DNA from: Frigoribacterium sp. Leaf263
GTDB taxonomy: Bacteria; Actinomycetota; Actinomycetes; Actinomycetales; Microbacteriaceae
Assembly: GCF_001422285.1 (NCBI RefSeq)
Contig: NZ_LMMO01000008.1
Coordinates: forward strand, 1-61,226
Reading direction: 5' to 3'
Length of the DNA: 61,226 nt
Notes under the pieces: generated by a model
Databases searched by the model: none
What the model was told of the DNA's origin: nothing
What the model saw: the letters and a program-made list of their open reading frames with translations, nothing else
Made by a program: the position numbers and the translations under genes
Shown here: positions 1 through 61,226 of the stretch, piece after piece
How the letters are laid out: every line of letters begins with the position of its first letter
Position numbering within the stretch: position 1 is the first letter of the stretch

Positions 1-39
1 CAGGGGCCCCGGCCCCGTGCCGGGACCCCTGTTCCCGGT

Positions 40-88
40 GGAACCCCACCCCGCCAGCCCTCACCAGGCCGGCAGGGTGGGGTTTTCC
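40..88 (+). terminator. Rho-independent terminator of a gene upstream of the window
   Basis: AACCCCACCC (42-51) pairs with GGGTGGGGTT (75-84), and the right arm runs straight into TTTT on the plus strand. A second inverted repeat, CAGGGG/CCCCTG, lies at 1-31. This looks like the end of a rightward gene outside the window. I see no gene in 1-188. Confidence 0.6.
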
Positions 89-188
89 CGTACCCGCCCG
101 CGACCGGCCGCCCCGGTTCGCCCGGGTCAGACGGCCCGAGGTCGGGCGGCCACCGCGCGGCGCTCGCCCCGGATCGCCTCCGACGGGG

Positions 189-1160
189 TTGACTGGGCGG
201 GTGCTCGTCTGCGTCGTCGTCCCCGTTCGAGACGATGGCGCCCTGCTCGACGCGTGCCTGAGGTCGCTGGCGCGGCAGACCCGCGTCCCCGACGAGGTCG
301 TCGTGGTCGACAACGGCAGCACCGACGACACCGTCGAGGTCGCCCTCCGTCACGGCGCCCGGGTCGTCACCGAGTCCGAGGTCGGCATCGCGGCCGCGTC
401 GAGCACGGGGTACGACTCGACGACGGCCGATCTGATCGGTCGCTGCGATGCGGACAGCGTCCTGCCGCGCCACTGGGTGGCCGAGCTCGTCGCGACCTTC
501 GAGAGCGACGACGACGTGCTGGCCGTCAGCACGAACGCCCGCTTCTACGACGCTCCGATCCTGACCGGTGCCGCTCTGTCGACGTTCTACGTGGGCGCGT
601 ACCACCTGATCGTCGGGGCGGGGCTCGCGCACTGGCCGCTCTTCGGATCGACGATGATGATGCGCCGTTCCGCCTGGCTGCGGGTGCGCGACGTGGTGCA
701 CCGTCACGACGTCATGCTCCACGACGACATGGATCTGGCCGTGCACCTCGGTGATCTCCAGCTCGCCGGGCAGGGGCGCATCGCCTATCGGCACGACGTG
801 GTCACCGGCATCTCCGCCCGGCCCCTGAGCGTCCGCAACGACCCCTGGCTGCGGACCTACCGCGCGCTGCACTCCTTCTCGGTGCACGGCGTCGACGGGC
901 GGCCCTGGTGGCGCTGGCTGCGGGCCGATCCGGCCGGTCTGTTCCGGCGTCTCGGGTTGACGCGGAAGGTCGACGCGATCGACGTCGTCTCAGGAGGGGG
1001 GCACCTGCCGACGGAGGTGACGCGGCACGAGAGAGCCGCGCCTCCCGCATCCTCCCGAGGAGGCGCGGCCTCGGCCGATCGCGCCCGTCGCGACGAGCAG
1101 CGGGACGGCCCCCGCGACGGCACCGAGCGCGAGGGGTCCGCCCGCGACGTCAGCCGCTGA
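189..1160 (+). CDS. Glycosyltransferase family 2 protein
   Basis: This 323-residue protein opens with the GT-A nucleotide-binding strand (VCVVVPVRDDG) and the VVVDNGSTDDT segment of family 2 transferases. RCDADSVLP near residues 80-90 holds the DxD metal/nucleotide-sugar motif. It probably moves a sugar from an activated donor to a cell-envelope or lipid acceptor; the acceptor cannot be read. No membrane segment is obvious. The TTG at 189 gives the longest frame, but GTG at 201 is equally plausible because the Shine-Dalgarno sequence is weak. The last 45 or so residues are low-complexity (R/D/A-rich) and contain an inverted pair of the dispersed GGAGGCGCGG repeat. The gene converges on the next one with an 11-bp overlap. 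Confidence 0.8.
   Translation: MTGRVLVCVVVPVRDDGALLDACLRSLARQTRVPDEVVVVDNGSTDDTVEVALRHGARVVTESEVGIAAASSTGYDSTTADLIGRCDADSVLPRHWVAELVATFESDDDVLAVSTNARFYDAPILTGAALSTFYVGAYHLIVGAGLAHWPLFGSTMMMRRSAWLRVRDVVHRHDVMLHDDMDLAVHLGDLQLAGQGRIAYRHDVVTGISARPLSVRNDPWLRTYRALHSFSVHGVDGRPWWRWLRADPAGLFRRLGLTRKVDAIDVVSGGGHLPTEVTRHERAAPPASSRGGAASADRARRDEQRDGPRDGTEREGSARDVSR
1036..1068. repeat. Inverted pair of the dispersed GGAGGCGCGG motif inside a coding tail
   Basis: CCGCGCCTCC (1036-1045) and GGAGGCGCGG (1059-1068) form a perfect 10-bp stem with a 13-nt loop. The hairpin lies within the low-complexity C-terminal codons of the glycosyltransferase, about 90 bp before its stop. It may act as a terminator for this convergent pair or be an inserted repeat that extended the protein. 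Confidence 0.65.
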
Positions 1161-1782
1161 CGGAGGCGCCCGGGTGCCGCGTCGTCGATGCGGCGTCGCC
1201 GAGCGGACGATCGGCGGTGCGCAGCCGGCTCCGTGCGGTGAGGAACGGCAGGGCGAGGCCCGCGACGAGGGCGCCGGCGCCGCCCGAGACCAGGTCGCCG
1301 AGGGTGTCGTCGTAGCCGACGTAGATGGCGTCGTCCACGATGTTGTGCCCCCACCACTCGCCGATCTCCCAGAGGACCCCGGTGGCGAGGCCGACGGCGA
1401 CCGTCGCGACGATCAGACCGGCGCGGTGCCCGTGCGACGGCAGGAAGCCGACGAGCTGCGCCACGATGACGGCCAGCGCGGCGAGCACGCCGTTCAGGGC
1501 GACGTGCACGACGATGTCCCACCCGTCGACGCGGGTGTAGAGCTCGAACACGCTGCTCCAGGCGGCGACGAGCACGGTCACGCCGACCATGACGTCGAAT
1601 CCGGCGCGCACACCGAGGAACCTCGGGACGAGCACGGCGGCGAGGGCCAGCATCAGCACGGCGATCTCGACGAACCCCCAGCCGATCCCGACGACCACGA
1701 CGCTGAGCGCGGCCAGGGCGCGGACGGCGTCGGCCACCCACTCCATCGGGCGGGTCGGGCGCTGCACGAACGTGTCGATCAT
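1150..1782 (-). CDS. DUF2238/YjdF-like membrane protein
   Basis: A 210-residue integral membrane protein with about six hydrophobic helices. The stretch WEIGEWW near residue 140, followed by a DDTLGD segment and a small-residue helix, matches the arrangement in DUF2238 (YjdF) proteins, where conserved E/W and D residues sit between the last two helices. The biochemical role of this family is not known to me. The ATG at 1782 is preceded directly by an inverted repeat where a Shine-Dalgarno sequence would be expected. It converges on the glycosyltransferase gene. Family assignment rests on motif resemblance only. Confidence 0.65.
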   Translation of the reverse strand: MIDTFVQRPTRPMEWVADAVRALAALSVVVVGIGWGFVEIAVLMLALAAVLVPRFLGVRAGFDVMVGVTVLVAAWSSVFELYTRVDGWDIVVHVALNGVLAALAVIVAQLVGFLPSHGHRAGLIVATVAVGLATGVLWEIGEWWGHNIVDDAIYVGYDDTLGDLVSGGAGALVAGLALPFLTARSRLRTADRPLGDAASTTRHPGASVSG

Positions 1783-1797
1783 GAGTCCATTGGACTC
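1783..1797 (-). promoter_or_regulatory. Inverted repeat abutting the start codon
   Basis: GAGTCC-ATT-GGACTC is a perfect 6-bp inverted repeat with a 3-nt loop immediately upstream of the ATG at 1782. In RNA it would form a small hairpin in the ribosome-binding region. It could equally be a protein operator. Confidence 0.4.
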
Positions 1798-1870
1798 GCC
1801 CTCGCGGCGTCGCGCCCGATCCCGGCCCGCATCGTGCCCGGATCGTGAGACGACGACGCGCCGCCCTCAC

Positions 1871-1913
1871 CTCGCAGCGACCCGACCGAGCGGGTCGGTC
1901 GGGTCGCCGCGAG
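1871..1913 (-). terminator. Terminator hairpin of the LAYTG wall-protein gene
   Basis: CGACCCGACCG (1878-1888) pairs with CGGTCGGGTCG (1896-1906), with an outer CTCGC/GCGAG clamp (1871-1875 and 1909-1913). It lies about 50 bp downstream of the stop of the leftward gene at 1963-3264. There is no U-tract, which is common in GC-rich actinobacteria. The rest of 1783-1962 holds nothing else I recognise. Confidence 0.6.
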
Positions 1914-1962
1914 GAGCGGGACGGCGCGGAGTGGGTCGGCTCGACTCAGCGGTCGCGGGGAC

Positions 1963-3264
1963 TCAGCGGCCGAAGCGGCGACGGAGGCGCGGAACGGCGA
2001 CCAGCGCGGTGCCGAGCGCCAGCAGCGCAGCGGCGCCGGCGATCCAGAGGCCCTGGTCGGCGCCCGTGTAGGCCAGCGTCCCGTCCGGGCGCTGCACCAC
2101 GGTGGTGCCGCCTCCCGCCGGCACCACGGCCGGGGGAGTGGTGGCGCTCGGGGTCGGCTCGGCGGCTGCGGCCTCGGCGACCGAGAACGGCGCGAACTCC
2201 GACGAGTCCGAGAAGTAGGCCTGCTCGTCGTCGAGCACGAGCTGCGAGAGCGCGGCGAAGTCCCCCGCGGGCAGGATGAACTGCGCGGTGAAGGTGCCGT
2301 CGGCGGCCACGGGGACGATCGCGACCGCGACCTGCTCGTCGGGGTCGTAGGCGACGGGCGCGGTGTCGAAGGGGATGTCCTCCGTGTCGCCCGAGGCCGC
2401 GGCGACGCTCTCGCGCACCGCGTCCTCCTCGTCGAAGGACGCCAGGAGATCGACGATCTCGCCGTCGGCGACCAGCACGCCGGCCGCGGACCCGGGGACG
2501 GCGTCCGCGCCGGTGATGGTCACGATGCCGGCCGTCGCGCCGGTCGGGACGGAGAGGGTCGGGGCGGGGACGCGCTCGCGCACGTCGATCTCGGCCGACT
2601 CCGAAGCGCCACTGGCATCGGAGACGGTGACGGTGATCACGCCGAGGTCGAGGTCCTCGGGGATGTCCATGTCGAAGGAGACCTCGCCCGCGGAGTCGAA
2701 GACGAAGTCCTCCTCGTACGAGTAGACGGTGAACGACGTCGACGGGGTCACGGCCGGGCCGGTGACGTCGACCGAGACGGCGTCGTCGTCCGCGAAGCCG
2801 TAGGCGTAGACGGACACGGTCTCGCCGGGCGTGGCGACGGAGCTGAAGACCTCGACCGTCGGCTCCGAGTCCTCGCCGGGCACGACGACGACCGAACCGG
2901 GCGTGGGCGTCGGCGTGGCCGACGGGGTCGGCGCGGGCGTCGCGCTCGGCGCGGGCGTGGCGCTCGGGGTGGCGGCGGGTGCGGGTGCTGCGGCGGCGGG
3001 GCGCTGCCCGACGACGACCGTGCCGCCGGTCGTGTCGCCGGCGTCGGCGGCCGGGTCGGCCGGGGCGGCGGGGTCGGCCGGGGCGACGGTGCCCGGATCG
3101 GTCGGCACGGCGACCGGGGTCGTCGTGGGGTCGACGCTCACGACGTCGGTCGGAGCCTCGGCGGTGGGCGTCTCGGCGGCGAGGGCGGCGGTCGGGGCGA
3201 GGACCATCGCGGCGACGAGCGCGGCGGCGCCGGCTCCCGAGCGGAGGCGGTGTGATCTGGGCAT
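1963..3264 (-). CDS. Secreted LAYTG-anchored cell-wall protein
   Basis: A 433-residue exported protein. It starts with a Sec signal peptide (MPRSHRLR, hydrophobic core, ALA cleavage region), followed by a T/A/P-rich stretch to about residue 110 with PTPSATPTPTP stalk repeats. Two or three beta-rich Ig-like segments follow (SVYAYGFADDDAVSVDV and similar). The C-terminus has LAYTG, a hydrophobic helix and an RLRRR tail, the layout of a cell-wall sorting signal; LAxTG is the form used by class E sortases of high-GC actinobacteria. No sortase gene lies in this window. The ATG at 3264 was chosen because it begins the signal peptide; longer upstream reading lacks one. Ligand or function unknown. 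Confidence 0.8.
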   Translation of the reverse strand: MPRSHRLRSGAGAAALVAAMVLAPTAALAAETPTAEAPTDVVSVDPTTTPVAVPTDPGTVAPADPAAPADPAADAGDTTGGTVVVGQRPAAAAPAPAATPSATPAPSATPAPTPSATPTPTPGSVVVVPGEDSEPTVEVFSSVATPGETVSVYAYGFADDDAVSVDVTGPAVTPSTSFTVYSYEEDFVFDSAGEVSFDMDIPEDLDLGVITVTVSDASGASESAEIDVRERVPAPTLSVPTGATAGIVTITGADAVPGSAAGVLVADGEIVDLLASFDEEDAVRESVAAASGDTEDIPFDTAPVAYDPDEQVAVAIVPVAADGTFTAQFILPAGDFAALSQLVLDDEQAYFSDSSEFAPFSVAEAAAAEPTPSATTPPAVVPAGGGTTVVQRPDGTLAYTGADQGLWIAGAAALLALGTALVAVPRLRRRFGR

Positions 3265-3401
3265 GCGTGTTCCCCCTGGAACGGTCGTGCACCTCGAGCG
3301 GGCGCGTCGGTCCGAACCTAGGTGATGCGGGGGTGGCCGCACGGCCCCCTGTTCGAGTCGACGGGGACTCCGACGCCGGATCGTTGCCGATCCGTCCCCC
3401 G

Positions 3402-4280
3402 TCAGCGCGCCTCCGGGGGACGTTCCGCCTCTCGCCCGGCCGGCCAGCGCAGCACGGCGTGCACCGGGTCGTGGTCGGAGGCGGCGGCCCCGCCGTAGCG
3501 CGGGGCGCCCACGCCGGCGGTCGAGACCTCGGCGTCGGGGCTGACGAGGATCCAGTCGAGTCGGCGGCCTCCGGGCCGCGGCGGGCCGTAGTGCGACCAG
3601 CTGCCCCACCCGGGGTCGACGAGGTGGTCGGCCGCCGTCCGCGCGTCGACCAGGAGGCCCCCGCGGGTCAGCTCGTCGTGCGAGGGGGAGTCGTCGCGGG
3701 CGTTGAAGTCGCCGAGCACCACGACCGGGCCGTCGAGACCCTCCACGACGGCGCGCAGCCGACGGGCCGAGTCGAGTCCGGCCCGACGCGAGAACGGGTC
3801 GACGTGCACGGCGATGACATGGAACCGCGCCCCGGTCGCGCGGTCGGACAGCTCGACCTGCACGACCACGCGGGGGAACAGCGCTCCCGGCCCGCGCGAC
3901 CCCGGCACGTCGGGTCGATCCGACATCCACCAGATGCGCGACGAGAGCACGCTCGACCGCTCGGCGTCGACGTGGATCTCGACCCGTTCGTCACCGCGGC
4001 GGCGATCGCGTCCGCTGCCGATCGCCGTGTAGCGGTCGCCGAGCATCGCGGCGAGCTCCGCCGACTGGTCGGGCATGACCTCCTGCACGGCGAGGACGGC
4101 GGGCGACTCGGACTCCAGGAGGCGCGCCACCAGCGGGGCCCGCCGGCTCCAGCGATCGGGGCCGCCGGGTCGCAGAGCGGGCAGCCGCCGCCGCAGATTG
4201 AACGTCATGACGTGCAGATCGGGCGCGGGCGTCGGGCCGATGGTCGGCCGATCGTCGCCAGCGCCCGGCGCGACGGTCAT
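3402..4280 (-). CDS. Endonuclease/exonuclease/phosphatase family protein
   Basis: A 292-residue EEP-fold hydrolase. Visible signatures in order are MTFNLRR (Asn ligand) near residue 25, VQEV (metal-binding Glu) near 66, GDFNARDD near 195 and SDHDPV (catalytic Asp-His) near 270. Such enzymes cleave phosphodiesters in DNA, RNA or phospholipid head groups with Mg2+. No signal peptide is seen, so a cytoplasmic role is likely. The ATG at 4280 precedes a poorly conserved 20-residue leader; initiation at the Met of MTFN is possible. The small membrane protein gene upstream ends 4 bp before this start, so the two are probably co-transcribed. Substrate cannot be inferred. Confidence 0.8.
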   Translation of the reverse strand: MTVAPGAGDDRPTIGPTPAPDLHVMTFNLRRRLPALRPGGPDRWSRRAPLVARLLESESPAVLAVQEVMPDQSAELAAMLGDRYTAIGSGRDRRRGDERVEIHVDAERSSVLSSRIWWMSDRPDVPGSRGPGALFPRVVVQVELSDRATGARFHVIAVHVDPFSRRAGLDSARRLRAVVEGLDGPVVVLGDFNARDDSPSHDELTRGGLLVDARTAADHLVDPGWGSWSHYGPPRPGGRRLDWILVSPDAEVSTAGVGAPRYGGAAASDHDPVHAVLRWPAGREAERPPEAR

Positions 4281-4284
4281 GCCG

Positions 4285-4620
4285 TCACGAGGCCGGGCCG
4301 AGCAGCACCGCGACGGTCGCCGCCGTCATGCCGACGATGAAGAACAGCGTGCCGCCCTGCATGGTCAGCGTCTTGTTGCGGTCCGCCGTGGGCACGTCGA
4401 CCTCGAGGATGGGGCAGCCCGACCAGCCGATCAGCCCGATGCTGAGGGCGACGAGGCCGAACGCGGCCCAGAACAGCACGGCGAGCCCGGTGGGCAGCAC
4501 GCTCGGTCGCCAGCCCGACGAGACCAGCAGGCCGAGCCCGACGGCGACGCTCCCCACCGCGGCCATGAACCACAGGGTCCCCGTCCACATGATCCGCTGG
4601 ACGTTCTTCTCGGGCGACAT
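4285..4620 (-). CDS. Small integral membrane protein
   Basis: About 111 residues with four hydrophobic segments (approximate residues 12-32, 42-62, 65-70 and 90-108) and charged connecting loops. I do not recognise a named family. The ATG at 4620 (MSPEKNVQ) is the first methionine, but a 9-bp tandem repeat just upstream creates in-frame GTG codons (VQNVQND) that could also start translation, and no strong Shine-Dalgarno sequence precedes any of them. An AT-rich palindrome lies 26-35 nt upstream. It is followed 4 bp later by the EEP-family gene, suggesting an operon. Confidence 0.6.
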   Translation of the reverse strand: MSPEKNVQRIMWTGTLWFMAAVGSVAVGLGLLVSSGWRPSVLPTGLAVLFWAAFGLVALSIGLIGWSGCPILEVDVPTADRNKTLTMQGGTLFFIVGMTAATVAVLLGPAS

Positions 4621-4645
4621 CAGGTCGTTCTGCACATTCTGCACG

Positions 4646-4655
4646 AAGATATCTT
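4646..4655. promoter_or_regulatory. AT-rich palindrome AAGATATCTT, candidate operator
   Basis: A perfect 10-bp palindrome in a region otherwise above 70% GC, placed just upstream of the small membrane protein start at 4620. Position and composition suggest an operator or promoter element. No regulator gene is adjacent, so the cognate protein is unknown. Confidence 0.35.
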
Positions 4656-4694
4656 GCGCCTGTCGCCGACCGTCCGCGCACCACGACCGTCGGA

Positions 4695-5585
4695 TCAGTC
4701 CGTGAAGATCGCTCCGACGGGCTCCCGCTTCTCGGCCTGGAACCGATCCTCGGCGCGTCCGAGGGCCCAGTAGGCCGACAGCGAGAGGACGGTGCGGTCG
4801 AGTCGCCAGTCGTCCTGCAGCACGGCCCGCACCTCCTTCATGGCTCCCCGCTCGCCATGGGCGAAGACGGTCACCGGCCCCGTGGGGGTCTCGAGCGAGC
4901 GCAGGGCGGCGATCAGCAGCGACCCGGGCGTCGCGGCGCCTCGTCGGTGCAGCCAGCGGAGCTCGACGCCCGACGGGCGGGCGAGGTCGAGCTCGTCGTC
5001 GGGGGTGTCGACCTCGACGAGGGCGAGCCCGTGCGCGTGCTCGGGCATCGACTCGAGGGCCGAGGCCACGGCGGGCAGGGCCGAGTCGTCGGCGAGCAGC
5101 AGATGCCCCACCTCGGGGTCGTCGCTCGGAGACCAGAGTCCGCCGGGGCTCGACATCGAGAGCCGGTCGCCCGGTCTCGCGGCGAGGGCCCACGGGCCGG
5201 CGACCCCCTCGTCGCCGTGCACGACGAAGTCGATCGCGATGGTGCGGGCGACGCGATCGACGAGCCGGATCGTGTACGTCCGCCGCACGGGCAGGTCGCC
5301 GGGCGACAGCTCGGAGCGCAGGGCGTCGAGGTCGAACGGCGGCTGCAGCCCGAGTCCGGGTCGTGCCAGCAGGAGCTTCACGTAGCGGTCGGTCGCGGCG
5401 AGCTGCTCGCCGCCCGCGTCGGCGAACTCGTCGAAGGCCGGCCCGCCGAGGTGCACGCGCACGAGGTGCGGCGACACCCGCTCGGTCCGGTCGACGACGA
5501 AGACGTGCTGCGTCCGAGCCGGCCGCCGAGGAGGCGCGGTGCCGGTCACCGCCGCCCCTCCGGTCGCGGAGTCCCCGGTCGTCAT
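4695..5585 (-). CDS. Siderophore-interacting protein (ferric-siderophore reductase, SIP family)
   Basis: A 296-residue flavoprotein of the ViuB/SIP family. RRTYTIR near residue 125 is the FAD-binding RxY[TS] motif; a ferredoxin-reductase-like beta barrel precedes it and an NAD(P)H-binding C-terminal half follows (HGERGAMKEVR near 255, ending in LSLSAYWALGRAED). The enzyme reduces Fe3+-siderophore in the cytoplasm to release iron. Its ATG overlaps the stop of the upstream binding-protein gene (ATGA at 5582-5585), so the two are translationally coupled. The N-terminus carries one copy of the dispersed GGAGGCGCGG motif (5530-5539). The nearby DtxR/IdeR box suggests iron repression. Confidence 0.9.
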   Translation of the reverse strand: MTTGDSATGGAAVTGTAPPRRPARTQHVFVVDRTERVSPHLVRVHLGGPAFDEFADAGGEQLAATDRYVKLLLARPGLGLQPPFDLDALRSELSPGDLPVRRTYTIRLVDRVARTIAIDFVVHGDEGVAGPWALAARPGDRLSMSSPGGLWSPSDDPEVGHLLLADDSALPAVASALESMPEHAHGLALVEVDTPDDELDLARPSGVELRWLHRRGAATPGSLLIAALRSLETPTGPVTVFAHGERGAMKEVRAVLQDDWRLDRTVLSLSAYWALGRAEDRFQAEKREPVGAIFTD

Positions 5586-6589
5586 CGCGTGGTCGCCGCT
5601 TCGAGCAGCGGGACCAGCTGCTCGAGGGCGTAGTCGCGGGCGAGCGAGGTGCCGAGCGAGTAGGCGGACGAGATGTCGCCGTCGATGACGACGTCGTGTC
5701 CGGCCGTCACCGCGTCGAGCTGCTTCCACTGGGGGTCGTCGGTGATCTCGGTGGTGTCGATGAAGATCGGGAACGCCACGATCACGTCGGCGTCGATCAG
5801 GTCGAGCTGCTCCGACGAGATGCTGACCGAGAAGCCGCTCGAGTTCGGGGTGAGGGCGGCGATCTCGGGGTTCTGGTCGAAGCCGAGCTCCTCGAGCAGG
5901 TCGACCCGCTCGGATCCCTCGATGTAGGCGCCCCAGCCCTCGCTGGTCTTCGTGGCGGCGGTGACGGTGAGGTCGTCCCACTCGGGGTGCGCGTCGGCGG
6001 TGGCCTCGACGGCCGCCTCGCTCCGCTCGACGAGCCGGTCGCCTTCGGCCTCCTCGCCGAGGGCGGTGGAGACGAGGTCCATCTGGTCCTCGAAGTCGGT
6101 CAGGTAGTTCGCGCCGCCCTCGGGCACGCCGATGGTCGTGGCGATGCTCGACAGACGGTCGTAGCGCTCCTGGTCGCCCGAGCCCTTCGTGTCGAGGATG
6201 ATGTCGGGCTCGAGGGCGGCGATGGCCTCGTACGAGGGCTCCAGGGTGCCGATGATCTCGGGCGACGTGTCGTACAGGCCCTGCGCCCACGGCCCGACGC
6301 CGTCGTTCTCCTCGCCGAAGGCCAGCCAGTCCGACGCTCCGACGGGCTGCACGCCGAGGGCGAGAGCGGTCTCGGCGTCGCCCCAGCCGAGGGCGACGAC
6401 GCGCTGCGGCTTCTCGTCGATCCGGACGTCCCCGAAGGCCGTCTCGACCGTGACGGGGAACCCGCCGGAGGCGCCTCCTCCGCCCGAGCCGGAGCCCGAG
6501 CCGGAGTCGGAGTCGGAGTCGGCCGAGCATCCGGCGAGGGCCAGGGCGGCGACGGCGAGGACGGAGACGAGGGGGAGTGTGCGGCGCAT
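5582..6589 (-). CDS. Iron-siderophore ABC transporter substrate-binding lipoprotein
   Basis: A 335-residue class III (FepB/FhuD/BtuF-like) binding protein. The N-terminus is a lipoprotein signal with lipobox ALAGC near residue 20, then a flexible D/S/G-rich linker (SDSDSGSGSG) tethering it to the membrane. The mature domain has the PQRVVALGWGDAE start and the EPSYEAIAALEPDIIL helix typical of periplasmic-binding domain PF01497. It should capture a ferric siderophore and pass it to the two FecCD permeases encoded divergently. It is coupled to the reductase gene by an ATGA overlap. Which siderophore is bound cannot be read. Confidence 0.9.
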   Translation of the reverse strand: MRRTLPLVSVLAVAALALAGCSADSDSDSGSGSGSGGGGASGGFPVTVETAFGDVRIDEKPQRVVALGWGDAETALALGVQPVGASDWLAFGEENDGVGPWAQGLYDTSPEIIGTLEPSYEAIAALEPDIILDTKGSGDQERYDRLSSIATTIGVPEGGANYLTDFEDQMDLVSTALGEEAEGDRLVERSEAAVEATADAHPEWDDLTVTAATKTSEGWGAYIEGSERVDLLEELGFDQNPEIAALTPNSSGFSVSISSEQLDLIDADVIVAFPIFIDTTEITDDPQWKQLDAVTAGHDVVIDGDISSAYSLGTSLARDYALEQLVPLLEAATTR

Positions 6590-6728
6590 GGGTTCCTAGG
6601 GAGATCGGGGTGGTGGGGTGGAGGACGAGGTGGGCGACCGGGGTGATGCGGACGACCCGCGGGGCGGTCGGCGGAGGGTCGTCCGCCCCGCCGTCAGCCG
6701 GCAGCGGCTCGACCGCGCGGCCAAGAGG

Positions 6729-6747
6729 TGAGGTTAGCCTAAGCTAA
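6729..6747 (+). promoter_or_regulatory. DtxR/IdeR iron box
   Basis: TGAGGTTAGCCTAAGCTAA matches the 19-bp DtxR/IdeR consensus TTAGGTTAGSCTAACCTAA at 17 positions by my alignment. It ends 5 bp before the first permease ATG (6753) and lies about 140 bp from the divergent lipoprotein start (6589). Fe2+-bound DtxR/IdeR here would block the rightward operon and perhaps the leftward one. The rest of 6590-6728 shows no other clear signal. Confidence 0.85.
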
Positions 6748-6752
6748 TCCGC

Positions 6753-7814
6753 ATGGCGATGTCCCGGACGCTCGGGGTCGACCGCGCCCCCCGGCCGGCC
6801 GGCGCGCTCCGACGACGACGCAATCGGGTCGCGGCGCTCGCAGCGGCCGTCGCGCTCCTCGTCGTCGCCGTCGTCCTGGGCCTCGCGGTCGGCGCCCGTC
6901 CGGTCGCCTTCGACGAGGTCGTGCGGATCCTCGTCGGCGCGACGTCGCGTGACACCGCCGACGCCGTCGCGGTGCTCGATCTCCGTCTGCCCCGCACCGT
7001 CGCGGCCATCGTCGCCGGAGCGGGTCTCGGGGTGGCCGGCGCCGTCGTGCAGGCCGTGACCCGCAATCCCCTGGCCGACCCGGGCATCCTCGGCGTCACC
7101 TCCGGCAGCGCGTTCGCGGTGGCCCTCGCCGTCGGGTTCCTCGGGGTGACGTCCGCGAGCGGCTGGGTCTGGTTCTCGCTGGTCGGGGCCGGTCTCGCGA
7201 CGGTCGCGGTCTCGCTCATCGGGGGAGCGGGCCGAGGAGGCGGTGGCCCGGCCCGTCTGACCCTCGCCGGTCTCGCGCTCGGCTCGGTCCTCGCCGGCAT
7301 CACCTCGTCGATCGTGCTGGCCGACCCGCGCCGCTTCGACGCCGTGCGCGCCTGGGAGGTCGGCTCGCTCGCCGACCGCGGCTGGGAGCCCGTGCTCACC
7401 GTGCTGCCGTTCGTCGGCGCGGGGCTCGTGGTGGCCCTGCTCGCCGCCCGTCCCCTCGACGCCGTCGCTCTCGGCGACGAGCACGCCTCGTCGGTGGGGG
7501 TGTCGGTGCCGGCCGTCCGGCTGGTCTCGCTGATCGTCGTCACCCTGCTCGCCGGAGGCGCGACCGCCGTGGTCGGTCCCATCGCGTTCGTGGGGCTGAT
7601 CGTGGCGCACGCCGCCCGCGGTCTGGTCGGGCCGAGTCAGCCCTGGATCACCGGGCTCTCGGCCCTGCTCGGCCCCGCGCTGCTGCTGCTCGCCGATGTG
7701 ATCGGGCGGGTCGTCGCCCCTCCGGGCGAGCTGGCCGCCGGACTCGTCACCGCCGCCGTCGGGGCGCCGGTGCTCATCGCGATCGCCCGACGCCGACGAG
7801 GGGTCGGCGCATGA
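6753..7814 (+). CDS. FecCD-family iron-siderophore ABC permease 1
   Basis: A 353-residue permease with about 10 helices. Family signatures include the LRLPRT segment near residue 77, the QAVTRNPLADPGILGV motif near 104-119, and the C-terminal GPIAFVGLIVAHAAR loop near 278 that contacts the ATPase. It forms a heterodimeric channel with the next gene product. No Shine-Dalgarno sequence is placed well for ATG 6753, because the iron box ends 5 bp upstream; translation could be leaderless or start at ATG 6759. Its stop overlaps the next start (ATGA, 7811-7814). Confidence 0.9.
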   Translation: MAMSRTLGVDRAPRPAGALRRRRNRVAALAAAVALLVVAVVLGLAVGARPVAFDEVVRILVGATSRDTADAVAVLDLRLPRTVAAIVAGAGLGVAGAVVQAVTRNPLADPGILGVTSGSAFAVALAVGFLGVTSASGWVWFSLVGAGLATVAVSLIGGAGRGGGGPARLTLAGLALGSVLAGITSSIVLADPRRFDAVRAWEVGSLADRGWEPVLTVLPFVGAGLVVALLAARPLDAVALGDEHASSVGVSVPAVRLVSLIVVTLLAGGATAVVGPIAFVGLIVAHAARGLVGPSQPWITGLSALLGPALLLLADVIGRVVAPPGELAAGLVTAAVGAPVLIAIARRRRGVGA

Positions 7815-8839
7815 CCGCCGGTGCGCGCGGCCCGGCCGTGAGCGGTCGGCGCCTGACGACGGCCAGGAGGCGCGGGGTCGCGACCCTGACGCTCGCCGGG
7901 GTCGCCCTCGTGGTCGCCCTCGTCGCGCTCGGCATCGGCGACTACCCCCTCAGCCCCCTCGAGGTCGTCCGCGCCCTGACCGGCACCGACGGCTTCGCGT
8001 CGACGATCGTCCTCGAATGGCGTCTGCCGCGGGTGCTCGCCGCCCTCGTGTTCGGCGCCGCCCTCGGCGCCTCGGGCGCGATCTTCCAGTCGCTGACGCG
8101 CAACCCCCTCGGCTCGCCCGACGTGATCGGGTTCTCGACCGGCGCCTACACCGGGGCGATCATCGTGATCGTGTCGGGGGCCTCGTCGTCGCTCGGCACC
8201 GCCGGCGGCGCTCTCGCCGGGGGGCTCGCCACGGCGCTCGCCGTGTACCTCCTGGCCTACCGCGGGGGCGTCCCGGGGCTCCGGCTGATCATCGTCGGCA
8301 TCGGCGTGACCGCGCTGCTGCACTCGGTCAACAGCTGGCTGCTGCTCCGAGCCCAGAGCGAGGTCGCCCTGACCGCGTCGTTCTGGGGTGCGGGATCGCT
8401 CGCGCTCGTCGGCTGGTCGCAGCTCGTCCCCGCCCTCGTGCTGCTCGCCGTGCTGACCCCGCTCGTCGTGGCCCTGTCGCGCCCGCTGCGCCAGCTCGAG
8501 CTCGGCGACGACGCCGCGCGCTCGCACGGGCTCCGGGCCGAGGGCTCGCGACTCGCCGTCGTCGTCGTCGGGGTCGCCCTGACCGCGGTCGTGACGGCGA
8601 GCACGGGCCCGATCGCGTTCGTCGCGCTCGCCGCGCCTCAGCTCGCCCGGCGGCTCGTCCGGTCGGCCGGGGTCCCCCTGGTCGCCGGGGCGGTGACGGG
8701 AGCGGTGCTGCTGCTCGTCGCGGACCTGGTCGCCCAGCACATCGCCTCGAGCCCGGTGCCGGTCGGGCTCGTCACACTCGTCATCGGCGGGGTCTACCTG
8801 ATCACGCTGCTCGTCGGAGAGAGCCGGAGGTCCGCATGA
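7811..8839 (+). CDS. FecCD-family iron-siderophore ABC permease 2
   Basis: A 342-residue partner permease. It has EWRLPRVLAALVFGAALG near residues 72-89, the SLTRNPLGSPDVIGFSTGAY motif near 94-113, and GPIAFVALAAPQLARRL near 264-280. It pairs with permease 1 in the membrane for ferric-siderophore import. It starts and ends with ATGA overlaps, so all three rightward genes are one coupled operon. One copy of the dispersed repeat (7866-7875) lies in the variable N-terminal tail (TARRRGVAT). Confidence 0.9.
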   Translation: MTAGARGPAVSGRRLTTARRRGVATLTLAGVALVVALVALGIGDYPLSPLEVVRALTGTDGFASTIVLEWRLPRVLAALVFGAALGASGAIFQSLTRNPLGSPDVIGFSTGAYTGAIIVIVSGASSSLGTAGGALAGGLATALAVYLLAYRGGVPGLRLIIVGIGVTALLHSVNSWLLLRAQSEVALTASFWGAGSLALVGWSQLVPALVLLAVLTPLVVALSRPLRQLELGDDAARSHGLRAEGSRLAVVVVGVALTAVVTASTGPIAFVALAAPQLARRLVRSAGVPLVAGAVTGAVLLLVADLVAQHIASSPVPVGLVTLVIGGVYLITLLVGESRRSA

Positions 8840-9729
8840 CCGATCACATGGGCGACACGGCCGGCACGGGAGCGACGGCCGGCACGGCAGCCACGGCCGG
8901 CACGGCAGGCGCGGTGCCCGCGAGCGGTGCGGCCGATGCTTCGGTCCGTCTCGAGGCCCGGTCCGCGCATCTGGCCTACGACCGCCGCACCGTCAGCGAG
9001 TCCGTCGACGCCGTGGTCCGCGACGGCTCGTTCACGGTGATCGTCGGGCCGAACGCCTGCGGGAAGTCGACGCTCCTGCGGGCCTTCGCGCGCCTCCTGA
9101 GGCCCCGCTCGGGGTCGGTTCTGCTCGACGGGCGCGACCTCGCGACCGTCCCGCCGAAGGAGGCCGCCCGCCTCGTCGGCCTGCTGCCGCAGACCTCGAC
9201 CGCGCCCGAGGGCATCACGGTGGCCGAACTCGTCGCCCGCGGCCGCTATCCGCACCAGGGGCTGTTCCGGCAGTGGACGGCGACGGACCGCGAGGCCGTC
9301 GACTCCGCGCTCGCCGAGACCGATCTCGCCGAGCTCGTCGACGTCCCCGTCGATGAGCTCTCGGGGGGTCAACGGCAGCGCGTCTGGGTGGCCATGGCGC
9401 TGGCGCAGCAGACCTCCGTGCTGCTGCTCGACGAGCCGACCACCTACCTCGACATCGCGCATCAGTACGACCTGCTCGACCTCTTCGCGCGACTGCACGC
9501 GCAGGGCACCACGGTGGTCGCGGTGCTCCACGACCTGAACCAGGCGGCGCGCTACGCGACCGACCTGATCGTCATGCGAGACGGCGACGTCGTCGCGACG
9601 GGTGCGCCCGCCGACGTGCTGACCGAGCGTCTCGTGGCCGAGGTCTTCGATCTGCCCTGCCTCGTCGTGCCCGACCCCCTCACCGGCACGCCGATGGTCG
9701 TCCCCCGGCCGCGCCCCGGCACCCGCTGA
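8836..9729 (+). CDS. Iron-siderophore ABC transporter ATP-binding protein
   Basis: A 297-residue FepC/FecE-type ATPase. Walker A is GPNACGKST (near residue 72), the Q-loop is LLPQTS, the ABC signature is LSGGQRQR (near 175) and Walker B is VLLLDEPTTYLD with a downstream H-loop (LHDLNQ). The first 35 residues form an unusual A/T/G-rich repetitive leader (TAGTGATAGTAATAGT), so a later start is possible, although ATG 8836 is exactly coupled to the permease stop. It powers siderophore import with the two FecCD permeases. Confidence 0.9.
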   Translation: MTDHMGDTAGTGATAGTAATAGTAGAVPASGAADASVRLEARSAHLAYDRRTVSESVDAVVRDGSFTVIVGPNACGKSTLLRAFARLLRPRSGSVLLDGRDLATVPPKEAARLVGLLPQTSTAPEGITVAELVARGRYPHQGLFRQWTATDREAVDSALAETDLAELVDVPVDELSGGQRQRVWVAMALAQQTSVLLLDEPTTYLDIAHQYDLLDLFARLHAQGTTVVAVLHDLNQAARYATDLIVMRDGDVVATGAPADVLTERLVAEVFDLPCLVVPDPLTGTPMVVPRPRPGTR

Positions 9730-9739
9730 GCCCGCCCGG

Positions 9740-9859
9740 GGGGAGGATGTCCTCATGAGGGCCAACATGGTCGTCTACCTCAGCTCGCGTCTCGCCTCGG
9801 CGACCACGGGCGGCGCCCTCCGCGTCGACGGCGGCTACGTCGACGCGATCCTCCCCTGA
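9740..9859 (+). pseudogene. C-terminal remnant of a short-chain dehydrogenase (SDR)
   Basis: The 34 codons from ATG 9755, plus a few in-frame codons before it, read ANMVVYLSSRLASATTGG and then ALRVDGGYVDAILP. This is the recognisable last ~30 residues of classical SDR oxidoreductases (helix before the ATG-xxLRVDGG end). The Rossmann half with the TGxxxGIG, NNAG and YxxxK motifs is absent; upstream DNA belongs to the siderophore ATPase. It is most likely debris of a deleted gene. A purine-rich GGGAGG sits upstream of the ATG, so a small peptide could still be made. Confidence 0.65.
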
Positions 9860-9898
9860 GTGCGACGTCATGACGGGTCCCGGTGCCCGGGAATGGCC

Positions 9899-9904
9899 TA
9901 GGTT
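9899..9904 (+). promoter_or_regulatory. Candidate -10 element of the luxS-mtnN operon
   Basis: TAGGTT fits the actinobacterial TANNNT -10 form and lies about 75 bp upstream of the luxS GTG. I see no convincing -35. No SAM or SAH riboswitch structure was recognised in the leader. Confidence 0.4.
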
Positions 9905-9982
9905 CGTACGGGCGTTGCACCCGGAGGCGAGAACAGCCCGCCGGACGACCCGAGACCGCGCCTCGTGCGCAGAGGAGACATC

Positions 9983-10450
9983 GTGACCCAGCCCAAGATG
10001 AACGTCGAGTCCTTCAACCTGGACCACCGCACCGTCGCGGCCCCCTACATCCGCGTCGCCGACCACAAGACGCTGCCGAAGGGCGACACGATCACCAAGT
10101 TCGACGTGCGCTTCACGCAGCCGAACGAGGCGCACCTCGAGATGCCCGCCGTGCACTCGCTCGAGCACCTCTTCGCCGAGCATTCGCGCAACCGCTCGAA
10201 CGACGTCATCGACTTCTCGCCGATGGGCTGCCAGACGGGCTTCTACCTGATCCTGCAGGGCACCCCCGAGATCGACGACGTCATGGCGCTGGTCGAGGGC
10301 ACGCTGACCGACATCACGACGGCGACCGAGGTGCCGGCGGCCAACGAGACGCAGTGCGGCTGGGGCGCGAACCACTCGCTCGAGGCCGCGCAGGAGGTCG
10401 CCCGCGGGTTCCTCGCGGCCCGCGACCAGTGGTCGACCGTCACCCGATGA
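9983..10450 (+). CDS. luxS: S-ribosylhomocysteine lyase LuxS
   Basis: LuxS cleaves S-ribosylhomocysteine to homocysteine and DPD, the precursor of autoinducer-2. The 155-residue product has the metal-binding HSLEH (His58, His62) and Cys125 (NETQCGWG), with the catalytic Cys83 in MGCQTG. The GTG at 9983 was chosen over an upstream GTG (9965) because AGAGGAG lies 6-12 nt before it and the protein then starts [10 protein letters not shown], as in close LuxS homologues. It overlaps the next gene by ATGA, linking both steps of S-adenosylhomocysteine recycling in one operon. Confidence 0.95.
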
Positions 10451-11202
10451 GCCACGGAGCCGCCGTCCCGCCGGTCATCGTCGTCGTGGCCATGAGCGAC
10501 GAGGCTCAGCCGTTCGTCGACCGCGCCGCGAGGGTCGACGACGCCGTCGCGGTCGGCGGCTCGCTGCAGCGCGTCGTCGAGATCGACGGCCTCGAGCTGC
10601 TGCTCGTGCAGGGCGGCATCGGCTTCGTCAACGCCGCCGGGGCCACGACCTCGGCGATCGTCCGGGCGGGCGCCCTCGAGGGGGTCGTGCCCACCGTCGT
10701 CAGCGCGGGCACGGCGGCCGGCATGGGTCACGGCATCGGGATCGGCGACGTGGTCGCCGGCGGCGAGTACGTCAACCTCGACGCCGACGCCCGGGTCTTC
10801 GGCTACCGCCTGGGCCAGGTGCCGGGCATGCCGGCCAGCTTCCACGCCGACGAGGCTCTGATGGAGGCGGCGCTCGCGTACGGCGCGTCGGTCGCGTCCC
10901 CCGGCGGCTGGGCCGTCCGCCCCGGGCTCATCGCGTCGAGCGACGCGTTCATGACCGCCGACCGGGTCATCGGCGTGCGCCGCGCCTTCGCCGACGTGGT
11001 GGACGTCGACGCCGTCGACATGGAGTCCATGGCGATCGCGCAGACCTGCCACGTGCACCGGGTGCCGTTCGTGTCGGTCCGGGGCATCAGCGATCTCGCG
11101 GGCCCCGACGCCCACGACGTGCACGACGAGAACCTCGCGCTGACGGCCGGTCGGTCCGCCGACGTCGCCCTGGCGCTGGTGCGGGGTCTCGCGGGCCGCT
11201 GA
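10447..11202 (+). CDS. mtnN: 5'-methylthioadenosine/S-adenosylhomocysteine nucleosidase
   Basis: A 251-residue PNP/UDP-family nucleosidase that hydrolyses SAH to adenine and S-ribosylhomocysteine, the LuxS substrate. Visible features are the start [21 protein letters not shown] near residue 58, GTAAGM near 84, and the substrate-binding [10 protein letters not shown] near 190, followed by RGISDLAG with the catalytic Asp. It is coupled to luxS by ATGA. The pair makes up the activated-methyl-cycle detoxification route, so AI-2 production may be a by-product rather than signalling. Confidence 0.88.
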
Positions 11203-11346
11203 CCGTCTCGGCCCGCGCCTCCTCGACTCCCGGCACCCTCGTTCGGGGGACACGCTCGCCCCCAGAAGTGCCCACTGTGCACAGGGTGCACGGCTCCCTA
11301 TGTTCTCCCTAAGAGTTTTCTCGGTTGAACGACAGGGGTCCACTTC

Positions 11347-13200
11347 GTGAAGAATCGCCACATCAGCGCGATCGGGGGTGCGGCGCTCGCGTCGCTCCTC
11401 GTCGCCTCGCTCGCCTCGCCGGCCGTCGCCGCGCCGACGTCGCCCTCCGCAGGCTCCTCCGCATCCGGCGTCACGGGCGGGATCGCCTCGGCTCCCGGCG
11501 CGGACGGCCAGCTCTCGCCGCGCAGCCGCGACGACCGCCCCGACCCGGCGGCCGAGGCCCAGCGCGAGCTGAACCGCGAGGCGGTGGCGCGCGTCGTCAC
11601 CGGTCAGGCCGAGCCTCAGCAGCGCAGCGCGCGCAGCGACACGCAGTCGGTCCAGATCAAGCCCGGTCAATGGGCCCAGTACGGCGTCGAGTCGAGCGAC
11701 CAGATCCTGTCGTTCCTGATCGACTTCGGCGACGAGGTCGACCCCCGCTACCCCGACGCGCCGGCCGGCCCGATCCACAACGAGATCGCGAAGCCCGACA
11801 CGGCGAACGACAACTCCACCTACTGGACGAACGACTTCAGCCGCGGCCACTACCTCGACATGTTCTTCGACACGCAGGGCGAGTCGCTGAAGGGCGTCTA
11901 CGAGGAGATGTCGAGCGGCCGGTACACCGTCGACGGCGACGTGAGCGACTGGGTCACCGTGCCGTACTCGTCGGCGAGCTACGGCGAGACCGAGAGCCAG
12001 GCCGACATGACCCGCTTCGTGCAGGACAGCGCCGACGCCTGGTACGACGACCAGATCTCCCGCGGCAGGACCCCGGCGCAGATCACCGAGTACCTGCAGA
12101 CCTTCGACCGGTGGGACCGCTACGACTACGACGGCGACGGCGTCTTCGACGAGGCCGACGGCTACATCGACCACTTCCAGGCCATCCACGCCGGCGAAGG
12201 CGAGGAGGCGGGGGCCGACTCGAGCGCGATCTGGTCGCACCGGTGGGCGGTCGGTCAGGACTCGGAGGGGACGGCGGGCCCGGCGGTCAACCCGTTCGGC
12301 GGCGTGAAGATCGGCGACAGCGAGTTCTGGGTGCGCGACTACACGACCGAACCCGAGAACGGCGGCCTCGGGGTCTTCGCGCACGAGTACGGTCACGACC
12401 TCGGTCTTCCCGACCTGTACGACACGAGCGGGGGCGAGAACGGCACCGGCTTCTGGACCCTGATGAGCTCGGGCTCGTGGCTGGGTCACGGCGACGGGGC
12501 GATCGGCACGACGCCGAACCAGATGGGCGCCTGGGAGAAGCTGCAGCTCGGCTGGCTCGACTACGAGATCGCGGTCGGCGGCCCGAAGGCGGCGAAGTCC
12601 ACGCACCAGATCGGCCCGTCGTTCCACGCGACGAAGAAGCCGCAGGCCGTCGTCGTCACGCTGCCCTTCGACAAGAAGGGCAACGCCCGCTTCTACCTCG
12701 CCGAGAACCGTCAGTACGGCGGCTACGACGACACCCTGCGGACGGGCCCGTACAACTTCGGCTGGCTCGAGTCGCAGCCCGACCGCGTCGAGCACTTCCC
12801 TTATCAGGACGGCCTCAGCATCACCTACTGGGACAGCGCGCAGTCGGACAACAACACCGCGCAGCACCCGGGTGCCGGTCTGGCGCTGCCCGTCGACGCG
12901 AACCCGAAGGCCCTCACCTGGTCGGACGGCTCGATCGCCCGCAACCGGATCCAGAGCTTCGACTCGACGTTCGGCATCCAGCGGACCGACCCGATCACGC
13001 TGCACCGTGAGCTCGGCGGCGCCTCGCTGACCCTGACGGCACCGGCGCGGCCCGCGGTCTCGATGTTCGACGACACCGACCCGCTCGCCTACTACGACGC
13101 GTCGAACCCGCAGGGCTCGGTCGAGGTCGCCGGGTCGGGCACGACCATCCAGGTGCTGCAGAGCAACAAGCAGGGGATGATGACGATCCGCGTCGACTAG
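11347..13200 (+). CDS. Secreted M6-family (immune inhibitor A-like) metalloprotease
   Basis: A 617-residue exported zinc protease. A signal peptide (MKNRHISA, hydrophobic core, ending AVAAP) is followed by an S/A-rich propeptide to about residue 100. The active site HEYGHDLGLPDLYD near residues 345-358 is the HExxHxxGxxD motif, with Met-turn-like WTLMSSG downstream. The YDYDGDGVFDEADGYIDH segment near 260-280 resembles a calcium-binding loop of the M6 family. The C-terminus forms a beta-rich domain with no anchor. The GTG start follows a modest AGGGG. Such enzymes degrade host or environmental proteins. The single-gene unit ends at the 13221 hairpin. Confidence 0.87.
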   Translation: MKNRHISAIGGAALASLLVASLASPAVAAPTSPSAGSSASGVTGGIASAPGADGQLSPRSRDDRPDPAAEAQRELNREAVARVVTGQAEPQQRSARSDTQSVQIKPGQWAQYGVESSDQILSFLIDFGDEVDPRYPDAPAGPIHNEIAKPDTANDNSTYWTNDFSRGHYLDMFFDTQGESLKGVYEEMSSGRYTVDGDVSDWVTVPYSSASYGETESQADMTRFVQDSADAWYDDQISRGRTPAQITEYLQTFDRWDRYDYDGDGVFDEADGYIDHFQAIHAGEGEEAGADSSAIWSHRWAVGQDSEGTAGPAVNPFGGVKIGDSEFWVRDYTTEPENGGLGVFAHEYGHDLGLPDLYDTSGGENGTGFWTLMSSGSWLGHGDGAIGTTPNQMGAWEKLQLGWLDYEIAVGGPKAAKSTHQIGPSFHATKKPQAVVVTLPFDKKGNARFYLAENRQYGGYDDTLRTGPYNFGWLESQPDRVEHFPYQDGLSITYWDSAQSDNNTAQHPGAGLALPVDANPKALTWSDGSIARNRIQSFDSTFGIQRTDPITLHRELGGASLTLTAPARPAVSMFDDTDPLAYYDASNPQGSVEVAGSGTTIQVLQSNKQGMMTIRVD

Positions 13201-13220
13201 TCGACGGCGGGGAGCACGAA

Positions 13221-13251
13221 GGAGGCGCGGGTCCTGTGGATCCGCGCCTCC
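13221..13251. terminator. Terminator made of paired GGAGGCGCGG motifs
   Basis: GGAGGCGCGG (13221-13230) and CCGCGCCTCC (13242-13251) pair perfectly, and the stem can extend inward by GTCC/GGAT. It sits between convergent genes (protease ending at 13200, KSD protein ending at 13265), so it can terminate both. Confidence 0.75.
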
Positions 13252-13264
13252 CGTCGTCGCCGGG

Positions 13265-14050
13265 TCAGCGCGTGGCGCCCTGGTGCAGGTGGTCGATCAG
13301 CGTGGCCTTCGTCGCCCGCGACACCCCGGACAATCCGGCCTCGCGGGCGAGCTCCCGCAGCTGGACGAGCGTCATCGCGGTGAGATCGCGTGCCGGGTCG
13401 GTCTCGGTGTCGTCGGCGACGCCCTCGTCGACGGTGACGGCGTGAGGCAGCGGGGGGACGAAGAGCGACGACGGCGGGGACGAGACGGCCGGCGGGAGGC
13501 TCTTCGACGCGGCGGCGGAGGTGGCCCCGGAGTCCGAGTCCGCGCCGGACCTCTTCTCGTCGGACTTCTTCGACTTCTCATCCGACTTCTTCTTGTCGGA
13601 CTTCTCGTCGTCGGACTTCTTGGCGTCCGACTTCTTCGAATCGGACTTCTTCGAGTCGGACTTCTTGCCGTCGGACTTCTTCGAGTCGGACTTCTTGCCG
13701 TCCGACTTCTTCGAGTCCGACTTCTTCTCGTCGGCCCGTTCCCCCCGGCCCGTCTCGCCCGATGCCGACCTCTTGTCGTCGTGCTTGCGGGCGACCGCGT
13801 CGCGCTCCGCCCGGAGCGACGCGACGGTCTCGTCGTCGAGGAAGTCGACGAACGGGTTCGGCTGACCAGTCTTCGCGGCGACGATGGCCGTGTAGGAGGC
13901 CGCCGCCGAGCGGACCTTGGCCGTGGCTCGACCGGCGCGTTTCGACGATGTCGGGCGCTCGGCCGTGACGGCCGCATGCTTCTCGAGTGCGTCGATGAGA
14001 TCTCTGAGGGCTGTCTTGATCTTTTTGCTCACGGGGTCATTGTCGACCAC
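13265..14050 (-). CDS. KSD-repeat protein with C-terminal SAP/Rho-N-like motif
   Basis: A 261-residue protein of three parts: an N-terminal helical segment (SKKIKTALRDLIDALEKHAA) to about residue 95, a hydrophilic tract near 105-170 built on KKSD pentads (KKSDSKKSDGKKSDS), and a C-terminal helical motif (MTLVQLRELAREAG, then ATKATLIDHLHQ) resembling SAP/HeH or Rho N-terminal nucleic-acid-binding folds. The lysine-rich tail resembles histone-like tails of actinobacterial DNA-binding proteins, so nucleoid binding is a reasonable guess. The start is uncertain: GTG at 14050 or the GTG six codons later. Function is inferred only from composition and the C-terminal motif. Confidence 0.7.
   Translation of the reverse strand: MVDNDPVSKKIKTALRDLIDALEKHAAVTAERPTSSKRAGRATAKVRSAAASYTAIVAAKTGQPNPFVDFLDDETVASLRAERDAVARKHDDKRSASGETGRGERADEKKSDSKKSDGKKSDSKKSDGKKSDSKKSDSKKSDAKKSDDEKSDKKKSDEKSKKSDEKRSGADSDSGATSAAASKSLPPAVSSPPSSLFVPPLPHAVTVDEGVADDTETDPARDLTAMTLVQLRELAREAGLSGVSRATKATLIDHLHQGATR
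13560..13735 (-). repeat. 15-bp tandem repeats encoding KKSDx pentapeptides
   Basis: About ten near-identical 15-bp units (GTCGGACTTCTTCGA and variants on the plus strand) lie in tandem with no spacers. They encode the KSD tract of the overlapping gene. Copy number is likely to vary between strains by slippage. Confidence 0.85.
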
Positions 14051-14077
14051 GGAGGTGAACGTGCAACCCCTGCGATG

Positions 14078-14611
14078 TCAGCTCGTCGTCGGGGCGCCCG
14101 TCGAGGGCTCCGCCGCGCCGTCGACGGCGACCCGTCCGTCGCCGAATCGGCGGTCGAGCACCTCGGCGCTGGCGGAGCCTGCGAGGAACCCGCGGAGGAC
14201 GGTCACGAGCCCCGCGAGATCAGCGGCCGAGGCCCGGCCCTGCGCGTCGTCCATCCCGGCGTCCACCGCTCGCACGTGGGGCATCAGGGCCCTGCCGTCG
14301 TCGGTCAGGCTGAGGACGACGGCCCGGCGGTCGTCGGGGCTGGTCTCGCGGGCGACCAGACCGCGACGGACGAGGGCGTCGACGATGCGACTCGGGCTGC
14401 CGGTCTCGCAGACGATGAGCTCGCCGAGCGCCTTCAGCGTCACGGGGCCGAAGTCGTCGAGCACCCCGACGACCTCGGCCTGCGACGGCGTCAGGCCGAC
14501 CGGCGAGAGCGCGTCGGCCACCGCCCGATTGCCCTCGCGCTGCGCGGCGAGCACGAGGTAGCGCAGCTCGGAGGGGGCCAGAACGACTCGATGATCGCCA
14601 GAAGATGTCAC
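14078..14611 (-). CDS. MarR-family transcriptional regulator
   Basis: A 177-residue winged-helix regulator. The recognition-helix region VCETGSPSRIVDALVRRGLV and the wing SPDDRRAVVLSLTDDGRAL are typical of MarR. The C-terminal 50 residues are longer and less conserved than in classical MarR. It begins with GTG one base after the stop of the MMPL exporter gene, so it is expressed with the exporter and probably represses the shared promoter. A perfect palindrome upstream of the exporter (16816-16827) is a candidate operator. Its ligand is unknown. Confidence 0.85.
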   Translation of the reverse strand: MTSSGDHRVVLAPSELRYLVLAAQREGNRAVADALSPVGLTPSQAEVVGVLDDFGPVTLKALGELIVCETGSPSRIVDALVRRGLVARETSPDDRRAVVLSLTDDGRALMPHVRAVDAGMDDAQGRASAADLAGLVTVLRGFLAGSASAEVLDRRFGDGRVAVDGAAEPSTGAPTTS

Positions 14612-14612
14612 G

Positions 14613-16772
14613 TCACGAGATTACCGGCTGCGATCGGCGGCGGACGCGCTGTCCGAAGACGCGGGGTCCGATGGCGCGGAGCACCGAGGGCAGCACGACG
14701 GTTCGGATCACGACGGCGTCGAGCGCGACGGCGATGGCGAGTCCGAGACCGATCTCGCGCACGATGCTGATCTGCCCGGTCATGAACGCCAGGAAGACCA
14801 CGATCATGATCAGCGCCGCGCTGTTGATCATGGGGCGGGTCGCCCGCAGTCCTTCGCCGACGGCCGACCCGAAGTCCCCGCCCCGGGCGACCGTCTCGGC
14901 GATGCGGGCGATGATGATGACCATGTAGTCCATGCTCAGCCCGAACATGACGGCGAAGAGCAGCACCGGTGTCACCGAGTTCAGCGGCACGTCGCTGGTC
15001 GCCGACTGCACGAGCGTCAGGGCGCCGAGGCTCGCGCCCACGACGAGGGCGTTGAACGCGAGTGCCAGCAGGGCCAGCGTCACCGAGCGGAACGCCACGA
15101 CGAGCAGCACGAAGGTCGCGACGAACACGAGCAGGGCGATCGTCGGCAGGGCGCCGATCAGCGTCTCGTCGAAGTCGAGTCCCTGCGCGGTGGCGCCGGC
15201 TACCGCGACCGTCGACGATGAGCCGAGCTCGTCGGGCAGATCCGCGCGGATCTCGCGGACGAGGTCGTGCGCCGCCACCGAGTCCGGTCCGTCGTCGGTG
15301 GTGACGAGGAGGCGCGCGACCGGTCCCGTCGACCCCTCCGTCCACAGCGCACCGAGCTCGGCCGGCGTCTCCCCGTCGGTCAGGAGCGCCGGGAGGGCGG
15401 CCGGGTCGATCCCGGCCGTGGCGACGCTGGTGACGGAGGCGACCTCGTCGTGCGACTCGAGGACGCGAGTGGCCGTCGTCACGTCGGCGACGAGCTCTTC
15501 GCGGGTGTCGGCCGAGACGACGACCTGCAACGGGAACAGGTCGTCGACGCCGATGCGTGCCGCGGCCACGTCGAGACCCACGCGCGCCGGGTCGTCGGGG
15601 GGCAGGACGGTGGCGCTGGCGACGGGGGACTGCAGGGACAGGCCGAGGGCCGGGGACGACACGGCGAGGAGCCCCGCGACGCCGACGAGGGCGACGATCG
15701 CCGAGATCGCCCGGGCAGGGGTGGCGCGTGTCGACGACGGACGCGCGGTCGAGGCGCGCCGCCCTCGCGTCGGGAGGGGGATGCGGCCCCAGTCGATGCG
15801 ACGACCGAGCAGCCCGAGGATGGCGGGCAGGACGGTGTGGGTGAGCACGAGGGCCACGGCGGTGACGATCATCCCGCCGAGGGCGATGCTGGTGAACGCC
15901 ATGACGCGCGGGACGAGCAGGGCCGAGAGGGCGACGATGACCGCCGCGCCCGAGAAGAGCACCGAGTGCCCGGCCCGCTGCATGGCGACGTCGACGGCGT
16001 CCCGGACGCTCAGCCCGCGGTCGAGCTCCTCGCGGAATCGCTTGACGATGAACAACGAGTAGTCGACGGACACCGCGAGGCCGATCATCGAGACGATGTT
16101 CGAGTACAGGTTCGAGACGTCGGTCTCGCGGGCGATGAGGTAGCCGACTCCGAGCGCGACGGCGAGGGACGACCCGGCGATCAGCAGGGGGACGATCGCC
16201 GCGGCCACCGAGCGGAAGACGATCAGCAGGACGATGATCAGCACGGGGAAGACGATCAGCTCGGCGCGGAGGGCGTCCTCCTTCGAGTGGGCGTTGAGCT
16301 GGTAGTCGAGGGCGGGCTGCCCGGTGACGTACCCGTCGACCCCGTCGTCGAGCGCTTCGACCGCCTCCTGCAGGTCGGGTGTCAGATTCTGCGCCACCGT
16401 GTTGTCGCCGTCGAAGCCCGCGGCGATCACCACCGTCCGTCCGTCCGACGACGCGTAGTCCGGACGTTCGCGCGGAGTGGTCACGCTCGCGGCCCCGTTC
16501 TCGCGGAGGAGGGCCGAGGCGTCGTCGATCACTCCGGGGCCGATGGCCTCACCCGCGTCGAGCACGACGACCACCTGGTTGGGGGAGTCGCCGAAGTCCC
16601 GCTCGATGCCGGCCTGGGTGACGAGGGCTTCGGCCCGGGGTGCCGTGAAGCCGCCGCCGGACAGTGCGCCGTCGAGTTGGAGGGCGAGGGCGGCGAACAC
16701 GGCGACCAGGATCACCCACGCGGTCAGGACGAGTCGGGGTGCTCGTCGGAGCGGACTGAGCGGTCGTGACAT
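14613..16772 (-). CDS. MMPL/RND-family exporter
   Basis: A 719-residue membrane transporter with the duplicated layout of MMPL proteins: one N-terminal helix, a large extracytoplasmic loop, then five or six helices, repeated once. The first helical bundle contains VSVDYSLFIVKRFREE near residue 245, and the second has FGLSMDYMVIIIARIAE near 610, the paired D-Y segments of proton relay helices. Such pumps export lipids or drugs using proton motive force. The start was placed at MSRPLSPLRRAPR; a longer frame adds residues across the palindromic operator. It is followed after 1 bp by the MarR gene. Confidence 0.88.
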   Translation of the reverse strand: MSRPLSPLRRAPRLVLTAWVILVAVFAALALQLDGALSGGGFTAPRAEALVTQAGIERDFGDSPNQVVVVLDAGEAIGPGVIDDASALLRENGAASVTTPRERPDYASSDGRTVVIAAGFDGDNTVAQNLTPDLQEAVEALDDGVDGYVTGQPALDYQLNAHSKEDALRAELIVFPVLIIVLLIVFRSVAAAIVPLLIAGSSLAVALGVGYLIARETDVSNLYSNIVSMIGLAVSVDYSLFIVKRFREELDRGLSVRDAVDVAMQRAGHSVLFSGAAVIVALSALLVPRVMAFTSIALGGMIVTAVALVLTHTVLPAILGLLGRRIDWGRIPLPTRGRRASTARPSSTRATPARAISAIVALVGVAGLLAVSSPALGLSLQSPVASATVLPPDDPARVGLDVAAARIGVDDLFPLQVVVSADTREELVADVTTATRVLESHDEVASVTSVATAGIDPAALPALLTDGETPAELGALWTEGSTGPVARLLVTTDDGPDSVAAHDLVREIRADLPDELGSSSTVAVAGATAQGLDFDETLIGALPTIALLVFVATFVLLVVAFRSVTLALLALAFNALVVGASLGALTLVQSATSDVPLNSVTPVLLFAVMFGLSMDYMVIIIARIAETVARGGDFGSAVGEGLRATRPMINSAALIMIVVFLAFMTGQISIVREIGLGLAIAVALDAVVIRTVVLPSVLRAIGPRVFGQRVRRRSQPVIS

Positions 16773-16815
16773 GGCGGTCTCCCGTCGGGCGTCGAAGGAC
16801 GCCGGTAGATGATGG

Positions 16816-16827
16816 AACATGCATGTT
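16816..16827. promoter_or_regulatory. Palindrome AACATGCATGTT, candidate MarR operator
   Basis: A perfect 12-bp palindrome 44-55 bp upstream of the MMPL exporter ATG (16772), in the divergent region shared with ribB. MarR regulators usually bind such palindromes in their own promoter. Assignment to the adjacent MarR is inference. Confidence 0.5.
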
Positions 16828-16875
16828 GTATCACGCATCGGGTGACGAAGCGATTCGGCGATCCCGATGCAATAC

Positions 16876-16914
16876 ATGATCTGACATTTGTTGTCGGGTC
16901 ATGAATCTGACATT
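16876..16914 (+). promoter_or_regulatory. Direct repeats of ATCTGACATT upstream of ribB
   Basis: ATGATCTGACATT (16876-16888) and ATGAATCTGACATT (16901-16914) are near-identical and offset by 26 bp. They lie in the AT-richer divergent region between the MMPL and ribB genes. They may be promoter or regulator-binding sites. I did not recognise an FMN riboswitch here. Confidence 0.4.
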
Positions 16915-16965
16915 CTGGCTGCTGCCGCAGCCCGGCACCGAACCGATCACCTCTCGAGGAGCCTC

Positions 16966-17652
16966 ATGACCCTGCAGACCGACACCCCCGACGCCGCATC
17001 GCTCGATCGACGAACAGCCCCGCTGAGCGACGCCCGAGCGGCCGTGGCCGCCATCGCCCGCGGCGAGATGGTCGTCGTCGTCGACGACGAGCACCGCGAG
17101 AACGAGGGTGATCTGATCATCGCGGCCGATCACGTCACACCCCAGATCGTGAACTTCATGATCACCCACGGCCGTGGTCTCGTCTGCCTCGCCCTCGACG
17201 AGCGCCGCGCAGCCGAGCTCCGCCTCGACCCGATGGTCGAGCGGAACGAGGACCACCAGTCCACCGCGTTCACCGTCTCCATCGACGGCACCCCCGCCCA
17301 CGGCGTCACGACGGGCATCTCGGCGTCGGAGCGCGCCACCACCATCCACCTGGCCGTCTCGGGCCACGCCGACGACCTCGCCCGTCCCGGCCATGTCTTC
17401 CCCCTCGTGGCCCGCCCGGGCGGTGTGCTCGAACGGCCCGGCCACACCGAGGCCTCCGTCGACCTGGCCCGGCTGGCCGGCTGCTCGTCCGCCGGGGTCA
17501 TCGTCGAGATCATCGGCCCCGACGGCGAGATGCTCCGTCTCGACGCCCTCCGCGAGTTCGCCGCCCGGCACGGTCTCGTCCTGACGAGCATCGAGGCGCT
17601 GGTCCGCCTGCGGGCCGAGCAGGCCGCCGACTCCCCGGCCGAACGCGACTGA
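16966..17652 (+). CDS. ribB: 3,4-dihydroxy-2-butanone-4-phosphate synthase
   Basis: A 228-residue RibB-type enzyme that converts ribulose 5-phosphate to formate and 3,4-dihydroxy-2-butanone 4-phosphate for riboflavin synthesis. It shows VVVDDEHRENEGDLI near residues 37-51 (acidic metal loop), DHQSTAFTVSID, and HGVTTGISASER, the substrate-binding His-Gly-Val-Thr-Thr-Gly stretch. There is no C-terminal GTP cyclohydrolase II domain, unlike the RibBA fusions common in actinobacteria, so it may be a second, stand-alone copy. ATG 16966 is preceded by CGAGGAG. The stop overlaps the acyltransferase start (TGATG). Confidence 0.9.
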   Translation: MTLQTDTPDAASLDRRTAPLSDARAAVAAIARGEMVVVVDDEHRENEGDLIIAADHVTPQIVNFMITHGRGLVCLALDERRAAELRLDPMVERNEDHQSTAFTVSIDGTPAHGVTTGISASERATTIHLAVSGHADDLARPGHVFPLVARPGGVLERPGHTEASVDLARLAGCSSAGVIVEIIGPDGEMLRLDALREFAARHGLVLTSIEALVRLRAEQAADSPAERD

Positions 17653-18863
17653 TGCTCGCCCTGAGAGTCATCCGCGGGGCGACGCGTTCCGTCGTCTGGC
17701 GCATCGTCCGCCGCAGGATCGGCAGCGTCGAGGGTCTCGAGAACATCCCGCTCGACGGTCCGCTCGTCGTGGTGCCGAACCACGCCAGCTACTTCGATCA
17801 CTTCGTCGTCCAGGTCGTCGTCCAGACGTTCCGCGGGCGGCCGGTGTGGTTCCTGACCAAACGCGAGAGCTTCGCCCGACGGTTCCCCCGGCTGTGGGCG
17901 ACGGCCTGGTACGGCATCCCCGTCGACCGCGACGTCCCGGCGCCCGACACCCTGCGCGAGGTGCGTCGCGTGCTCACCTCGGGCGACGGGCTCTGCGTCT
18001 ACCCGGAGGGGACCCGCGGCGACGGCGGTCCGCTCCGGGAGTTCAAGCCCGGCGCCTTCCGGTTCGCCCTCGCGCACGGCGCCCCGATCATCCCCGTCGG
18101 GCTGCACGGCACGGCCGACGTGCTCCGCAAGGGCGACCGGTGGTTCCGGCGCGGCCGGGTCGATGTCGTCATCGGTCGTCCGCTCCAGGTCGACGCGTCG
18201 GTGCCCAAGCCCCGGGCGGCCGAGGCGCTCGCCGGGTCGGGCCGCGACATCGTCGGGGCGCTCGTCGAGAGGGCCGGGCAGAACGCCCGTCGCCGCCGCG
18301 CGTCTGCCGCTCCCTCGGCCGCCTCCGCCGTCGACGCGTCCATCGTCCACGAACTCGGCGACGAGGGGGTCGTGGCCCCGTCGGTGCTGCGCCGCCTCCG
18401 CATGCTGACGACGGTGGTCGGCCTCGACGAGCGTCACGGCCTCGAGCTGCGGGTCCAGCGGGTCCGCCTCGCGGCGCTGCGGGCGGTGAACCGCCGCGGG
18501 CCGTCGCGTGTCGCGTCCGCCGTCGTGGTCGGGTTGCGCCTCGCGCGCCTCCGCCGTGAGGCGCCGGCGCACCCTCTCGTCAACTACCTGCTGGGCCGCT
18601 GGTGCCTCGCGATGCCGAGGGCGCTGGGCGGCGGTCCGGTCCGGGCGCTCGAGCACCTCGCGGTCGCCGCGACGGATCCCTCCGACCCGACCCGCTCCGC
18701 GCTCGCATCCGCCGAGGCGCATCGGCGTCTCGGCGACCCCGCCCGTGCGCTCGGCCAGCTGCGCAGGGTGGTGCTCGAGACACCGCACCGCCACCCGCAC
18801 CACGCCTCGCGTGTGCGACGGGCCGAACGACTGGCGGTCGAGCTGCAGGGGCCTGCCTCGTGA
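17652..18863 (+). CDS. PlsC-type lysophospholipid acyltransferase with extra C-terminal domain
   Basis: A 403-residue protein. Residues 1-205 are a PlsC acyltransferase: NHASYFD (the catalytic HxxxxD) near residue 43, the KRESF block, and YPEGTRG near 118. Such enzymes acylate lysophosphatidate or related glycerolipids at the membrane. The remaining 190 or so residues are alanine/arginine-rich and predicted helical, with a TPR-like end, and are absent from standard PlsC (about 240 residues). It is coupled to ribB upstream and to a SRPBCC gene downstream, so one transcript probably carries all three. Confidence 0.83.
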   Translation: MLALRVIRGATRSVVWRIVRRRIGSVEGLENIPLDGPLVVVPNHASYFDHFVVQVVVQTFRGRPVWFLTKRESFARRFPRLWATAWYGIPVDRDVPAPDTLREVRRVLTSGDGLCVYPEGTRGDGGPLREFKPGAFRFALAHGAPIIPVGLHGTADVLRKGDRWFRRGRVDVVIGRPLQVDASVPKPRAAEALAGSGRDIVGALVERAGQNARRRRASAAPSAASAVDASIVHELGDEGVVAPSVLRRLRMLTTVVGLDERHGLELRVQRVRLAALRAVNRRGPSRVASAVVVGLRLARLRREAPAHPLVNYLLGRWCLAMPRALGGGPVRALEHLAVAATDPSDPTRSALASAEAHRRLGDPARALGQLRRVVLETPHRHPHHASRVRRAERLAVELQGPAS

Positions 18864-19285
18864 GACCCGTCGCGCACTCGGCCTCGCGTTCGATGCCGCA
18901 TCCGCCCGAGGTCGTCCGGCGGGTCCTCATCGAGGCGTCCACCGTCGCGGACTGGAACCCGGCGCTGTCGTCGGTCACCGCGCCTCCTGGTCCGGCCGTC
19001 GTGGGACGCGCCTACCCGATCCGCATCCGCGACCTGGTCGGAGGCCGCATCACGTACCTCGAGGTCGGTCCGACCCTGGTCGTCCACCGCCTCGTCGCCC
19101 CGGGGGCGGACGAGCAGGGCGAATGGCGGCTCGAGGAGGCGCGGGGCGGCACCGTCGTCACGCATCGCCTCGAGCACCGGGGGATCGTGCTCCGCGTCAT
19201 GCACCGCGCCTTCGAGCCCGTCCCGGCCTGGCGGCTCGAGCGGCTCGCCGGGGTCCTCTCGACGATGGGTCGGACGTCGGGCTAG
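18860..19285 (+). CDS. SRPBCC-fold (polyketide cyclase/START-like) protein
   Basis: A 141-residue protein with the helix-grip pattern: PPEVVRRVLIEASTVADWNPAL at the N-terminus, a GxxY-type strand (VVGRAYPIRIRD), then alternating strands ending in a long C-terminal helix. These domains bind hydrophobic ligands; no catalytic residues are evident. The GTG start overlaps the acyltransferase stop (GTGA), which suggests a lipid-related role. Its stop overlaps the stop of the convergent ABC ATPase gene (complementary TAG/CTA). Confidence 0.75.
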   Translation: MRPVAHSASRSMPHPPEVVRRVLIEASTVADWNPALSSVTAPPGPAVVGRAYPIRIRDLVGGRITYLEVGPTLVVHRLVAPGADEQGEWRLEEARGGTVVTHRLEHRGIVLRVMHRAFEPVPAWRLERLAGVLSTMGRTSG

Positions 19286-20355
19286 ACGGGGGCGACGGCA
19301 ACGGCGCTCGGCACGAACGAGACGAGCACGCTCGAGCCCACCGGTCGGCCGACCTCGGGGCGATGGTCGATGGCGAGCCGAGCGTCCGGCCCGGTGCGGA
19401 CCGTCGTCCGCGAGACGGCGCCGCGGAACGACACCGACTCGACGACGCCCGCGACGCCATGCGGGTCGTCGGTGAAGACGACGTCCTCCGGGCGGACCCA
19501 GGCCCAGACGGCGCCGTCATCGGGCGATCCGACGGCGTCGAGCTCGCGGCAGCCCGGCAGGCGCACGCGACCGTCGACGACCTCGGCCCGCACCCGGTTG
19601 CTCGTCCCGACGAAGTCGGCGACGAACGCCGACGCGGGCTCGCGGTAGAGCTGCTCGGGGGTGCCGATCTGCTCGATCGAGCCGGCCCGCATGACGGCGA
19701 CGCGGTCGGCCACCGCGAGGGCCTCCTCCTGGTCGTGGGTGACGAACAGGGTCGTGATCGAGAGCTCGCGTTGGATGCGTCGGATCTCGTCGCGCAGGTG
19801 CACCCGCACCTTCGCGTCGAGGGCGCTCAGCGGCTCGTCGAGCAGCAGGACGCGGGGCCGGGTGACGAGCGCCCGGGCGAGGGCGACCCGCTGCTGCTGG
19901 CCGCCCGAGAGCTGGTGCGCGTAGCGCCCGCCGAGGTCGGCGAGACCCACGAGGTCGAGCATGGCGCGCGACCGGGCGAGGCGCTCGGCGCCGCCGACGC
20001 GACGCATGCGCAGGCCGAACTCGACGTTCTGCAGCACGGTCAGGTGCGGGAAGAGCGAGTACGCCTGGAACACCATGCCGACGTCGCGGCGGTGCGTGGG
20101 GACGTCGACGACGTCGTGGCCGTCGATGGTGATGCTGCCGCCGGTCACGCTCTCGAGGCCGGCGAGACCGCGCAGGGCGGTGGTCTTGCCGCAGCCGCTC
20201 GGTCCGAGCACCGCGACCAGCTCGCCCGGTCGCAGGGACAGCGAGATCCCGTCGAGGGCGCGGTGCCCGGAGAAGTCCTTGACGACCGAGCGGAACTCGA
20301 CCGCAGCCCCCGCCTGACGATCGATCCGGGGAGGGGCGGTGAGGGTGGCGGTCAC
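19282..20355 (-). CDS. ABC transporter ATP-binding protein with TOBE domain (PotA/FbpC type)
   Basis: A 357-residue importer ATPase. Walker A is GPSGCGKTT near residue 51, the Q-loop VFQAYSLFPH near 94, the signature LSGGQQQR near 146, Walker B VLLLDEPLSALD near 168, and the H-loop VTHDQEEAL. The C-terminal 110 residues form a TOBE-like regulatory domain (AEVVDGRVRLPG, WVRPEDVVF). It energises uptake by the two upstream permeases. The GTG start overlaps the permease stop (GTGA). Confidence 0.9.
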   Translation of the reverse strand: MTATLTAPPRIDRQAGAAVEFRSVVKDFSGHRALDGISLSLRPGELVAVLGPSGCGKTTALRGLAGLESVTGGSITIDGHDVVDVPTHRRDVGMVFQAYSLFPHLTVLQNVEFGLRMRRVGGAERLARSRAMLDLVGLADLGGRYAHQLSGGQQQRVALARALVTRPRVLLLDEPLSALDAKVRVHLRDEIRRIQRELSITTLFVTHDQEEALAVADRVAVMRAGSIEQIGTPEQLYREPASAFVADFVGTSNRVRAEVVDGRVRLPGCRELDAVGSPDDGAVWAWVRPEDVVFTDDPHGVAGVVESVSFRGAVSRTTVRTGPDARLAIDHRPEVGRPVGSSVLVSFVPSAVAVAPV

Positions 20356-21176
20356 GGGCGGGCCTTCCTGAGCGGTGCGGGGGAGATGACGGACGAACCG
20401 GGGCCGCGCGTGCCGACGCGTCCGATGACGACGAGCAGCACGAAGGCGAATGCCAGCGCGAGCAGGGCGAAGATGACCGCGGCGTACGGGTCGCTCCGCG
20501 ACACCTGCACGAGGGCGGTCTGCAGGGTGACGCGGTTGAGCAGCGACGCGATGGTGAACTCCCCGAGCACGACGGCGACGGTGATGAACGCGGCGGCGAG
20601 CAGACCCCGTCGCAGGGTCGGCACGACCACGCGGGCGGCGATCCGGGGCCAGCCGGCGCCCAGGGTGCGTGCCGCCTCGGTGAGGGTGCGCAGGTCGGTG
20701 CCGGCGAGGTCGGACTGCACGGCACGGTAGGCGTAGGGCAGCACGGTGATGCCGTACGCGAGGGCGAGGGTCCAGGCGCCCGAGCCGGCGACGCGTGACA
20801 CCACCGAGTACACCGGGGCCAGCCCGACGACGAGCACGATGGCCGGCACGGTGATCGGCACGAGGCACACGAGCTCGAGCGGGCGGGCGAGTCGCGGGTA
20901 CCGCAGGTGCACGAGCACCATGGCGGGCACGAGCAGCACGAGGACCAGCACGGCGGCGACGACGGCCAGCACGAGCGAGTTCGTCACGCCCTCGACGAGG
21001 TTGCGGTACGCGCGCTCGTTCTCGGGGTCGACGATCGCGAGCCAGTGGTTCAGGTCGTGGCCGCTCCCGTCGGCGCTCCGCAGAGAGAACGCGACCATGG
21101 CCGCGATCGGCACGGCGAAGACGAGCCCGATCAGGCCGAGCGCGACACGGCGGGCGGTCGCCGACGACGCGGTCAT
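20352..21176 (-). CDS. ABC transporter permease (PotC/FbpB type)
   Basis: A 274-residue permease with about six helices and the ATPase-coupling EAA loop (LTEAARTLGAGWPRI near residue 175). It is the second permease of the operon, starting with an ATGA overlap and ending with a GTGA overlap. Together with the larger permease it makes the membrane channel. Confidence 0.88.
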   Translation of the reverse strand: MTASSATARRVALGLIGLVFAVPIAAMVAFSLRSADGSGHDLNHWLAIVDPENERAYRNLVEGVTNSLVLAVVAAVLVLVLLVPAMVLVHLRYPRLARPLELVCLVPITVPAIVLVVGLAPVYSVVSRVAGSGAWTLALAYGITVLPYAYRAVQSDLAGTDLRTLTEAARTLGAGWPRIAARVVVPTLRRGLLAAAFITVAVVLGEFTIASLLNRVTLQTALVQVSRSDPYAAVIFALLALAFAFVLLVVIGRVGTRGPGSSVISPAPLRKARP

Positions 21177-22099
21177 CGCTGCCACCGCTCGGTCCGCCGC
21201 TGCAGCAGCGAGTACAGCGACATCAGCACGACCATGACGACGACCATGCCGAGAGCCAGGGCTCCGGCGACGTTCTCCCGACCGAGCACGGTCTCGCTGA
21301 CCAGCGCGGCGCGGATCTGCAGCGGCACGATCTGGGCGCCCTGACTGATGATCGCCGCCGCCGTGGCGTACGACGAGAAGGCGTTCGCGAACAGCAGCAG
21401 CAGGCTGCCGACGAATGCGGGCGCGAGCACGGGCACCACGACGCGGGCGAAGTGCTGCCGCCGCGTGCCGCCGAGCGTCGCCACCGCCTCCTGCCATTGC
21501 GGTCTCAGTCCGGTGACGGCCGGCATGAACGTGATCACCATGAGCGGCACCTGGAAGTAGATGTAGGGCAGCAGGAGCCCGGGCACCTGATAGAACCAGA
21601 CGCCGTCCGCGAAGATGTCCACGCCGAAGCGGGTCAGCAGCAGCTGGGTGACGACGCCCTGGATGCCGATGGTGGCGGTGAATGCGAACGCGAGCATGAC
21701 GCCGCCGAACTGGGCGAGCACGCTGGCCGCCGAGTCGACGAGGCCGCGGACGAGTCCGTCGGGGCGGAGGGCGGTGAGGCCCCAGCAGGCGACGGCGCCG
21801 ACCACCGCGCCGACCACCGCCGTCACGCCCGACACGAGGGCCGAGCTGCCGAACGCGCGCAGCACGCCGGGTTCGCCGAGCACGGCGATGCCGTCGAAGG
21901 TGAACCGGCCGTCTCCGTCGACGAAGCCGGTGCCGAGCGCCAGCAGGCACGGCAGCACCAGGAAGGCGAGCACGTAGAGGGCGAACGGGGTCAGCCCCCA
22001 CCACGCCGGCGGACGGCGCCGACCCCCGGGGGAGCCGACGCCGTCGGAGGTCGAGGAGGCGCGGGTCGTCGACCCGGCCCTCCTCGCCACGGTCGTCAC
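21173..22099 (-). CDS. ABC transporter permease (PotB type)
   Basis: A 308-residue permease with about six helices after a hydrophilic 30-residue N-terminus. The EAA loop QEAVATLGGTRRQHFARVV lies near residues 205-223. The N-terminal tail (GSTTRASSTSDG) contains a dispersed GGAGGCGCGG copy (22055-22064) translated as TRASS. The GTG at 22099 was chosen because it begins 2 bp after the binding-protein stop. It partners the downstream permease. Confidence 0.87.
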   Translation of the reverse strand: MTTVARRAGSTTRASSTSDGVGSPGGRRRPPAWWGLTPFALYVLAFLVLPCLLALGTGFVDGDGRFTFDGIAVLGEPGVLRAFGSSALVSGVTAVVGAVVGAVACWGLTALRPDGLVRGLVDSAASVLAQFGGVMLAFAFTATIGIQGVVTQLLLTRFGVDIFADGVWFYQVPGLLLPYIYFQVPLMVITFMPAVTGLRPQWQEAVATLGGTRRQHFARVVVPVLAPAFVGSLLLLFANAFSSYATAAAIISQGAQIVPLQIRAALVSETVLGRENVAGALALGMVVVMVVLMSLYSLLQRRTERWQR

Positions 22100-22101
22100 G
22101 G

Positions 22102-23235
22102 TCAGCCGATCACGGCTGCCCAGCGCTCGGCCAGGACCGCCGAGGCGGCCTCGGTCTGCTCGCTGGTGAACTGCACGGTGTCGGCGGGCTGCTCGCCGAC
22201 GGCGTCGAGGGCGGCCTGGTCGACGGTGCCGGCCTCGACCATGGCGTCGAGGCGCACGGGGTAGGCGCCGGCGGCGAGGTACAGGTTCTGGGCGGTGTCG
22301 CCCATGATGAACTCCTGCCAGAGGCGCGCGGCCGCGGGGTGCGGGGCGTCGATGTTGATGGCCTGGTTGTAGTAGCTGGCCAGGGCGGTGCCGGGCAGCA
22401 CGGCCGTCTTCCAGTCGCGTCCGCCCGCGTCGGCTGCGGCGGCGAGGTTGTTGTAGCTCCAGTCGAAGACGACCGGGGTCTCGCCCGAGGCGATGGTGGC
22501 GGGCGTCGGGTCGGTCGGCAGGAAGTTCCCGGCGTCGTTCAGCTCGCCGAAGAAGTCGACTCCGGCGGTGATGTCGTCGACGCTGCCGCCGTCCTGCAGG
22601 GCGGCCCACTGGACGGCCGCGGCGGCGGCGCCGGCCTGGGTCGGGTCGCCGTTCAGCGCGACCTTGCCCGTGTAGTCGTCGCCGAGCAGGTCGTCGAGGC
22701 TCGTGGGCTCGGGGACGGCGTCGGCGTCGTAGCCGATCGACATCAGACCGGTGTAGTCGTAGACCCACCGGCCGTCGGCGTCCTTGCGGTCGTCGGCGAT
22801 GTCGTCCCAGGTGGCCACCTTGTACGGGGCGAACCGGTCGAGGTTCGCGAGGGTCACGGCCGAGCCGAGGTCGAAGACGTCGGGGGCGCCGTCCTGACCC
22901 TTCAGGTTCTGCGCCGCGGTGATCTCCTCGGCGCTCGAGACGTCGGGGTTGTCGGAGTTGACGGTGATGTCGTACTCGTCCTCGAACGCGTCGATGATCT
23001 TCCCGTAGTTCGCCCACGTGTCGGGGAGGGCGATCACGTTGAGCTCGCCCTCGGCCTCGGCGGCGTCGACGAGCGCGTCCATGCCGCCGAGGTCCTGCGC
23101 GCTGGTCGCCGTGGCGGCGTCGGTGTCGCCCGCCGCGCCTCCTGAGGTCCCGGCGTCGGCGGCCGAGCAGGCGGTGAGACCCAGGGCGAGGGCGGCGACG
23201 GTGGCGGCTCCGGCGAGGTGGCGCGTGGCGAGCAT
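22102..23235 (-). CDS. ABC transporter substrate-binding lipoprotein (family 1, PotD/Fbp-like)
   Basis: A 377-residue lipoprotein with lipobox LGLTAC near residue 22. The mature part has LNVIALPDTWANYGKIIDAFE, a YDYTGLMSIGYDAD segment near 180, and a late YYNQAINIDAP motif, as in class II binding proteins for polyamines, Fe3+ or phosphonates. The substrate is unresolved. It heads a four-gene operon (binding protein, two permeases, ATPase). One dispersed repeat copy (23133-23142) encodes the SGGAAG linker just after the lipobox. Confidence 0.85.
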   Translation of the reverse strand: MLATRHLAGAATVAALALGLTACSAADAGTSGGAAGDTDAATATSAQDLGGMDALVDAAEAEGELNVIALPDTWANYGKIIDAFEDEYDITVNSDNPDVSSAEEITAAQNLKGQDGAPDVFDLGSAVTLANLDRFAPYKVATWDDIADDRKDADGRWVYDYTGLMSIGYDADAVPEPTSLDDLLGDDYTGKVALNGDPTQAGAAAAAVQWAALQDGGSVDDITAGVDFFGELNDAGNFLPTDPTPATIASGETPVVFDWSYNNLAAAADAGGRDWKTAVLPGTALASYYNQAINIDAPHPAAARLWQEFIMGDTAQNLYLAAGAYPVRLDAMVEAGTVDQAALDAVGEQPADTVQFTSEQTEAASAVLAERWAAVIG

Positions 23236-23482
23236 CGAGATCCTTCGGGTGCGGGGCCCCGGCCCGTCGCGGGGATGCGACGAGGGGTGCCGGTGGGCCC
23301 ACGAGGACGGTAGGGAGGCGCGGCGACGTCCCGGGTCCCGGCGGGCGTCTCCGAGGTGAACGGCAGACGTCGTGACGTCGCGCATCACGACCCGTAGCAT
23401 TAGATATACGAAATCCTCTGGTAATATTTGACGCATCGTCATCGAGTCAGGTCGATCACGTCAGCAGGGGAGCCCAGAACGC
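23236..23482. promoter_or_regulatory. Divergent promoter region with AT-rich core
   Basis: The region separates the leftward ABC operon from the rightward Ig-repeat protein. Bases 23396-23432 (CATTAGATATACGAAATC, then GGTAATATTTGACGC) are much more AT-rich than the surroundings, and TTGACG resembles a -35. One dispersed repeat copy lies at 23314-23323. No specific operator is recognised. Confidence 0.45.
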
Positions 23483-25837
23483 ATGAGAAGCAGAACCGTG
23501 ATCCGTGTCGCGGCCGTGGCCGTCGCCACGGCGACCGTCCTCACCGGGATCGTCGACGTGTCGGCCGCAGCCGTCGCCGAGGGCGGCTCGCCGGTCGACC
23601 TCTCGGGTCGGACGCCCGTTGTCATCGCCTCCGAATCCACCCGCCTCGTCGGGCCTCTCGCGATCATCCAGACCGAGACGAGCGCCTTCGGTCTCCGAGC
23701 CGATGCCGACACGATGCGCACCGGCGGCGGCGGAGCCCTCGCCGAGGCGCAGGCCGAGGCCGACGACTGGTCGGTGCCGGCGGTCGGTGAGGTCGGCCCG
23801 GTTCATGGTGTCGGCGACAAGGCGGACCGCTGTCTGACCAAGGCCTCGCCCGGTGACGGCACCGTCACGATCTCGAGCTGCGACTCCTCGCCCCGGCAGG
23901 ACTGGCAGTGGACCGACACGACGGAGAGACAGGGCTTCTCGACGGCGCTCTCGCCGTCGAGCGCGACGGCACGGGCGATCGCACCACGGGGTGCGGGCAC
24001 CTACGTGCACGCCGTCGACGGTGGCACCTACAAGCGGCCGATGGCCCTCGACGGCGCGATGAGACCCGAACGGGAGATCACCGCGTCGGCCGACGTGGAT
24101 GCGATCGAGCGCTCCGCGGTCGTCTCGGGGGTCGCCTCGACGGGGTCGACGGTGTCGATCGGCGACGAGTCGGTCGTCGTCGGCGACACCGGCGAGTACA
24201 CGCTCACGCTGACGGGTCTCGAGGTGGGCGTGACCTCCGTCGTGGTCACCCAGACCCTGCCGAGCGGCGCGGTGCACGGCACGGCGACGCTCGATGTCGA
24301 GGTCCCCGCGGCCTCCGGCGAGTTCACCATCGTCGAGCTCCCGTCGACGGAGATCCCCCGGGGCCGTGACAGCACGGTGACGGCGCAGGTCGAGACGACC
24401 GCCGAGCTGACGACGATGGACTCCACGGTCACCCTCACGGCGCCGGCGGGCACGACGTTCGCCTCGGCCGATGATCGGGCGGTCGCCTACCTGCGGCCCG
24501 GCGACGACGACTGGCGAGAGTCGGCCTATCTGCGCCTGACCCGCGGCGCCCTGTCGAGCGACGCGACGTCCGTCACATACGACGCCGACACCCCGACCAG
24601 CGGCTTCCGTCTGCCCGCCGGGTCCCGCCTGCGGTTCGAGTCCGTCGTCCGCGTCCCCTTCGGCACCGCCGACCTCGGCGCCCTCGGCCTCGTCCACTCC
24701 GGCACGGCGAACAGCGGCGACTTCCACGTCTTCGGCCGGGCCGCTCTGACGTTCGTCGACCGCTACCGCGACGGCACCCTCGACGACCTCGTCGACGGCG
24801 ACCGCTTCACCCCCGGCGAGGTCGAGTTCACCGGCACCGGGTTCCCCGGGGCGACCGTGACCATCGCGCCCGCCTCGGGGGCCCCCGTGTCGACCGAGGT
24901 CCGACCCGACGGCACCTGGCGTGCCGTGCGCTACCTGGGCAACGGCGCGTACACGCTGTCGGTGTCTCACACCTCCGGCGAGGGCGAGAACACGATCGGG
25001 CCGATCAGACTGTTCTCGAGCACGGTCGCCGAGGGCGACTTCACCCTGACGTCCCCCGTGGACGGCGATGGTCACGCGGCCCAGGGATGGGTGACCTTGT
25101 CGGGCACCGGGACGACCTGGTCGCGGGTGTCGATCGCCGACGACTCCGAGATCGCCCCGACGACCGCGACCGTTCAGTACGACGGTTCGTGGACGGCGCG
25201 ACGCTGGGTCGGCACCGAGCCGACGTCGTTCACCGTGACGTCGTCGCGAGCGGACGTCGAGAACGGCTCCGCGACCGTCGCCTTCAACACGGGTGTCAGC
25301 GACCGGCCCTTCACGTTCGACAGCCACACCGACGGCGGGACCTTCACGCCCGGTCCGATCACCTTCTCGGGCACCGGCTCCACCGGCGACACGGTCACGC
25401 TGACCGCACCCGGCCTGGCCCCGCTGGAGGCGCGGGTCGACGTCGCCGGTCGGTGGTCGCTGCAGAGATGGCTGGGCAACGGGTCGATCGCCTTCACGGC
25501 GACCCACACGACGACGGGCGGGGAGTCGTCCCAGCAGCAGCTCCGGCTCTACTCCGACCAGGTGCCGCAGGGCGAGCTGGTCGTCTCGACCCCGGTCGAC
25601 GGCACCGCCCATGAGCAGGCGGGCTGGGTGACCTTCACCGGCAGCGGCACGACCTGGTCCCGCGTCGCGATCGACGACGGCTCCGGTGCGGCCCCCTCCG
25701 GGGCGACCGTCCAGTACGACGGCTCGTGGACCGTCCGGCGATGGATCGAGGCCGGGCCCATCACGGTCACGGTGACCAGCGGTCGAGCCGACGTCGAGAA
25801 CGGCCGCCACGAGATCCGCCTCGGGGCCGACCGGTGA
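23483..25837 (+). CDS. Secreted Ig-like repeat protein with possible ricin-type lectin segment
   Basis: A 784-residue exported protein. A signal peptide precedes a segment near residues 110-155 (ADRCLTKASPGDGTVTISSC, then RQDWQWT) resembling one ricin-B QxW lectin unit. A region near 270-430 (TIVELPSTEIPRGRDSTVTA onward) parallels the triple repeats of the next locus. The C-terminal 350 residues are four Ig-like repeats of about 85 residues (FTPGPITFSGTGSTGDTVTL; VQYDGSWTVRRW). There is no anchor, so it is released or held non-covalently. It likely binds carbohydrate or surfaces. AGGGGAG precedes the ATG. It is a paralogue of the frameshifted locus at 26459-29525. Confidence 0.75.
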   Translation: MRSRTVIRVAAVAVATATVLTGIVDVSAAAVAEGGSPVDLSGRTPVVIASESTRLVGPLAIIQTETSAFGLRADADTMRTGGGGALAEAQAEADDWSVPAVGEVGPVHGVGDKADRCLTKASPGDGTVTISSCDSSPRQDWQWTDTTERQGFSTALSPSSATARAIAPRGAGTYVHAVDGGTYKRPMALDGAMRPEREITASADVDAIERSAVVSGVASTGSTVSIGDESVVVGDTGEYTLTLTGLEVGVTSVVVTQTLPSGAVHGTATLDVEVPAASGEFTIVELPSTEIPRGRDSTVTAQVETTAELTTMDSTVTLTAPAGTTFASADDRAVAYLRPGDDDWRESAYLRLTRGALSSDATSVTYDADTPTSGFRLPAGSRLRFESVVRVPFGTADLGALGLVHSGTANSGDFHVFGRAALTFVDRYRDGTLDDLVDGDRFTPGEVEFTGTGFPGATVTIAPASGAPVSTEVRPDGTWRAVRYLGNGAYTLSVSHTSGEGENTIGPIRLFSSTVAEGDFTLTSPVDGDGHAAQGWVTLSGTGTTWSRVSIADDSEIAPTTATVQYDGSWTARRWVGTEPTSFTVTSSRADVENGSATVAFNTGVSDRPFTFDSHTDGGTFTPGPITFSGTGSTGDTVTLTAPGLAPLEARVDVAGRWSLQRWLGNGSIAFTATHTTTGGESSQQQLRLYSDQVPQGELVVSTPVDGTAHEQAGWVTFTGSGTTWSRVAIDDGSGAAPSGATVQYDGSWTVRRWIEAGPITVTVTSGRADVENGRHEIRLGADR

Positions 25838-25938
25838 GTGCTCGGGCGCCCTCCGCCGCGCCTCCTCGACATCCTCCTCGCTCCACCCCTCCTTCGGCGT
25901 GCCGCCCGGCCCGCCGCCGCACGACAGAACGGATCATC

Positions 25939-26370
25939 ATGCGCCGCAAGCTCCTCATCACCTCCGCCGGCATCGGTCTCGCCCTGCTGACCCTCACCGG
26001 CTGCACCGGCGGCACGACCGAGGCCGAGAAGTCCACCCCGACCCCCGCCTCCTCGGAGTCCGCCTCGGCGTCGGCCACGGAGTTCCCGAAGCCGACCGGC
26101 GAGTGCATCGACGGCGTCGCGACCTTCGTCGACAACGACACCGAGTTCGCACTGCCCGACGGCTGCGAGACGGTCGACATCATCGGCGCCGGCAACACCA
26201 TCACGCTCGGCCCCGTCACGAACCTGATCGTCGAGAGCGACGGCAACACCATCGACGTCGACTCCGTCGAGACGATCACCAACCTGTCGTTCGGCAACAC
26301 GGTCACCCACGGCGGCGACGCCCCCGAGGTGCCCACCGGAGCCGACGACATCGAGGTCGGTTCCCGCTAA
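25939..26370 (+). CDS. DUF3060-type lipoprotein
   Basis: A 143-residue lipoprotein: signal with lipobox TLTGC near residue 22, an S/T/A-rich linker, then a short beta-helix-like domain with repeated G-N-T/D pairs (IIGAGNTITLG, ESDGNTIDVD, SFGNTVTHGG), the pattern of DUF3060 proteins. Function unknown. It lies between the two Ig-repeat protein genes and may share their transcript. A dispersed repeat copy lies upstream at 25856-25865. Confidence 0.75.
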   Translation: MRRKLLITSAGIGLALLTLTGCTGGTTEAEKSTPTPASSESASASATEFPKPTGECIDGVATFVDNDTEFALPDGCETVDIIGAGNTITLGPVTNLIVESDGNTIDVDSVETITNLSFGNTVTHGGDAPEVPTGADDIEVGSR

Positions 26371-26458
26371 GGCTCTCCTCCGTCCGGTCGTCCGCAGACC
26401 GGCCCACTCCCCGCTCCGAGAACTCGGGGCCACTACAGAAGAAGGAACAACACACCAC

Positions 26459-27568
26459 ATGTCGAAGAAAAAGCTCTCTCAGCGCGCCGGCGCTGCGGCG
26501 CTCGCCACCGCGACCGTCGTCTCGGGACTCGCTTTCGGGCCCGGTGCCGTCGCGGCCCCCGCCTCCTCGGTCAGCGTGACCAGCCCCGCCAGCACCTCGG
26601 ACGCCTCGGTCGGTGAGACGCGCCAGGCCACGACGAACGATTTCGGTTCGGTGTCGGCGCTCGAGGTCCCCTCGGTCGAGTTGAAGCGCGGTGAGGTGTC
26701 GGACGTCACGTTCGTCGTCCGCAACAGCGAGGCGAAGACCGGTTTCGCCCCGAGGGTCGTGCTGACCGCTCCGGAGGGGACGACGTTCCCCGAGCAGGCG
26801 ACCGCCTCGGCTCGCTACCGTGCCGCCCCCGATGGGTTCTGGGGCACGGGTGCCGGTCTCGACCTGAGCAACGGCGTCGTGTCGGACGGCGGCAGGACTC
26901 TGACCTTCGACAACAGTGCGGCCCCGGTCAACATCAGCGCCGACCGCGACTACGAATACACCGTCAAGGTCCAGACCACGGCTGACGCCCTGGACGTCAG
27001 TGCGAACACCATGCGTTTCGTCTACTCGGGAACGTCGGCTCAGGGTGCCTTTGAAGCGACGGGCGGCGCCCCTGTTTCGATTCCCGGTGACTTCGGTTCG
27101 GTGTCGGCGCTCGAGGTGCCGTCGATCGAGTTGGTGCGCGGTGCCGTGACGGATGTGAAGTTCGTCGTCCGCAACACCCAGGCTCACACGATTTTCGCGC
27201 CGAAGGTCGTGCTGACCGCGCCGGAGGGGACCACATTCCCCGAGCAGGCGACGGCGACGTCGCGTTACCGCGATGCTCCTGATGGTGAGATCTGGGGTCG
27301 CTGGGACGAGAACGTCCTGCGCAACGGCGTCGTCTCGGACGACGGCAGGACCCTGACCTTCGACAACACCGGCCAGGGGATCTCGGTCGGTGCCAACCGT
27401 GACTACGAGTACACCGTCAAGGTCGAGACGGCCGCTGATGCGTTCGACGTGTCCGGCAACGAGATGGGCTTCGTGTTCTCGGGTGTCTCGGCTCAGGGCA
27501 ACTCGGTTCCGTCACCGCGCTCGAGGTCCCGGCCACGGAGCTGGTTCGTGGTGAGACCTCCGATGTGA
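26459..27568 (+). CDS. Secreted repeat protein, N-terminal part of a frameshifted gene
   Basis: The frame encodes a signal peptide (MSKKKLSQRAG, core, AVAAP) and two ~140-residue repeats (FGSVSALEVPSVELKRGEVS; VVLTAPEGTTFPEQAT). After VSAQGN near 27500 it diverges into an unrelated R/S/P tail and stops at 27568. Inserting one T in CAACTCG (AAC-TTC) restores NFGSVTALEVP in the frame that continues as the third repeat. Thus this is the 5' part of a longer gene broken by a 1-nt deletion, a real mutation or an assembly error. ATG 26459 is preceded by GAAGGAA. Confidence 0.7.
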   Translation: MSKKKLSQRAGAAALATATVVSGLAFGPGAVAAPASSVSVTSPASTSDASVGETRQATTNDFGSVSALEVPSVELKRGEVSDVTFVVRNSEAKTGFAPRVVLTAPEGTTFPEQATASARYRAAPDGFWGTGAGLDLSNGVVSDGGRTLTFDNSAAPVNISADRDYEYTVKVQTTADALDVSANTMRFVYSGTSAQGAFEATGGAPVSIPGDFGSVSALEVPSIELVRGAVTDVKFVVRNTQAHTIFAPKVVLTAPEGTTFPEQATATSRYRDAPDGEIWGRWDENVLRNGVVSDDGRTLTFDNTGQGISVGANRDYEYTVKVETAADAFDVSGNEMGFVFSGVSAQGNSVPSPRSRSRPRSWFVVRPPM

Positions 27569-27907
27569 AGTTCATGGTCCGCAACACCCAGGCTCACACG
27601 AACTTCGCGCCGAAGGTCGTGCTGACCGCACCCGAGGGGACCACGTTCCCCGAGCAGGCGACCGCTGCGAGCCGGTACAAGATCCTGACCGAGAACGACT
27701 GGCGGGTCTGGGATGGCTACGACCTCAAGGGCGGTGTCGTCTCGAACGGCGGCAAGACCCTGACGTTCGACAACACCGACAGCCCCATCGGCGCCGCAGC
27801 GGACCGGGACATCGAGTACACCGTCAAGGTCGAGACGGCCGCTGATGCGTTCGACGTGTCCGGCAACGAGATGGGCTTCGTGTTCTCGGGTGTCTCGGCT
27901 CAGGGCA
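26641..27907 (+). repeat. Three tandem ~400-bp direct repeats within the broken gene
   Basis: Units start near 26641, 27089 and 27509, each opening with TTCGGTTCxGTGTCGGCGCT or a variant, and ending near TCGGCTCAGGGC. Units 2 and 3 end with the identical string GGTGTCTCGGCTCAGGGCAA, consistent with recent duplication or gene conversion. Confidence 0.8.
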
Positions 27908-27927
27908 ACTCGACTACTCGGACGTGA
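27565..27927 (+). pseudogene. Middle fragment of the frameshifted secreted repeat protein
   Basis: This frame carries the third copy of the ~140-residue repeat (KFMVRNTQAHTNFAPKVVLT) and ends after VSAQGNSTTRT. Homology begins before 27565, at about 27508, in the same frame. It has no signal or ribosome site of its own. Its 3' end breaks at the same CAGGGCAACTCG sequence as the upstream fragment, and one added T again restores the next frame (NFDYSDVTLD). Confidence 0.7.
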
Positions 27928-29525
27928 CTCTCGACAACCTCGAGGATGGCGACACGTTCACCCCGGGTGATGTGACGTTCTCAGGGACCGGCACGCCCGG
28001 TGCCACCGTGACGGTCGCGCCGAGCACGGGCCTGGGTGTCTCGACGGAGGTCCGCCCGGACGGCACGTGGAGCGCCGTCCGATACCTCGGCAACGCCGCG
28101 TACACGATGTCGGTGACGCAGGTCGCGGCCTCTGGTGAGAACACGATCGGAAAGATCCGTCTGTTCTCGGATGCCGTCGCCGAGCAGGACTTCTCGGTCA
28201 CGAGCCCGGCCGCGGGTGCGGGGCACGGTCAGCAGGGCTGGGTGACGTTCACCGGTGTGGGTACGACGTGGTCGACGGTGTCGATCAGCGACGGCTCGGA
28301 CGTGCCCGCCACGACGGCGACCGTGCAGTACGACGGCACCTGGTCGGCGCGCCGGTGGGTGGGCACCGAGAAGACGACCTTCACGGTGACCTCGTCACGT
28401 GCCGACGTGCAGAACGGCTCGCAGACGATCGAGTACAACACCGGTGTCTCGGGTCAGGCGTTCAGCCTCGACAGTCACACCGACGGCGGCACCTTCACCC
28501 CCGGCAACGTCACGTTCCGCGGCAAGGGCTCGACCGGTGACAAGGTCACGTTCACGGCGCCGGGTCTGGCGCCCATCGAGGCGACGGTCAACGCCGCGGG
28601 TGAGTGGTCCGTCCCGCGGTGGCTGGGCAACGGGTTCATCACCTTCACCGTCACTCACACCCCGGTGACCGGTGACGAGTCGCAGCAGACCCTCCGTCTG
28701 TTCTCGGACCAGGTCCCCATGGGCGACCTGACCGTCACGAGTCCCATCGACGGCGCGGGCCACGAGCAGGCGGGCTGGGTGACCTTCACCGGCACCGGCA
28801 CGACCTGGTCGAAGATCTCGATCAGCGATGGCACGTCCACCGCACCCTCGACCGCGACCGTGCAGTACGACGGCTCGTGGACGGTCAACCGGTGGGTCGG
28901 AACGAGCGCGACGACGTTCACGGTCACGAGCGAGCGCGCCGACATCGCGAACGGCAGCGAGACGATCGAGTTCAACGTGGGCGACGTCGTGGGCGACTTC
29001 ACGATCGGCAGCCACACCGACGGCGGAACGTTCACCCCGGGCAACGTCGCGTTCACGGGAACGGGCACGACAGGTGACACGGTCACGATCACCGCGCCGG
29101 GTCTGGCGCCGCTCGAGACCGAGGTCGACAGCCGCGGCAAGTGGAGCATCCCGCGGTGGCTCGGCAACGGGTTCATCACCCTCACGGTGACCCACACCCC
29201 GACCACCGGTGACGAGACGAAGCAGACCCTGCGTCTGTTCTCGGACCAGGTGCCTCAGGGTGATCTGACCGTCACGTCGCCCCTCGACGGCGCGAGCCAC
29301 ACCGCGGCCGGCTACGTGACCTTCACGGGCACCGGCACGACCTGGTCGAAGGTCTCCGTCAGCGACGGCACGAACGCCGCGCCGTCGGTCGCGACCGTGC
29401 AGTACGACGGCTCCTGGACCGTGCGCCGCTGGGTCGGCACCGACCCCGTGACCTTCACGGTCACGAGCGAGCGCGCCGACATCGCCAACGGCAGCGAGAC
29501 CATCCGCTTCAACACCGCGGACTAG
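27924..29525 (+). CDS. Ig-like repeat region, C-terminal part of the frameshifted gene
   Basis: About 533 residues composed of Ig-like repeats of about 85 residues that alternate two types: FTPGNVTFTGTGTTGDTVTI...RWLGNGFITLT and GWVTFTGTGTTWSKISISDG...QYDGSWTVNRW. The end, GSETIRFNTAD, has no sorting signal. It has no signal peptide because that lies in the fragment at 26459; as annotated alone it would not be exported. It is closely related to the C-terminal half of the 784-residue protein upstream, indicating tandem duplication. It probably serves as an extracellular adhesive or sugar-binding protein. Confidence 0.65.
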   Translation: MTLDNLEDGDTFTPGDVTFSGTGTPGATVTVAPSTGLGVSTEVRPDGTWSAVRYLGNAAYTMSVTQVAASGENTIGKIRLFSDAVAEQDFSVTSPAAGAGHGQQGWVTFTGVGTTWSTVSISDGSDVPATTATVQYDGTWSARRWVGTEKTTFTVTSSRADVQNGSQTIEYNTGVSGQAFSLDSHTDGGTFTPGNVTFRGKGSTGDKVTFTAPGLAPIEATVNAAGEWSVPRWLGNGFITFTVTHTPVTGDESQQTLRLFSDQVPMGDLTVTSPIDGAGHEQAGWVTFTGTGTTWSKISISDGTSTAPSTATVQYDGSWTVNRWVGTSATTFTVTSERADIANGSETIEFNVGDVVGDFTIGSHTDGGTFTPGNVAFTGTGTTGDTVTITAPGLAPLETEVDSRGKWSIPRWLGNGFITLTVTHTPTTGDETKQTLRLFSDQVPQGDLTVTSPLDGASHTAAGYVTFTGTGTTWSKVSVSDGTNAAPSVATVQYDGSWTVRRWVGTDPVTFTVTSERADIANGSETIRFNTAD

Positions 29526-29540
29526 TCGCATCAGAACACG

Positions 29541-29575
29541 GAGGAGGCGCGGGTCGACATGACCCGCGCCTCCTC
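29541..29575. terminator. Bidirectional terminator, perfect 15-bp stem of the dispersed repeat
   Basis: GAGGAGGCGCGGGTC (29541-29555) and GACCCGCGCCTCCTC (29561-29575) pair perfectly around a 5-nt loop. It separates the convergent Ig-repeat gene and the Nramp-like gene. This is the clearest full-length example of the dispersed motif. Confidence 0.85.
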
Positions 29576-29597
29576 GGCTTCTCCGCTCGTCGTGCGG

Positions 29598-30884
29598 TCA
29601 GGCGAACAACTTGCCGACCTCGGTCACGAGCTGCTGCACCCCCAGCACGACGAACAGCACGGCGCAGATCGTCATCATCGAGTTGCTCAGCCAGCGGCTG
29701 CGCCATTCGGCGGGCGTCCGAGACGAGTTCAGCAGCCACAGCAGCGTGATGGCGAGGAACGGCATGAAGAGCGCCCCGAGCACGCCGTAGAGCACGATGA
29801 GGCCGATGGGCCGGTCGAGGAACAGGATCGCCATCGGCGGCACCGTCAGCCAGATCACGAACGCCCGGTAGTACGTGCCGCCGATGCGGCGACGCGGATC
29901 GTCGGCGTCGAGACCGCGCAGGGCGCCCACGAAGTCGGCGAACATCAGCGAGACGCCGTTCCACACCCCGAGGATCGACGAGAACGACGTCGCGAAGAAC
30001 CCGATCAGGAAGAACCACGTCATGAACGTGCCGTATCGCTCGCCGAGCACGGCCGCGAGCTGCACGAGTCCGCCCTCGCCGTCGGCCAGGGCGATGTCGG
30101 CCGAGTGCAGCAGCTCGGCGCCGACGACCAGCATCGAGAACACGAAGACGCCGCTGACCACGTACGCGACGCCGTTGTCGAGGCGCATGACGCGCATCCA
30201 CCCCGGGCTGTTCCAGCCCTTCTCGCGCAGCCAGTAGCCGTACGCGGCGAGGGTGATCGTGCCGCCGACGCCGCCGGTGACGCTGAGGGCCACGACCAGG
30301 CCGTTCTCGGGGATGGTCGGCACGAGACCGACCAGGATGTCGCCGAGGTTGGGCAGGGTCACGATCGCCGACCCCACGACGGTGATGAACATCACACCGA
30401 CGAAGAACGCGATGATCTTCTCGAAGAACGAGTACCGGCCGAACCAGACCATCACGCCGCCGAGCACCCCGGCTCCGATGGCGAAGACCTTCAGGTCGAC
30501 CTCGGGGAACAGCGCCTGCAACGGCAGCGCGGACGAGCTCATGGCCGCGGCGCCGTAGACGAAGCCCCAGACGACGATGTACACGCCGAAGTAGACGCTC
30601 GTCCAGCGGCCGAGCGACCGCCAGCCCTCGAAGATCGTCCGCCCCGTCGCCAGCGACCACCGGCCGGCCCCCTCGACGAGCGCGATCTTGATGACCACGC
30701 CGATGACCACCGTCCAGGCCAGCGCGTAGCCGAAGCGCGACCCCGCGACCAGGGTGGCGACGAGGTCGCCCGCCCCGATCCCGGTGGCCGCGACGACGAG
30801 GCCGGGTCCGATGATGCGCCACCGCCTGGCGGAGACGGGGGTGGTCAGGTCGTCGGTGCGCGGGGCGTCCGGGCTGGCGGCCAT
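29598..30884 (-). CDS. Nramp-superfamily transporter lacking canonical metal-site motifs
   Basis: A 428-residue protein with about 11 helices, aligning with Nramp/MntH proteins (GPGLVVAATGIGAGDLV in helix 1, FGYALAWTVVIG after it). In canonical Mn2+/Fe2+ Nramps helix 1 carries DPGN and helix 6 carries MPH; here the positions read GAGD and AAYGYW. It therefore probably does not bind Mn2+/Fe2+ in the usual way and may carry another ion or solute. ATG 30884 follows GAGAGGA and begins MAASPDAPRTDD; a longer start at 30959 is less likely. A single-gene unit ending at the 29541 hairpin. Confidence 0.82.
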   Translation of the reverse strand: MAASPDAPRTDDLTTPVSARRWRIIGPGLVVAATGIGAGDLVATLVAGSRFGYALAWTVVIGVVIKIALVEGAGRWSLATGRTIFEGWRSLGRWTSVYFGVYIVVWGFVYGAAAMSSSALPLQALFPEVDLKVFAIGAGVLGGVMVWFGRYSFFEKIIAFFVGVMFITVVGSAIVTLPNLGDILVGLVPTIPENGLVVALSVTGGVGGTITLAAYGYWLREKGWNSPGWMRVMRLDNGVAYVVSGVFVFSMLVVGAELLHSADIALADGEGGLVQLAAVLGERYGTFMTWFFLIGFFATSFSSILGVWNGVSLMFADFVGALRGLDADDPRRRIGGTYYRAFVIWLTVPPMAILFLDRPIGLIVLYGVLGALFMPFLAITLLWLLNSSRTPAEWRSRWLSNSMMTICAVLFVVLGVQQLVTEVGKLFA

Positions 30885-31036
30885 GGGGTCCTCTCGGATC
30901 GTTCGTCGTCGAACGTCGAGCTCACGGGACCGGGCCTCGCTGCTCGACCTGGACGACACGCGTCGCGCGTCGTCGACCCCCAGTCAAGCGGGTGCGCGCA
31001 TCTCGCGCCACCCGGACCGCGACGGCGCGGCGTGCC

Positions 31037-31768
31037 TCAGGAGGCGGCGGTCGCCACCGACAGGTCGACCAGGCGCGCGAAGGCGGCCGCGTCGAGGGCC
31101 TCGCGGTCGGTCGGCGCCAGCACCCACGACAGCGTCACGAGATCGCCCTGCGCGACCTGGCAGGCGTGACCGCGGCCGGGGGCCCCGCCGAACGAGGCGG
31201 CGTACGTGAAGCAGACCGCGTCGCCGTCCGTGGCGCCCGCCGAGCCCGCGAGGGTCTCGTCGAAGGGCGTCAGCGCGAAGGTGCTCTCGGTGCCGCTGAC
31301 CCCCGCGGTCGTCGTCTCGGGGCAGCCCGCCAGCTCGTCGCGGAGCGCCGCCACGTACTCGTCGGCGTCGTCGCGCGACACGACGCCGGTCGTGAACTGC
31401 TGCCGGTCGCGCGTGAAGACGGCGGACGCCGAAGGCAGGGTCTCGGACTCGGTGAAGCTGCGGAAGTCCATGGCGCAGACGCCGAGGCCGTCGTCGATCC
31501 CGGACCCGGAGCTCGACTCGCGCTCCGAGGGTGCGGGCGAGCCGTCGGACGACGCGGCCTGCGCGAGCTCCCAGGCGCCGCCGTCGTCTCCGCTCGCGGT
31601 GGTGACGTCGCCGGGCTCCGGCAGGAGCCTCTCGAGCTCGGACGCCCCGGCGCTGCCCCGGGGTCCGTCGGGGCCCGCGGAGTCGGCGCAGCCCCCGAGC
31701 CCGACGCCGGCCACGATGATCGCGGCGAGCCCGAGCATCGTACGGAAGGAGGTGCGGGTCGACTGCAC
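31037..31768 (-). CDS. Hypothetical lipoprotein
   Basis: A 243-residue protein with a signal and lipobox VGLGGC near residue 27, an S/D/G-rich linker, and a domain with conserved-looking cysteines (LGVCAMDF, LAGCPET, AVCFTY, HACQVA) that could form two disulfides. The family is not recognised. The GTG at 31768 is preceded by GAGAGG. It is divergent from a 32-residue membrane peptide gene. The gap 30885-31036 to the Nramp gene shows no clear element. Confidence 0.65.
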   Translation of the reverse strand: MQSTRTSFRTMLGLAAIIVAGVGLGGCADSAGPDGPRGSAGASELERLLPEPGDVTTASGDDGGAWELAQAASSDGSPAPSERESSSGSGIDDGLGVCAMDFRSFTESETLPSASAVFTRDRQQFTTGVVSRDDADEYVAALRDELAGCPETTTAGVSGTESTFALTPFDETLAGSAGATDGDAVCFTYAASFGGAPGRGHACQVAQGDLVTLSWVLAPTDREALDAAAFARLVDLSVATAAS

Positions 31769-31858
31769 AGGTGCCTCTCGGTGGTCCGGCCACCGTTCTA
31801 CCATGCGGCCCATGACAGGATCGTCCGCGAACCCGGACCCGATCGCACGGAGGCCCCC

Positions 31859-31957
31859 ATGACCGAGCTCTTCTTCACCATCCTCATCGGCGCGATGACC
31901 GTCGCCGGACTCGGACTCGTCGCCGCGGCGTTCATCGCGCTGGGCCGGTCCAGCTGA
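31859..31957 (+). CDS. Small single-span membrane protein (32 residues)
   Basis: [20 protein letters not shown] followed by [12 protein letters not shown] forms one hydrophobic helix of about 24 residues with a short acidic N-terminus. GGAGG lies 7-11 nt upstream of ATG 31859, which supports real translation. Function unknown; it could be a small subunit or regulator of a membrane complex. One dispersed repeat copy follows its stop (31959-31968). Confidence 0.5.
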
Positions 31958-32016
31958 CCCGCGCCTCCTCGGCCGGTGCACCGGATCCCGGTCTGCCCAT
32001 CTCCGGCGGCGATGGG

Positions 32017-32022
32017 TATCGT
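32017..32022 (+). promoter_or_regulatory. -10 element of nadE, probably leaderless
   Basis: TATCGT ends 6 nt before the nadE ATG (32029) and no Shine-Dalgarno sequence is present. This spacing puts the transcription start at or next to the start codon. Confidence 0.5.
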
Positions 32023-32028
32023 TCTGGC

Positions 32029-32853
32029 ATGAGAGCACTCCAGGCCGAGATCATCGCCGAGCTGTCCGTCCGCCCCGTCATCGACCCGGCCGCCGAGGTC
32101 GAGACGCGCGTCGCGTTCCTGCGCGACTACCTCGAGAAGACCGGCGCCGCCGGCTTCGTGCTCGCCGTCAGCGGCGGCCAGGACAGCACGCTCGCCGGAC
32201 GGCTCTGCCAGCTCGCGGTCGAGGGCGTCCGCGCCGACGGGGGCAGCGCCGAGCTCGTCACCGTCCGGATGCCCTACAAGGTGCAGGCCGACGAGGACGA
32301 CGCCCAGCTCGCCCTGAGCTTCATCGCCGGGGCCGAGGGCGTGACGGTGAACATCCAGCACGGCGTCGACGGCATCGCACGTGACTACGCCGACGCCACC
32401 GGGGCGGCGCTCAGCGACTTCACGAAGGGCAACGTCAAGGCCCGCACCCGCATGGTGGCGCAGTACGCGCTGGCGGGCGAGCGCGGGCTGCTCGTGGTCG
32501 GCACCGATCACGCGGCCGAGGCGCTCACCGGGTTCTTCACCAAGTACGGCGACGGCGGGGTCGACCTCGTGCCGTTGACCGGCCTCAGCAAGCGACAGGG
32601 CAAGGCGCTGCTGGCGCACCTCGGGGCCCCTGCGCGCCTGTACGAGAAGGCGCCGACGGCCGACCTCCTCGACGAGACCCCCGGTCAGACCGACGAGGCC
32701 AACCTCGGGCTCACGTACGCCGACATCGACGCGTATCTCGAGGGCGGCGACGTGGCGGACGACGTGGCCGAGGTCATCGAGGCGCGGTATCTCGCCACCG
32801 AGCACAAGCGCCGGGTGCCGGCGTCGCCGTTCGACACCTGGTGGCGTCGCTGA
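32029..32853 (+). CDS. nadE: Ammonia-dependent NAD(+) synthetase
   Basis: NadE amidates nicotinic acid adenine dinucleotide to NAD+ using ATP and ammonia. The 274-residue length equals that of E. coli NadE. The PP-loop [19 protein letters not shown] lies near residues 45-63, followed by [17 protein letters not shown] and the [20 protein letters not shown] segment near 161-180 typical of this family. There is no glutaminase domain, so it depends on free ammonia. Monocistronic; see the TATCGT element for the likely leaderless start. Confidence 0.95.
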
Positions 32854-32926
32854 GTCGCCTCGGCCCCGCCTCAGGATCGGGGTGTTGGGTCGAGACACGT
32901 CTCATCCGACCGACCGAAGGAATCCC

Positions 32927-33775
32927 ATGCCCCTCCTCCCCGTCTCCGACCCGTCCGGCACCGACGTCGAGCTGTACTACGAAGAGGCGGGCACCGGGAA
33001 GCCCGTCGTCCTCATCCACGGCTGGCCGCTGAGCGGCCGCTCCTGGGAGGGGCAGGTGCCCGCGCTCGTCGAGGCGGGTCACCGGGTCATCACCTACGAC
33101 CGCCGCGGATTCGGCAAGTCGTCTCAGCCGTGGAGCGGCTACGACTACGACACGTTCGCCTCCGACCTGAACACCCTCCTCGAGACCCTCGACCTCACCG
33201 ACGTGACGCTCGTCGGCTTCTCCATGGGCGGCGGGGAGCTCGCGCGGTACGTGAGCCTCTACGGCCAGGACCGCATCTCGAAGCTCGTCTTCGCCAGCGC
33301 CGTGCCGCCCTACCTCTACAAGGCGTCCGACAACCCCGACGGCGGCGTGGACGACGACCTCGCAGCGTGGTTCCACGACGGCATCACGAGCGACCGCCCG
33401 AAGTTCCTCAAGCAGTTCCTGACCATGTTCTTCACGGCCGGCAGCCCGTCTCTGATCAACAAGCCCAAGGTCAGCGACGAGCAGCTCGCCTACAACCTGG
33501 CCATCGCCGAGAGCGCATCGCCGAAGGGCACCCTCGACTGCACCGTGGCCTTCGCCACGACCGACTTCCGCGACGACCTCACGAAGATCACCGTTCCGAC
33601 CCTCGTCATCCACGGCGACTCGGACGCGATCGTCCCCTTCGAGGTCAGCGGCAAGCGGACCCACGAGGCCATCGCGGGCAGCGAGCTCGTCGTCATCGAG
33701 GGCGCACCCCACGGCCTCACCGTGTCGCACCGCGACGAGTGGAACGAGCACGTGCTCGCGTTCCTCGCGAAGTAG
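32927..33775 (+). CDS. Alpha/beta hydrolase (non-heme haloperoxidase-like)
   Basis: A 282-residue hydrolase. HGWPLSGRSWEGQ forms the oxyanion region near residue 29, GFSMGG near 98-103 contains the nucleophile Ser, HGDSDAIVP near 226 the acid, and GAPHGLT near 260 the catalytic His. This arrangement and the YDRRGFGKSSQPW segment match cofactor-free chloroperoxidase/esterase relatives. The natural substrate is unknown. ATG 32927 is preceded by GAAGGAAT. It ends at the 33793 hairpin. Confidence 0.85.
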   Translation: MPLLPVSDPSGTDVELYYEEAGTGKPVVLIHGWPLSGRSWEGQVPALVEAGHRVITYDRRGFGKSSQPWSGYDYDTFASDLNTLLETLDLTDVTLVGFSMGGGELARYVSLYGQDRISKLVFASAVPPYLYKASDNPDGGVDDDLAAWFHDGITSDRPKFLKQFLTMFFTAGSPSLINKPKVSDEQLAYNLAIAESASPKGTLDCTVAFATTDFRDDLTKITVPTLVIHGDSDAIVPFEVSGKRTHEAIAGSELVVIEGAPHGLTVSHRDEWNEHVLAFLAK

Positions 33776-33792
33776 GCCCTCCTCGGGCACCC

Positions 33793-33834
33793 GGCCCGCA
33801 CCTCCTCGTCGTCTCGTCGGCAGGGGTGCGGGCC
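33793..33834 (+). terminator. Terminator hairpin after the alpha/beta hydrolase gene
   Basis: GGCCCGCACC (33793-33802) pairs perfectly with GGTGCGGGCC (33825-33834) across a 22-nt loop, 18 bp after the hydrolase stop. A possible -35 (TTGACG, 33900) for the next gene follows. Confidence 0.5.
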
Positions 33835-33981
33835 GTCCGTCGTCCGGGAGTCGCCGAGGGGCGCCGTCCGCGTCCGGTCCGAGAGCACCCGTCGGTGGTT
33901 TGACGTCTTTTGCCTGGTTTCAGCGGAGATCCGGGCGTCGGGACGGTGGCGTGGCTCGCGACAATTGGACAATCTCTATGC

Positions 33982-34911
33982 ATGACATCTGAAATGTTTC
34001 CGACCCTGTATCGAGTGAGCGAGATGGAGCCTCGCGAGGCCGCTGCCCTCAGGAAGCATGTCGGCGCAGGGGGCTACCGTCCCGTCCACCCGGGCGTCTA
34101 CGTGACCCACGGCGAGTGGACCCGTCTGACGCCGCGTCGACGACACGTCGTCAAGGCGCTGGCGGCCATGCCCCGGCTCGGCGCACGACTGGTCGCGAGT
34201 CACGAGACGGCCGCGGCCCTCCACCGGTGTCCGGGCCTGCGGGGCTGGCCGCCGCGCGTGCACGTGACCGATCCGGCGCGGATCCGCGCGCAGGCCACCG
34301 CGCACGTCGTCAAGCACGCCCAGACGCTCGATCCGCTCGACACGTGGCTGGTGTCGGGCGTCCCGGTGACGTCGCCGACCCGGACCGCGGCGGATCTGGC
34401 GCTCTCGCAGCAGCATGCCGAGACCGTGGTCGTCCTCGACGATCTCCTCCGGCGTGATCTCGTGGCCGTCGCCGATGTGGAGGCCCTGATCAGGGCTCGG
34501 CCCCGGGCGCGGTCGCGGGTGGCCGCGCTGACCGCGCTCGCCTTCGCCTCTCCGCTCGCCGACTCGCCCGGCGAGAGTCTGGCCCGGGTGGTCCTCGCGC
34601 GCATCGGAGCGCCGAAGCCCGTCCTCCAGCACCGGTTCCACTCCGACGGCAGCTTCGATCCCCGGGTCGACTTCTGGTTCGCGGAGCACGGCGTCGTGCT
34701 CGAGTTCGACGGGGCGGCGCGCTTCACACGGAGTCGGCACGTCGGACCCCGGACGCCCGAGCAGGTCGCCGTCGACGAGCGGCTGCGTGAGGACGCCATC
34801 CGGGCGCATCCCGACGTGGCCGGCTTCGTGCGCTGCGTCTGGTCCGATCTCCGCGAGCCCGCACGACTGCGGGCCGTGCTCGCGTCGGCCGGGGTGCCGT
34901 GCCGACGATGA
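33982..34911 (+). CDS. AbiEi/DUF559-like protein with PD-(D/E)XK-type C-terminus
   Basis: A 309-residue protein of a type common in actinobacteria. The N-terminal half matches the AbiEi antitoxin-like layout (YRPVHPGVYVTHGEW, then ARLVASHETAAALH near residue 73). The C-terminal part contains DPRVDFWFAEHGVVLEFDG near 230-248, resembling the D-(x)n-E core of Vsr/DUF559 nucleases, with a late FVRCVWSDL strand. No toxin or other partner lies beside it. ATG 33982 follows an AT-rich stretch without a clear Shine-Dalgarno sequence; the next Met (33997) is an alternative. Defence or DNA repair are possible roles. Confidence 0.7.
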   Translation: MTSEMFPTLYRVSEMEPREAAALRKHVGAGGYRPVHPGVYVTHGEWTRLTPRRRHVVKALAAMPRLGARLVASHETAAALHRCPGLRGWPPRVHVTDPARIRAQATAHVVKHAQTLDPLDTWLVSGVPVTSPTRTAADLALSQQHAETVVVLDDLLRRDLVAVADVEALIRARPRARSRVAALTALAFASPLADSPGESLARVVLARIGAPKPVLQHRFHSDGSFDPRVDFWFAEHGVVLEFDGAARFTRSRHVGPRTPEQVAVDERLREDAIRAHPDVAGFVRCVWSDLREPARLRAVLASAGVPCRR

Positions 34912-34920
34912 GCGGGCGGA

Positions 34921-35490
34921 TCAGCCGAGGACGCCCAGATGGTCGAGCAGGATGTTCAGGCCGATCAGGATGAGGATAACCCCGCCGGCGATCTCGGCGG
35001 GCCGCCCGAAGCGGGAACCGACGCGACGCCCGATGACGACTCCGACGAAGGCCACGATCGTGGTCGTCACCCCGATGAGGGCGACCGCGCCGCCGATCGA
35101 CACCGGCAGGAAGGCCAGCGTGACGCCCACGGCGAGAGCGTCGATGCTGGTCGCGACGGCGAGCACCATCAGCTCGCGGAGCCGCAGGCGGTCGGTGTCC
35201 TCGTCATCGTCGGCCTTCTTCGAGAACGCCTCGTAGAGCATCTTCCCGCCGATCAGTCCGAGCAGCCCGAACGCGACCCAGTGGTCGACGTCGCGGATGG
35301 ACGACGAGAACGCCGACCCGAGCAGCCAGCCGACGAGCGGCATCGCCGCCTGGAAGGCTCCGAAGGTCACGGCGATGACGACCGCGTCGCGCAGCGAGAA
35401 GCGCCGCATGTGCAGCCCCTTGCCGAGCGCCACGGCGAAGGCGTCGGCGGAGACGCCGACGGCGATCAGGAGGAGGGTCCAGAACGACAT
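34921..35490 (-). CDS. mntP: Manganese efflux pump MntP
   Basis: A 189-residue, six-helix exporter of excess Mn2+. Signatures are VGVSADAFAVALGKG near residues 12-26 and ATSIDALAVGVTLAF near 108-122, the paired SxDA motifs of MntP. The ATG at 35490 (MSFWTLL) is preferred over a longer GTG form. It converges on the AbiEi-like gene with 9 bp between the stops. Confidence 0.92.
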   Translation of the reverse strand: MSFWTLLLIAVGVSADAFAVALGKGLHMRRFSLRDAVVIAVTFGAFQAAMPLVGWLLGSAFSSSIRDVDHWVAFGLLGLIGGKMLYEAFSKKADDDEDTDRLRLRELMVLAVATSIDALAVGVTLAFLPVSIGGAVALIGVTTTIVAFVGVVIGRRVGSRFGRPAEIAGGVILILIGLNILLDHLGVLG

Positions 35491-35716
35491 GGAGGCACGA
35501 CCTTTCAGCGGGCGCACGCGGACGTGCTCGCGCAGCCGGGCGCGATGGAGACGAGGAGGCGCGGCTGCGGTGCCGACGGACGTCCTGATCCTGCCATGCC
35601 CCGAGAGCCCTCAGAGGCGAGAAAGCCCTGATCAGAGAAGTTCGGCGGCTCGAATTCCGGACTTCAGGCAGGGGTGGGGCGGATCGCGTCGCGACGAACC
35701 GGCCTGCCGTGGCCCG
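35491..35716 (-). other. 226-bp leader region upstream of mntP
   Basis: The region separates mntP from the hypothetical gene ending at 35717. It holds one dispersed repeat copy (35555-35564) and an AT-richer patch near 35620-35665. A Mn2+ (yybP-ykoY) riboswitch is common before mntP, but I could not align its conserved loops here. Confidence 0.35.
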
Positions 35717-36523
35717 TCAGTCGGTGCCGTCGATGCCGCCGAGCCGCTCGAGCACGCCCGTGAGGATCGTGCCCGCCGGGTCGGGCAGCACGTGGTGGTT
35801 CAGGTAGATGCCCTCGAGCCACGACAGGACCTCTTCCGCCGGCCAGCCGACGGCCTCCCAGTCGACGCCCGGCAGCGCCCGGGTGACGGGCTGCTCGGTG
35901 CCGGGCCGCAACCAGGCCTCGGCGATGGCGCGATCGGGCTCGGTGCCGGGGTCTGCGGTCCAGAGGAGGGCGATGGGGTGCTCGCGGTCGTCGTCGGCGG
36001 AGTCGTCGCGCGCGCCGCGGGGTGATTCCTCGACGTGGTCGTGCTCGACGTGGCCCGCGCCGAGCCAGGGGAGGGTCAGCAGCTCGCCCTCGATGTCGAC
36101 CTCGATCAGGTCGAGCTTCGTGGGCTCCTCGATCTCGCAGACCCAGAGGTCGAAGCCGGCGTCATGCCAGGCGGCCGCGTCGTCGACGTCGTCGAGCACG
36201 GCGGGCAGCAGTCGGTGGAAGTCGGTCAGCAGCTGACTCGACCACGCGACCAGGGCGCGCGTGTCGGCGGTGTTCCAGGGGCTGACGTCGGTGTCGTCGC
36301 CCGAGACGTCGTGATAGTGGAAGGCGATGCCCGTGCCGTCGGACTCGAGATGGATCTGCCCGGTGCCGAACCCGACGTAGAGGGTGCTCTGCCCCGTCTC
36401 GTCGTCGAACTCGCCGTACAGGTTCGGCTTGCCGAGCGTGGTGGGCACCGGGAGGGCGGCAGCGGGCCGCGGGCCCAGGGCGAAGACGGCCCGGAACCGG
36501 GTCGTCGGGAGCCGGAGGCTCAT
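35717..36523 (-). CDS. Hypothetical protein
   Basis: About 268 residues, acidic and apparently soluble (DDVDDAAAWHDAGFDLWVCE; HVEHDHVEE). No family is recognised. The H/D/E-rich middle could bind metal, but no motif is clear. The start is uncertain: ATG 36523, GTG 36532 or TTG 36547, none with a good Shine-Dalgarno sequence; a TACTCT -10-like element lies upstream at 36560-36565. Confidence 0.6.
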   Translation of the reverse strand: MSLRLPTTRFRAVFALGPRPAAALPVPTTLGKPNLYGEFDDETGQSTLYVGFGTGQIHLESDGTGIAFHYHDVSGDDTDVSPWNTADTRALVAWSSQLLTDFHRLLPAVLDDVDDAAAWHDAGFDLWVCEIEEPTKLDLIEVDIEGELLTLPWLGAGHVEHDHVEESPRGARDDSADDDREHPIALLWTADPGTEPDRAIAEAWLRPGTEQPVTRALPGVDWEAVGWPAEEVLSWLEGIYLNHHVLPDPAGTILTGVLERLGGIDGTD

Positions 36524-36592
36524 GTCTGTCACGGCGGTGGTGTCCAATCGGTCGGGACAAGAGTAGTCGGCGCGGTGGACGCCCCGGACCGG

Positions 36593-37252
36593 TCAGCGGA
36601 CGGGTCTCGCCCCGGGCAGTTCGTGCAGCGCCTCCGCCGCGAGCTCGGCCGTGATCGGGTCGCGGTCGATGGTGGCCTGACGGAGGAGCCGGAACGACTC
36701 GGGCATGTCGGACCACTGCAGCACCTCGACGATGTTCGGCACGCGGAGCTTGTAGGCGAGGCCGTCGGTGACGTCGCGGCAGACCCGCTGGAGCGCGCTG
36801 TTGCCGCACTGCTCGACGTACAGGGCGAAGAGTGCCACGGCGTGGGCGTTGAGGGCGGGGCCGTCCTCGCGTTCGAGATCGACGAGGCAGCCGTCGATGG
36901 CGGTCGTGATCTGCTTCAGCACCGAAGCCGAGAGTCGGGGGACCGCGAGGCGGACGGCGCCGCCGTAGAGCACGCCGAGGGTCTGGACCGCCTCGACCGC
37001 CTCGTCGGCGTTCGGCGTGGCCACCCGCGTGTAGCGGTTGGGGGCCATCTCGACCAGGCCCGCCCGGACCAGGTCGCCGAGGGCCTCGCGGATCGGGGTG
37101 CGCGAGACCTGGAGCCAGGTGATGAGCTCGTCGTCGTGCAGGCGTTCGCCGGGCTCGAGCGTGCCGTCGATGATGGCGTCGCGGATGCGCGCCCGGACCG
37201 TGTCGCGCAGCAGCTGCCGCTCGGCTGCCGGGGGCGAACTGGGGATCGGCAT
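36593..37252 (-). CDS. GntR-family (FCD) transcriptional regulator
   Basis: A 219-residue FadR-subfamily regulator. The N-terminal winged helix has VRARIRDAIIDGTLEPGERL and VSRTPIREALGDLVRAGLV, the classic GntR recognition helix. The C-terminal all-helical FCD domain binds a small carboxylate, often with metal, but appears short and lacks obvious ligand histidines. ATG 37252 follows GGAG at good spacing; ATG 37267 or GTG 37270 would add five or six residues. Located beside glpD but transcribed separately; target unknown. Confidence 0.83.
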   Translation of the reverse strand: MPIPSSPPAAERQLLRDTVRARIRDAIIDGTLEPGERLHDDELITWLQVSRTPIREALGDLVRAGLVEMAPNRYTRVATPNADEAVEAVQTLGVLYGGAVRLAVPRLSASVLKQITTAIDGCLVDLEREDGPALNAHAVALFALYVEQCGNSALQRVCRDVTDGLAYKLRVPNIVEVLQWSDMPESFRLLRQATIDRDPITAELAAEALHELPGARPVR

Positions 37253-37398
37253 GCGGGCTCCATTCATCACAGGTGTGTGGGAACGACTCTAACCGAGTCC
37301 TCCGACGCCCGGACGCACGAGACCCACCCGCCGCGAGTTCGCGGAGGGTGGGTCTCGGGGGCGCGTCGGACCGGTTCAGGGGACCCGACGCGCGGGGG

Positions 37399-39150
37399 TC
37401 ACGAGGCGGCCGGGGTGCCGGTCGAGCTCGGGACGTGCTGCGAGGGGACCTCGACGCCGTGCGACGTCCGCAGCACCTCGAGGGTCGCCTCGATCTCGGA
37501 CTCGTGACGGTCGGCGTCCCAGCCCAGGGCCTCGCCGAGGACGTCGGCGATCTCCGAGAGGAGCTCGATGGTCACCCCGCCGACGAAGGCGAGGTTGGTC
37601 CGCCGCAGGACGACGTCCGACAGGTGCACCGCGTCCTCGTGCTCGGCGAAGTACGCGATCTCGGCGCGCGTCAGCTCCGGGTGACTGGCCAGGGGCTCCG
37701 ACGGCTGGTCGAGCAGCACGTCGATCACCGAGGAGGCGCGGGTGCCGTAGCGGGTCAGCAGCCGGTCGACCTGCGCCTTGTCCAGGCCGTCGGCGTGCGC
37801 CGCGACCCAGGTGGTGCGAGCGGCGTCGGTGGCGGGGAAGTCCTTGCCACCGCCGATCGCCATGCCCGTCGTGTCGACCGTCCGCGTGACGCCGAGCCGC
37901 GTGGTGGCCTCGGTCGACAGGTGCGCCGACAGGGCCCGGAACGTGGTCCACTTGCCGCCCACGAGGCTGAGCACCGTCGACGACGGCAGGCCGGCGATGG
38001 GCGTCTCGACGATGCGGTAGTCCCGGGAGACGAACCCGGGCGCGGTGTCCTCGTGCCGCGGCAGCGGGCGGATGCCCGAGTAGCGGTAGACGATGTGGTC
38101 GCGCGTCACGTCGATCTGCGGGAACACGTGCTTGACGAGGTCGAAGAAGTAGTCGACCTCCTCCTCGGTGCAGACGGCCGGCTGCGACGGGTCGGCGTCG
38201 ATGTCGGTCGTGCCGATCAGGACGCGGCCCTTGAGCGGGTAGATGAGCACGATGCGGCCGTCGTCGTTCTCGAAGAAGATCTCGCGACCGCGGGTCGCCT
38301 CGAGCAGCTCGGCGTTGTCGACGACGATGTGCGAGCCCTTGGTGCCGCCCATGTACGCGGACTCCCCGCCGAACGCGGCGTTGGTGAGGTCGGTCCAGGG
38401 GCCGGAGGCGTTGATGACGACGTCGGCCGTCACGACGAACTCGGCGCCGCTCACGACGTCGCGCAGCAGCAAGCCGCCGTCTCGCGAGCCGATCGCCTCG
38501 ACGTAGTTCGCGCTGCGGGCGTGCTCGCCGGCGGCGAGTCCGTCCTTCAGCACGTCGAGCGCGAGACGCTCGGGCTCGTGCACCGAGGCGTCGTAGTAGG
38601 TGCCGGTGTACTTGACGTCCTTGTTCAGGGCGGGCATGTCGTTCAGCGCGGCCTTGCCCGTGCGGAACTGGTGGCGGGGGACCGAGCCGCCGTCGCGCGA
38701 GAACGAGTCGTACAGGGTCATGCCGACCTTGATGAGGAGCGCACCGCGCTCCTTCGTCGAGCGCTGCTTGTGGGTCAGCATGCGCAGGGGCGCGTTGAGG
38801 ATGCCCGAGAACGTCGAGAAGATCGGCATCGTCGTCTGCAGCGGCTTGACGTAGTGCGGCGCGATCCTGAGGAGGCCGTTGCGCTCCTCGACGCTCTCGC
38901 GGACGAGGCGGAACTCGCCGTTCTCGAGGTAGCGGATGCCGCCGTGGATCATGTGCGACGAGGCGGCCGACGCGCCGGAGGCGTAGTCGTTGCGCTCCAC
39001 CAGCACGACGTCCACGCCCTGGAGCGCCAGGTCCCGGAACGTCGCGATGCCGTTGATGCCGCCGCCGACGACGAGGACCTTGGCCGTGGGGCGGTCCATG
39101 ATGCGGGCGACGTTGGGTCGTGCGGGTTCAGTCTTCTTTGACGCAGTCAC
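37399..39150 (-). CDS. glpD: Aerobic glycerol-3-phosphate dehydrogenase
   Basis: A 583-residue FAD enzyme that oxidises sn-glycerol 3-phosphate to DHAP and passes electrons to quinones. It has KVLVVGGGINGIATFRDLAL near residues 24-43 (FAD-binding dinucleotide fold), SHMIHGGIRYLENGEF near 65-80, and YRYSGIRPLPRHE near 350, all GlpD signatures. The C-terminal domain carries a dispersed repeat copy translated as TRASS (37732-37741). The GTG at 39150 was chosen as first start. It is divergent from a SorC-type regulator, which is its likely controller. DHAP is also the entry metabolite of ether-lipid synthesis encoded at 43-51 kb. Confidence 0.95.
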   Translation of the reverse strand: MTASKKTEPARPNVARIMDRPTAKVLVVGGGINGIATFRDLALQGVDVVLVERNDYASGASAASSHMIHGGIRYLENGEFRLVRESVEERNGLLRIAPHYVKPLQTTMPIFSTFSGILNAPLRMLTHKQRSTKERGALLIKVGMTLYDSFSRDGGSVPRHQFRTGKAALNDMPALNKDVKYTGTYYDASVHEPERLALDVLKDGLAAGEHARSANYVEAIGSRDGGLLLRDVVSGAEFVVTADVVINASGPWTDLTNAAFGGESAYMGGTKGSHIVVDNAELLEATRGREIFFENDDGRIVLIYPLKGRVLIGTTDIDADPSQPAVCTEEEVDYFFDLVKHVFPQIDVTRDHIVYRYSGIRPLPRHEDTAPGFVSRDYRIVETPIAGLPSSTVLSLVGGKWTTFRALSAHLSTEATTRLGVTRTVDTTGMAIGGGKDFPATDAARTTWVAAHADGLDKAQVDRLLTRYGTRASSVIDVLLDQPSEPLASHPELTRAEIAYFAEHEDAVHLSDVVLRRTNLAFVGGVTIELLSEIADVLGEALGWDADRHESEIEATLEVLRTSHGVEVPSQHVPSSTGTPAAS

Positions 39151-39207
39151 TGGGAGCTTCTTTCGCGTTGCGTGTGTCCGACGATGTCGGCCGGCAGCTC
39201 TCGCCGG

Positions 39208-39265
39208 TATCGTCTATCGTCGACCCATGTTCCCAAGGGTGCAACGTAACTGCACAAACGTGCAC
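39208..39265 (+). promoter_or_regulatory. Divergent glpD/SorC promoter with GTGCA inverted repeat
   Basis: Two TATCGT -10-like hexamers (39208-39213 and 39215-39220) precede GTGCA-N7-TGCAC (39239-39255) and a further GTGCAC (39260-39265) that overlaps the CGGAGG ribosome site of the regulator gene. The cluster of TGCA half-sites is a candidate operator for autoregulation and for glpD control. Confidence 0.5.
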
Positions 39266-39275
39266 GGAGGCCGTC

Positions 39276-40238
39276 GTGACCGATCTGCTCTCAGCCGACA
39301 AGACCCAGGACGCCCTGCGCGCCGCCCACCTCTATTACATGCAGGACCTCACGATGGAGGCGATCGCCCACGAGCTGGGGACGTCCCGCTCGTCCGTCTC
39401 GCGCCTCCTGAAGTCCGCTCGCGACACCGGACTCGTCGACATCCAGATCAAGTCGCCGCTCGATCAGGCCACCGTGGTGGGCGAGGCCCTGCGGCACCGC
39501 TTCGGCGTCGTGGCGCACATCGTGCCCGTGCCCGACCAGGCCAGCGACGTCGACCGCCTCGATCGCGTCGCCCTCTCCGCTGCACGGACGCTCACGCCGT
39601 ACGTCGACTCGAACATGGTCATCGGCGTCGCCTGGGGCTCGACGCTCAGCGCCGTCAGCCGGTGCCTCGTGCCCAAGGCGACCCACAACTCGATCGTCGT
39701 CCAGCTGAACGGCGCCGCGAACACCCGCACGTCGGGCATCGAGTACGCCAGCGAGATCCTGCGACGCTTCGGCCACGCGTACGGCGCCGTCATCCAGCAG
39801 TTCCCGGTGCCGGCGTTCTTCGACGACCCGGCCACGAAGCGCGCCCTGTGGCGCGAACGCAGCACCCGGCGCGTGCTCGAGCTCCACGAGCGCATGGACC
39901 TCGTCGTCTTCGGCGTCGGCGCCCGCGGCGCGCTCGTGCCCAGCCACGTCTACTCGGGCGCGTACCTGGAGCAGAGCGATCAGGCGAGCCTCGAGCGCGA
40001 CCGCGTGGTGGGCGACGTCGCGACGGTGTTCTTCCGCGAGGACGGCTCGTCGGTGGACATCGCGCTCAACGCGCGCGGGAGCGGACCGGACCTCGCCACC
40101 ATCCGCCGGGTGCCCCGTCGCGTCTGCGTCGTGGCCGGCACGGCCAAGGTCGCGGCCGTCCGCGGCACGTTGGCCGCGGGCCTCGTCACCGACCTGATCA
40201 TCGACGAGGGCACCGCGCGCGCCCTGCTCGCCAGCTGA
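39276..40238 (+). CDS. SorC/DeoR-type sugar-binding transcriptional regulator
   Basis: A 320-residue regulator. The N-terminal helix-turn-helix (LTMEAIAHELGTSRSSVSRLLKSARDTGLV near residues 22-51) is followed by a NagB-like effector domain (VIGVAWGSTLSAVS near 115-128; LVVFGVGA near 210; VVAGTAKVAAVRGTL near 290). Such proteins sense phosphorylated sugars. GTG 39276 is set by CGGAGG at 39265-39270. Divergence from glpD points to control of glycerol or polyol use. Confidence 0.87.
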   Translation: MTDLLSADKTQDALRAAHLYYMQDLTMEAIAHELGTSRSSVSRLLKSARDTGLVDIQIKSPLDQATVVGEALRHRFGVVAHIVPVPDQASDVDRLDRVALSAARTLTPYVDSNMVIGVAWGSTLSAVSRCLVPKATHNSIVVQLNGAANTRTSGIEYASEILRRFGHAYGAVIQQFPVPAFFDDPATKRALWRERSTRRVLELHERMDLVVFGVGARGALVPSHVYSGAYLEQSDQASLERDRVVGDVATVFFREDGSSVDIALNARGSGPDLATIRRVPRRVCVVAGTAKVAAVRGTLAAGLVTDLIIDEGTARALLAS

Positions 40239-40360
40239 CGGGACCCGGGAGGCGCGGGTCGACCCCGGGGGACAGCCCGCGGAGGGCGGACCCAGCCTCG
40301 GGGCGTAGACGGGACGGGTAGTCGACCGGCCCGTCCCGACGGGCCAGAAGGAGGGTCCTC

Positions 40361-40939
40361 ATGGCCAGCACCGATCTCACCGGACGTCGCGTCCTCGCTA
40401 TCGTCACGAACTACGGCGTCGAGCAGGACGAGCTCGTCGTCCCGACCCGCGCGTTGCGCGACGCGGGCGCGACCGTCGTCGTCGCCGCGCAGTCGACCGC
40501 CCCCGTCGAGACGCTCGTCGGCGACAAGGACCCGGGCGAGTCCGTCCTCCCCGACACCACCATCGAGGAGGTCGACGCCTCGGAGTTCGACCTCCTGCTC
40601 GTCCCCGGCGGCACGATCAACGCCGACACCCTCCGCCAGGACGCCGGCGCCGTCTCGATCGCGTCCGCGTTCGCGAGCAGCGGCCGCCCCATCGCGGCGA
40701 TCTGCCATGGGCCCTGGCTGCTCGTCGAGGCCGACCTCGTCAAGGGTAAGGAGCTCACCTCGTTCGCCTCGTTGACCACCGACATCCGCAACGCCGGAGG
40801 GTCCTGGACCGACCGCTCGGTCGTGACCGACGTCGAGGAGGGCTTCACCCTCGTCACGTCGCGGACCCCCGATGATCTCGACGACTTCGTCCGCGAGACG
40901 ACCACGGCCGCCGCGTCGCAGGAGCCCGCCGCGTCCTGA
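40361..40939 (+). CDS. DJ-1/PfpI-family protein (type 1 glutamine amidotransferase-like)
   Basis: A 192-residue PfpI-type protein. The nucleophile elbow AAICHGPWLLVEADLVKGK contains the reactive Cys followed by His near residues 111-114; LLLVPGGTINADTLRQD holds the upstream Glu-region equivalent. Members act as glyoxalases/deglycases or proteases in stress protection. AAGGAGGG precedes the ATG. It ends in an ACGT-rich AAASQEPAAS tail and the 40995 hairpin. Confidence 0.88.
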   Translation: MASTDLTGRRVLAIVTNYGVEQDELVVPTRALRDAGATVVVAAQSTAPVETLVGDKDPGESVLPDTTIEEVDASEFDLLLVPGGTINADTLRQDAGAVSIASAFASSGRPIAAICHGPWLLVEADLVKGKELTSFASLTTDIRNAGGSWTDRSVVTDVEEGFTLVTSRTPDDLDDFVRETTTAAASQEPAAS

Positions 40940-40994
40940 GGGCCCGTGGCGAGGGCGCGAGGGCGACCTGCGCCTCCCGCATCGCGACCCGCAG

Positions 40995-41035
40995 CCTCCC
41001 GTCCCGCGCCGATTCGTCGGCCCCGGGACGGGAGG
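40995..41035 (+). terminator. Rho-independent terminator of the DJ-1/PfpI gene
   Basis: CCTCCCGTCCCG (40995-41006) pairs with CGGGACGGGAGG (41024-41035) and is followed by TCTTT, the closest thing to a U-tract in this window. Confidence 0.75.
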
Positions 41036-41108
41036 TCTTTAATGTGAGGACGCCGTCTGCGATCGACGCGGCACGAAGCCAGGCACCGCCACGAGAGGGA
41101 GTCCCGCG

Positions 41109-41708
41109 ATGATGTGGGGGAAGAAGCGCAGCGACACGCCGACGCCGACGCCGGCGCCGGTCGATCCCGCCGCCCTCGAGAGGGCCGTCGTCGAGGCGCT
41201 CCTCATCGCCCGGGCCGCCGCCGTCGTCACGGTCGCCAATCGCATCGTCGTGCACGCCCTGCGCGACAACGAGGTCTTCGACCACGACGAGACGGCCGCG
41301 GCCGTCCGGCGCACCCTGCACCGCCTCGCCGAAGAGCAGCGGGCGCAGAACACGCGGATCGCCGGCGAGCGGGCGAAGGCCCTCCGAGCCCGCGGTCGAT
41401 CCCGTCACCAGCACGACTACCGGCCGGGGGACGACGACACCCTCTGGTTCCGCGAGAACGCCTACGTCACCGTCGCCGACCGTCTCGACGCCCTGCGGGA
41501 TGACCCGGACCACGTCGACGGCATCGTCGCGGCGGCGGTCGAGCGGGCCTGGGGAGACGTCGGCTCGGCCGTCGTCACCCGCGTCCGTGCGAGACAGGTC
41601 GTCGTGGACGACGACTACCGCGACGACAAGCAGTCCCGGCTGGCAGGCCTCGGCGACGACCTCGCCGCCCTCGCCGCGCGATCGACCACGCCCCCGACGG
41701 GGGGTTGA
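41109..41708 (+). CDS. Hypothetical protein, actinobacterial
   Basis: A 199-residue soluble protein. Residues 1-20 are P/T-rich; 25-75 form an alpha-helical segment (ALERAVVEALLIARAAAVVT, VANRIVVHALRDNE); the rest alternates charged helices (YRPGDDDTLWFRENAYVTVA, ARQVVVDDDYRD). I do not recognise an enzyme motif. Start may be the second Met (41112). It precedes the SGNH-GAF gene with about 100 bp between. Confidence 0.6.
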   Translation: MMWGKKRSDTPTPTPAPVDPAALERAVVEALLIARAAAVVTVANRIVVHALRDNEVFDHDETAAAVRRTLHRLAEEQRAQNTRIAGERAKALRARGRSRHQHDYRPGDDDTLWFRENAYVTVADRLDALRDDPDHVDGIVAAAVERAWGDVGSAVVTRVRARQVVVDDDYRDDKQSRLAGLGDDLAALAARSTTPPTGG

Positions 41709-41812
41709 GGCCGCCCCCGCGACGGCGGATAGTTGGTCGTTCAGACGACGAGGGAGACCGCCTCGTCGCGCCGAGACCGCCCTGGGCGCCCTGGGGATCG
41801 GGAGATCAGACC

Positions 41813-43051
41813 ATGACCAGCATCAGGCAGCGGGTGCTCCGCGCCTTCCTCAGGAGTCGGTACAGGGTCGTCGACGACCTCAGGATGCGGCCCCGCCCCG
41901 ACGACGACCCGCACGTCCACGCCCCCGGCGTCGACCCCGACCGCGTGCTGGTCTTCGGCAACGGCCCCGCCGTGGGCTGGGGCGTCCGATGCCACGACCT
42001 CGCGATCCCCGGGCATCTCGCCCGGCGGCTCTCGACGCTGACCGGCCGCGGCGCCGACGTGGACGTCGTCGCCGACCCGGACATGACCATCGAGCACGCC
42101 GCCGACCACCTCCCCGACCGGGAGCTCTGCGGCTACGACGTGGTGGTCGTCGTCGTGGGCATGAGCGACGCCCTCACCCTGCTGCCGGCGCACAAGTGGC
42201 GTCGATCGCTCTCTCACCTGCTCGACGCCGTCGAGCAGGTGACGAGCCCCACGGCGAGCATCATCGTCGCCGGGATCCAGCCGCCGAGCAGCGTGTCCGG
42301 TTTCGGCGCCGTGCCCGGGGGCCTCGTGGATCGGCACGCCGCGCTTCTCAACGAGACGACCCGTGCGCTCTGCGCGACCCGGCCGACCACGCACGTCATG
42401 CCGGCGCCCGCGATGCCGGACGCCACCGACGCTCTCTCCCGCGACGCGGGGCGGTACCAGGCCTGGGGCTCCGCGCTCGCCGAGGTCGCGGCACCGCTCG
42501 TCGACTCGGCGCTGGCCGACGGGCGGAGCGCCCGCGCCTCCCGGCACGCGCCGCAGAGCGACGAGCGGCGGGTGGAGGCCATCCGCGCGCTGGGTCTGCT
42601 CGACAGCCCGGCCGAGAAGAGGTTCGACGACATCGTCGACCGGGCGAGGATCCTCCTCGGCACGCAGGGCGCGTCGTTCTCTCTGATCACCGACGATCGG
42701 CACTGGAACAAGGCCGTCTCGGGATCGTCGCGGATCGAGCTGCCCCTGGCCGACTCGTTCTGCGCCCACACGATCCGCAGCGGCAGGCCCCTGGTCGTGC
42801 CGGACGCCTGGCGCGACGACCGCTTCGTCTCGCATCCGGCGATCCGCTTCTACGCCGGGCACCCCATCGAGACGGACGACGGGGTGCGCATCGGCGCCCT
42901 CTGCGTCGTCGACGCCGAGCCCCGGGGCTCCGAGGGCGTCGATCTGGTGCTGCTGCGCGAGCTGGCCCTCGCCGTGCAGCGCGAGCTGAGGATCCGTCCG
43001 GGCGACGACTCCGACGCGTCGGACGCGGCCGGACGACTCGCGGCCCGCTAG
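41813..43051 (+). CDS. SGNH-hydrolase-like/GAF domain fusion protein
   Basis: A 412-residue protein of two domains. Residues 40-235 follow the SGNH/GDSL hydrolase fold (RVLVFGNGPAVGWGV, a VVVVVGMSDAL strand, late DATDALSRDAGRY), but the expected GDS nucleophile position reads GNG, so Ser is missing. Residues 255-400 are a GAF domain (RVEAIRALGLLDSPAEKRFD; FCAHTIRSGRPLVVPDA; IGALCVVD). It has no kinase, cyclase or HTH output, so it may be a sensor that binds a small ligand and acts through protein contacts. GGGAG precedes the ATG. A dispersed repeat copy (42532-42541) lies exactly in the linker between the domains (SARASRHAP). Confidence 0.7.
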   Translation: MTSIRQRVLRAFLRSRYRVVDDLRMRPRPDDDPHVHAPGVDPDRVLVFGNGPAVGWGVRCHDLAIPGHLARRLSTLTGRGADVDVVADPDMTIEHAADHLPDRELCGYDVVVVVVGMSDALTLLPAHKWRRSLSHLLDAVEQVTSPTASIIVAGIQPPSSVSGFGAVPGGLVDRHAALLNETTRALCATRPTTHVMPAPAMPDATDALSRDAGRYQAWGSALAEVAAPLVDSALADGRSARASRHAPQSDERRVEAIRALGLLDSPAEKRFDDIVDRARILLGTQGASFSLITDDRHWNKAVSGSSRIELPLADSFCAHTIRSGRPLVVPDAWRDDRFVSHPAIRFYAGHPIETDDGVRIGALCVVDAEPRGSEGVDLVLLRELALAVQRELRIRPGDDSDASDAAGRLAAR

Positions 43052-43055
43052 CGCC

Positions 43056-43403
43056 TCAGCGCCCCTGACGCTTCTTGAAGGGCTTGGGCTGGCCCTTGAC
43101 CGCCGGGGTGCGACCCTTGCCCTTGCTCGCCTTGGCCTTGCCGCCCGCCGGGGGTGCAGGAGGCGCGGGTGGCGTCGACGGGCTCGCCAGCTCGGCCTCG
43201 GCCACCTCGATCGCCGCCCGCCCGGCCTTGGTCAGGCGGTAGGGCGCCGCGTCGCGATCGAACAGCCGCTGCCCGAACTCGAGCTCGAGCGCCTCGATCG
43301 ACGATTCGAGCTTCTGACGCGAGATGCCGAGCTTGTCGGCGGCCACGGGGAAGTGCAGGACCTCGGCCGCGACGAGGAAGTGCCTCAGATGACTCGTCTT
43401 CAC
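43056..43403 (-). CDS. LysR-type HTH-only protein with K/P-rich tail
   Basis: A 115-residue protein whose first 70 residues are a LysR winged HTH (LRHFLVAAEVLHFPVAADKL, then LELEFGQRLFDRD). Instead of the usual ~200-residue effector domain it ends in a P/A/K-rich tail (PPAPPAPPAGGKAK; KKRQGR). The GTG at 43403 overlaps the stop of the ferritin-like gene (GTGA), so it is the last gene of that operon. It may regulate the ether-lipid cluster without a ligand domain. A dispersed repeat copy (43159-43168) lies at the start of the tail. Confidence 0.75.
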   Translation of the reverse strand: MKTSHLRHFLVAAEVLHFPVAADKLGISRQKLESSIEALELEFGQRLFDRDAAPYRLTKAGRAAIEVAEAELASPSTPPAPPAPPAGGKAKASKGKGRTPAVKGQPKPFKKRQGR

Positions 43404-44236
43404 GCGGTGGCGACCGACCCGTTCGCCGACGGCGCGGCGCCGTCGGCGCGCACGCCCAGGCCGTCGAGCGCCTTCTGGAAGATGGTCAGCCCGCTCATCC
43501 CCGGGAGGTTCGAGATGTTCTGGTCGAGCTTCGCGGCGGCCTTGCGACCGTCGACGCCGCTCATCAGCTGACCGAAGACGAACCTCACGTCGTCGAGCTC
43601 CATGATGGACGACCCGACCGGGGCCCACACCTTCGAGAGCAGGAAGCGCGTGAGCTTCTGCGCCTTCTTGCTCTTCATCAGGCGCTCTCGGGCCTGCGAC
43701 ACGTAGAAGGCCACGTGCCGCGCCTCCTGCTTGGCGATGCGTCGCAGCAGCTCGGCGAGCACCGGGTCCTGCTCGAGCTCGGCCATGCGCTTGTAGGCGG
43801 CGACGGCGGAGTACTCGTTGGCAGCGCCCCACGACATGTGGACGGCCACGAAGTCGGAGCCGACGAACTTGCCGAGCAGACCCTGCTTGACGGGGTCGAG
43901 GCGGTCGCGCCAGCCGAGCTTCAGGCGGTTCGCCCGCAGCTGGTCGTAGTCGACCTTGATGTCGTGCACCTCGAGGATGGCGGCGAGGGCCTCGCCGTGC
44001 CAGAACTCCTCGCGGTTCCACATCGTCATGAAGGTCGACACGTCGTCCTCTTTGTGCGAGGGCGTCGTCAGCAGGTCCCGGGTGTAGCAGACCGTGTGGT
44101 ACTCGACGTCGGCCATGTACCGCAGGGTGCGCAGCGAATCGGCCGACAGGGGGTTCTTCTTGAAGTGGTCGAGGTCGAGGTCGTCCCACGTGATCCGCTC
44201 GCTGGTCGCGGCGAACTTGTCGATGTCGAATGCCAT
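43400..44236 (-). CDS. Ferritin-like diiron protein with complete ligand set
   Basis: A 278-residue helical protein. Candidate diiron ligands read in order: Glu45 (VEYHT), Glu77-x-x-His80 (EEFWH), Glu141 (ANEYSA), Glu171-x-x-His174 (EARH), the E/ExxH/E/ExxH pattern of acyl-ACP desaturase and related diiron oxidases. An O2-dependent desaturation or hydroxylation of a lipid chain is therefore plausible. In this cluster the best guess is conversion of an alkyl to an alkenyl (vinyl) ether, or fatty-chain desaturation. It is encoded between the FAR-HAD gene and the LysR-HTH gene. ATG 44236 lies 23 bp after the FAR-HAD stop. Confidence 0.78.
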   Translation of the reverse strand: MAFDIDKFAATSERITWDDLDLDHFKKNPLSADSLRTLRYMADVEYHTVCYTRDLLTTPSHKEDDVSTFMTMWNREEFWHGEALAAILEVHDIKVDYDQLRANRLKLGWRDRLDPVKQGLLGKFVGSDFVAVHMSWGAANEYSAVAAYKRMAELEQDPVLAELLRRIAKQEARHVAFYVSQARERLMKSKKAQKLTRFLLSKVWAPVGSSIMELDDVRFVFGQLMSGVDGRKAAAKLDQNISNLPGMSGLTIFQKALDGLGVRADGAAPSANGSVATA

Positions 44237-44259
44237 GCCGTGTTCAGGAGGCGCGGGCG

Positions 44260-46590
44260 TCAGGCCCTGCCTCCGTCTCCTTTCGCTGTGATGCCGCCAC
44301 GAGTCCAGTCGCGGATGCTCCATCTTCTTCGGAGCGCTTCGCGTGCGAGATTGGCGTCGGGGTTCACGGCTGACGGGTTGCCGAGGAGCTCGAGCCAGAC
44401 GAGGTCGGCGTGGGAGTCACCGTATCCGTACGAACCTGCGAGATCGACCCCCCGTTCGGTCGCGTACTGCGTGAGCCAGGCGGCTCGCGCCTCGTCGACG
44501 AGCGGGGGCTGCGCGAGGTACCCGGTGTACACGCCGTCACGCGAGTGCATGGTGCTCGCGACGACCTCGTCGAAGAGCGACGCGAGCGGGGCGGCGAGCG
44601 TGCCGATCGACCCGGTCACCAGCACGGTGCGGTGACCGGCGGCCCGGTGCTCGGCGATCCGCGCGAGGGCGTCGGGCAGGGTGTGCCGTCGCACCGTCTC
44701 CGCGTAGCCGCTCGACGAGACGACGTTCTGCAGCCGCGAGACGGGCATGCCGCTGTAGCGCCGCAGGAACGATCGGATGAACTCGCCGCGGTCACGGGCG
44801 TCGGCCCGCAGATAGGCCGGCAGGCCGGTCAGCAGACTCGCGACCTCGCCGGGCCACGCCGCCTTGCGGAACCCGTTCGAGCGGACCCACAGGTACTGCT
44901 CGACGATGTTCGAGTCGAGCACGGTCCCCTCGAGGTCGAAGACGGCGACGACGTCGTCGCGCCGGGGCAGCGCCTTGGTGTCGGCGACCGCGCCGGCGGC
45001 CGCCGGGCGCACCGAGAACGCGCGCGTCATCGCCGTGATCGACGGGAAGTGGACGGTCTGGAAGTAGTCCTCCCAGTCGATGTCGGTCACGTCGAAGCCG
45101 ATGCCGGCCGGCGATCCCGCCGGCAGGCCGGCGTGGAGGGCGCGGGTGCGACGGTCGTCGAAGATGATCTCGGACTGCACGTAGTGCCGGTAGAGGTCGG
45201 TCAGGCTCTGCAGCGACTCGAGATCGCCGCGGCGGGTCTGCACGGCCGTCAGCGCGCTGCGGGTGCGCGCGTTCGACGGCAGGCGCGTGAGCACCCTCTC
45301 GCGCAGGTCGTTCGTGCGCTGCTTCATGCGGATGGCGCCCTCGACCTTGCGCACCCCCGGGAAGTTCCAGGTCGGCACCGGGATCGACGTGTGCTCGTCG
45401 CGCGGCAGGGGGTTCGCGGTGAAGAACGTGTTGAGGTTCTCGAACATCCGCAGGATCGGGAACGGGTTGCTGTTGCCCGACGCCACATGGAAGTACTGCG
45501 CGTCGCCGGCGGGCTCCGAGCCGGACCCGGCGGACTCCGAGGAGGCGCGGGTCGGGTTCGCCGCGACCGCCAGGATGACGTTCACCACGAAGTCGACCGG
45601 CACGACGTCGAGCACGCTGTCGGGAACCCCGGGGAACTCGGGCAGCAGACCCCTGGCGTACGACATGATCAGCGGGTCGGCGACCTTGAAGCCGTCGATC
45701 CACCCCGGGAAGGGATGGCGCAGGGCGCTCTCGACGATGGCCGGGCGCACGACCGAGAGGCGGTGGCCCTTCGCGGCCCAGAGCTCCTCGGCGGCGCGCT
45801 CGGCGAAGGCCTTCGTCAGCGTGTAGACGTCCGTCCAGCCGAGGGTCTCGGCTCGGGTGCGCCCGTAGTCGACGAGACGGGCGGCGACCCAGGCGACCCG
45901 CGCCTCCTCGGCTGCGGTCGAGACGGCCTGCGGGCCGGTCTTGCCGTGACCCGTCCGACCCTCGGCCAGGAACCGGCGGAGGGTCTCGGGTTGACGCGAC
46001 GCGGCCTCGACCCGCGCGCGGGCGTCGCGCGCCGCGGCGTACTCGGCACGCCAGTCGACCTCGTGCGTGAGCGCCGACTCGGGGAAGACGCCCTTGCGGA
46101 TGCCGCCGACGTAGGCCGTCGAGACGTGCACGACGTGCGGGTCGCCGCCGGCCCGGCCGAGGGCCTCGTACAGACCGACGGCGCCGCCGACGTTGGTGTC
46201 GAACGCCTGGTCGATCGGCGGATCGAACGACACCGTCGAGGCGCTGTGGATGACCACGTCGAGGTCGGCGGGCAGATCGGGCAGCGATCCGAGCCCGCTC
46301 TCGACGACCCGGAGGCGCTCGGTCAGCGCCCGCTCGACCTCGGCCGGTCCGACGCGGTCGCGCCACGTGGCGAACACCGGCTTCTTGAGCAGGTGCCGCA
46401 GGCGACCGAGGGCCGGGGTGCCCGCCTTGGGGCGGATGAGCAGCGTCACGGTCGTGTCGGGGTGCGTCGACAGGAGACGCTCGAGGATGGCCTGTCCGAC
46501 GAAGCCCGTGCCGCCCGTGAGCAGCACGTGCGACGAACCGAGGCTCGTCTCGGTCGAGCCGGGAGCGGACGAGGGCAGGGCGGTGGTCAT
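44260..46590 (-). CDS. Fatty acyl reductase-HAD-IB fusion
   Basis: A 776-residue two-domain protein. Residues 15-530 are an extended SDR/male-sterility-type acyl reductase: LLTGGTGFVGQAILERLL near 24-41 (NADPH), VHVSTAYV near 150, and YTLTKAFAE near 260 (YxxxK). It would reduce fatty acyl-CoA to aldehyde or alcohol. Residues 560-770 are a HAD-IB domain: VAVFDLEGTVLDS (motif I), VLVTGS (motif II) and YGYGDSHADL (motif IV). Motif I reads DxE where HAD phosphatases usually have DxD. A linker copy of the dispersed repeat (45541-45550, NPTRASSESAG) interrupts the reductase domain near residue 348. The start overlaps the second ferritin-like gene (ATGA). Confidence 0.82.
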   Translation of the reverse strand: MTTALPSSAPGSTETSLGSSHVLLTGGTGFVGQAILERLLSTHPDTTVTLLIRPKAGTPALGRLRHLLKKPVFATWRDRVGPAEVERALTERLRVVESGLGSLPDLPADLDVVIHSASTVSFDPPIDQAFDTNVGGAVGLYEALGRAGGDPHVVHVSTAYVGGIRKGVFPESALTHEVDWRAEYAAARDARARVEAASRQPETLRRFLAEGRTGHGKTGPQAVSTAAEEARVAWVAARLVDYGRTRAETLGWTDVYTLTKAFAERAAEELWAAKGHRLSVVRPAIVESALRHPFPGWIDGFKVADPLIMSYARGLLPEFPGVPDSVLDVVPVDFVVNVILAVAANPTRASSESAGSGSEPAGDAQYFHVASGNSNPFPILRMFENLNTFFTANPLPRDEHTSIPVPTWNFPGVRKVEGAIRMKQRTNDLRERVLTRLPSNARTRSALTAVQTRRGDLESLQSLTDLYRHYVQSEIIFDDRRTRALHAGLPAGSPAGIGFDVTDIDWEDYFQTVHFPSITAMTRAFSVRPAAAGAVADTKALPRRDDVVAVFDLEGTVLDSNIVEQYLWVRSNGFRKAAWPGEVASLLTGLPAYLRADARDRGEFIRSFLRRYSGMPVSRLQNVVSSSGYAETVRRHTLPDALARIAEHRAAGHRTVLVTGSIGTLAAPLASLFDEVVASTMHSRDGVYTGYLAQPPLVDEARAAWLTQYATERGVDLAGSYGYGDSHADLVWLELLGNPSAVNPDANLAREALRRRWSIRDWTRGGITAKGDGGRA

Positions 46591-47408
46591 GCGGTGAGCT
46601 TTCGTGTGACGGCGGATCCGATCGAGGGGTCGAGCCCCGGGAGCCCGGCGACGCGGTCGCCGACGGCGTCGGCCCGCACGTGACCTGCGGCCCCGCCGTA
46701 GACGATCGTGTCGAAGAACGTGCGCTCGGCGTCGGCGCGCTCGACGGCGCCGATCGGCCAGACGGCGGTGGCGAGGGAGGCGCGGGTCTGCTTGACCGCG
46801 CGGGGCGAGTCGTCGAGGCGCCAGCGCGACTCGATGTCGAAGAAGCGCTCGTGACGCGACTTGACGGTCCGGATGCGGGCGACGACGGCCGACAGGGCCG
46901 GGTCGGCGGCGCGCTCGACGAGGACTTCGTAGGCGTCGCCCAGGACCCACTCGTCGACGAGACCCGTGGTCATGTGCACCGCGACGATCGGAACGCCCTT
47001 GCCCATGGCCTCGATCGCCCGGGTGATCGGGCCCCGGCGCTCGACGGCGTCGGAGGCGCTGTGCCGCCGGGGGCCCTCGTCGACCTCCTTCAGGCGGGGG
47101 AGCCCGTGCGCCTGGAGCACGGCGTCGATCGCGTCGGCGATCCAGAACTTCTCGAAGGCCCATGTGACGAGGAACGCCGTCACCCGGGCGTCCTTGTGCG
47201 TCGCGGTCACGAGCAGGTTGCGCAGGTGCTCCATCGTGGCGCTCTCGAGGCGGCCGAGATGACGCAGGAGGCGCAGTGAGTCGTCGTCGAGGGGCGTCGT
47301 CGCGAAGGAGTCGAGCTCCAGCTCGTCGCGGAACGCGCCCTGCGCCGTGAGGGTGAACTCGCGGATGTCGAAGTCGGTGGAGTCGTAGGGGTCACTGCGG
47401 GTGCTCAA
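46587..47408 (-). CDS. Ferritin-like protein with degenerate diiron site
   Basis: A 273-residue paralogue of the 43400-44236 protein (matching AFLVTWAFEKFWIADAIDAV against TFMTMWNREEFWHGEALAAI). By alignment, Glu77 is replaced by Lys87, His80 by Ile90 and Glu171 by Lys183, while Glu55, Glu153 and His186 remain. Three of six ligands are lost, so it is unlikely to hold a catalytic diiron centre and may be a partner or scaffold of the intact protein. The TTG at 47408 with upstream GAGAGGA is the preferred start; no ATG lies before conserved sequence. First gene of the leftward operon. Confidence 0.72.
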   Translation of the reverse strand: MSTRSDPYDSTDFDIREFTLTAQGAFRDELELDSFATTPLDDDSLRLLRHLGRLESATMEHLRNLLVTATHKDARVTAFLVTWAFEKFWIADAIDAVLQAHGLPRLKEVDEGPRRHSASDAVERRGPITRAIEAMGKGVPIVAVHMTTGLVDEWVLGDAYEVLVERAADPALSAVVARIRTVKSRHERFFDIESRWRLDDSPRAVKQTRASLATAVWPIGAVERADAERTFFDTIVYGGAAGHVRADAVGDRVAGLPGLDPSIGSAVTRKLTA

Positions 47409-47480
47409 GACCTGCGATCCTCTCGTGACGCTCTCGTGTGGTGGTTCGGGCACGATGCACGCTGCGAGCCCTACAGACCG

Positions 47481-47486
47481 TATCGT
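47481..47486 (+). promoter_or_regulatory. -10 element of the rightward ether-lipid operon, probably leaderless
   Basis: TATCGT ends 7 nt before ATG 47494, which lacks a Shine-Dalgarno sequence, so the SDR mRNA is likely leaderless. The divergent region is only 85 bp, so both operons could share one control element. Confidence 0.5.
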
Positions 47487-47493
47487 AAGCGGC

Positions 47494-48273
47494 ATGGCAA
47501 CAGCGCTCGTCACCGGGGGCACATCCGGCATCGGAGCCGAATTCGCCCGCCAACTCGCCTCGCGCGGCTGGGACATCGTCCTGGTCGCTCGAGACCTCTC
47601 GCGACTCGACTCCTCGGCGGCCGAGCTGCGCGCGCTCGGACGGCGCGTCGAGGTCCTCCAGGCCGACCTCGGCGACCGCGCCGACGTCGACCGCGTCGCG
47701 GCCCGCCTCGAAGACGCCTCGGCGCCCATCGACCTCCTCGTCAACAACGCCGGCTTCGGCGTGCACACCCCGTTGTCCTCGACCGACGTCGCCGCGCACG
47801 ACGCGGCGTTCGAGGTCATGTGCCGCGCCGTGCTGGTGCTCTCGGGCGCCGGGGCACGGGCCATGCGCCTCCGGGGCCGTGGTCGCATCGTGATCGTGTC
47901 GAGCACCGCGGGCTTCATGACCATGGGCGGCTACAGCGCGATCAAGGCGTGGGCCACGTCGTTCGGCGAGAGCCTGTCGGTCGAGCTGAAGGGCACGGGC
48001 GTGGGCGTGACGACCCTGCTGCCCGGCTGGGTGCGGACGGAGTTCCATCAGCGCGCCGGCATCCGGTCGTCGTCGATACCCAACGCGTTGTGGCTCAGCG
48101 CCGAACACCTCGTGACCGCGTGTCTGCGCGACGTCGACGAAGGCAAGGTGGTCTCCATGCCCACGGTTCGGTACCGGGTGCTGTTCTGGTTGGTGAGGCA
48201 CGCTCCGCGGAGCGCCGTCCGCGCCGCCTCGGGACGCATCTCGTCGAGTCGGCGGAAGCCCGTCGAGCAGTGA
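47494..48273 (+). CDS. Short-chain dehydrogenase/reductase
   Basis: A 259-residue classical SDR: TGGTSGIGAEFARQL near residues 7-21 (NADPH), NNAGFG near 86, catalytic Ser in IVSSTAGF near 132 and YSAIKAW near 149 (YxxxK). In a cluster with an alkyl-DHAP-synthase-like enzyme it could act as 1-acyl/alkyl-DHAP reductase, the step before the second acylation; this is inference. The basic C-terminal tail ends SSSRRKPVEQ. The stop overlaps the acyltransferase GTG (GTGA). Confidence 0.85.
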   Translation: MATALVTGGTSGIGAEFARQLASRGWDIVLVARDLSRLDSSAAELRALGRRVEVLQADLGDRADVDRVAARLEDASAPIDLLVNNAGFGVHTPLSSTDVAAHDAAFEVMCRAVLVLSGAGARAMRLRGRGRIVIVSSTAGFMTMGGYSAIKAWATSFGESLSVELKGTGVGVTTLLPGWVRTEFHQRAGIRSSSIPNALWLSAEHLVTACLRDVDEGKVVSMPTVRYRVLFWLVRHAPRSAVRAASGRISSSRRKPVEQ

Positions 48274-49163
48274 CTCCCCGAGACAAGCGGGAGCACCCCC
48301 GCCTCGACGCCGTCGCCCAGCGTGCCGGCGACGTCGCCACCGACGCCCGCGACCGGTTCAGCTCGCGCCGGCACGCCATGGCGCGCTACGTCGCCCAGCG
48401 CATGGTGCTCAAGCCCACCATCTGGTCGATCACCGACGTCACCGTCATCGACCGCGACCGCCTCGACGGTCTCTCCGGCGGGTTCGTGGTCGTCGCGAAC
48501 CACTCGAGCCACCTCGACGCCCCGCTCATCCTGGGGGCCCTCCCTCGGCGACTCGCCCGGTACCTGGCGACGGGCGCGGCGGCCGACTACTTCTTCGACG
48601 TGCCGTGGCGCCGCCAGCTGACGGAGCTGTTCTTCAACGCGTTCCCGGTGCAGCGGGGCTCGGGGGCGCCGGCCTCCGCGGCCGACGCGACCCGCGCCTC
48701 CTCGGAGGGGGCCTCGGCCGGCTCGACGCCGCAGAGCTCGGCCCGACGCCGCGCCGCCGCCCGTGCCGCGGCGAGGGGACGCGCCGGGCACCCGACGGTC
48801 AGCGCCAAGTCGCTGCTGCAGCGCGGCTACCCCGTGCTCGTGTTCCCCGAGGGGACCCGCTCGAAGGACGGCGCGGTGGGGCACTTCAAGCCCGGCGCCG
48901 CCGCCCTCGCCTCGGCCTGCGGCGTGCCCGTCGTGCCCCTCGCGCTGATCGGCGCGAACATCGCCCACCCCCGCGGCTCGAACTGGCCGAGACCCGGCCG
49001 GCTGCCGGTCGGGGTCGCGTTCGGCGACCCCATGCTGCCGCTCGAGGGCGAGAGCAGCGCGGCCTTCTCGACGCGCGTCCGCGCCGAGGTCATGCGTCTC
49101 CGCGACGCCAACACGGCCCGTATCCTGGGGCCTGACAACCCGTCCGAAGGAGCACATCGGTGA
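48270..49163 (+). CDS. PlsC-type acyltransferase
   Basis: A 297-residue acyltransferase with NHSSHLD (HxxxxD) near residue 75, the FNAFPVQR block near 125 and FPEGTRSKDG near 193. Between the second and third blocks lies a low-complexity insert of about 45 residues (TRASSEGASAGSTPQ, RRRAAARAAARG) containing a dispersed repeat copy (48692-48701), which is unusual for this compact fold. It could acylate DHAP (GNPAT role) or alkyl-glycerol-3-phosphate. Both ends overlap neighbours by GTGA. Confidence 0.83.
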   Translation: MTPRDKREHPRLDAVAQRAGDVATDARDRFSSRRHAMARYVAQRMVLKPTIWSITDVTVIDRDRLDGLSGGFVVVANHSSHLDAPLILGALPRRLARYLATGAAADYFFDVPWRRQLTELFFNAFPVQRGSGAPASAADATRASSEGASAGSTPQSSARRRAAARAAARGRAGHPTVSAKSLLQRGYPVLVFPEGTRSKDGAVGHFKPGAAALASACGVPVVPLALIGANIAHPRGSNWPRPGRLPVGVAFGDPMLPLEGESSAAFSTRVRAEVMRLRDANTARILGPDNPSEGAHR

Positions 49164-50857
49164 CCGACGTCCAGCAGCAGAAGAGCGACACCGTCGCAGC
49201 CGTGAAGCACATGAAGTGGTGGGGCTGGGGCGTCGAGGGCGTCGCCTTCCACCACCACGACAAGCCCGCTTTCGCGCCGTTCGTCAAGAAGATCGTCGGC
49301 GTCGAGCTGTCGGAGGGGCACGACACCGGTCTCGACTTCGCGGACCTCGTCGTCCCGGCCTCGATCGCCGCCCCCGAGGTCGTCGAGTCGCTCGAGCAGA
49401 TCGTCGGACCCGGGGCCGTCGCCACCGACGACCACGACCGCGTCGTCCACACCTACGGCAAGAGCATCCGCGATCTCATCCGCATCCGCGCCGGGATCCT
49501 CGAGCGCGTGCCCGACGTCGTGGTCTACCCGGCCGACGAGGCCGAGGTGCAGAGCATCGTCGACCTCGCCGTCGCGTCCGATCTCGTGCTGATCCCCTTC
49601 GGCGGCGGCAGCAACATCGTCGGCAGCCTCGAGCCGATCACCACCGAGACCCGCACCGTCATCTCGCTCGACATGGGTCGTCTCGACCGGGTGCTCGACA
49701 TCGACGAAGACAGCGGTCTCGCCCGCATCCAGGCCGGCGGCCAGGGCCCCGACCTCGAGGCGCAGCTCAACGCCCGCGGCTGGACCCTCGGGCACTTCCC
49801 CGACAGCTTCACCCACTCGACCATGGGCGGCTGGGTCGCCACCCGCTCGTCGGGCATGCAGAGCGACAAGTACGGCGACATCGCCGACATCACCAAGGGG
49901 CTGCGCGTCGTGCGCCCCGGCGGCGTGCTCGCGATCCGCGCCGTGCCGAGCGCCTCGACGGGGCCGTCGCTCCGCGAGATGATCATCGGCTCGGAGGGGC
50001 GCCTCGGCGTCATCACCGAGGTGACCGCCCAGGTGCACCGCCTGCCCGAGAAGCGCGAGATCCTGGCCTACCTCTTCCCGTCGTGGCACGACGGCCTCGC
50101 CGCCATGCAGGCGATCGCCGAGAGCGACGCGCACCCCTCGGTGACCCGCGTCAGCGACGCGCACGAGACCGCCTTCTCGTTCGCGACCTCGAAGCCCGGC
50201 AAGGGCATCTCGCAGAAGATCACCGATCTGCTGCCGACCCTGCTCAAGGCGAAGGGCTGGGACGTCGACGCGATGTGCCTGTCGTTCATCGGCTACGAGG
50301 GCAGCCCCGAGCACGTCGCACGCACGCAGAAGACGGTCGCGAACATCGTCAAGGCGAACCGCGGCATGAGCGTCGGCACCGGCCCGGGCAAGCTCTACGA
50401 CCAGAAGAAGTTCGACACGCCCTACCTCCGCGACTTCTTCATGGACCACGGAGGCGCGGCGGACGTCAGCGAGACCGCCGCCCCCTGGTCGAAGCTGCGC
50501 GACGTCTCGTCCCGCGTGTACGCCGCCGCCAACCAGGCCTTCGACCAGATCGGCAAGCAGGGCTGGATCATGGGCCACCTGTCGCACTCGTATCACTCGG
50601 GGGCGTGCCTGTACTTCACGTTCGCCTTCGAGCACGGCTCCGACGCCGAGGCCGAGTACGACGTCGTCAAGCACGCCATCCAGCAGGCGTTCATCGACAC
50701 CGGCGCGACCGTCAGCCACCACCACGGCGTCGGCCTGGAGCACCAGCCGTGGATGTCCCAGGACGTCTCGCCCGAGGGCGTCGCCGTCATGCAGGGGCTC
50801 TTCGACTCCGCCGACCCGGGGCGGGTGTTCAACCCCGGCAAGGTGACCGGCGCGTAA
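49160..50857 (+). CDS. Alkyl-DHAP-synthase-like FAD-binding oxidase
   Basis: A 565-residue flavoprotein of the VAO/PCMH family resembling alkylglycerone-phosphate (alkyl-DHAP) synthase. It has VVYPADEAEVQSIVDLA and IPFGGGSNIVGS near residues 118-156 (FAD site), HSTMGGWVATRSSGMQSDKY near 218-237, which matches the conserved T-x-GGW-x-ATR-x-SGM stretch of that enzyme, and SHHHGVG near 520 (catalytic His region). The reaction would replace the acyl group of acyl-DHAP with a fatty alcohol to make an ether bond. The GTG start is coupled to the acyltransferase gene. D-lactate/glycolate oxidase-type activity is the alternative, but the motif spacing favours AGPS. Confidence 0.83.
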   Translation: MTDVQQQKSDTVAAVKHMKWWGWGVEGVAFHHHDKPAFAPFVKKIVGVELSEGHDTGLDFADLVVPASIAAPEVVESLEQIVGPGAVATDDHDRVVHTYGKSIRDLIRIRAGILERVPDVVVYPADEAEVQSIVDLAVASDLVLIPFGGGSNIVGSLEPITTETRTVISLDMGRLDRVLDIDEDSGLARIQAGGQGPDLEAQLNARGWTLGHFPDSFTHSTMGGWVATRSSGMQSDKYGDIADITKGLRVVRPGGVLAIRAVPSASTGPSLREMIIGSEGRLGVITEVTAQVHRLPEKREILAYLFPSWHDGLAAMQAIAESDAHPSVTRVSDAHETAFSFATSKPGKGISQKITDLLPTLLKAKGWDVDAMCLSFIGYEGSPEHVARTQKTVANIVKANRGMSVGTGPGKLYDQKKFDTPYLRDFFMDHGGAADVSETAAPWSKLRDVSSRVYAAANQAFDQIGKQGWIMGHLSHSYHSGACLYFTFAFEHGSDAEAEYDVVKHAIQQAFIDTGATVSHHHGVGLEHQPWMSQDVSPEGVAVMQGLFDSADPGRVFNPGKVTGA

Positions 50858-50902
50858 CGCCCGCCCGCGCACACCCGCGCCCGCGCCCTCGACGCCAGGG
50901 CG

Positions 50903-50966
50903 ATCCGCCACCGATTCAACACGCCGCCACCGGATCCGCTGGCGGCGTGTCGATTCCGTGGCGGAT
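50903..50966. repeat. Large imperfect hairpin 1 (27-nt arms)
   Basis: The left arm 50903-50929 and right arm 50940-50966 are reverse complements with about three mismatches and a 10-nt loop (CCGGATCCGC). It follows the ether-lipid operon and could terminate it. Its arms share the GCCACCGATTC motif with hairpin 2 at 51341. Confidence 0.75.
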
Positions 50967-51068
50967 TGCGTGCCGGTTCTCCCTCCCCAGACCGCGACGC
51001 CGTCTGCCTGTCCACAGCGGAGCCGAGGAGGTGCGGATCGCGCATCGACGTCGGACACGGTGGATGTC

Positions 51069-51329
51069 ATGGTCGGCCGGATCTTCTCCTCCATCATCTT
51101 CGCGGCGGCGCTCGGCAGCAGGAGCCGCGAGGCCGAGGCGCTGAGGCGCGATGCTCGGCGCGGACTGGCTCAGAGGGTCTGCCAAGGGGCCTTCGTCATG
51201 GCTGAGGATCGGGCTCGCTTCGATTCGACCGCGCGTCATCTCGTCACCCTGCGAGCGCTCCTGGCTGGACTCTCTCCGGGCACGATCGTCTCCCACGCGT
51301 CTGCCGTCGCCCTGCGGCGCGGCGCCTAG
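51069..51329 (+). pseudogene. Truncated AbiEi-like gene
   Basis: The 86-codon frame (ATG 51069; GTG 51060 also possible) reads LRRDARRGLAQRVCQGAFV, then LRALLAGLSPGTIVSHASAVAL, the N-terminal layout of AbiEi-like proteins (compare the complete protein at 33982). It stops just after SHASAVALRRGA, losing the remaining ~200 residues. The remnant lies between two large hairpins, suggesting loss by rearrangement at repeats. The interval 50858-51484 contains no other gene. Confidence 0.6.
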
Positions 51330-51340
51330 ACGTCGTCACG

Positions 51341-51400
51341 ACGCCACATCTTCGACAACCCGCCACGAGATCACGTGGCGGGTTGTCGAATCGGTGGCGT
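51341..51400. repeat. Large hairpin 2 (27-nt arms, perfect 17-bp core)
   Basis: Arms 51341-51367 and 51374-51400 pair around AGATCA; the inner 17 bp (TTCGACAACCCGCCACG) are perfect. It begins 12 bp after the AbiEi remnant stop and resembles hairpin 1 in the GCCACCGATTC-type outer motif. Confidence 0.8.
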
Positions 51401-51431
51401 TTCGGCGGGGCGGCGGCACAGGGGGCCGACC

Positions 51432-51454
51432 TAGGATGAGGGTTCGATTCGAAC
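51432..51454 (+). promoter_or_regulatory. cysK promoter with overlapping inverted repeat
   Basis: TAGGAT (51432-51437) is a good actinobacterial -10. GTTCG-ATT-CGAAC (51442-51454) lies at the expected transcription start, a suitable place for a repressor. The ribosome site GGAAGAGA precedes ATG 51485. Confidence 0.5.
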
Positions 51455-51484
51455 GCACAGACACCGCTCACGGAAGAGACTCTC

Positions 51485-52423
51485 ATGCCCGGAATCCACG
51501 CCGACATCACGTCCGCCTTCGGCGACACGCCCCTCGTCAAGATCAACCGCCTCGCCGGCGAGGGCGGAGCCGACGTCCTCGCCAAGCTCGAGTTCTACAA
51601 CCCCGGCGCCAGCGTCAAGGACCGCCTCGGCGTCGCCATCGTCGACGCGGCCGAGAAGTCGGGCGCGCTGAAGCCCGGCGGCACGATCGTCGAGGGATCG
51701 AGCGGCAACACCGGCATCTCGCTCGCCCTCGTCGGCGCGGCTCGCGGCTACAAGGTCATCGTCACCATGCCCGAGACGATGAGCGTCGAACGCCGCACGG
51801 TCATGAAGGCCTACGGCGCGGAGATCGTGCTGACCCCCGGGCCCGAGGGCATGCGGGGAGCCGTCGAGCGCGCGAAGCAGATCGTCGACGAGACCGAGAA
51901 CGCGATCTGGGCCCAGCAGTTCGAGACCGAGGCGAACGCCGAGATCCACCGCACGACGACGGCGCCCGAGATCCTCCGCGACACCGACGGCCGCATCGAC
52001 TTCTTCGTCGCCGGCGTCGGCACCGGCGGCACCATCACGGGTGTCGGCCGCGTGCTGCACGAGCAGGTGCCCGGCGTGCAGGTCGTCGCCGTCGAGCCCG
52101 CCGACTCGCCGCTGCTCAGCGAGGGCAAGGCCGGCCCGCACAAGATCCAGGGCATCGGCGCGAACTTCGTGCCCGAGGTGCTCGACCGCTCGCAGATCGA
52201 CGAGGTGTTCCCGGTGCAGCTCGACGACGCTCTGCGCGTCGCCCGCGACCTGGCGACGCACGAGGGGATCCTCTCGGGCATCTCGTCGGGCGCGATCATG
52301 CACGCAGCCCTCGAGATCGCCAAGCGCCCCGAGAACGCCGGCAAGCGCATCGTCGCGATCGTCTGCGACACGGGCGAGCGCTACCTGTCGACGGTGCTCT
52401 TCCAGGACCTCGCAGGCGCCTAG
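51485..52423 (+). CDS. cysK: Cysteine synthase A (O-acetylserine sulfhydrylase)
   Basis: A 312-residue PLP enzyme that joins sulfide to O-acetylserine. Lys45 in NPGASVKDR forms the Schiff base, SSGNTG (71-76) holds the substrate loop, and GVGTGGTITG near 178-187 binds the PLP phosphate. Length and motifs are those of CysK. cysE starts 1 bp after its stop, so substrate supply and use are co-transcribed. Confidence 0.95.
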   Translation: MPGIHADITSAFGDTPLVKINRLAGEGGADVLAKLEFYNPGASVKDRLGVAIVDAAEKSGALKPGGTIVEGSSGNTGISLALVGAARGYKVIVTMPETMSVERRTVMKAYGAEIVLTPGPEGMRGAVERAKQIVDETENAIWAQQFETEANAEIHRTTTAPEILRDTDGRIDFFVAGVGTGGTITGVGRVLHEQVPGVQVVAVEPADSPLLSEGKAGPHKIQGIGANFVPEVLDRSQIDEVFPVQLDDALRVARDLATHEGILSGISSGAIMHAALEIAKRPENAGKRIVAIVCDTGERYLSTVLFQDLAGA

Positions 52424-52424
52424 C

Positions 52425-52973
52425 ATGCGCCTGGTCGCCCGCCTGCGGGAGGACCTCGAGACCGTCCGCCGGCGCGACCCCGCGGCCAGGGGGCGCCTCG
52501 AGACCGCCCTCGTCTACTCGGGGCTGCACGCGGTGTGGGCGCACCGCGTGACCTCGCGGCTGTGGCGTGCGGAGGGTGCGCCGCGCCTCCTCGGCGCCCG
52601 CACCCTCGCCCGGGTCGTGTCGCAGCTGAGCCGCACGCTGACCGGGGTCGAGATACACCCGGGGGCGAGACTCGGCCGCCGCCTGTTCATCGATCACGGC
52701 ATGGGCGTCGTGATCGGCGAGACCGCGGTGGTCGGTGACGACTGCACGCTGTTCCACGGCGTGACCCTCGGGGGCAAGGGCCGCGGAGGCGCGCTCGGCC
52801 GTCGTCACCCCACCCTCGCCGACGGCGTGATGATCGGCGCCGGGGCCGCCGTGCTCGGCGGCGTCACGGTGGGTGCGGGCAGCATCGTCGGCGCCAACGC
52901 CGTCGTCACGAGGGACGTGCCGCCCGGCTCGATCGCGGTCGGGGTGCCCGCCGTGGCGCGTCCCCGGGACTAG
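52425..52973 (+). CDS. cysE: Serine O-acetyltransferase
   Basis: A 182-residue short-form CysE that acetylates serine with acetyl-CoA. After an N-terminal helical region (LREDLETVRRRDPAARGRLE), the left-handed beta-helix has hexapeptide repeats (VEIHPGARLGRRLFIDHGMG; VIGETAVVGDDCTLFHGVTL; GVMIGAGAAVLGGVTVGAGS). The catalytic His-Asp region FIDHGMGVVIG is present. It lacks the long N-terminal domain of enteric CysE. The dispersed repeat at 52581 encodes APRLLG in a loop. Confidence 0.93.
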   Translation: MRLVARLREDLETVRRRDPAARGRLETALVYSGLHAVWAHRVTSRLWRAEGAPRLLGARTLARVVSQLSRTLTGVEIHPGARLGRRLFIDHGMGVVIGETAVVGDDCTLFHGVTLGGKGRGGALGRRHPTLADGVMIGAGAAVLGGVTVGAGSIVGANAVVTRDVPPGSIAVGVPAVARPRD

Positions 52974-53030
52974 GCCGGCCGGCCCCGCTCAGGTGCGGCG
53001 CCGACGCTCGACCCGAACCCCGGCGGAGCG

Positions 53031-53795
53031 TCAGTGGCGGGGCTCCCAGCGGAAGAACCGCACCGCGCCCGCGACGGCCACGGCCGCCCAGAGCAGCGTC
53101 GGGGCGAGCAGCACGGGCAGCAGCCCGAGGTCGCCACCGTTCCAGGCGAGGACGATGAGCTCCATCAGGCCACCGCCCGGCAGGATCCGCTTGAGCCAGA
53201 GCAGATCGTCGGCGCCGGTGATCGTCCACCAGATGGCGACGCCGAGGGTGATGAGGTAGATCGGCATCGTCGTGTACTGGGCGTGCTCGGGCGACGTGCT
53301 GAATCCGGCCGTGGCGAGGGCGAACGCGGCGAACATCACCTCGGCGACGAGCACGGCGACGATGAGCAGACCGGGGTTCACGGGCGGCTCCTCGATCGCC
53401 AGCACCCCGAGCACGATGACGAGCTGCGCGAGGCTGACGGCGACGACCGGCAGCACGAGCCCGCCGATGATGCCCGCGTCCGAGACGGAGCCGCTGCGCA
53501 GCCGCTTGAGGTGGAGCGACTGCCGCCGGGCGGCGAGGGTCGTCGTCGCCGTGACGTAGACGCCGAGTCCGAGCATGCCGATGATCTGCACGCCGGCCAG
53601 CATGCCCCCCGTGCCGTAGCTGCCGACGGCGAAGGTCAGCGCTCCGAAGGCGAGCGGCAGGAGCAGGGCGCAGAGCGCGACGGTGCGATTGCGGACGAGC
53701 ATCCGCAGCTCGGCGACGGCGATGGCGAGCGGGCCCGAGCGACGCGCCGGCGTGGCCGGGGACTCGGACGGACGAGGGGCGGTGGCGGTGGTCAT
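53031..53795 (-). CDS. ABC-2-type transporter permease
   Basis: A 254-residue protein with six helices typical of ABC-2 exporters (VAELRMLVRNRTVALCALLL at the first helix; HAQYTTMPIYLITLGVAIWW near 175). It starts 37 bp after the ATPase stop and must be its membrane partner. Adjacent two-component genes suggest inducible export of a drug, peptide or lipid. Confidence 0.85.
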   Translation of the reverse strand: MTTATAPRPSESPATPARRSGPLAIAVAELRMLVRNRTVALCALLLPLAFGALTFAVGSYGTGGMLAGVQIIGMLGLGVYVTATTTLAARRQSLHLKRLRSGSVSDAGIIGGLVLPVVAVSLAQLVIVLGVLAIEEPPVNPGLLIVAVLVAEVMFAAFALATAGFSTSPEHAQYTTMPIYLITLGVAIWWTITGADDLLWLKRILPGGGLMELIVLAWNGGDLGLLPVLLAPTLLWAAVAVAGAVRFFRWEPRH

Positions 53796-53832
53796 GAGTG
53801 GTCCTTTCGAGAGGGTCGGTCGGATCGGGGGC

Positions 53833-54774
53833 CTAGGAGGCGCGGCTCAGCTCGCGGAACACCTCGTCGAGTCCCGACTGGTGCACCGTCAGCCGCTCCA
53901 GAGGCCGATCGGCCTCGGCCGCCCAGGTCAGCAGCCGGGTGAGATCGCGCTGCGGGGCGTCGGTCTCGACGACGACGAGGTCGTTCTCGGTGCGGGCGAC
54001 CCGCAGGGGGAGCTCGTCGAGCGGTCCGGGGGCGACGAAGCGGATGCTGGTCGTGCTGCCGGCGGTGAGATCGGCCACGGTGCCCTCGCGGCGGATCGTG
54101 CCCGCGTGCATCAGCCCGATCCGGTCGGCGTTGTCGGCGGCCTCCTCGAGGTAGTGCGTGGTCAGCACGAAGGTGACCCCCGCCTCCCGCAGCTCGGTGA
54201 CGACGTCCCAGAGGGCGTCGCGGGCCGCCGGGTCGAGCCCCGTGGTCGGCTCGTCGAGGAAGACCAGCTCGGGGGTGCCCCAGACGGCGGCCGCGAAGTC
54301 GACGCGACGGCGCTCGCCCCCCGAGAGCTGGGCGACGCGCGAACGCGCCTTGTGGTCGATGCCGACGAGACCGAGCACGCGGTCGACGTCGTCGTCGCGG
54401 CCCGAGATCGCGCCCGTGAGCAGCACGCTCTCGCGGACCGTGAGCTCGGGGGCCAGGCCGCTGTCCTGCAGCATCATGCCGAGGCGGCGTCGCGTGCGGG
54501 AGCGGTCGGTCGGGTCGCCTCCGAGCACCTCGACGGCGCCGCCGTCGGCCACCCGGTGGCCCTCGAGCACCTCGAGGGTGGTCGTCTTGCCGGCGCCGTT
54601 CGTGCCGAGCAGAGCGTAGAGCTCGCCGCGCCGCACCGTGAGGTCGACGCCGTCGACGGCCGTGAAGTCGCCGTACGTGCAGGTCAGACCGGTGGTCGAG
54701 ATCACGACGTCCGACCCGTCACGGGGGTCGTGCGTCACGGCGGGCCGGGGCGTGGTGTCGGTGGAGTTCGTCAT
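53833..54774 (-). CDS. ABC-2-type transporter ATP-binding protein
   Basis: A 313-residue ATPase: Walker A GTNGAGKTT near residue 60, Q-loop MMLQDSGL, signature LSGGERRR near 156, Walker B LVFLDEPTTGLD and H-loop TTHYLEEA. A C-terminal 90-residue regulatory extension is present. ATG 54774 was preferred to a longer upstream frame. The terminal SRAS end contains a dispersed repeat copy (53836-53845). It is divergent from the sensor kinase gene. Confidence 0.9.
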   Translation of the reverse strand: MTNSTDTTPRPAVTHDPRDGSDVVISTTGLTCTYGDFTAVDGVDLTVRRGELYALLGTNGAGKTTTLEVLEGHRVADGGAVEVLGGDPTDRSRTRRRLGMMLQDSGLAPELTVRESVLLTGAISGRDDDVDRVLGLVGIDHKARSRVAQLSGGERRRVDFAAAVWGTPELVFLDEPTTGLDPAARDALWDVVTELREAGVTFVLTTHYLEEAADNADRIGLMHAGTIRREGTVADLTAGSTTSIRFVAPGPLDELPLRVARTENDLVVVETDAPQRDLTRLLTWAAEADRPLERLTVHQSGLDEVFRELSRAS

Positions 54775-54835
54775 GACCTCGACGATGCCGGGGCGGGCGC
54801 ACGCCCGGTAGTGCCACCGTGCCACCACCCGGGTG

Positions 54836-54899
54836 TGACATCCGTCACGTCGGGGCATGACATCGCGTGCTGACGGGCGTCGGGGGCTGTCGCTACCGT
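54836..54899 (+). promoter_or_regulatory. Divergent promoter region with TGACATC direct repeats and leaderless -10
   Basis: TGACATC occurs at 54836-54842 and 54858-54864, a 22-bp offset, and the first copy also forms GTGAC-ATCC-GTCAC. TACCGT (54894-54899) ends 6 nt before ATG 54906 without a Shine-Dalgarno sequence, which suggests a leaderless mRNA. The repeats could bind the NarL-type response regulator encoded next. Confidence 0.45.
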
Positions 54900-54905
54900 G
54901 GACCC

Positions 54906-56090
54906 ATGCCCCGCCGCACCCCCGACCGCCTCCCCGCGCTGACGCGGATGCGGCGGTACGTCACCGGGTCGTTCGTGTCTCTCGTGGCGTTCCTGGCCGT
55001 CTTCTCCGTCGCGGCGCTGACGACCGAGGGGGCGCCGGTGCGGCTGGTCGTCGGAGTCATCGCGGTCTCGATCGCGGTGGCAGCGCACTCGGTCTTCTGG
55101 GAGCGCGGGGCCCCGTGGTGGCTCGCGGCCCTGTCGCTCACGTCGTCCGCCGCCCTCTGGTGGGCGGCCCACCTCGAAGGGCAGAATCCGACGCTCCTGC
55201 TCTTCTTCGGCGTCTCGGTCGGTCTCGTGACCACGACCCCGCCCTTCACCTCGTGGCGGTGGCTCGTCGCCGCCATGGGTGTCGCGGTGGCGCCGCTGCT
55301 CGTCCCGGCCACCGGCGGGCGACCCGTCGTCCTGTCGGTCTCGATCGCGGTCGTCGTCGTGACGATGGCGGCGATCTACCTCGTCTACCGGCTGAACCGA
55401 TACGGGTTCGACCTCTACCTCGAGATCGAGGCCGCCCGCGAGACGACGGCCGAGCTGGCCGTCGTGCGAGAGCGATACCGCTTCTCGGTGGACCTGCACG
55501 ACATCCAGGGTCAGGCCCTGCACGTCAGCCGACTGCAGCTGCAGCTCGCCGCCAAGACGCTCGACCGCGACCCGGACGAGGCGCGGCGCCACCTCCGCGA
55601 GGCCGAGCAGCTGATCGTGCAGACGATCGCCGAGACCCGCCGGCTCGCGTACGGCGAGCGGGCCCTGACGCTCGCCGGCGAGCTGGCGAACTCGACCGAG
55701 CTGATCCGCGCCGCGGGCATCGACCTCGTCGTCGACGGCGCTCCGCCGCGGGGTCACGCCGCCGACGACCTCTTCGGGCACGCCGTCCGCGAGGCGACGA
55801 CGAACATGCTGCGCCACGCCCAGGCCGAGCACGCGACGATCCGGATCCGTCCGGACTCGGTGATGATCGAGAACGACGGGGCCGCCGAGGCCCCGCGCGT
55901 GCTCAGCGGACTCGCCCGCCTCGGTGAGCGCTTCGCCGCGATCGGGGGAGCGGTGACCACCAGTCACCACGACGGCGTGTTCCGACTCGAGGCTCGGGCG
56001 GAGGGCGCCGGGGCGACGCGGCCGGACTCGACGCCCCGCGCCTCCTCGGTCTCGCGATCGACGGCGCCGACGACCGGACGGCGCGCATGA
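54906..56090 (+). CDS. Sensor histidine kinase (HisKA_3/DesK-like)
   Basis: A 394-residue membrane kinase with about five helices in residues 20-160, then VDLHDIQGQALHVSRLQLQL containing the phospho-acceptor His198 of the HisKA_3 type. VREATTNMLRHAQAEHATI near 295 is the N box of the HATPase. The C-terminal tail (TPRASSVSRSTAPTTGRRA) includes a dispersed repeat copy. It overlaps the response regulator by ATGA. Together with the divergent ABC-2 pair it resembles drug- or envelope-stress exporter systems. Confidence 0.87.
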   Translation: MPRRTPDRLPALTRMRRYVTGSFVSLVAFLAVFSVAALTTEGAPVRLVVGVIAVSIAVAAHSVFWERGAPWWLAALSLTSSAALWWAAHLEGQNPTLLLFFGVSVGLVTTTPPFTSWRWLVAAMGVAVAPLLVPATGGRPVVLSVSIAVVVVTMAAIYLVYRLNRYGFDLYLEIEAARETTAELAVVRERYRFSVDLHDIQGQALHVSRLQLQLAAKTLDRDPDEARRHLREAEQLIVQTIAETRRLAYGERALTLAGELANSTELIRAAGIDLVVDGAPPRGHAADDLFGHAVREATTNMLRHAQAEHATIRIRPDSVMIENDGAAEAPRVLSGLARLGERFAAIGGAVTTSHHDGVFRLEARAEGAGATRPDSTPRASSVSRSTAPTTGRRA

Positions 56091-56689
56091 TCCGCGTGCT
56101 GCTGGCCGACGACGAGACGCTGCTGCGGCGGTCGATCGCCGCGCTGCTCGATCTCGGCGACGGCATCGAGGTCGTGGCGCAGGCGGGCGACGGCGCCGGG
56201 GCCGTGAGCCTCGCCGCCGAGCACGAGCCCGACGTCGTGCTGCTCGATCTCGAGATGCCCGGCATGGACGGCATCGACGCGGCGACGGCGATCCTCGCGA
56301 GCCGGCCCGGACAGGCCGTCGTGCTGCTGACCCGGCACGCCCGACCGGGGGTGCTGCGGCGCGCGCTGAGCGCGGGGGTGAGGGGCTTCGTGCCCAAGTC
56401 GATCGACCCCGACGAGCTCGAACGGGTCATCGTGCAGGTGCACGGGGGGCGCCGGTACATCGACGCCGACATCTCGGCCGCCGCGATGATGGACGACTGC
56501 CCGCTCACCGAGCGCGAACTCGACACGCTGCGACTGACGACCGAGGGGCTGTCGGTGCGCGAGATGAGCGCCCGACTGCATCTCGCCTCGGGCACCGTGC
56601 GGAACTACCTGTCGTCGGCCATGCAGAAGACGGGCGCCTCGTCGCGGCACGGGGCGGCACGGATCGCACGCGAGCGCAGCTGGCTGTAA
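56087..56689 (+). CDS. NarL/LuxR-family response regulator
   Basis: A 200-residue regulator with receiver acid pair Asp8/Asp9, phospho-acceptor Asp54 (VLLDLEMPGMDG) and Lys near 104 (FVPKSID). The C-terminal LuxR HTH reads LTERELDTLRLTTEGLSVRE, then HLASGTVRNYLSSAMQKTG. Coupled to the kinase gene by ATGA. Likely activates the divergent ABC-2 exporter and/or itself. Confidence 0.92.
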   Translation: MIRVLLADDETLLRRSIAALLDLGDGIEVVAQAGDGAGAVSLAAEHEPDVVLLDLEMPGMDGIDAATAILASRPGQAVVLLTRHARPGVLRRALSAGVRGFVPKSIDPDELERVIVQVHGGRRYIDADISAAAMMDDCPLTERELDTLRLTTEGLSVREMSARLHLASGTVRNYLSSAMQKTGASSRHGAARIARERSWL

Positions 56690-56771
56690 CGGGATGCGGT
56701 CCGGCGGACCCACCGCGCCACCGGGCCCGCCGCGCCAGTCGCACCGCGCCCGCCGGGCCGGGTCGGGCGCG

Positions 56772-57521
56772 TCAGGCGGAGGGGCCGCCGACGTCCGCGT
56801 GGCCGACGCGCTCGCCGGCGGTCGACATGTGGCGCCGCATGGCCTGCTCGGCGGCGGCGGGGTCGCGGGCGGCGATGGCCTCGAAGACGTCGAGGTGCTC
56901 GCGGTACGCCGCCTCGGCCTGGACACGGTCGCGGAGGCCGCGCTCGACCCAGAGCCGCAGCAGCGACCGCGTGCTCTGCAGCAGGTCGCGCAGGACGATG
57001 TTGTCGGCGCTGATGGCGATCTGCAAATGGAAGCGGATGTCGGCCTGGAGGAACGTGTCGATGTCGTCGCGGTGCTCGCGCATCGTGTCGACGAACCCGC
57101 GCAGCTTCTCGACGTCCGCGTCGTCGATGCGGGCCGCGGCGAGGGTCGCGGCCTGGATCTCGAGACCGCTGCGCACCTCGATGAGCTCGCGGGTGCGTGT
57201 GGCGTTCAGCATCATGCCCCAGCTCAGCGTGGTGGGCAGCAGCTCGGACGTGGTGTCGCGGAGGTACGTGCCCGAGCCGGGGCGGACGCTGACGATGCCG
57301 AGGATCTCGAGGGCGGCCAGAGCCTCGCGGACCGCCGACCGGCCGACACCGATGCGTTCGGCGAGCTGCCGCTCGGGGGGGAGGCGCGACCCCGGCACGA
57401 GCTCGCCCGCCGTCAGCAGACCGATCAGCTGCTTCACGACCTCGGAGACCGCGGTGCCCTTCGGCACGAGCTCGAGGTCGAGCCGCAGCGAGGTCGGGTC
57501 GTCGTCGGGGTAGGCGGGCAC
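56772..57521 (-). CDS. GntR-family (FCD) transcriptional regulator
   Basis: A 249-residue FadR-subfamily repressor: HTH RLPPERQLAERIGVGRSAVR near residues 47-66 and the FCD domain with EVRSGLEIQAA, DIRFHLQIAISADN and LDVFEAIAARD segments that carry metal/ligand residues. It lies divergent from the MFS transporter and DAK kinase genes. A perfect palindrome at 57573 is its likely operator; a TTGACC/TATCTC promoter on the minus strand overlaps it. Confidence 0.9.
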   Translation of the reverse strand: MPAYPDDDPTSLRLDLELVPKGTAVSEVVKQLIGLLTAGELVPGSRLPPERQLAERIGVGRSAVREALAALEILGIVSVRPGSGTYLRDTTSELLPTTLSWGMMLNATRTRELIEVRSGLEIQAATLAAARIDDADVEKLRGFVDTMREHRDDIDTFLQADIRFHLQIAISADNIVLRDLLQSTRSLLRLWVERGLRDRVQAEAAYREHLDVFEAIAARDPAAAEQAMRRHMSTAGERVGHADVGGPSA

Positions 57522-57572
57522 GCGGCAAGCCTACCGACCGCTATGGCGAGATACGATGCGACGCTTGGATTG

Positions 57573-57586
57573 GTCAACCGGTTGAC
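57573..57586. promoter_or_regulatory. Palindrome GTCAACCGGTTGAC, candidate GntR operator
   Basis: A perfect 14-bp palindrome 52 bp upstream of the GntR start and 105 bp upstream of the MFS start. FCD-type GntR proteins bind short palindromes of this sort in their own promoters, so it should control both directions. TTGACA at 57583-57588 is a rightward -35 candidate. Confidence 0.65.
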
Positions 57587-57690
57587 AAGTCGGACCCGAG
57601 CACGGCACCATGGTCGAGCACGTGCAACGGGGCTCCTTCGAGAACCGGTGACGTCATCCAACAGAGTCGTTAGATATCGAAGGAGTCGAT

Positions 57691-59082
57691 GTGGACACCC
57701 CAACCCGCTCGGCGGAGCCGCAGAGCGCCGTCGAGAAGTCCGCGATCCGCAAGGTCGCCATCCGTCTGGTGCCGTTCGTGGCGTTGATGTTCTTCATCAA
57801 CTACCTCGACCGCACGGCCATCGGATTCGCCGCGCCGAACGGCATGGAGAGCGATCTGGCCCTGTCGGCCGCGCAGTTCGGCTTCGCCTCGGGCGTGTTC
57901 TTCATCGGATACATCCTGCTCGAGGTGCCCAGCAATCTGGCGCTGCACCGCTTCGGCGCCCGCCGCTGGCTCGCCCGCATCATGGTCTCGTGGGGCATCG
58001 TCTCGCTGCTGTTCACCTGGGTGCAGAACTTCGAGCAGCTCGTCGTGCTGCGGTTCCTGCTCGGTGTCATGGAGGCCGGGTTCTTCCCGGGCGCCATCCT
58101 GTTCCTCAGCCTGTGGGTGCCCGCGCGCCACCGCGGCAAGATCCTCGCGCTCTTCTACCTGGCGCAGCCCCTCACCTCGGTCATCGGCGCCCCGCTCGCC
58201 GGCTGGCTGATCAGCCACGACGGCTTCTTCTTCGGCCTCGAGGGCTGGCGCTTCATGTTCCTCGGCGTCTCGATCCCGGCCATCGTCATCGGCGTGATCG
58301 CCTGGTTCTACCTGAAGGACAAGCCCGCCGACGCGAAGTGGCTGACCCGCGACGAGCAGGTCTGGCTCACCGAGGCCCTCAAGAAGGAGTCCGCCGGCAA
58401 GACCGGTTCGACCGCCGGCGGCAAGCACCCCAGCATCCTCAAGGTGTTCGGCAACGGCCGCGTCTGGATGCTCGCGTTCATCTACTTCGGCTTCGTCTAC
58501 GGCCTCTACGCCCTCGCGTTCTTCCTGCCGACGATCATCGGCGGGTTCCAGGAGCAGTACGGCACCGAGTTCAGCGTCACCGAGCGCGGGTTCATCACCG
58601 CCATCCCCTACGTGCCCGCCGCCATCGCCCTGTACTTCTGGTCGCGTGACGCCTCGCGTCGCGGCCTCCGCACCTGGCACATCGTCATCCCCGCGGTCGT
58701 CGGCGGTCTGAGCATCCCCGTCGCCCTGTTCACGGGGTCGCCGCAGGCCACCATCGCGGTCATCGCGGTCACCGCCATGGCGATCTTCGCCGCGCTGCCG
58801 AACTTCTGGACCCTCCCCACGCAGTTCCTCACCGGGGCGGCCGCGGCGGCCGGCATCGCGCTGATCAACACGATCGGCAACCTGGCCGGATTCAGCGCCC
58901 CGTACATCACGGGCGCCGTGACCGACGCCACCGGGAACTACGAGGTGCCGATGTTCATCGTCGGGTTCTTCATGCTGCTCTCGGCCGTCCTCATGGTGAT
59001 CCTGAGCAAGATGAGGAAGCCCGAGGGGGCCGCGACCCCCGACGAGGCCGCCGAGCTCGCCCGGACCTCGGGTCTCGACTGA
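57691..59082 (+). CDS. MFS transporter (ACS/phthalate permease type)
   Basis: A 463-residue permease with 12 helices. The first cytoplasmic loop reads LALHRFGARRWLARIMVSWG near residues 89-108 (G-x-x-x-D-R-like motif region), and MEAGFFPGAILFLSLWVPARHRGK near 127-150 is typical of anion:cation symporters for organic acids or sugar acids. GAAGGAG precedes GTG 57691. It probably imports the substrate broken down by the DAK and RpiB-like enzymes downstream. Ends at the 59086 hairpin. Confidence 0.88.
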   Translation: MDTPTRSAEPQSAVEKSAIRKVAIRLVPFVALMFFINYLDRTAIGFAAPNGMESDLALSAAQFGFASGVFFIGYILLEVPSNLALHRFGARRWLARIMVSWGIVSLLFTWVQNFEQLVVLRFLLGVMEAGFFPGAILFLSLWVPARHRGKILALFYLAQPLTSVIGAPLAGWLISHDGFFFGLEGWRFMFLGVSIPAIVIGVIAWFYLKDKPADAKWLTRDEQVWLTEALKKESAGKTGSTAGGKHPSILKVFGNGRVWMLAFIYFGFVYGLYALAFFLPTIIGGFQEQYGTEFSVTERGFITAIPYVPAAIALYFWSRDASRRGLRTWHIVIPAVVGGLSIPVALFTGSPQATIAVIAVTAMAIFAALPNFWTLPTQFLTGAAAAAGIALINTIGNLAGFSAPYITGAVTDATGNYEVPMFIVGFFMLLSAVLMVILSKMRKPEGAATPDEAAELARTSGLD

Positions 59083-59085
59083 CCT

Positions 59086-59128
59086 CGAGGAGGCGCGGGT
59101 CGCGATCATCGCGCACCGCGCCTCCTCG
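59086..59128 (+). terminator. Nested terminator made of paired dispersed repeats
   Basis: CGAGGAGGCGCGG (59086-59098) pairs perfectly with CCGCGCCTCCTCG (59116-59128), and the loop holds a second stem CGCGAT/ATCGCG (59101-59113). Placed 4 bp after the MFS stop; it may attenuate transcription into the kinase gene. Confidence 0.75.
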
Positions 59129-59192
59129 GCACCGCCCGCCCCACACACCCAGTGATCTCCACCGTCGGGGATCCGCACCGCCAGGAGCCCAG

Positions 59193-60935
59193 ATGACCCG
59201 CCTCTACAACGAACCGAGCGACTTCGCCGACGAGATGATCGACGGCTTCGTCGCCGCCAACCAGCGCTGGGTGCGCCGGGTGCACGGCGGCGTCGTGCGC
59301 GCGACGCGCAGCACGCCCGGGCGGGTCGCGCTCGTGGTCGGCGGCGGGTCGGGCCACTACCCGGCGTTCGGCGGCCTGGTCGGCCAGGGGCTCGCCCACG
59401 GCGCCGCGCTCGGCAACCTCTTCGCGTCGCCGTCATGGCAGCAGGTGCGCTCGGTCGCCCGGTCGGCCCACTCGGGCGGCGGCGTGCTGCTGAGCTACGG
59501 CAACTACGCGGGCGACGTGCTGAACTTCGACCAGGCGCAGGCGAAGCTCATCGCCGAGGGCATCGAGACCCGCACCGTCACGGTCACCGACGACATCTCG
59601 AGCGCGTCGCTCGCCGAGAAGCACCGTCGTCGCGGCATCGCGGGCGACCTCACCGTCTTCAAGAGCGCCGCCGCGGCCTCCGACGCCGGCTATCCGCTCG
59701 ACGAGGTCGTCCGGGTGGCCGAGAAGGCGAACGAGCGCACCCGCAGCTTCGGCGTCGCCTTCTCGGGCTGCTCGCTGCCCGGGGCCGACGAGCCCCTCTT
59801 CACCGTCCCCGAGGGCCGCATGGCCGTCGGCATGGGCATCCACGGCGAGCCCGGCATCGGCGAGGCCGACGTGCCGACGGCGAACGAGCTGGCCGAGCTG
59901 TTCGTCACCTCCCTGCTGGCGGAGCTGCCCGAGGGCGTCGAGGAGGCGCGGGGCCAGCGGGTCGCGGTCCTCCTGAACGGCCTCGGCTCGGTCAAGTACG
60001 AGGAGCTCTTCGTGGTCTACGCCCGGGTCGACCAGCTGCTGCGCGACGCCGGCCTCGTCGTCGTCGAGCCCGAGGTCGGCGAGCTCGTCACCAGCTTCGA
60101 CATGGCCGGCGCCTCGCTGACCCTGTTCTGGCTCGACGACGAGCTCGAGACGTTCTGGACCGCCCCCGTCGACGCCCCCGCCTACAAGAAGGGGTCGGTC
60201 GACGCGGCCGACCGCGTCGAGGTCGGCGAGCGCGAGGCCCTCGTGGCCGAGGCCATCCCGCCGGCGTCGGCCGAGTCGCAGAGCGCCGCTCGCGTCGTCC
60301 ACGCCGCCCTCGTCGCCGTCAAGGCGACCATCGACGAGAACGCCGACGAGCTGGGGCGCATCGACGCCGTCGCGGGCGACGGCGATCACGGCATCGGCAT
60401 GCAGCGCGGGGTCACCGCCGCGGTCGCCGCCGCCGATGCGGCCCTGGCCGGTGGAGCCGGCGCCGGGACCCTCCTCGACCTGGCCGGCGACGCCTGGTCC
60501 GACCGGGCCGGCGGCACCTCCGGCGCCCTCTGGGGTTCGGCCCTCGCGAGCATCGGCGCCGCCCTGACCGACGACGCCGCGCCGACGCGGCACTCGGTGA
60601 CCGCCGGGGTCGCGGCCGCGACCGACGCGATCCTCGAGTTCGGCGCCACGGTCGGCGACAAGACCATGGTCGACGTGCTCGTGCCGTTCTCCGCCGCCCT
60701 CGGCGCGGCCGTCGACGCCGGCGACGACCTGCCGACGGCCTGGGCCGGCGCCTCGGAGGTGGCCGTCCGCGCGGCCGCCGCCACCGCCGACCTGCTGCCG
60801 AAGATGGGCCGCGCCCGACCGCACGCCGAGAAGAGCCTCGGCACGCCCGACGCGGGGGCCACCTCGCTCGGTCTCATCACCCTGACCATCGCTCGGGTGC
60901 TCGCCGAGCAGACCCCCGGCCACCGCGCCTCCTGA
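59193..60935 (+). CDS. Dihydroxyacetone/erythrulose kinase-family protein (DhaK-DhaL fusion)
   Basis: A 580-residue single-chain DAK. The DhaK part has VVGGGSGHYPAFGGLVGQG near residues 48-66 and VGMGIHGEPGIGEAD near 211-225; the His of IHGEPG binds the keto-sugar covalently. The DhaL part has DAVAGDGDHGIGMQRG near 390-405 (Mg-ATP) and GGTSGALWG. ATP-dependent phosphorylation of dihydroxyacetone or a tetrulose such as erythrulose is expected. Proximity to an RpiB-like isomerase suggests tetritol use. The last codons (GHRAS) contain a dispersed repeat copy. Confidence 0.87.
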   Translation: MTRLYNEPSDFADEMIDGFVAANQRWVRRVHGGVVRATRSTPGRVALVVGGGSGHYPAFGGLVGQGLAHGAALGNLFASPSWQQVRSVARSAHSGGGVLLSYGNYAGDVLNFDQAQAKLIAEGIETRTVTVTDDISSASLAEKHRRRGIAGDLTVFKSAAAASDAGYPLDEVVRVAEKANERTRSFGVAFSGCSLPGADEPLFTVPEGRMAVGMGIHGEPGIGEADVPTANELAELFVTSLLAELPEGVEEARGQRVAVLLNGLGSVKYEELFVVYARVDQLLRDAGLVVVEPEVGELVTSFDMAGASLTLFWLDDELETFWTAPVDAPAYKKGSVDAADRVEVGEREALVAEAIPPASAESQSAARVVHAALVAVKATIDENADELGRIDAVAGDGDHGIGMQRGVTAAVAAADAALAGGAGAGTLLDLAGDAWSDRAGGTSGALWGSALASIGAALTDDAAPTRHSVTAGVAAATDAILEFGATVGDKTMVDVLVPFSAALGAAVDAGDDLPTAWAGASEVAVRAAAATADLLPKMGRARPHAEKSLGTPDAGATSLGLITLTIARVLAEQTPGHRAS

Positions 60936-60971
60936 CCTCCCCCCGTCCCCGCTCTACGGAAAGGCACCACC

Positions 60972-61226
60972 ATGGTTGACCAGCTGCGCATCGTCGTCGG
61001 ATCGGACGACGCCGGATTCGACTACAAGGAGATCCTCAAGGCGGATCTCGCCGCGAACGACGGCGTCGCGAGCGTCGTCGACGTCGGGGTCGACGCCGAC
61101 GGCCACACCGCTTACCCGCATGTCGCGGTCGACGCGGCGCGCATGGTCGCCGACGGGAAGGCCGACCGGGCGATCCTGATCTGCGGCACCGGTCTCGGCG
61201 TCGCGATCGCGGCGAACAAGGTGCCC
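60972..61226 (+). CDS. RpiB/LacAB-family sugar-phosphate isomerase, partial
   Basis: The first 85 codons of an RpiB-fold isomerase; the gene continues beyond the window. [35 protein letters not shown] and [19 protein letters not shown] (catalytic Cys and phosphate loop) are family signatures. The family includes ribose-5-phosphate isomerase B and tetrulose-4-phosphate isomerases; the DAK neighbour favours the latter. GGAAAGG precedes the ATG. Confidence 0.85.

Follow-up and report, generated by a model that had tools for sequence, protein, structure and literature searches.

Three described systems are among the closest comparisons for the gene cluster analyzed here. The animal peroxisomal/ER plasmalogen pathway, as set out in PMC9131029, uses FAR1, GNPAT, AGPS, PexRAP, and PEDS1. 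For Myxococcus xanthus, also aerobic, the same source describes the elb operon, MXAN_1676-1674, and CarF, with AGPS-like, FAR-like, acyltransferase, and HAD components. Clostridial plasmalogen synthesis by PlsA/PlsR is reductive and O2-independent according to the available text of PMC9702350. Reports of dimethylacetals in aerobic Microbacteriaceae go back to the description of Subtercola in 2000, as cited in PMC7472656 and PMC5945732, and in the literature we found no gene linked to these compounds. Dimethylacetals are the usual sign of plasmalogens, yet they can also come from aldehydes.

The window, a 61,226-nucleotide stretch of the genome of Frigoribacterium sp. Leaf263 (contig NZ_LMMO01000008.1), carries a divergent cluster that we read, with a probability of roughly 0.6, as an aerobic ether-phospholipid (plasmalogen) pathway composed of an alkyl-ether core module and a ferritin-like (Fer) module. 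The ether-bond part of this reading is well supported; for the Fer pair we infer a vinyl-ether role. Like the animal pathway, the cluster has FAR-, acyltransferase-, and AGPS-type enzymes plus a reductase, and an O2-dependent vinyl-ether step would be common to both. Unlike it, the genes form one cluster, the FAR is fused to a HAD domain, and a soluble diiron protein of the ferritin-like kind is the desaturase candidate. The CarF/PEDS1 family (PF10520) was found in 0/199 Microbacteriaceae genomes and in none of the seven cluster proteins; we used the family-wide absence only after a control search was positive in 7/198 genomes of the phylum. The locus also differs from the M. xanthus system in its domain fusions and in holding core and desaturase candidate in one cluster. 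With the clostridial system it would share the class of end product, whereas the cluster is proposed to use O2.

Organization of the locus

Seven open reading frames lie at 43056–50857, where the original prediction had placed them:

43056..43403, minus strand: HTH gene; accessory 115-aa LysR-type HTH protein, tail basic (Pro/Lys/Ala)
43400..44236, minus strand: FerB (ferritin-like B); putative diiron catalyst of the ferritin-like type, candidate Δ1'-alkyl (plasmanyl) desaturase
44260..46590, minus strand: FAR-HAD fusion; predicted to supply fatty alcohol as a fatty acyl reductase, with a HAD-IB phosphatase-like domain at the C terminus
46587..47408, minus strand: FerA (ferritin-like A); TTG start, FerB paralogue with an incomplete metal site, candidate scaffold or partner subunit
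47409..47493, no strand: divergent intergenic region of 85 bp, presumed bidirectional promoter
47494..48273, plus strand: SDR; classical SDR, proposed 1-alkyl-DHAP reductase
48270..49163, plus strand: PlsC-type acyltransferase; candidate enzyme for acylating DHAP and/or 1-alkyl-G3P at sn-2
49160..50857, plus strand: FAD enzyme; alkyl-DHAP synthase (ADPS/AGPS) homologue

The genes had been described as coupled throughout each operon. Four-base overlaps occur at four of the five junctions (FerA/FAR-HAD, FerB/HTH, SDR/PlsC, and PlsC/FAD enzyme), but FAR-HAD and FerB are separated by a 23-bp gap, so coupling does not cover all junctions. The predicted 85-bp divergent spacing is exact; its designation as a promoter follows from position, and a sigma-70 consensus scan of 42900–51600 returned no match.

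The substrates and the order of steps proposed here are those we infer, as are the desaturation, the FerA-FerB complex, and the role of HAD. FAR-HAD would make fatty alcohols from branched fatty acyl thioesters by reduction, and PlsC would acylate DHAP and possibly, at a later stage, position sn-2. The FAD enzyme would exchange the acyl group for the alcohol, giving 1-O-alkyl-DHAP, which the SDR would convert to 1-O-alkyl-glycerol-3-phosphate; this product would be acylated and enter normal phospholipid synthesis. FerB, with O2, would desaturate the alkyl chain at Δ1' to give the vinyl ether, with metal-free FerA as its partner in most lineages seen. Enzyme families for these roles are present, but the original prediction of a complete pathway is not established, because two acylations fall to one PlsC, in full or in part.

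The HTH protein is a lone LysR-type HTH (Pfam HTH_1, 49.1 bits). Its gene occupies the same place in 4/4 loci of the window's genus and in none of the 51 other family-sample loci; one 44-bit match lies elsewhere in L047. Among the named isolate loci searched it is present in 11/11 from Frigoribacterium (isolate locus L165, the twelfth, and two MAGs with this genus label are outside the count) and in neither of two from Frondihabitans. Found in Frigoribacterium only, it was rejected as a part of the system.

Enzyme families of the two modules

The FAD enzyme (Pfam FAD_binding_4 and FAD-oxidase_C) is a clear ADPS relative, predicted to perform the acyl-for-alkyl exchange on acyl-DHAP. A D-lactate/glycolate-type oxidase in a catabolic or unrelated lipid operon is a highly improbable alternative: among NCBIfam models GlcD matches best (122.9 bits, cut-off 567.9), but the protein aligns with Dictyostelium ADPS (2uuu) over residues 65–562 at E 3.7e-118 and 398.7 bits, and with 4bby at 289.5 bits, whereas glycolate oxidase/D-LDH matches do not exceed 80.4 bits and have their best stretches within residues 72–343. 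It also retains the HHH motif and the catalytic residues R352, R447, and Y508 of the Dictyostelium enzyme (PMC3509576); R330, R424, and Y485 are their equivalents, with a uniform offset of 3. Each equivalent is kept in 122/124 aligned ADPS orthologues, drawn from sets that overlap in part by genome, the rest being gaps and one A. The same R, R, and Y occur in 6/6 inspected members of a distant ADPS group (32–39 % identity, common in the class), and these residues therefore separate ADPS from oxidases, not the orthologue group from the distant group. The protein groups with ADPS, as first proposed, and the lactate/glycolate oxidase identity was rejected on match scores and coverage.

Among the remaining core proteins, FAR-HAD matches NAD_binding_4 at 153.4 bits (over the cut-off) and HAD at 105 bits, with the Sterile/FAR C-domain at 26.7 bits, below its cut-off of 35.4. 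The GxTGF(V/L)G motif is present in 55/55 FAR-HAD sequences and HAD motif I, F-D-(L/M)-E-G-T, in 47/55, the pattern missing 8; for some FAR-HAD and PlsC motifs the patterns missed 4 to 11 of 55. The SDR scores 141 bits against adh_short, and its NNAG, TGxxxG(I/L)G, and YxxxK-type motifs are each found in 55/55. PlsC matches Acyltransferase at 72.7 bits, the window protein carrying NHSSHLD and FPEGTRS.

The cluster may instead make another ether or alkenyl lipid (for example a storage or wax-like ether, or a glycolipid) in place of membrane phospholipid plasmalogens, the HAD domain supplying dephosphorylated alkylglycerol and the enzymes being compatible with the plasmalogen reading as well. 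We consider this unlikely. In line with it, a HAD-IB domain is fused to the FAR, the gene after FerB in Subtercola is a DAGK, a DAGK-like match occupies the same place in Labedella, and several unidentified glycolipids are listed for S. vilae and F. adelgis D8 in PMC5945732 and PMC12823222. Single dimethylacetals nevertheless make up as much as 17 percent of the peak area in Subtercola (PMC5945732), and this suggests a major membrane lipid, of whichever polar-lipid class.

In the plasmalogen reading, FerB is the desaturase candidate. E/ExxH/E/ExxH is the diiron ligand pattern of acyl-ACP desaturases. This six-ligand set is complete in 96/96 FerB sequences; the ligand count (96 + 4) took matches covering at least 90 % of the profile, from sets that overlap partly by genome. 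The predicted fold also appears acyl-ACP-desaturase-like, the nearest solved folds being acyl-ACP desaturases; stearoyl-ACP desaturase and mycobacterial DesA2 have a similar predicted fold and the same ligand pattern, whereas FerB stands in an ether-lipid gene context and is usually paired with a ligand-less paralogue. All Pfam matches of the window FerB are subthreshold (FA_desaturase_2, 20.5 bits against 22.7), and we therefore describe it as working like a desaturase and do not file it as a family member. FerA, the paralogue, has no Pfam match, with FA_desaturase_2 in 0/24 FerA sequences. Because three metal ligands are replaced in 24/24 FerA rows, FerA is probably a metal-free partner of FerB.

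A fold in common would not by itself determine what FerB catalyzes. On balance we lean slightly toward FerA-FerB as a third, independent vinyl-ether enzyme, a soluble, O2-using, acyl-ACP-desaturase-like diiron heteromer unrelated to CarF/PEDS1 and PlsA/PlsR. If so, it would account for the dimethylacetals of aerobic Microbacteriaceae. That would imply two or more separate origins of the aerobic vinyl-ether step, and experiments on a soluble enzyme would be simpler than on PEDS1, a membrane protein.

Conservation and modularity across genomes

An ADPS orthologue is encoded in 55 of 199 Microbacteriaceae genomes. This number includes one gene split into two matches (G135) and two with one internal stop (G168 and G176); four distant homologues (33–37 % identity) are excluded from it and from the motif counts. 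FAR-HAD, SDR, and PlsC adjoin ADPS in 55/55 orthologous loci, and FerA and FerB do so in 51/55. The clustering of the core genes exceeds chance. Co-occurrence, predicted for seven genes, thus holds for six, with the HTH gene outside the conserved set.

Core and Fer genes are separable, strongly co-occurring modules by their distribution. Across the 199 genomes, 54 have both an ADPS orthologue and a FerB-profile match, 1 only the former, 6 only the latter, and 138 neither (Fisher p 1.2e-40, kinship ignored); one of the 54 (G113) matches the profile via FerA only, at a contig end. Profile training sets exclude L070, L084, and the four distant ADPS homologues. In genus g342, an ADPS orthologue is present in 12/12 tested genomes with FerB, and 7/7 fetched ADPS loci consist of the four core genes as an operon while 4/4 fetched FerB loci lie elsewhere without the core; the modules therefore co-occur there without linkage. 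Complete six-gene sets also occur in a one-strand order (G865, locus L258), rearranged in genus g366, and, arranged as in the window, on a mobilizable Streptomyces megaplasmid, the one record returned by a plasmid search with FerB. In loci L252 and L256, PlsC was detected only with the weaker PlsC2 query.

Each module is also seen alone. Fer genes lack an ADPS orthologue in 6/60 FerB-matching family genomes (G025, G102, G079, G142, G057, and G107, the last a contig-edge case), and FAR-HAD has no match in G142 and G079. In a scan of named loci covering carriers only (best 80 of 254 relatives), 12/80 have Fer genes without the remaining genes within ~9 kb: Agromyces, Leifsonia, Glaciibacter, Humibacter, and one MAG with the full cluster on another contig. 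In genus g362, G614 has FerB and FAR-HAD, and G614 and G672 have no ADPS match. In 18 genomes of the phylum outside this family, distant relatives of FerB occur without a core gene in the fetched stretches, some of them short, except for one 76-bit SDR-like match. G101 (85 % complete) and G555 have the core and no FerB match. From the separable modules one can predict the genomes in which alkyl ethers would be made without alkenyl ethers.

This separability can also be taken to mean that the core makes saturated 1-O-alkyl phospholipids while FerA-FerB does something else, such as mid-chain acyl desaturation or fatty alcohol/aldehyde oxidation, with dimethylacetals coming from another source. 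We regard this as possible, though on the improbable side. The Fer genes without an adjoining core in Agromyces and Leifsonia and the core without FerB in G101 and G555 are in its favor, as is the activity of the acyl-ACP desaturases nearest in fold, which act on acyl chains. The strong co-occurrence of the modules, even without linkage, argues against it. In addition, Subtercola has much dimethylacetal, yet a-15:1 is listed as none in S. lobariae and two of three other Subtercola and as a trace in the fourth (PMC5945732, table, as available); a mid-chain desaturase product is therefore not evident. CarF is absent and PlsA nearly so as dimethylacetal sources in the family: PlsA (DUF2229, PF09989) was not found in the window's genome, and DUF2229 occurs in 1/100 family genomes, that genome having no ADPS match, with controls positive in 4/14.

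Published lipid data

The plasmalogen reading agrees in part with reported chemotaxonomy. The available part of PMC5945732 gives dimethylacetals of 6.9 % (i-16:0) and 9.7 % (a-15:0) for Subtercola lobariae, and lists them for three other Subtercola and, at low levels, Agreia; that of PMC12823222 gives a-15:0 aldehyde/DMA for the F. faeni type and F. adelgis D8. All six genes are present in the S. lobariae, Agreia bicolorata, A. pratensis, and F. faeni records. The expectation of dimethylacetals in cluster-bearing strains thus holds for Subtercola, Agreia, and Frigoribacterium, but not for Frondihabitans, stated to be without them in the available text of PMC5945732, or for F. endophyticum, for which the accessible part of PMC12823222 does not report them; the cluster is present in Frondihabitans genomes and F. 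endophyticum AS3.20. Together with the ADPS grouping and the six-gene co-occurrence, dimethylacetals in cluster-bearing taxa support the ether-lipid pathway as originally proposed.

The cluster offers a specific, deletable gene set for the Microbacteriaceae dimethylacetals, and it is conserved in soil and plant-associated actinobacteria. Kineococcus also has a-15:0 DMA (PMC7472656); in Kineococcus rubinsiae a peak labelled C14:0 2-OH proved to be a-15:0 DMA, and Frondihabitans has a peak under that label. As a separate observation, a LarA-like gene present in Subtercola is not explained by LarC, which co-occurs in 1/199 genomes.

Gene layout and the probable ether-bond step

The seven open reading frames at 43056–50857 lie where the original prediction placed them, with the stated 85-bp gap between the divergent operons. 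Its claim of coupled junctions holds in part: 4-base overlaps are present at four of five junctions, the remaining one being a 23-bp gap between FAR-HAD and the ferritin-like protein FerB. A consensus scan of 42900–51600 returned no sigma-70 consensus. Downstream of the cluster, an ORF at 51485–52423 is cysteine synthase-like and one ending at 52973 is serine acetyltransferase-like, both by eye.

The FAD protein (P0007) sided with alkyl-DHAP synthase (ADPS) rather than with lactate or glycolate oxidases. It scored 398.7 bits against Dictyostelium ADPS (2uuu; residues 65–562) and 289.5 bits against mammalian AGPS (4bby), versus at most 80.4 bits against glycolate oxidase and D-lactate dehydrogenase, whose best stretches fall inside residues 72–343. 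R352, Y508, and R447, named as important in Dictyostelium ADPS in the part of PMC3509576 consulted, correspond to R330, Y485, and R424 in the window (a uniform offset of 3 against chain numbering). Each is conserved in 122/124 aligned orthologs, the remainder being gaps and one A; the same three catalytic residues are also present in 6/6 more distant ADPS homologs.

We consider it very likely (probability roughly 0.9) that the cluster contains an ether-bond module. In the proposed pathway, FAR would convert an acyl thioester to an alcohol, PlsC would make acyl-DHAP, ADPS would make alkyl-DHAP, and SDR would carry out the reduction after the ADPS step; PlsC or a housekeeping enzyme would supply the second acylation, followed by head group addition. 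O2-dependent Δ1′ desaturation would fall to FerB with its paralog FerA, and FerB is, with only moderate confidence, the favored candidate for the vinyl-ether enzyme.

Conservation of core and Fer genes

Searching 199 Microbacteriaceae genomes with P0007 (E ≤ 1e-60) gave matches in 59. Of these, 55 are orthologs (at least 62% identity; one is split in two and two carry an internal stop), and the other four are distant homologs (33–37%). The proposed neighborhood survey bore out the core of the grouping: FAR-HAD, SDR, and PlsC adjoin ADPS in 55/55 loci, in the window's divergent layout, and FAR-HAD is flanked by FerA and FerB in 51/55. The exceptions are genome G113, where a contig end follows FerA and precedes FerB; G101 (85% complete), where no Fer gene was found; and G097 and G159, whose FerA–FerB pair lies ~7 kb past FAR-HAD. 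A FerB profile matched 60/199 genomes (G113 via FerA only), giving 54 genomes with both ADPS ortholog and Fer match, 1 with ADPS only, 6 with Fer only, and 138 with neither (Fisher P = 1.2e-40, genomes counted without correction for relatedness). Four Fer-only genomes have a FerA–FerB pair (G025, G102, G079, and G142), G057 has FerB and a weaker FerA, and in G107 a contig end cuts through the cluster.

Among the best 80 of 254 FerB relatives, all six genes (core plus FerA and FerB) were present at 64 loci, two with ADPS split between frames; three loci were truncated by contig ends. Full-cluster genera among these 80 include Frigoribacterium, Frondihabitans, Agreia, Glaciihabitans, Galbitalea, Herbiconiux, Salinibacterium, Labedella, Subtercola, and Plantibacter. 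Window FerB is 96% identical to FerB of F. faeni NBRC 103066 (L148) and Frigoribacterium sp. CFBP 13712 (L147), which makes Frigoribacterium the most likely genus for the window.

Of 374 genomes sampled across the class, 41 matched the FerB profile. G865, from a different family of the same order, carries the six genes on a single strand, and genus g366 has the set, partly rearranged, at four fetched loci. All 12 tested FerB-bearing genomes of genus g342 have an ADPS ortholog (61–62%): 7/7 fetched ADPS loci form an operon of FAR-HAD, SDR, PlsC, and ADPS, and 4/4 fetched FerB loci lie away from it, without FerA. Because the two co-occur there without linkage, core and Fer genes are separate modules that are still found together. 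In this sample G555 has core genes without FerB, and three genomes of family f93 have an ADPS ortholog with no further core gene in the fetched stretch; the class-wide profile search listed FerB for none of these four. In Streptomyces sp. NBC_01450, the six genes sit in the window's layout on a mobilizable plasmid of 2.35 Mb (L309:4813–12792), where the PLSDB table leaves them unannotated; this argues for transfer of the six as a unit.

A distant ADPS group (32–39% identity), widespread in the class (G236, G248, G272, and G294, among others), is clearly separated from the orthologs by a score gap between 361 and 708 bits; 6/6 loci examined (L085–L088, L307, and L308) lack the cluster and retain the catalytic residues.

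Dimethylacetals and other vinyl-ether enzymes

All six genes are present in Subtercola lobariae CGMCC 1.12976, Agreia bicolorata VKM Ac-1804, Agreia pratensis VKM Ac-2510, and F. faeni NBRC 103066, which we take to be the type strains, and also in Frondihabitans (L158, L159, and L171) and F. endophyticum AS3.20 (L155). The portion of PMC5945732 consulted gives dimethylacetals (DMA) for S. vilae, S. frigoramans, S. boreus, and S. lobariae, respectively, of 17.0, 13.3, 11.9, and 6.9% (i-16:0) and 3.2, 10.3, 11.0, and 9.7% (a-15:0); a-15:1 was absent in three of four Subtercola and trace in one. The same portion gives Agreia only i-15:0 DMA, at most 4%, and states Frondihabitans to be without DMA, with 14:0 2-OH among its major acids. 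The excerpt of PMC12823222 assigns a-15:0 aldehyde/DMA to F. adelgis D8 and to the type of F. faeni but not to the reference strains of F. endophyticum and F. salinisoli, and gives D8 17% "C14:0 2OH." In Kineococcus rubinsiae, a MIDI "C14:0 2OH" peak was a-15:0 DMA by GC-MS, taken by the authors as indicating plasmalogens (PMC7472656, in part). Since that peak was misnamed, the DMA missing from Frondihabitans may likewise reflect misnaming. Where "C14:0 2-OH" has been reported in Microbacteriaceae, the compound may in fact be a-15:0 DMA under a wrong name; if so, many species descriptions would change. The loci concerned are L158, L159, and L171 of Frondihabitans and L225.

PF10520 (CarF/PEDS1), the plasmanylethanolamine desaturase domain, matched 0/199 family genomes; its matches in 7/198 phylum genomes indicate that the search works. 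DUF2229 (PlsA) matched 1/100 family genomes, G062, which has no ADPS match. The part of PMC9702350 consulted describes, for bacteria, no route other than PlsA/PlsR, and we found no description of the present gene set as a system in the open-licence literature, a search that does not exclude subscription papers. The single paper listed there for Microbacteriaceae together with plasmalogens is, judging from its title, a review on the blood microbiome. PF10520 proteins also occur in actinobacterial family f18 (L227–L231; G224, G328, G393, G382, and G274) and in G327 of family f47, beyond the CarF/PEDS1 taxa named in the consulted part of PMC9131029.

Lone Fer pairs and lar-like genes

The main puzzle for the proposed Fer function is the lone FerA–FerB unit. 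Twelve of the best 80 of 254 FerB loci, from Agromyces, Leifsonia, Glaciibacter, Humibacter, and MAG RYN_67, carry FerA–FerB or FerB without the other genes within ~9 kb; RYN_67 has a full cluster on a different contig (L181). No lipid genes were evident in the few neighborhoods of lone units inspected. Two-gene units without adjoining ether-bond genes are seen in Agromyces, Leifsonia, and Glaciibacter (L160–L164, L166, L168–L170, L172; L117, L118, L295, L296). A wider FerB-like family (96–294 bits) extends to other families of the phylum (L119–L136), with no ether cluster in the fetched stretches.

In Subtercola and Labedella, a LarA-like gene (Lar_N) and a second PlsC lie between FAR-HAD and FerB (L225:6596–8859; lar-like observations also at L064, L070, L074, L080, L082, L210, L222, L254, and L191); the family sample's Subtercola genomes gave no LarC match. 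G614 (L254) has this pair in the same position and no ADPS match in the genome. Actinoplanes sp. NBRC 103695, one of the best 80 of 254 loci, combines FAR-HAD, FerA, and FerB with lar-like genes: putative LarE, LarB (these two named by context), and LarC genes separate FAR-HAD from FerA–FerB, and a LarA-like gene lies beyond FAR-HAD.
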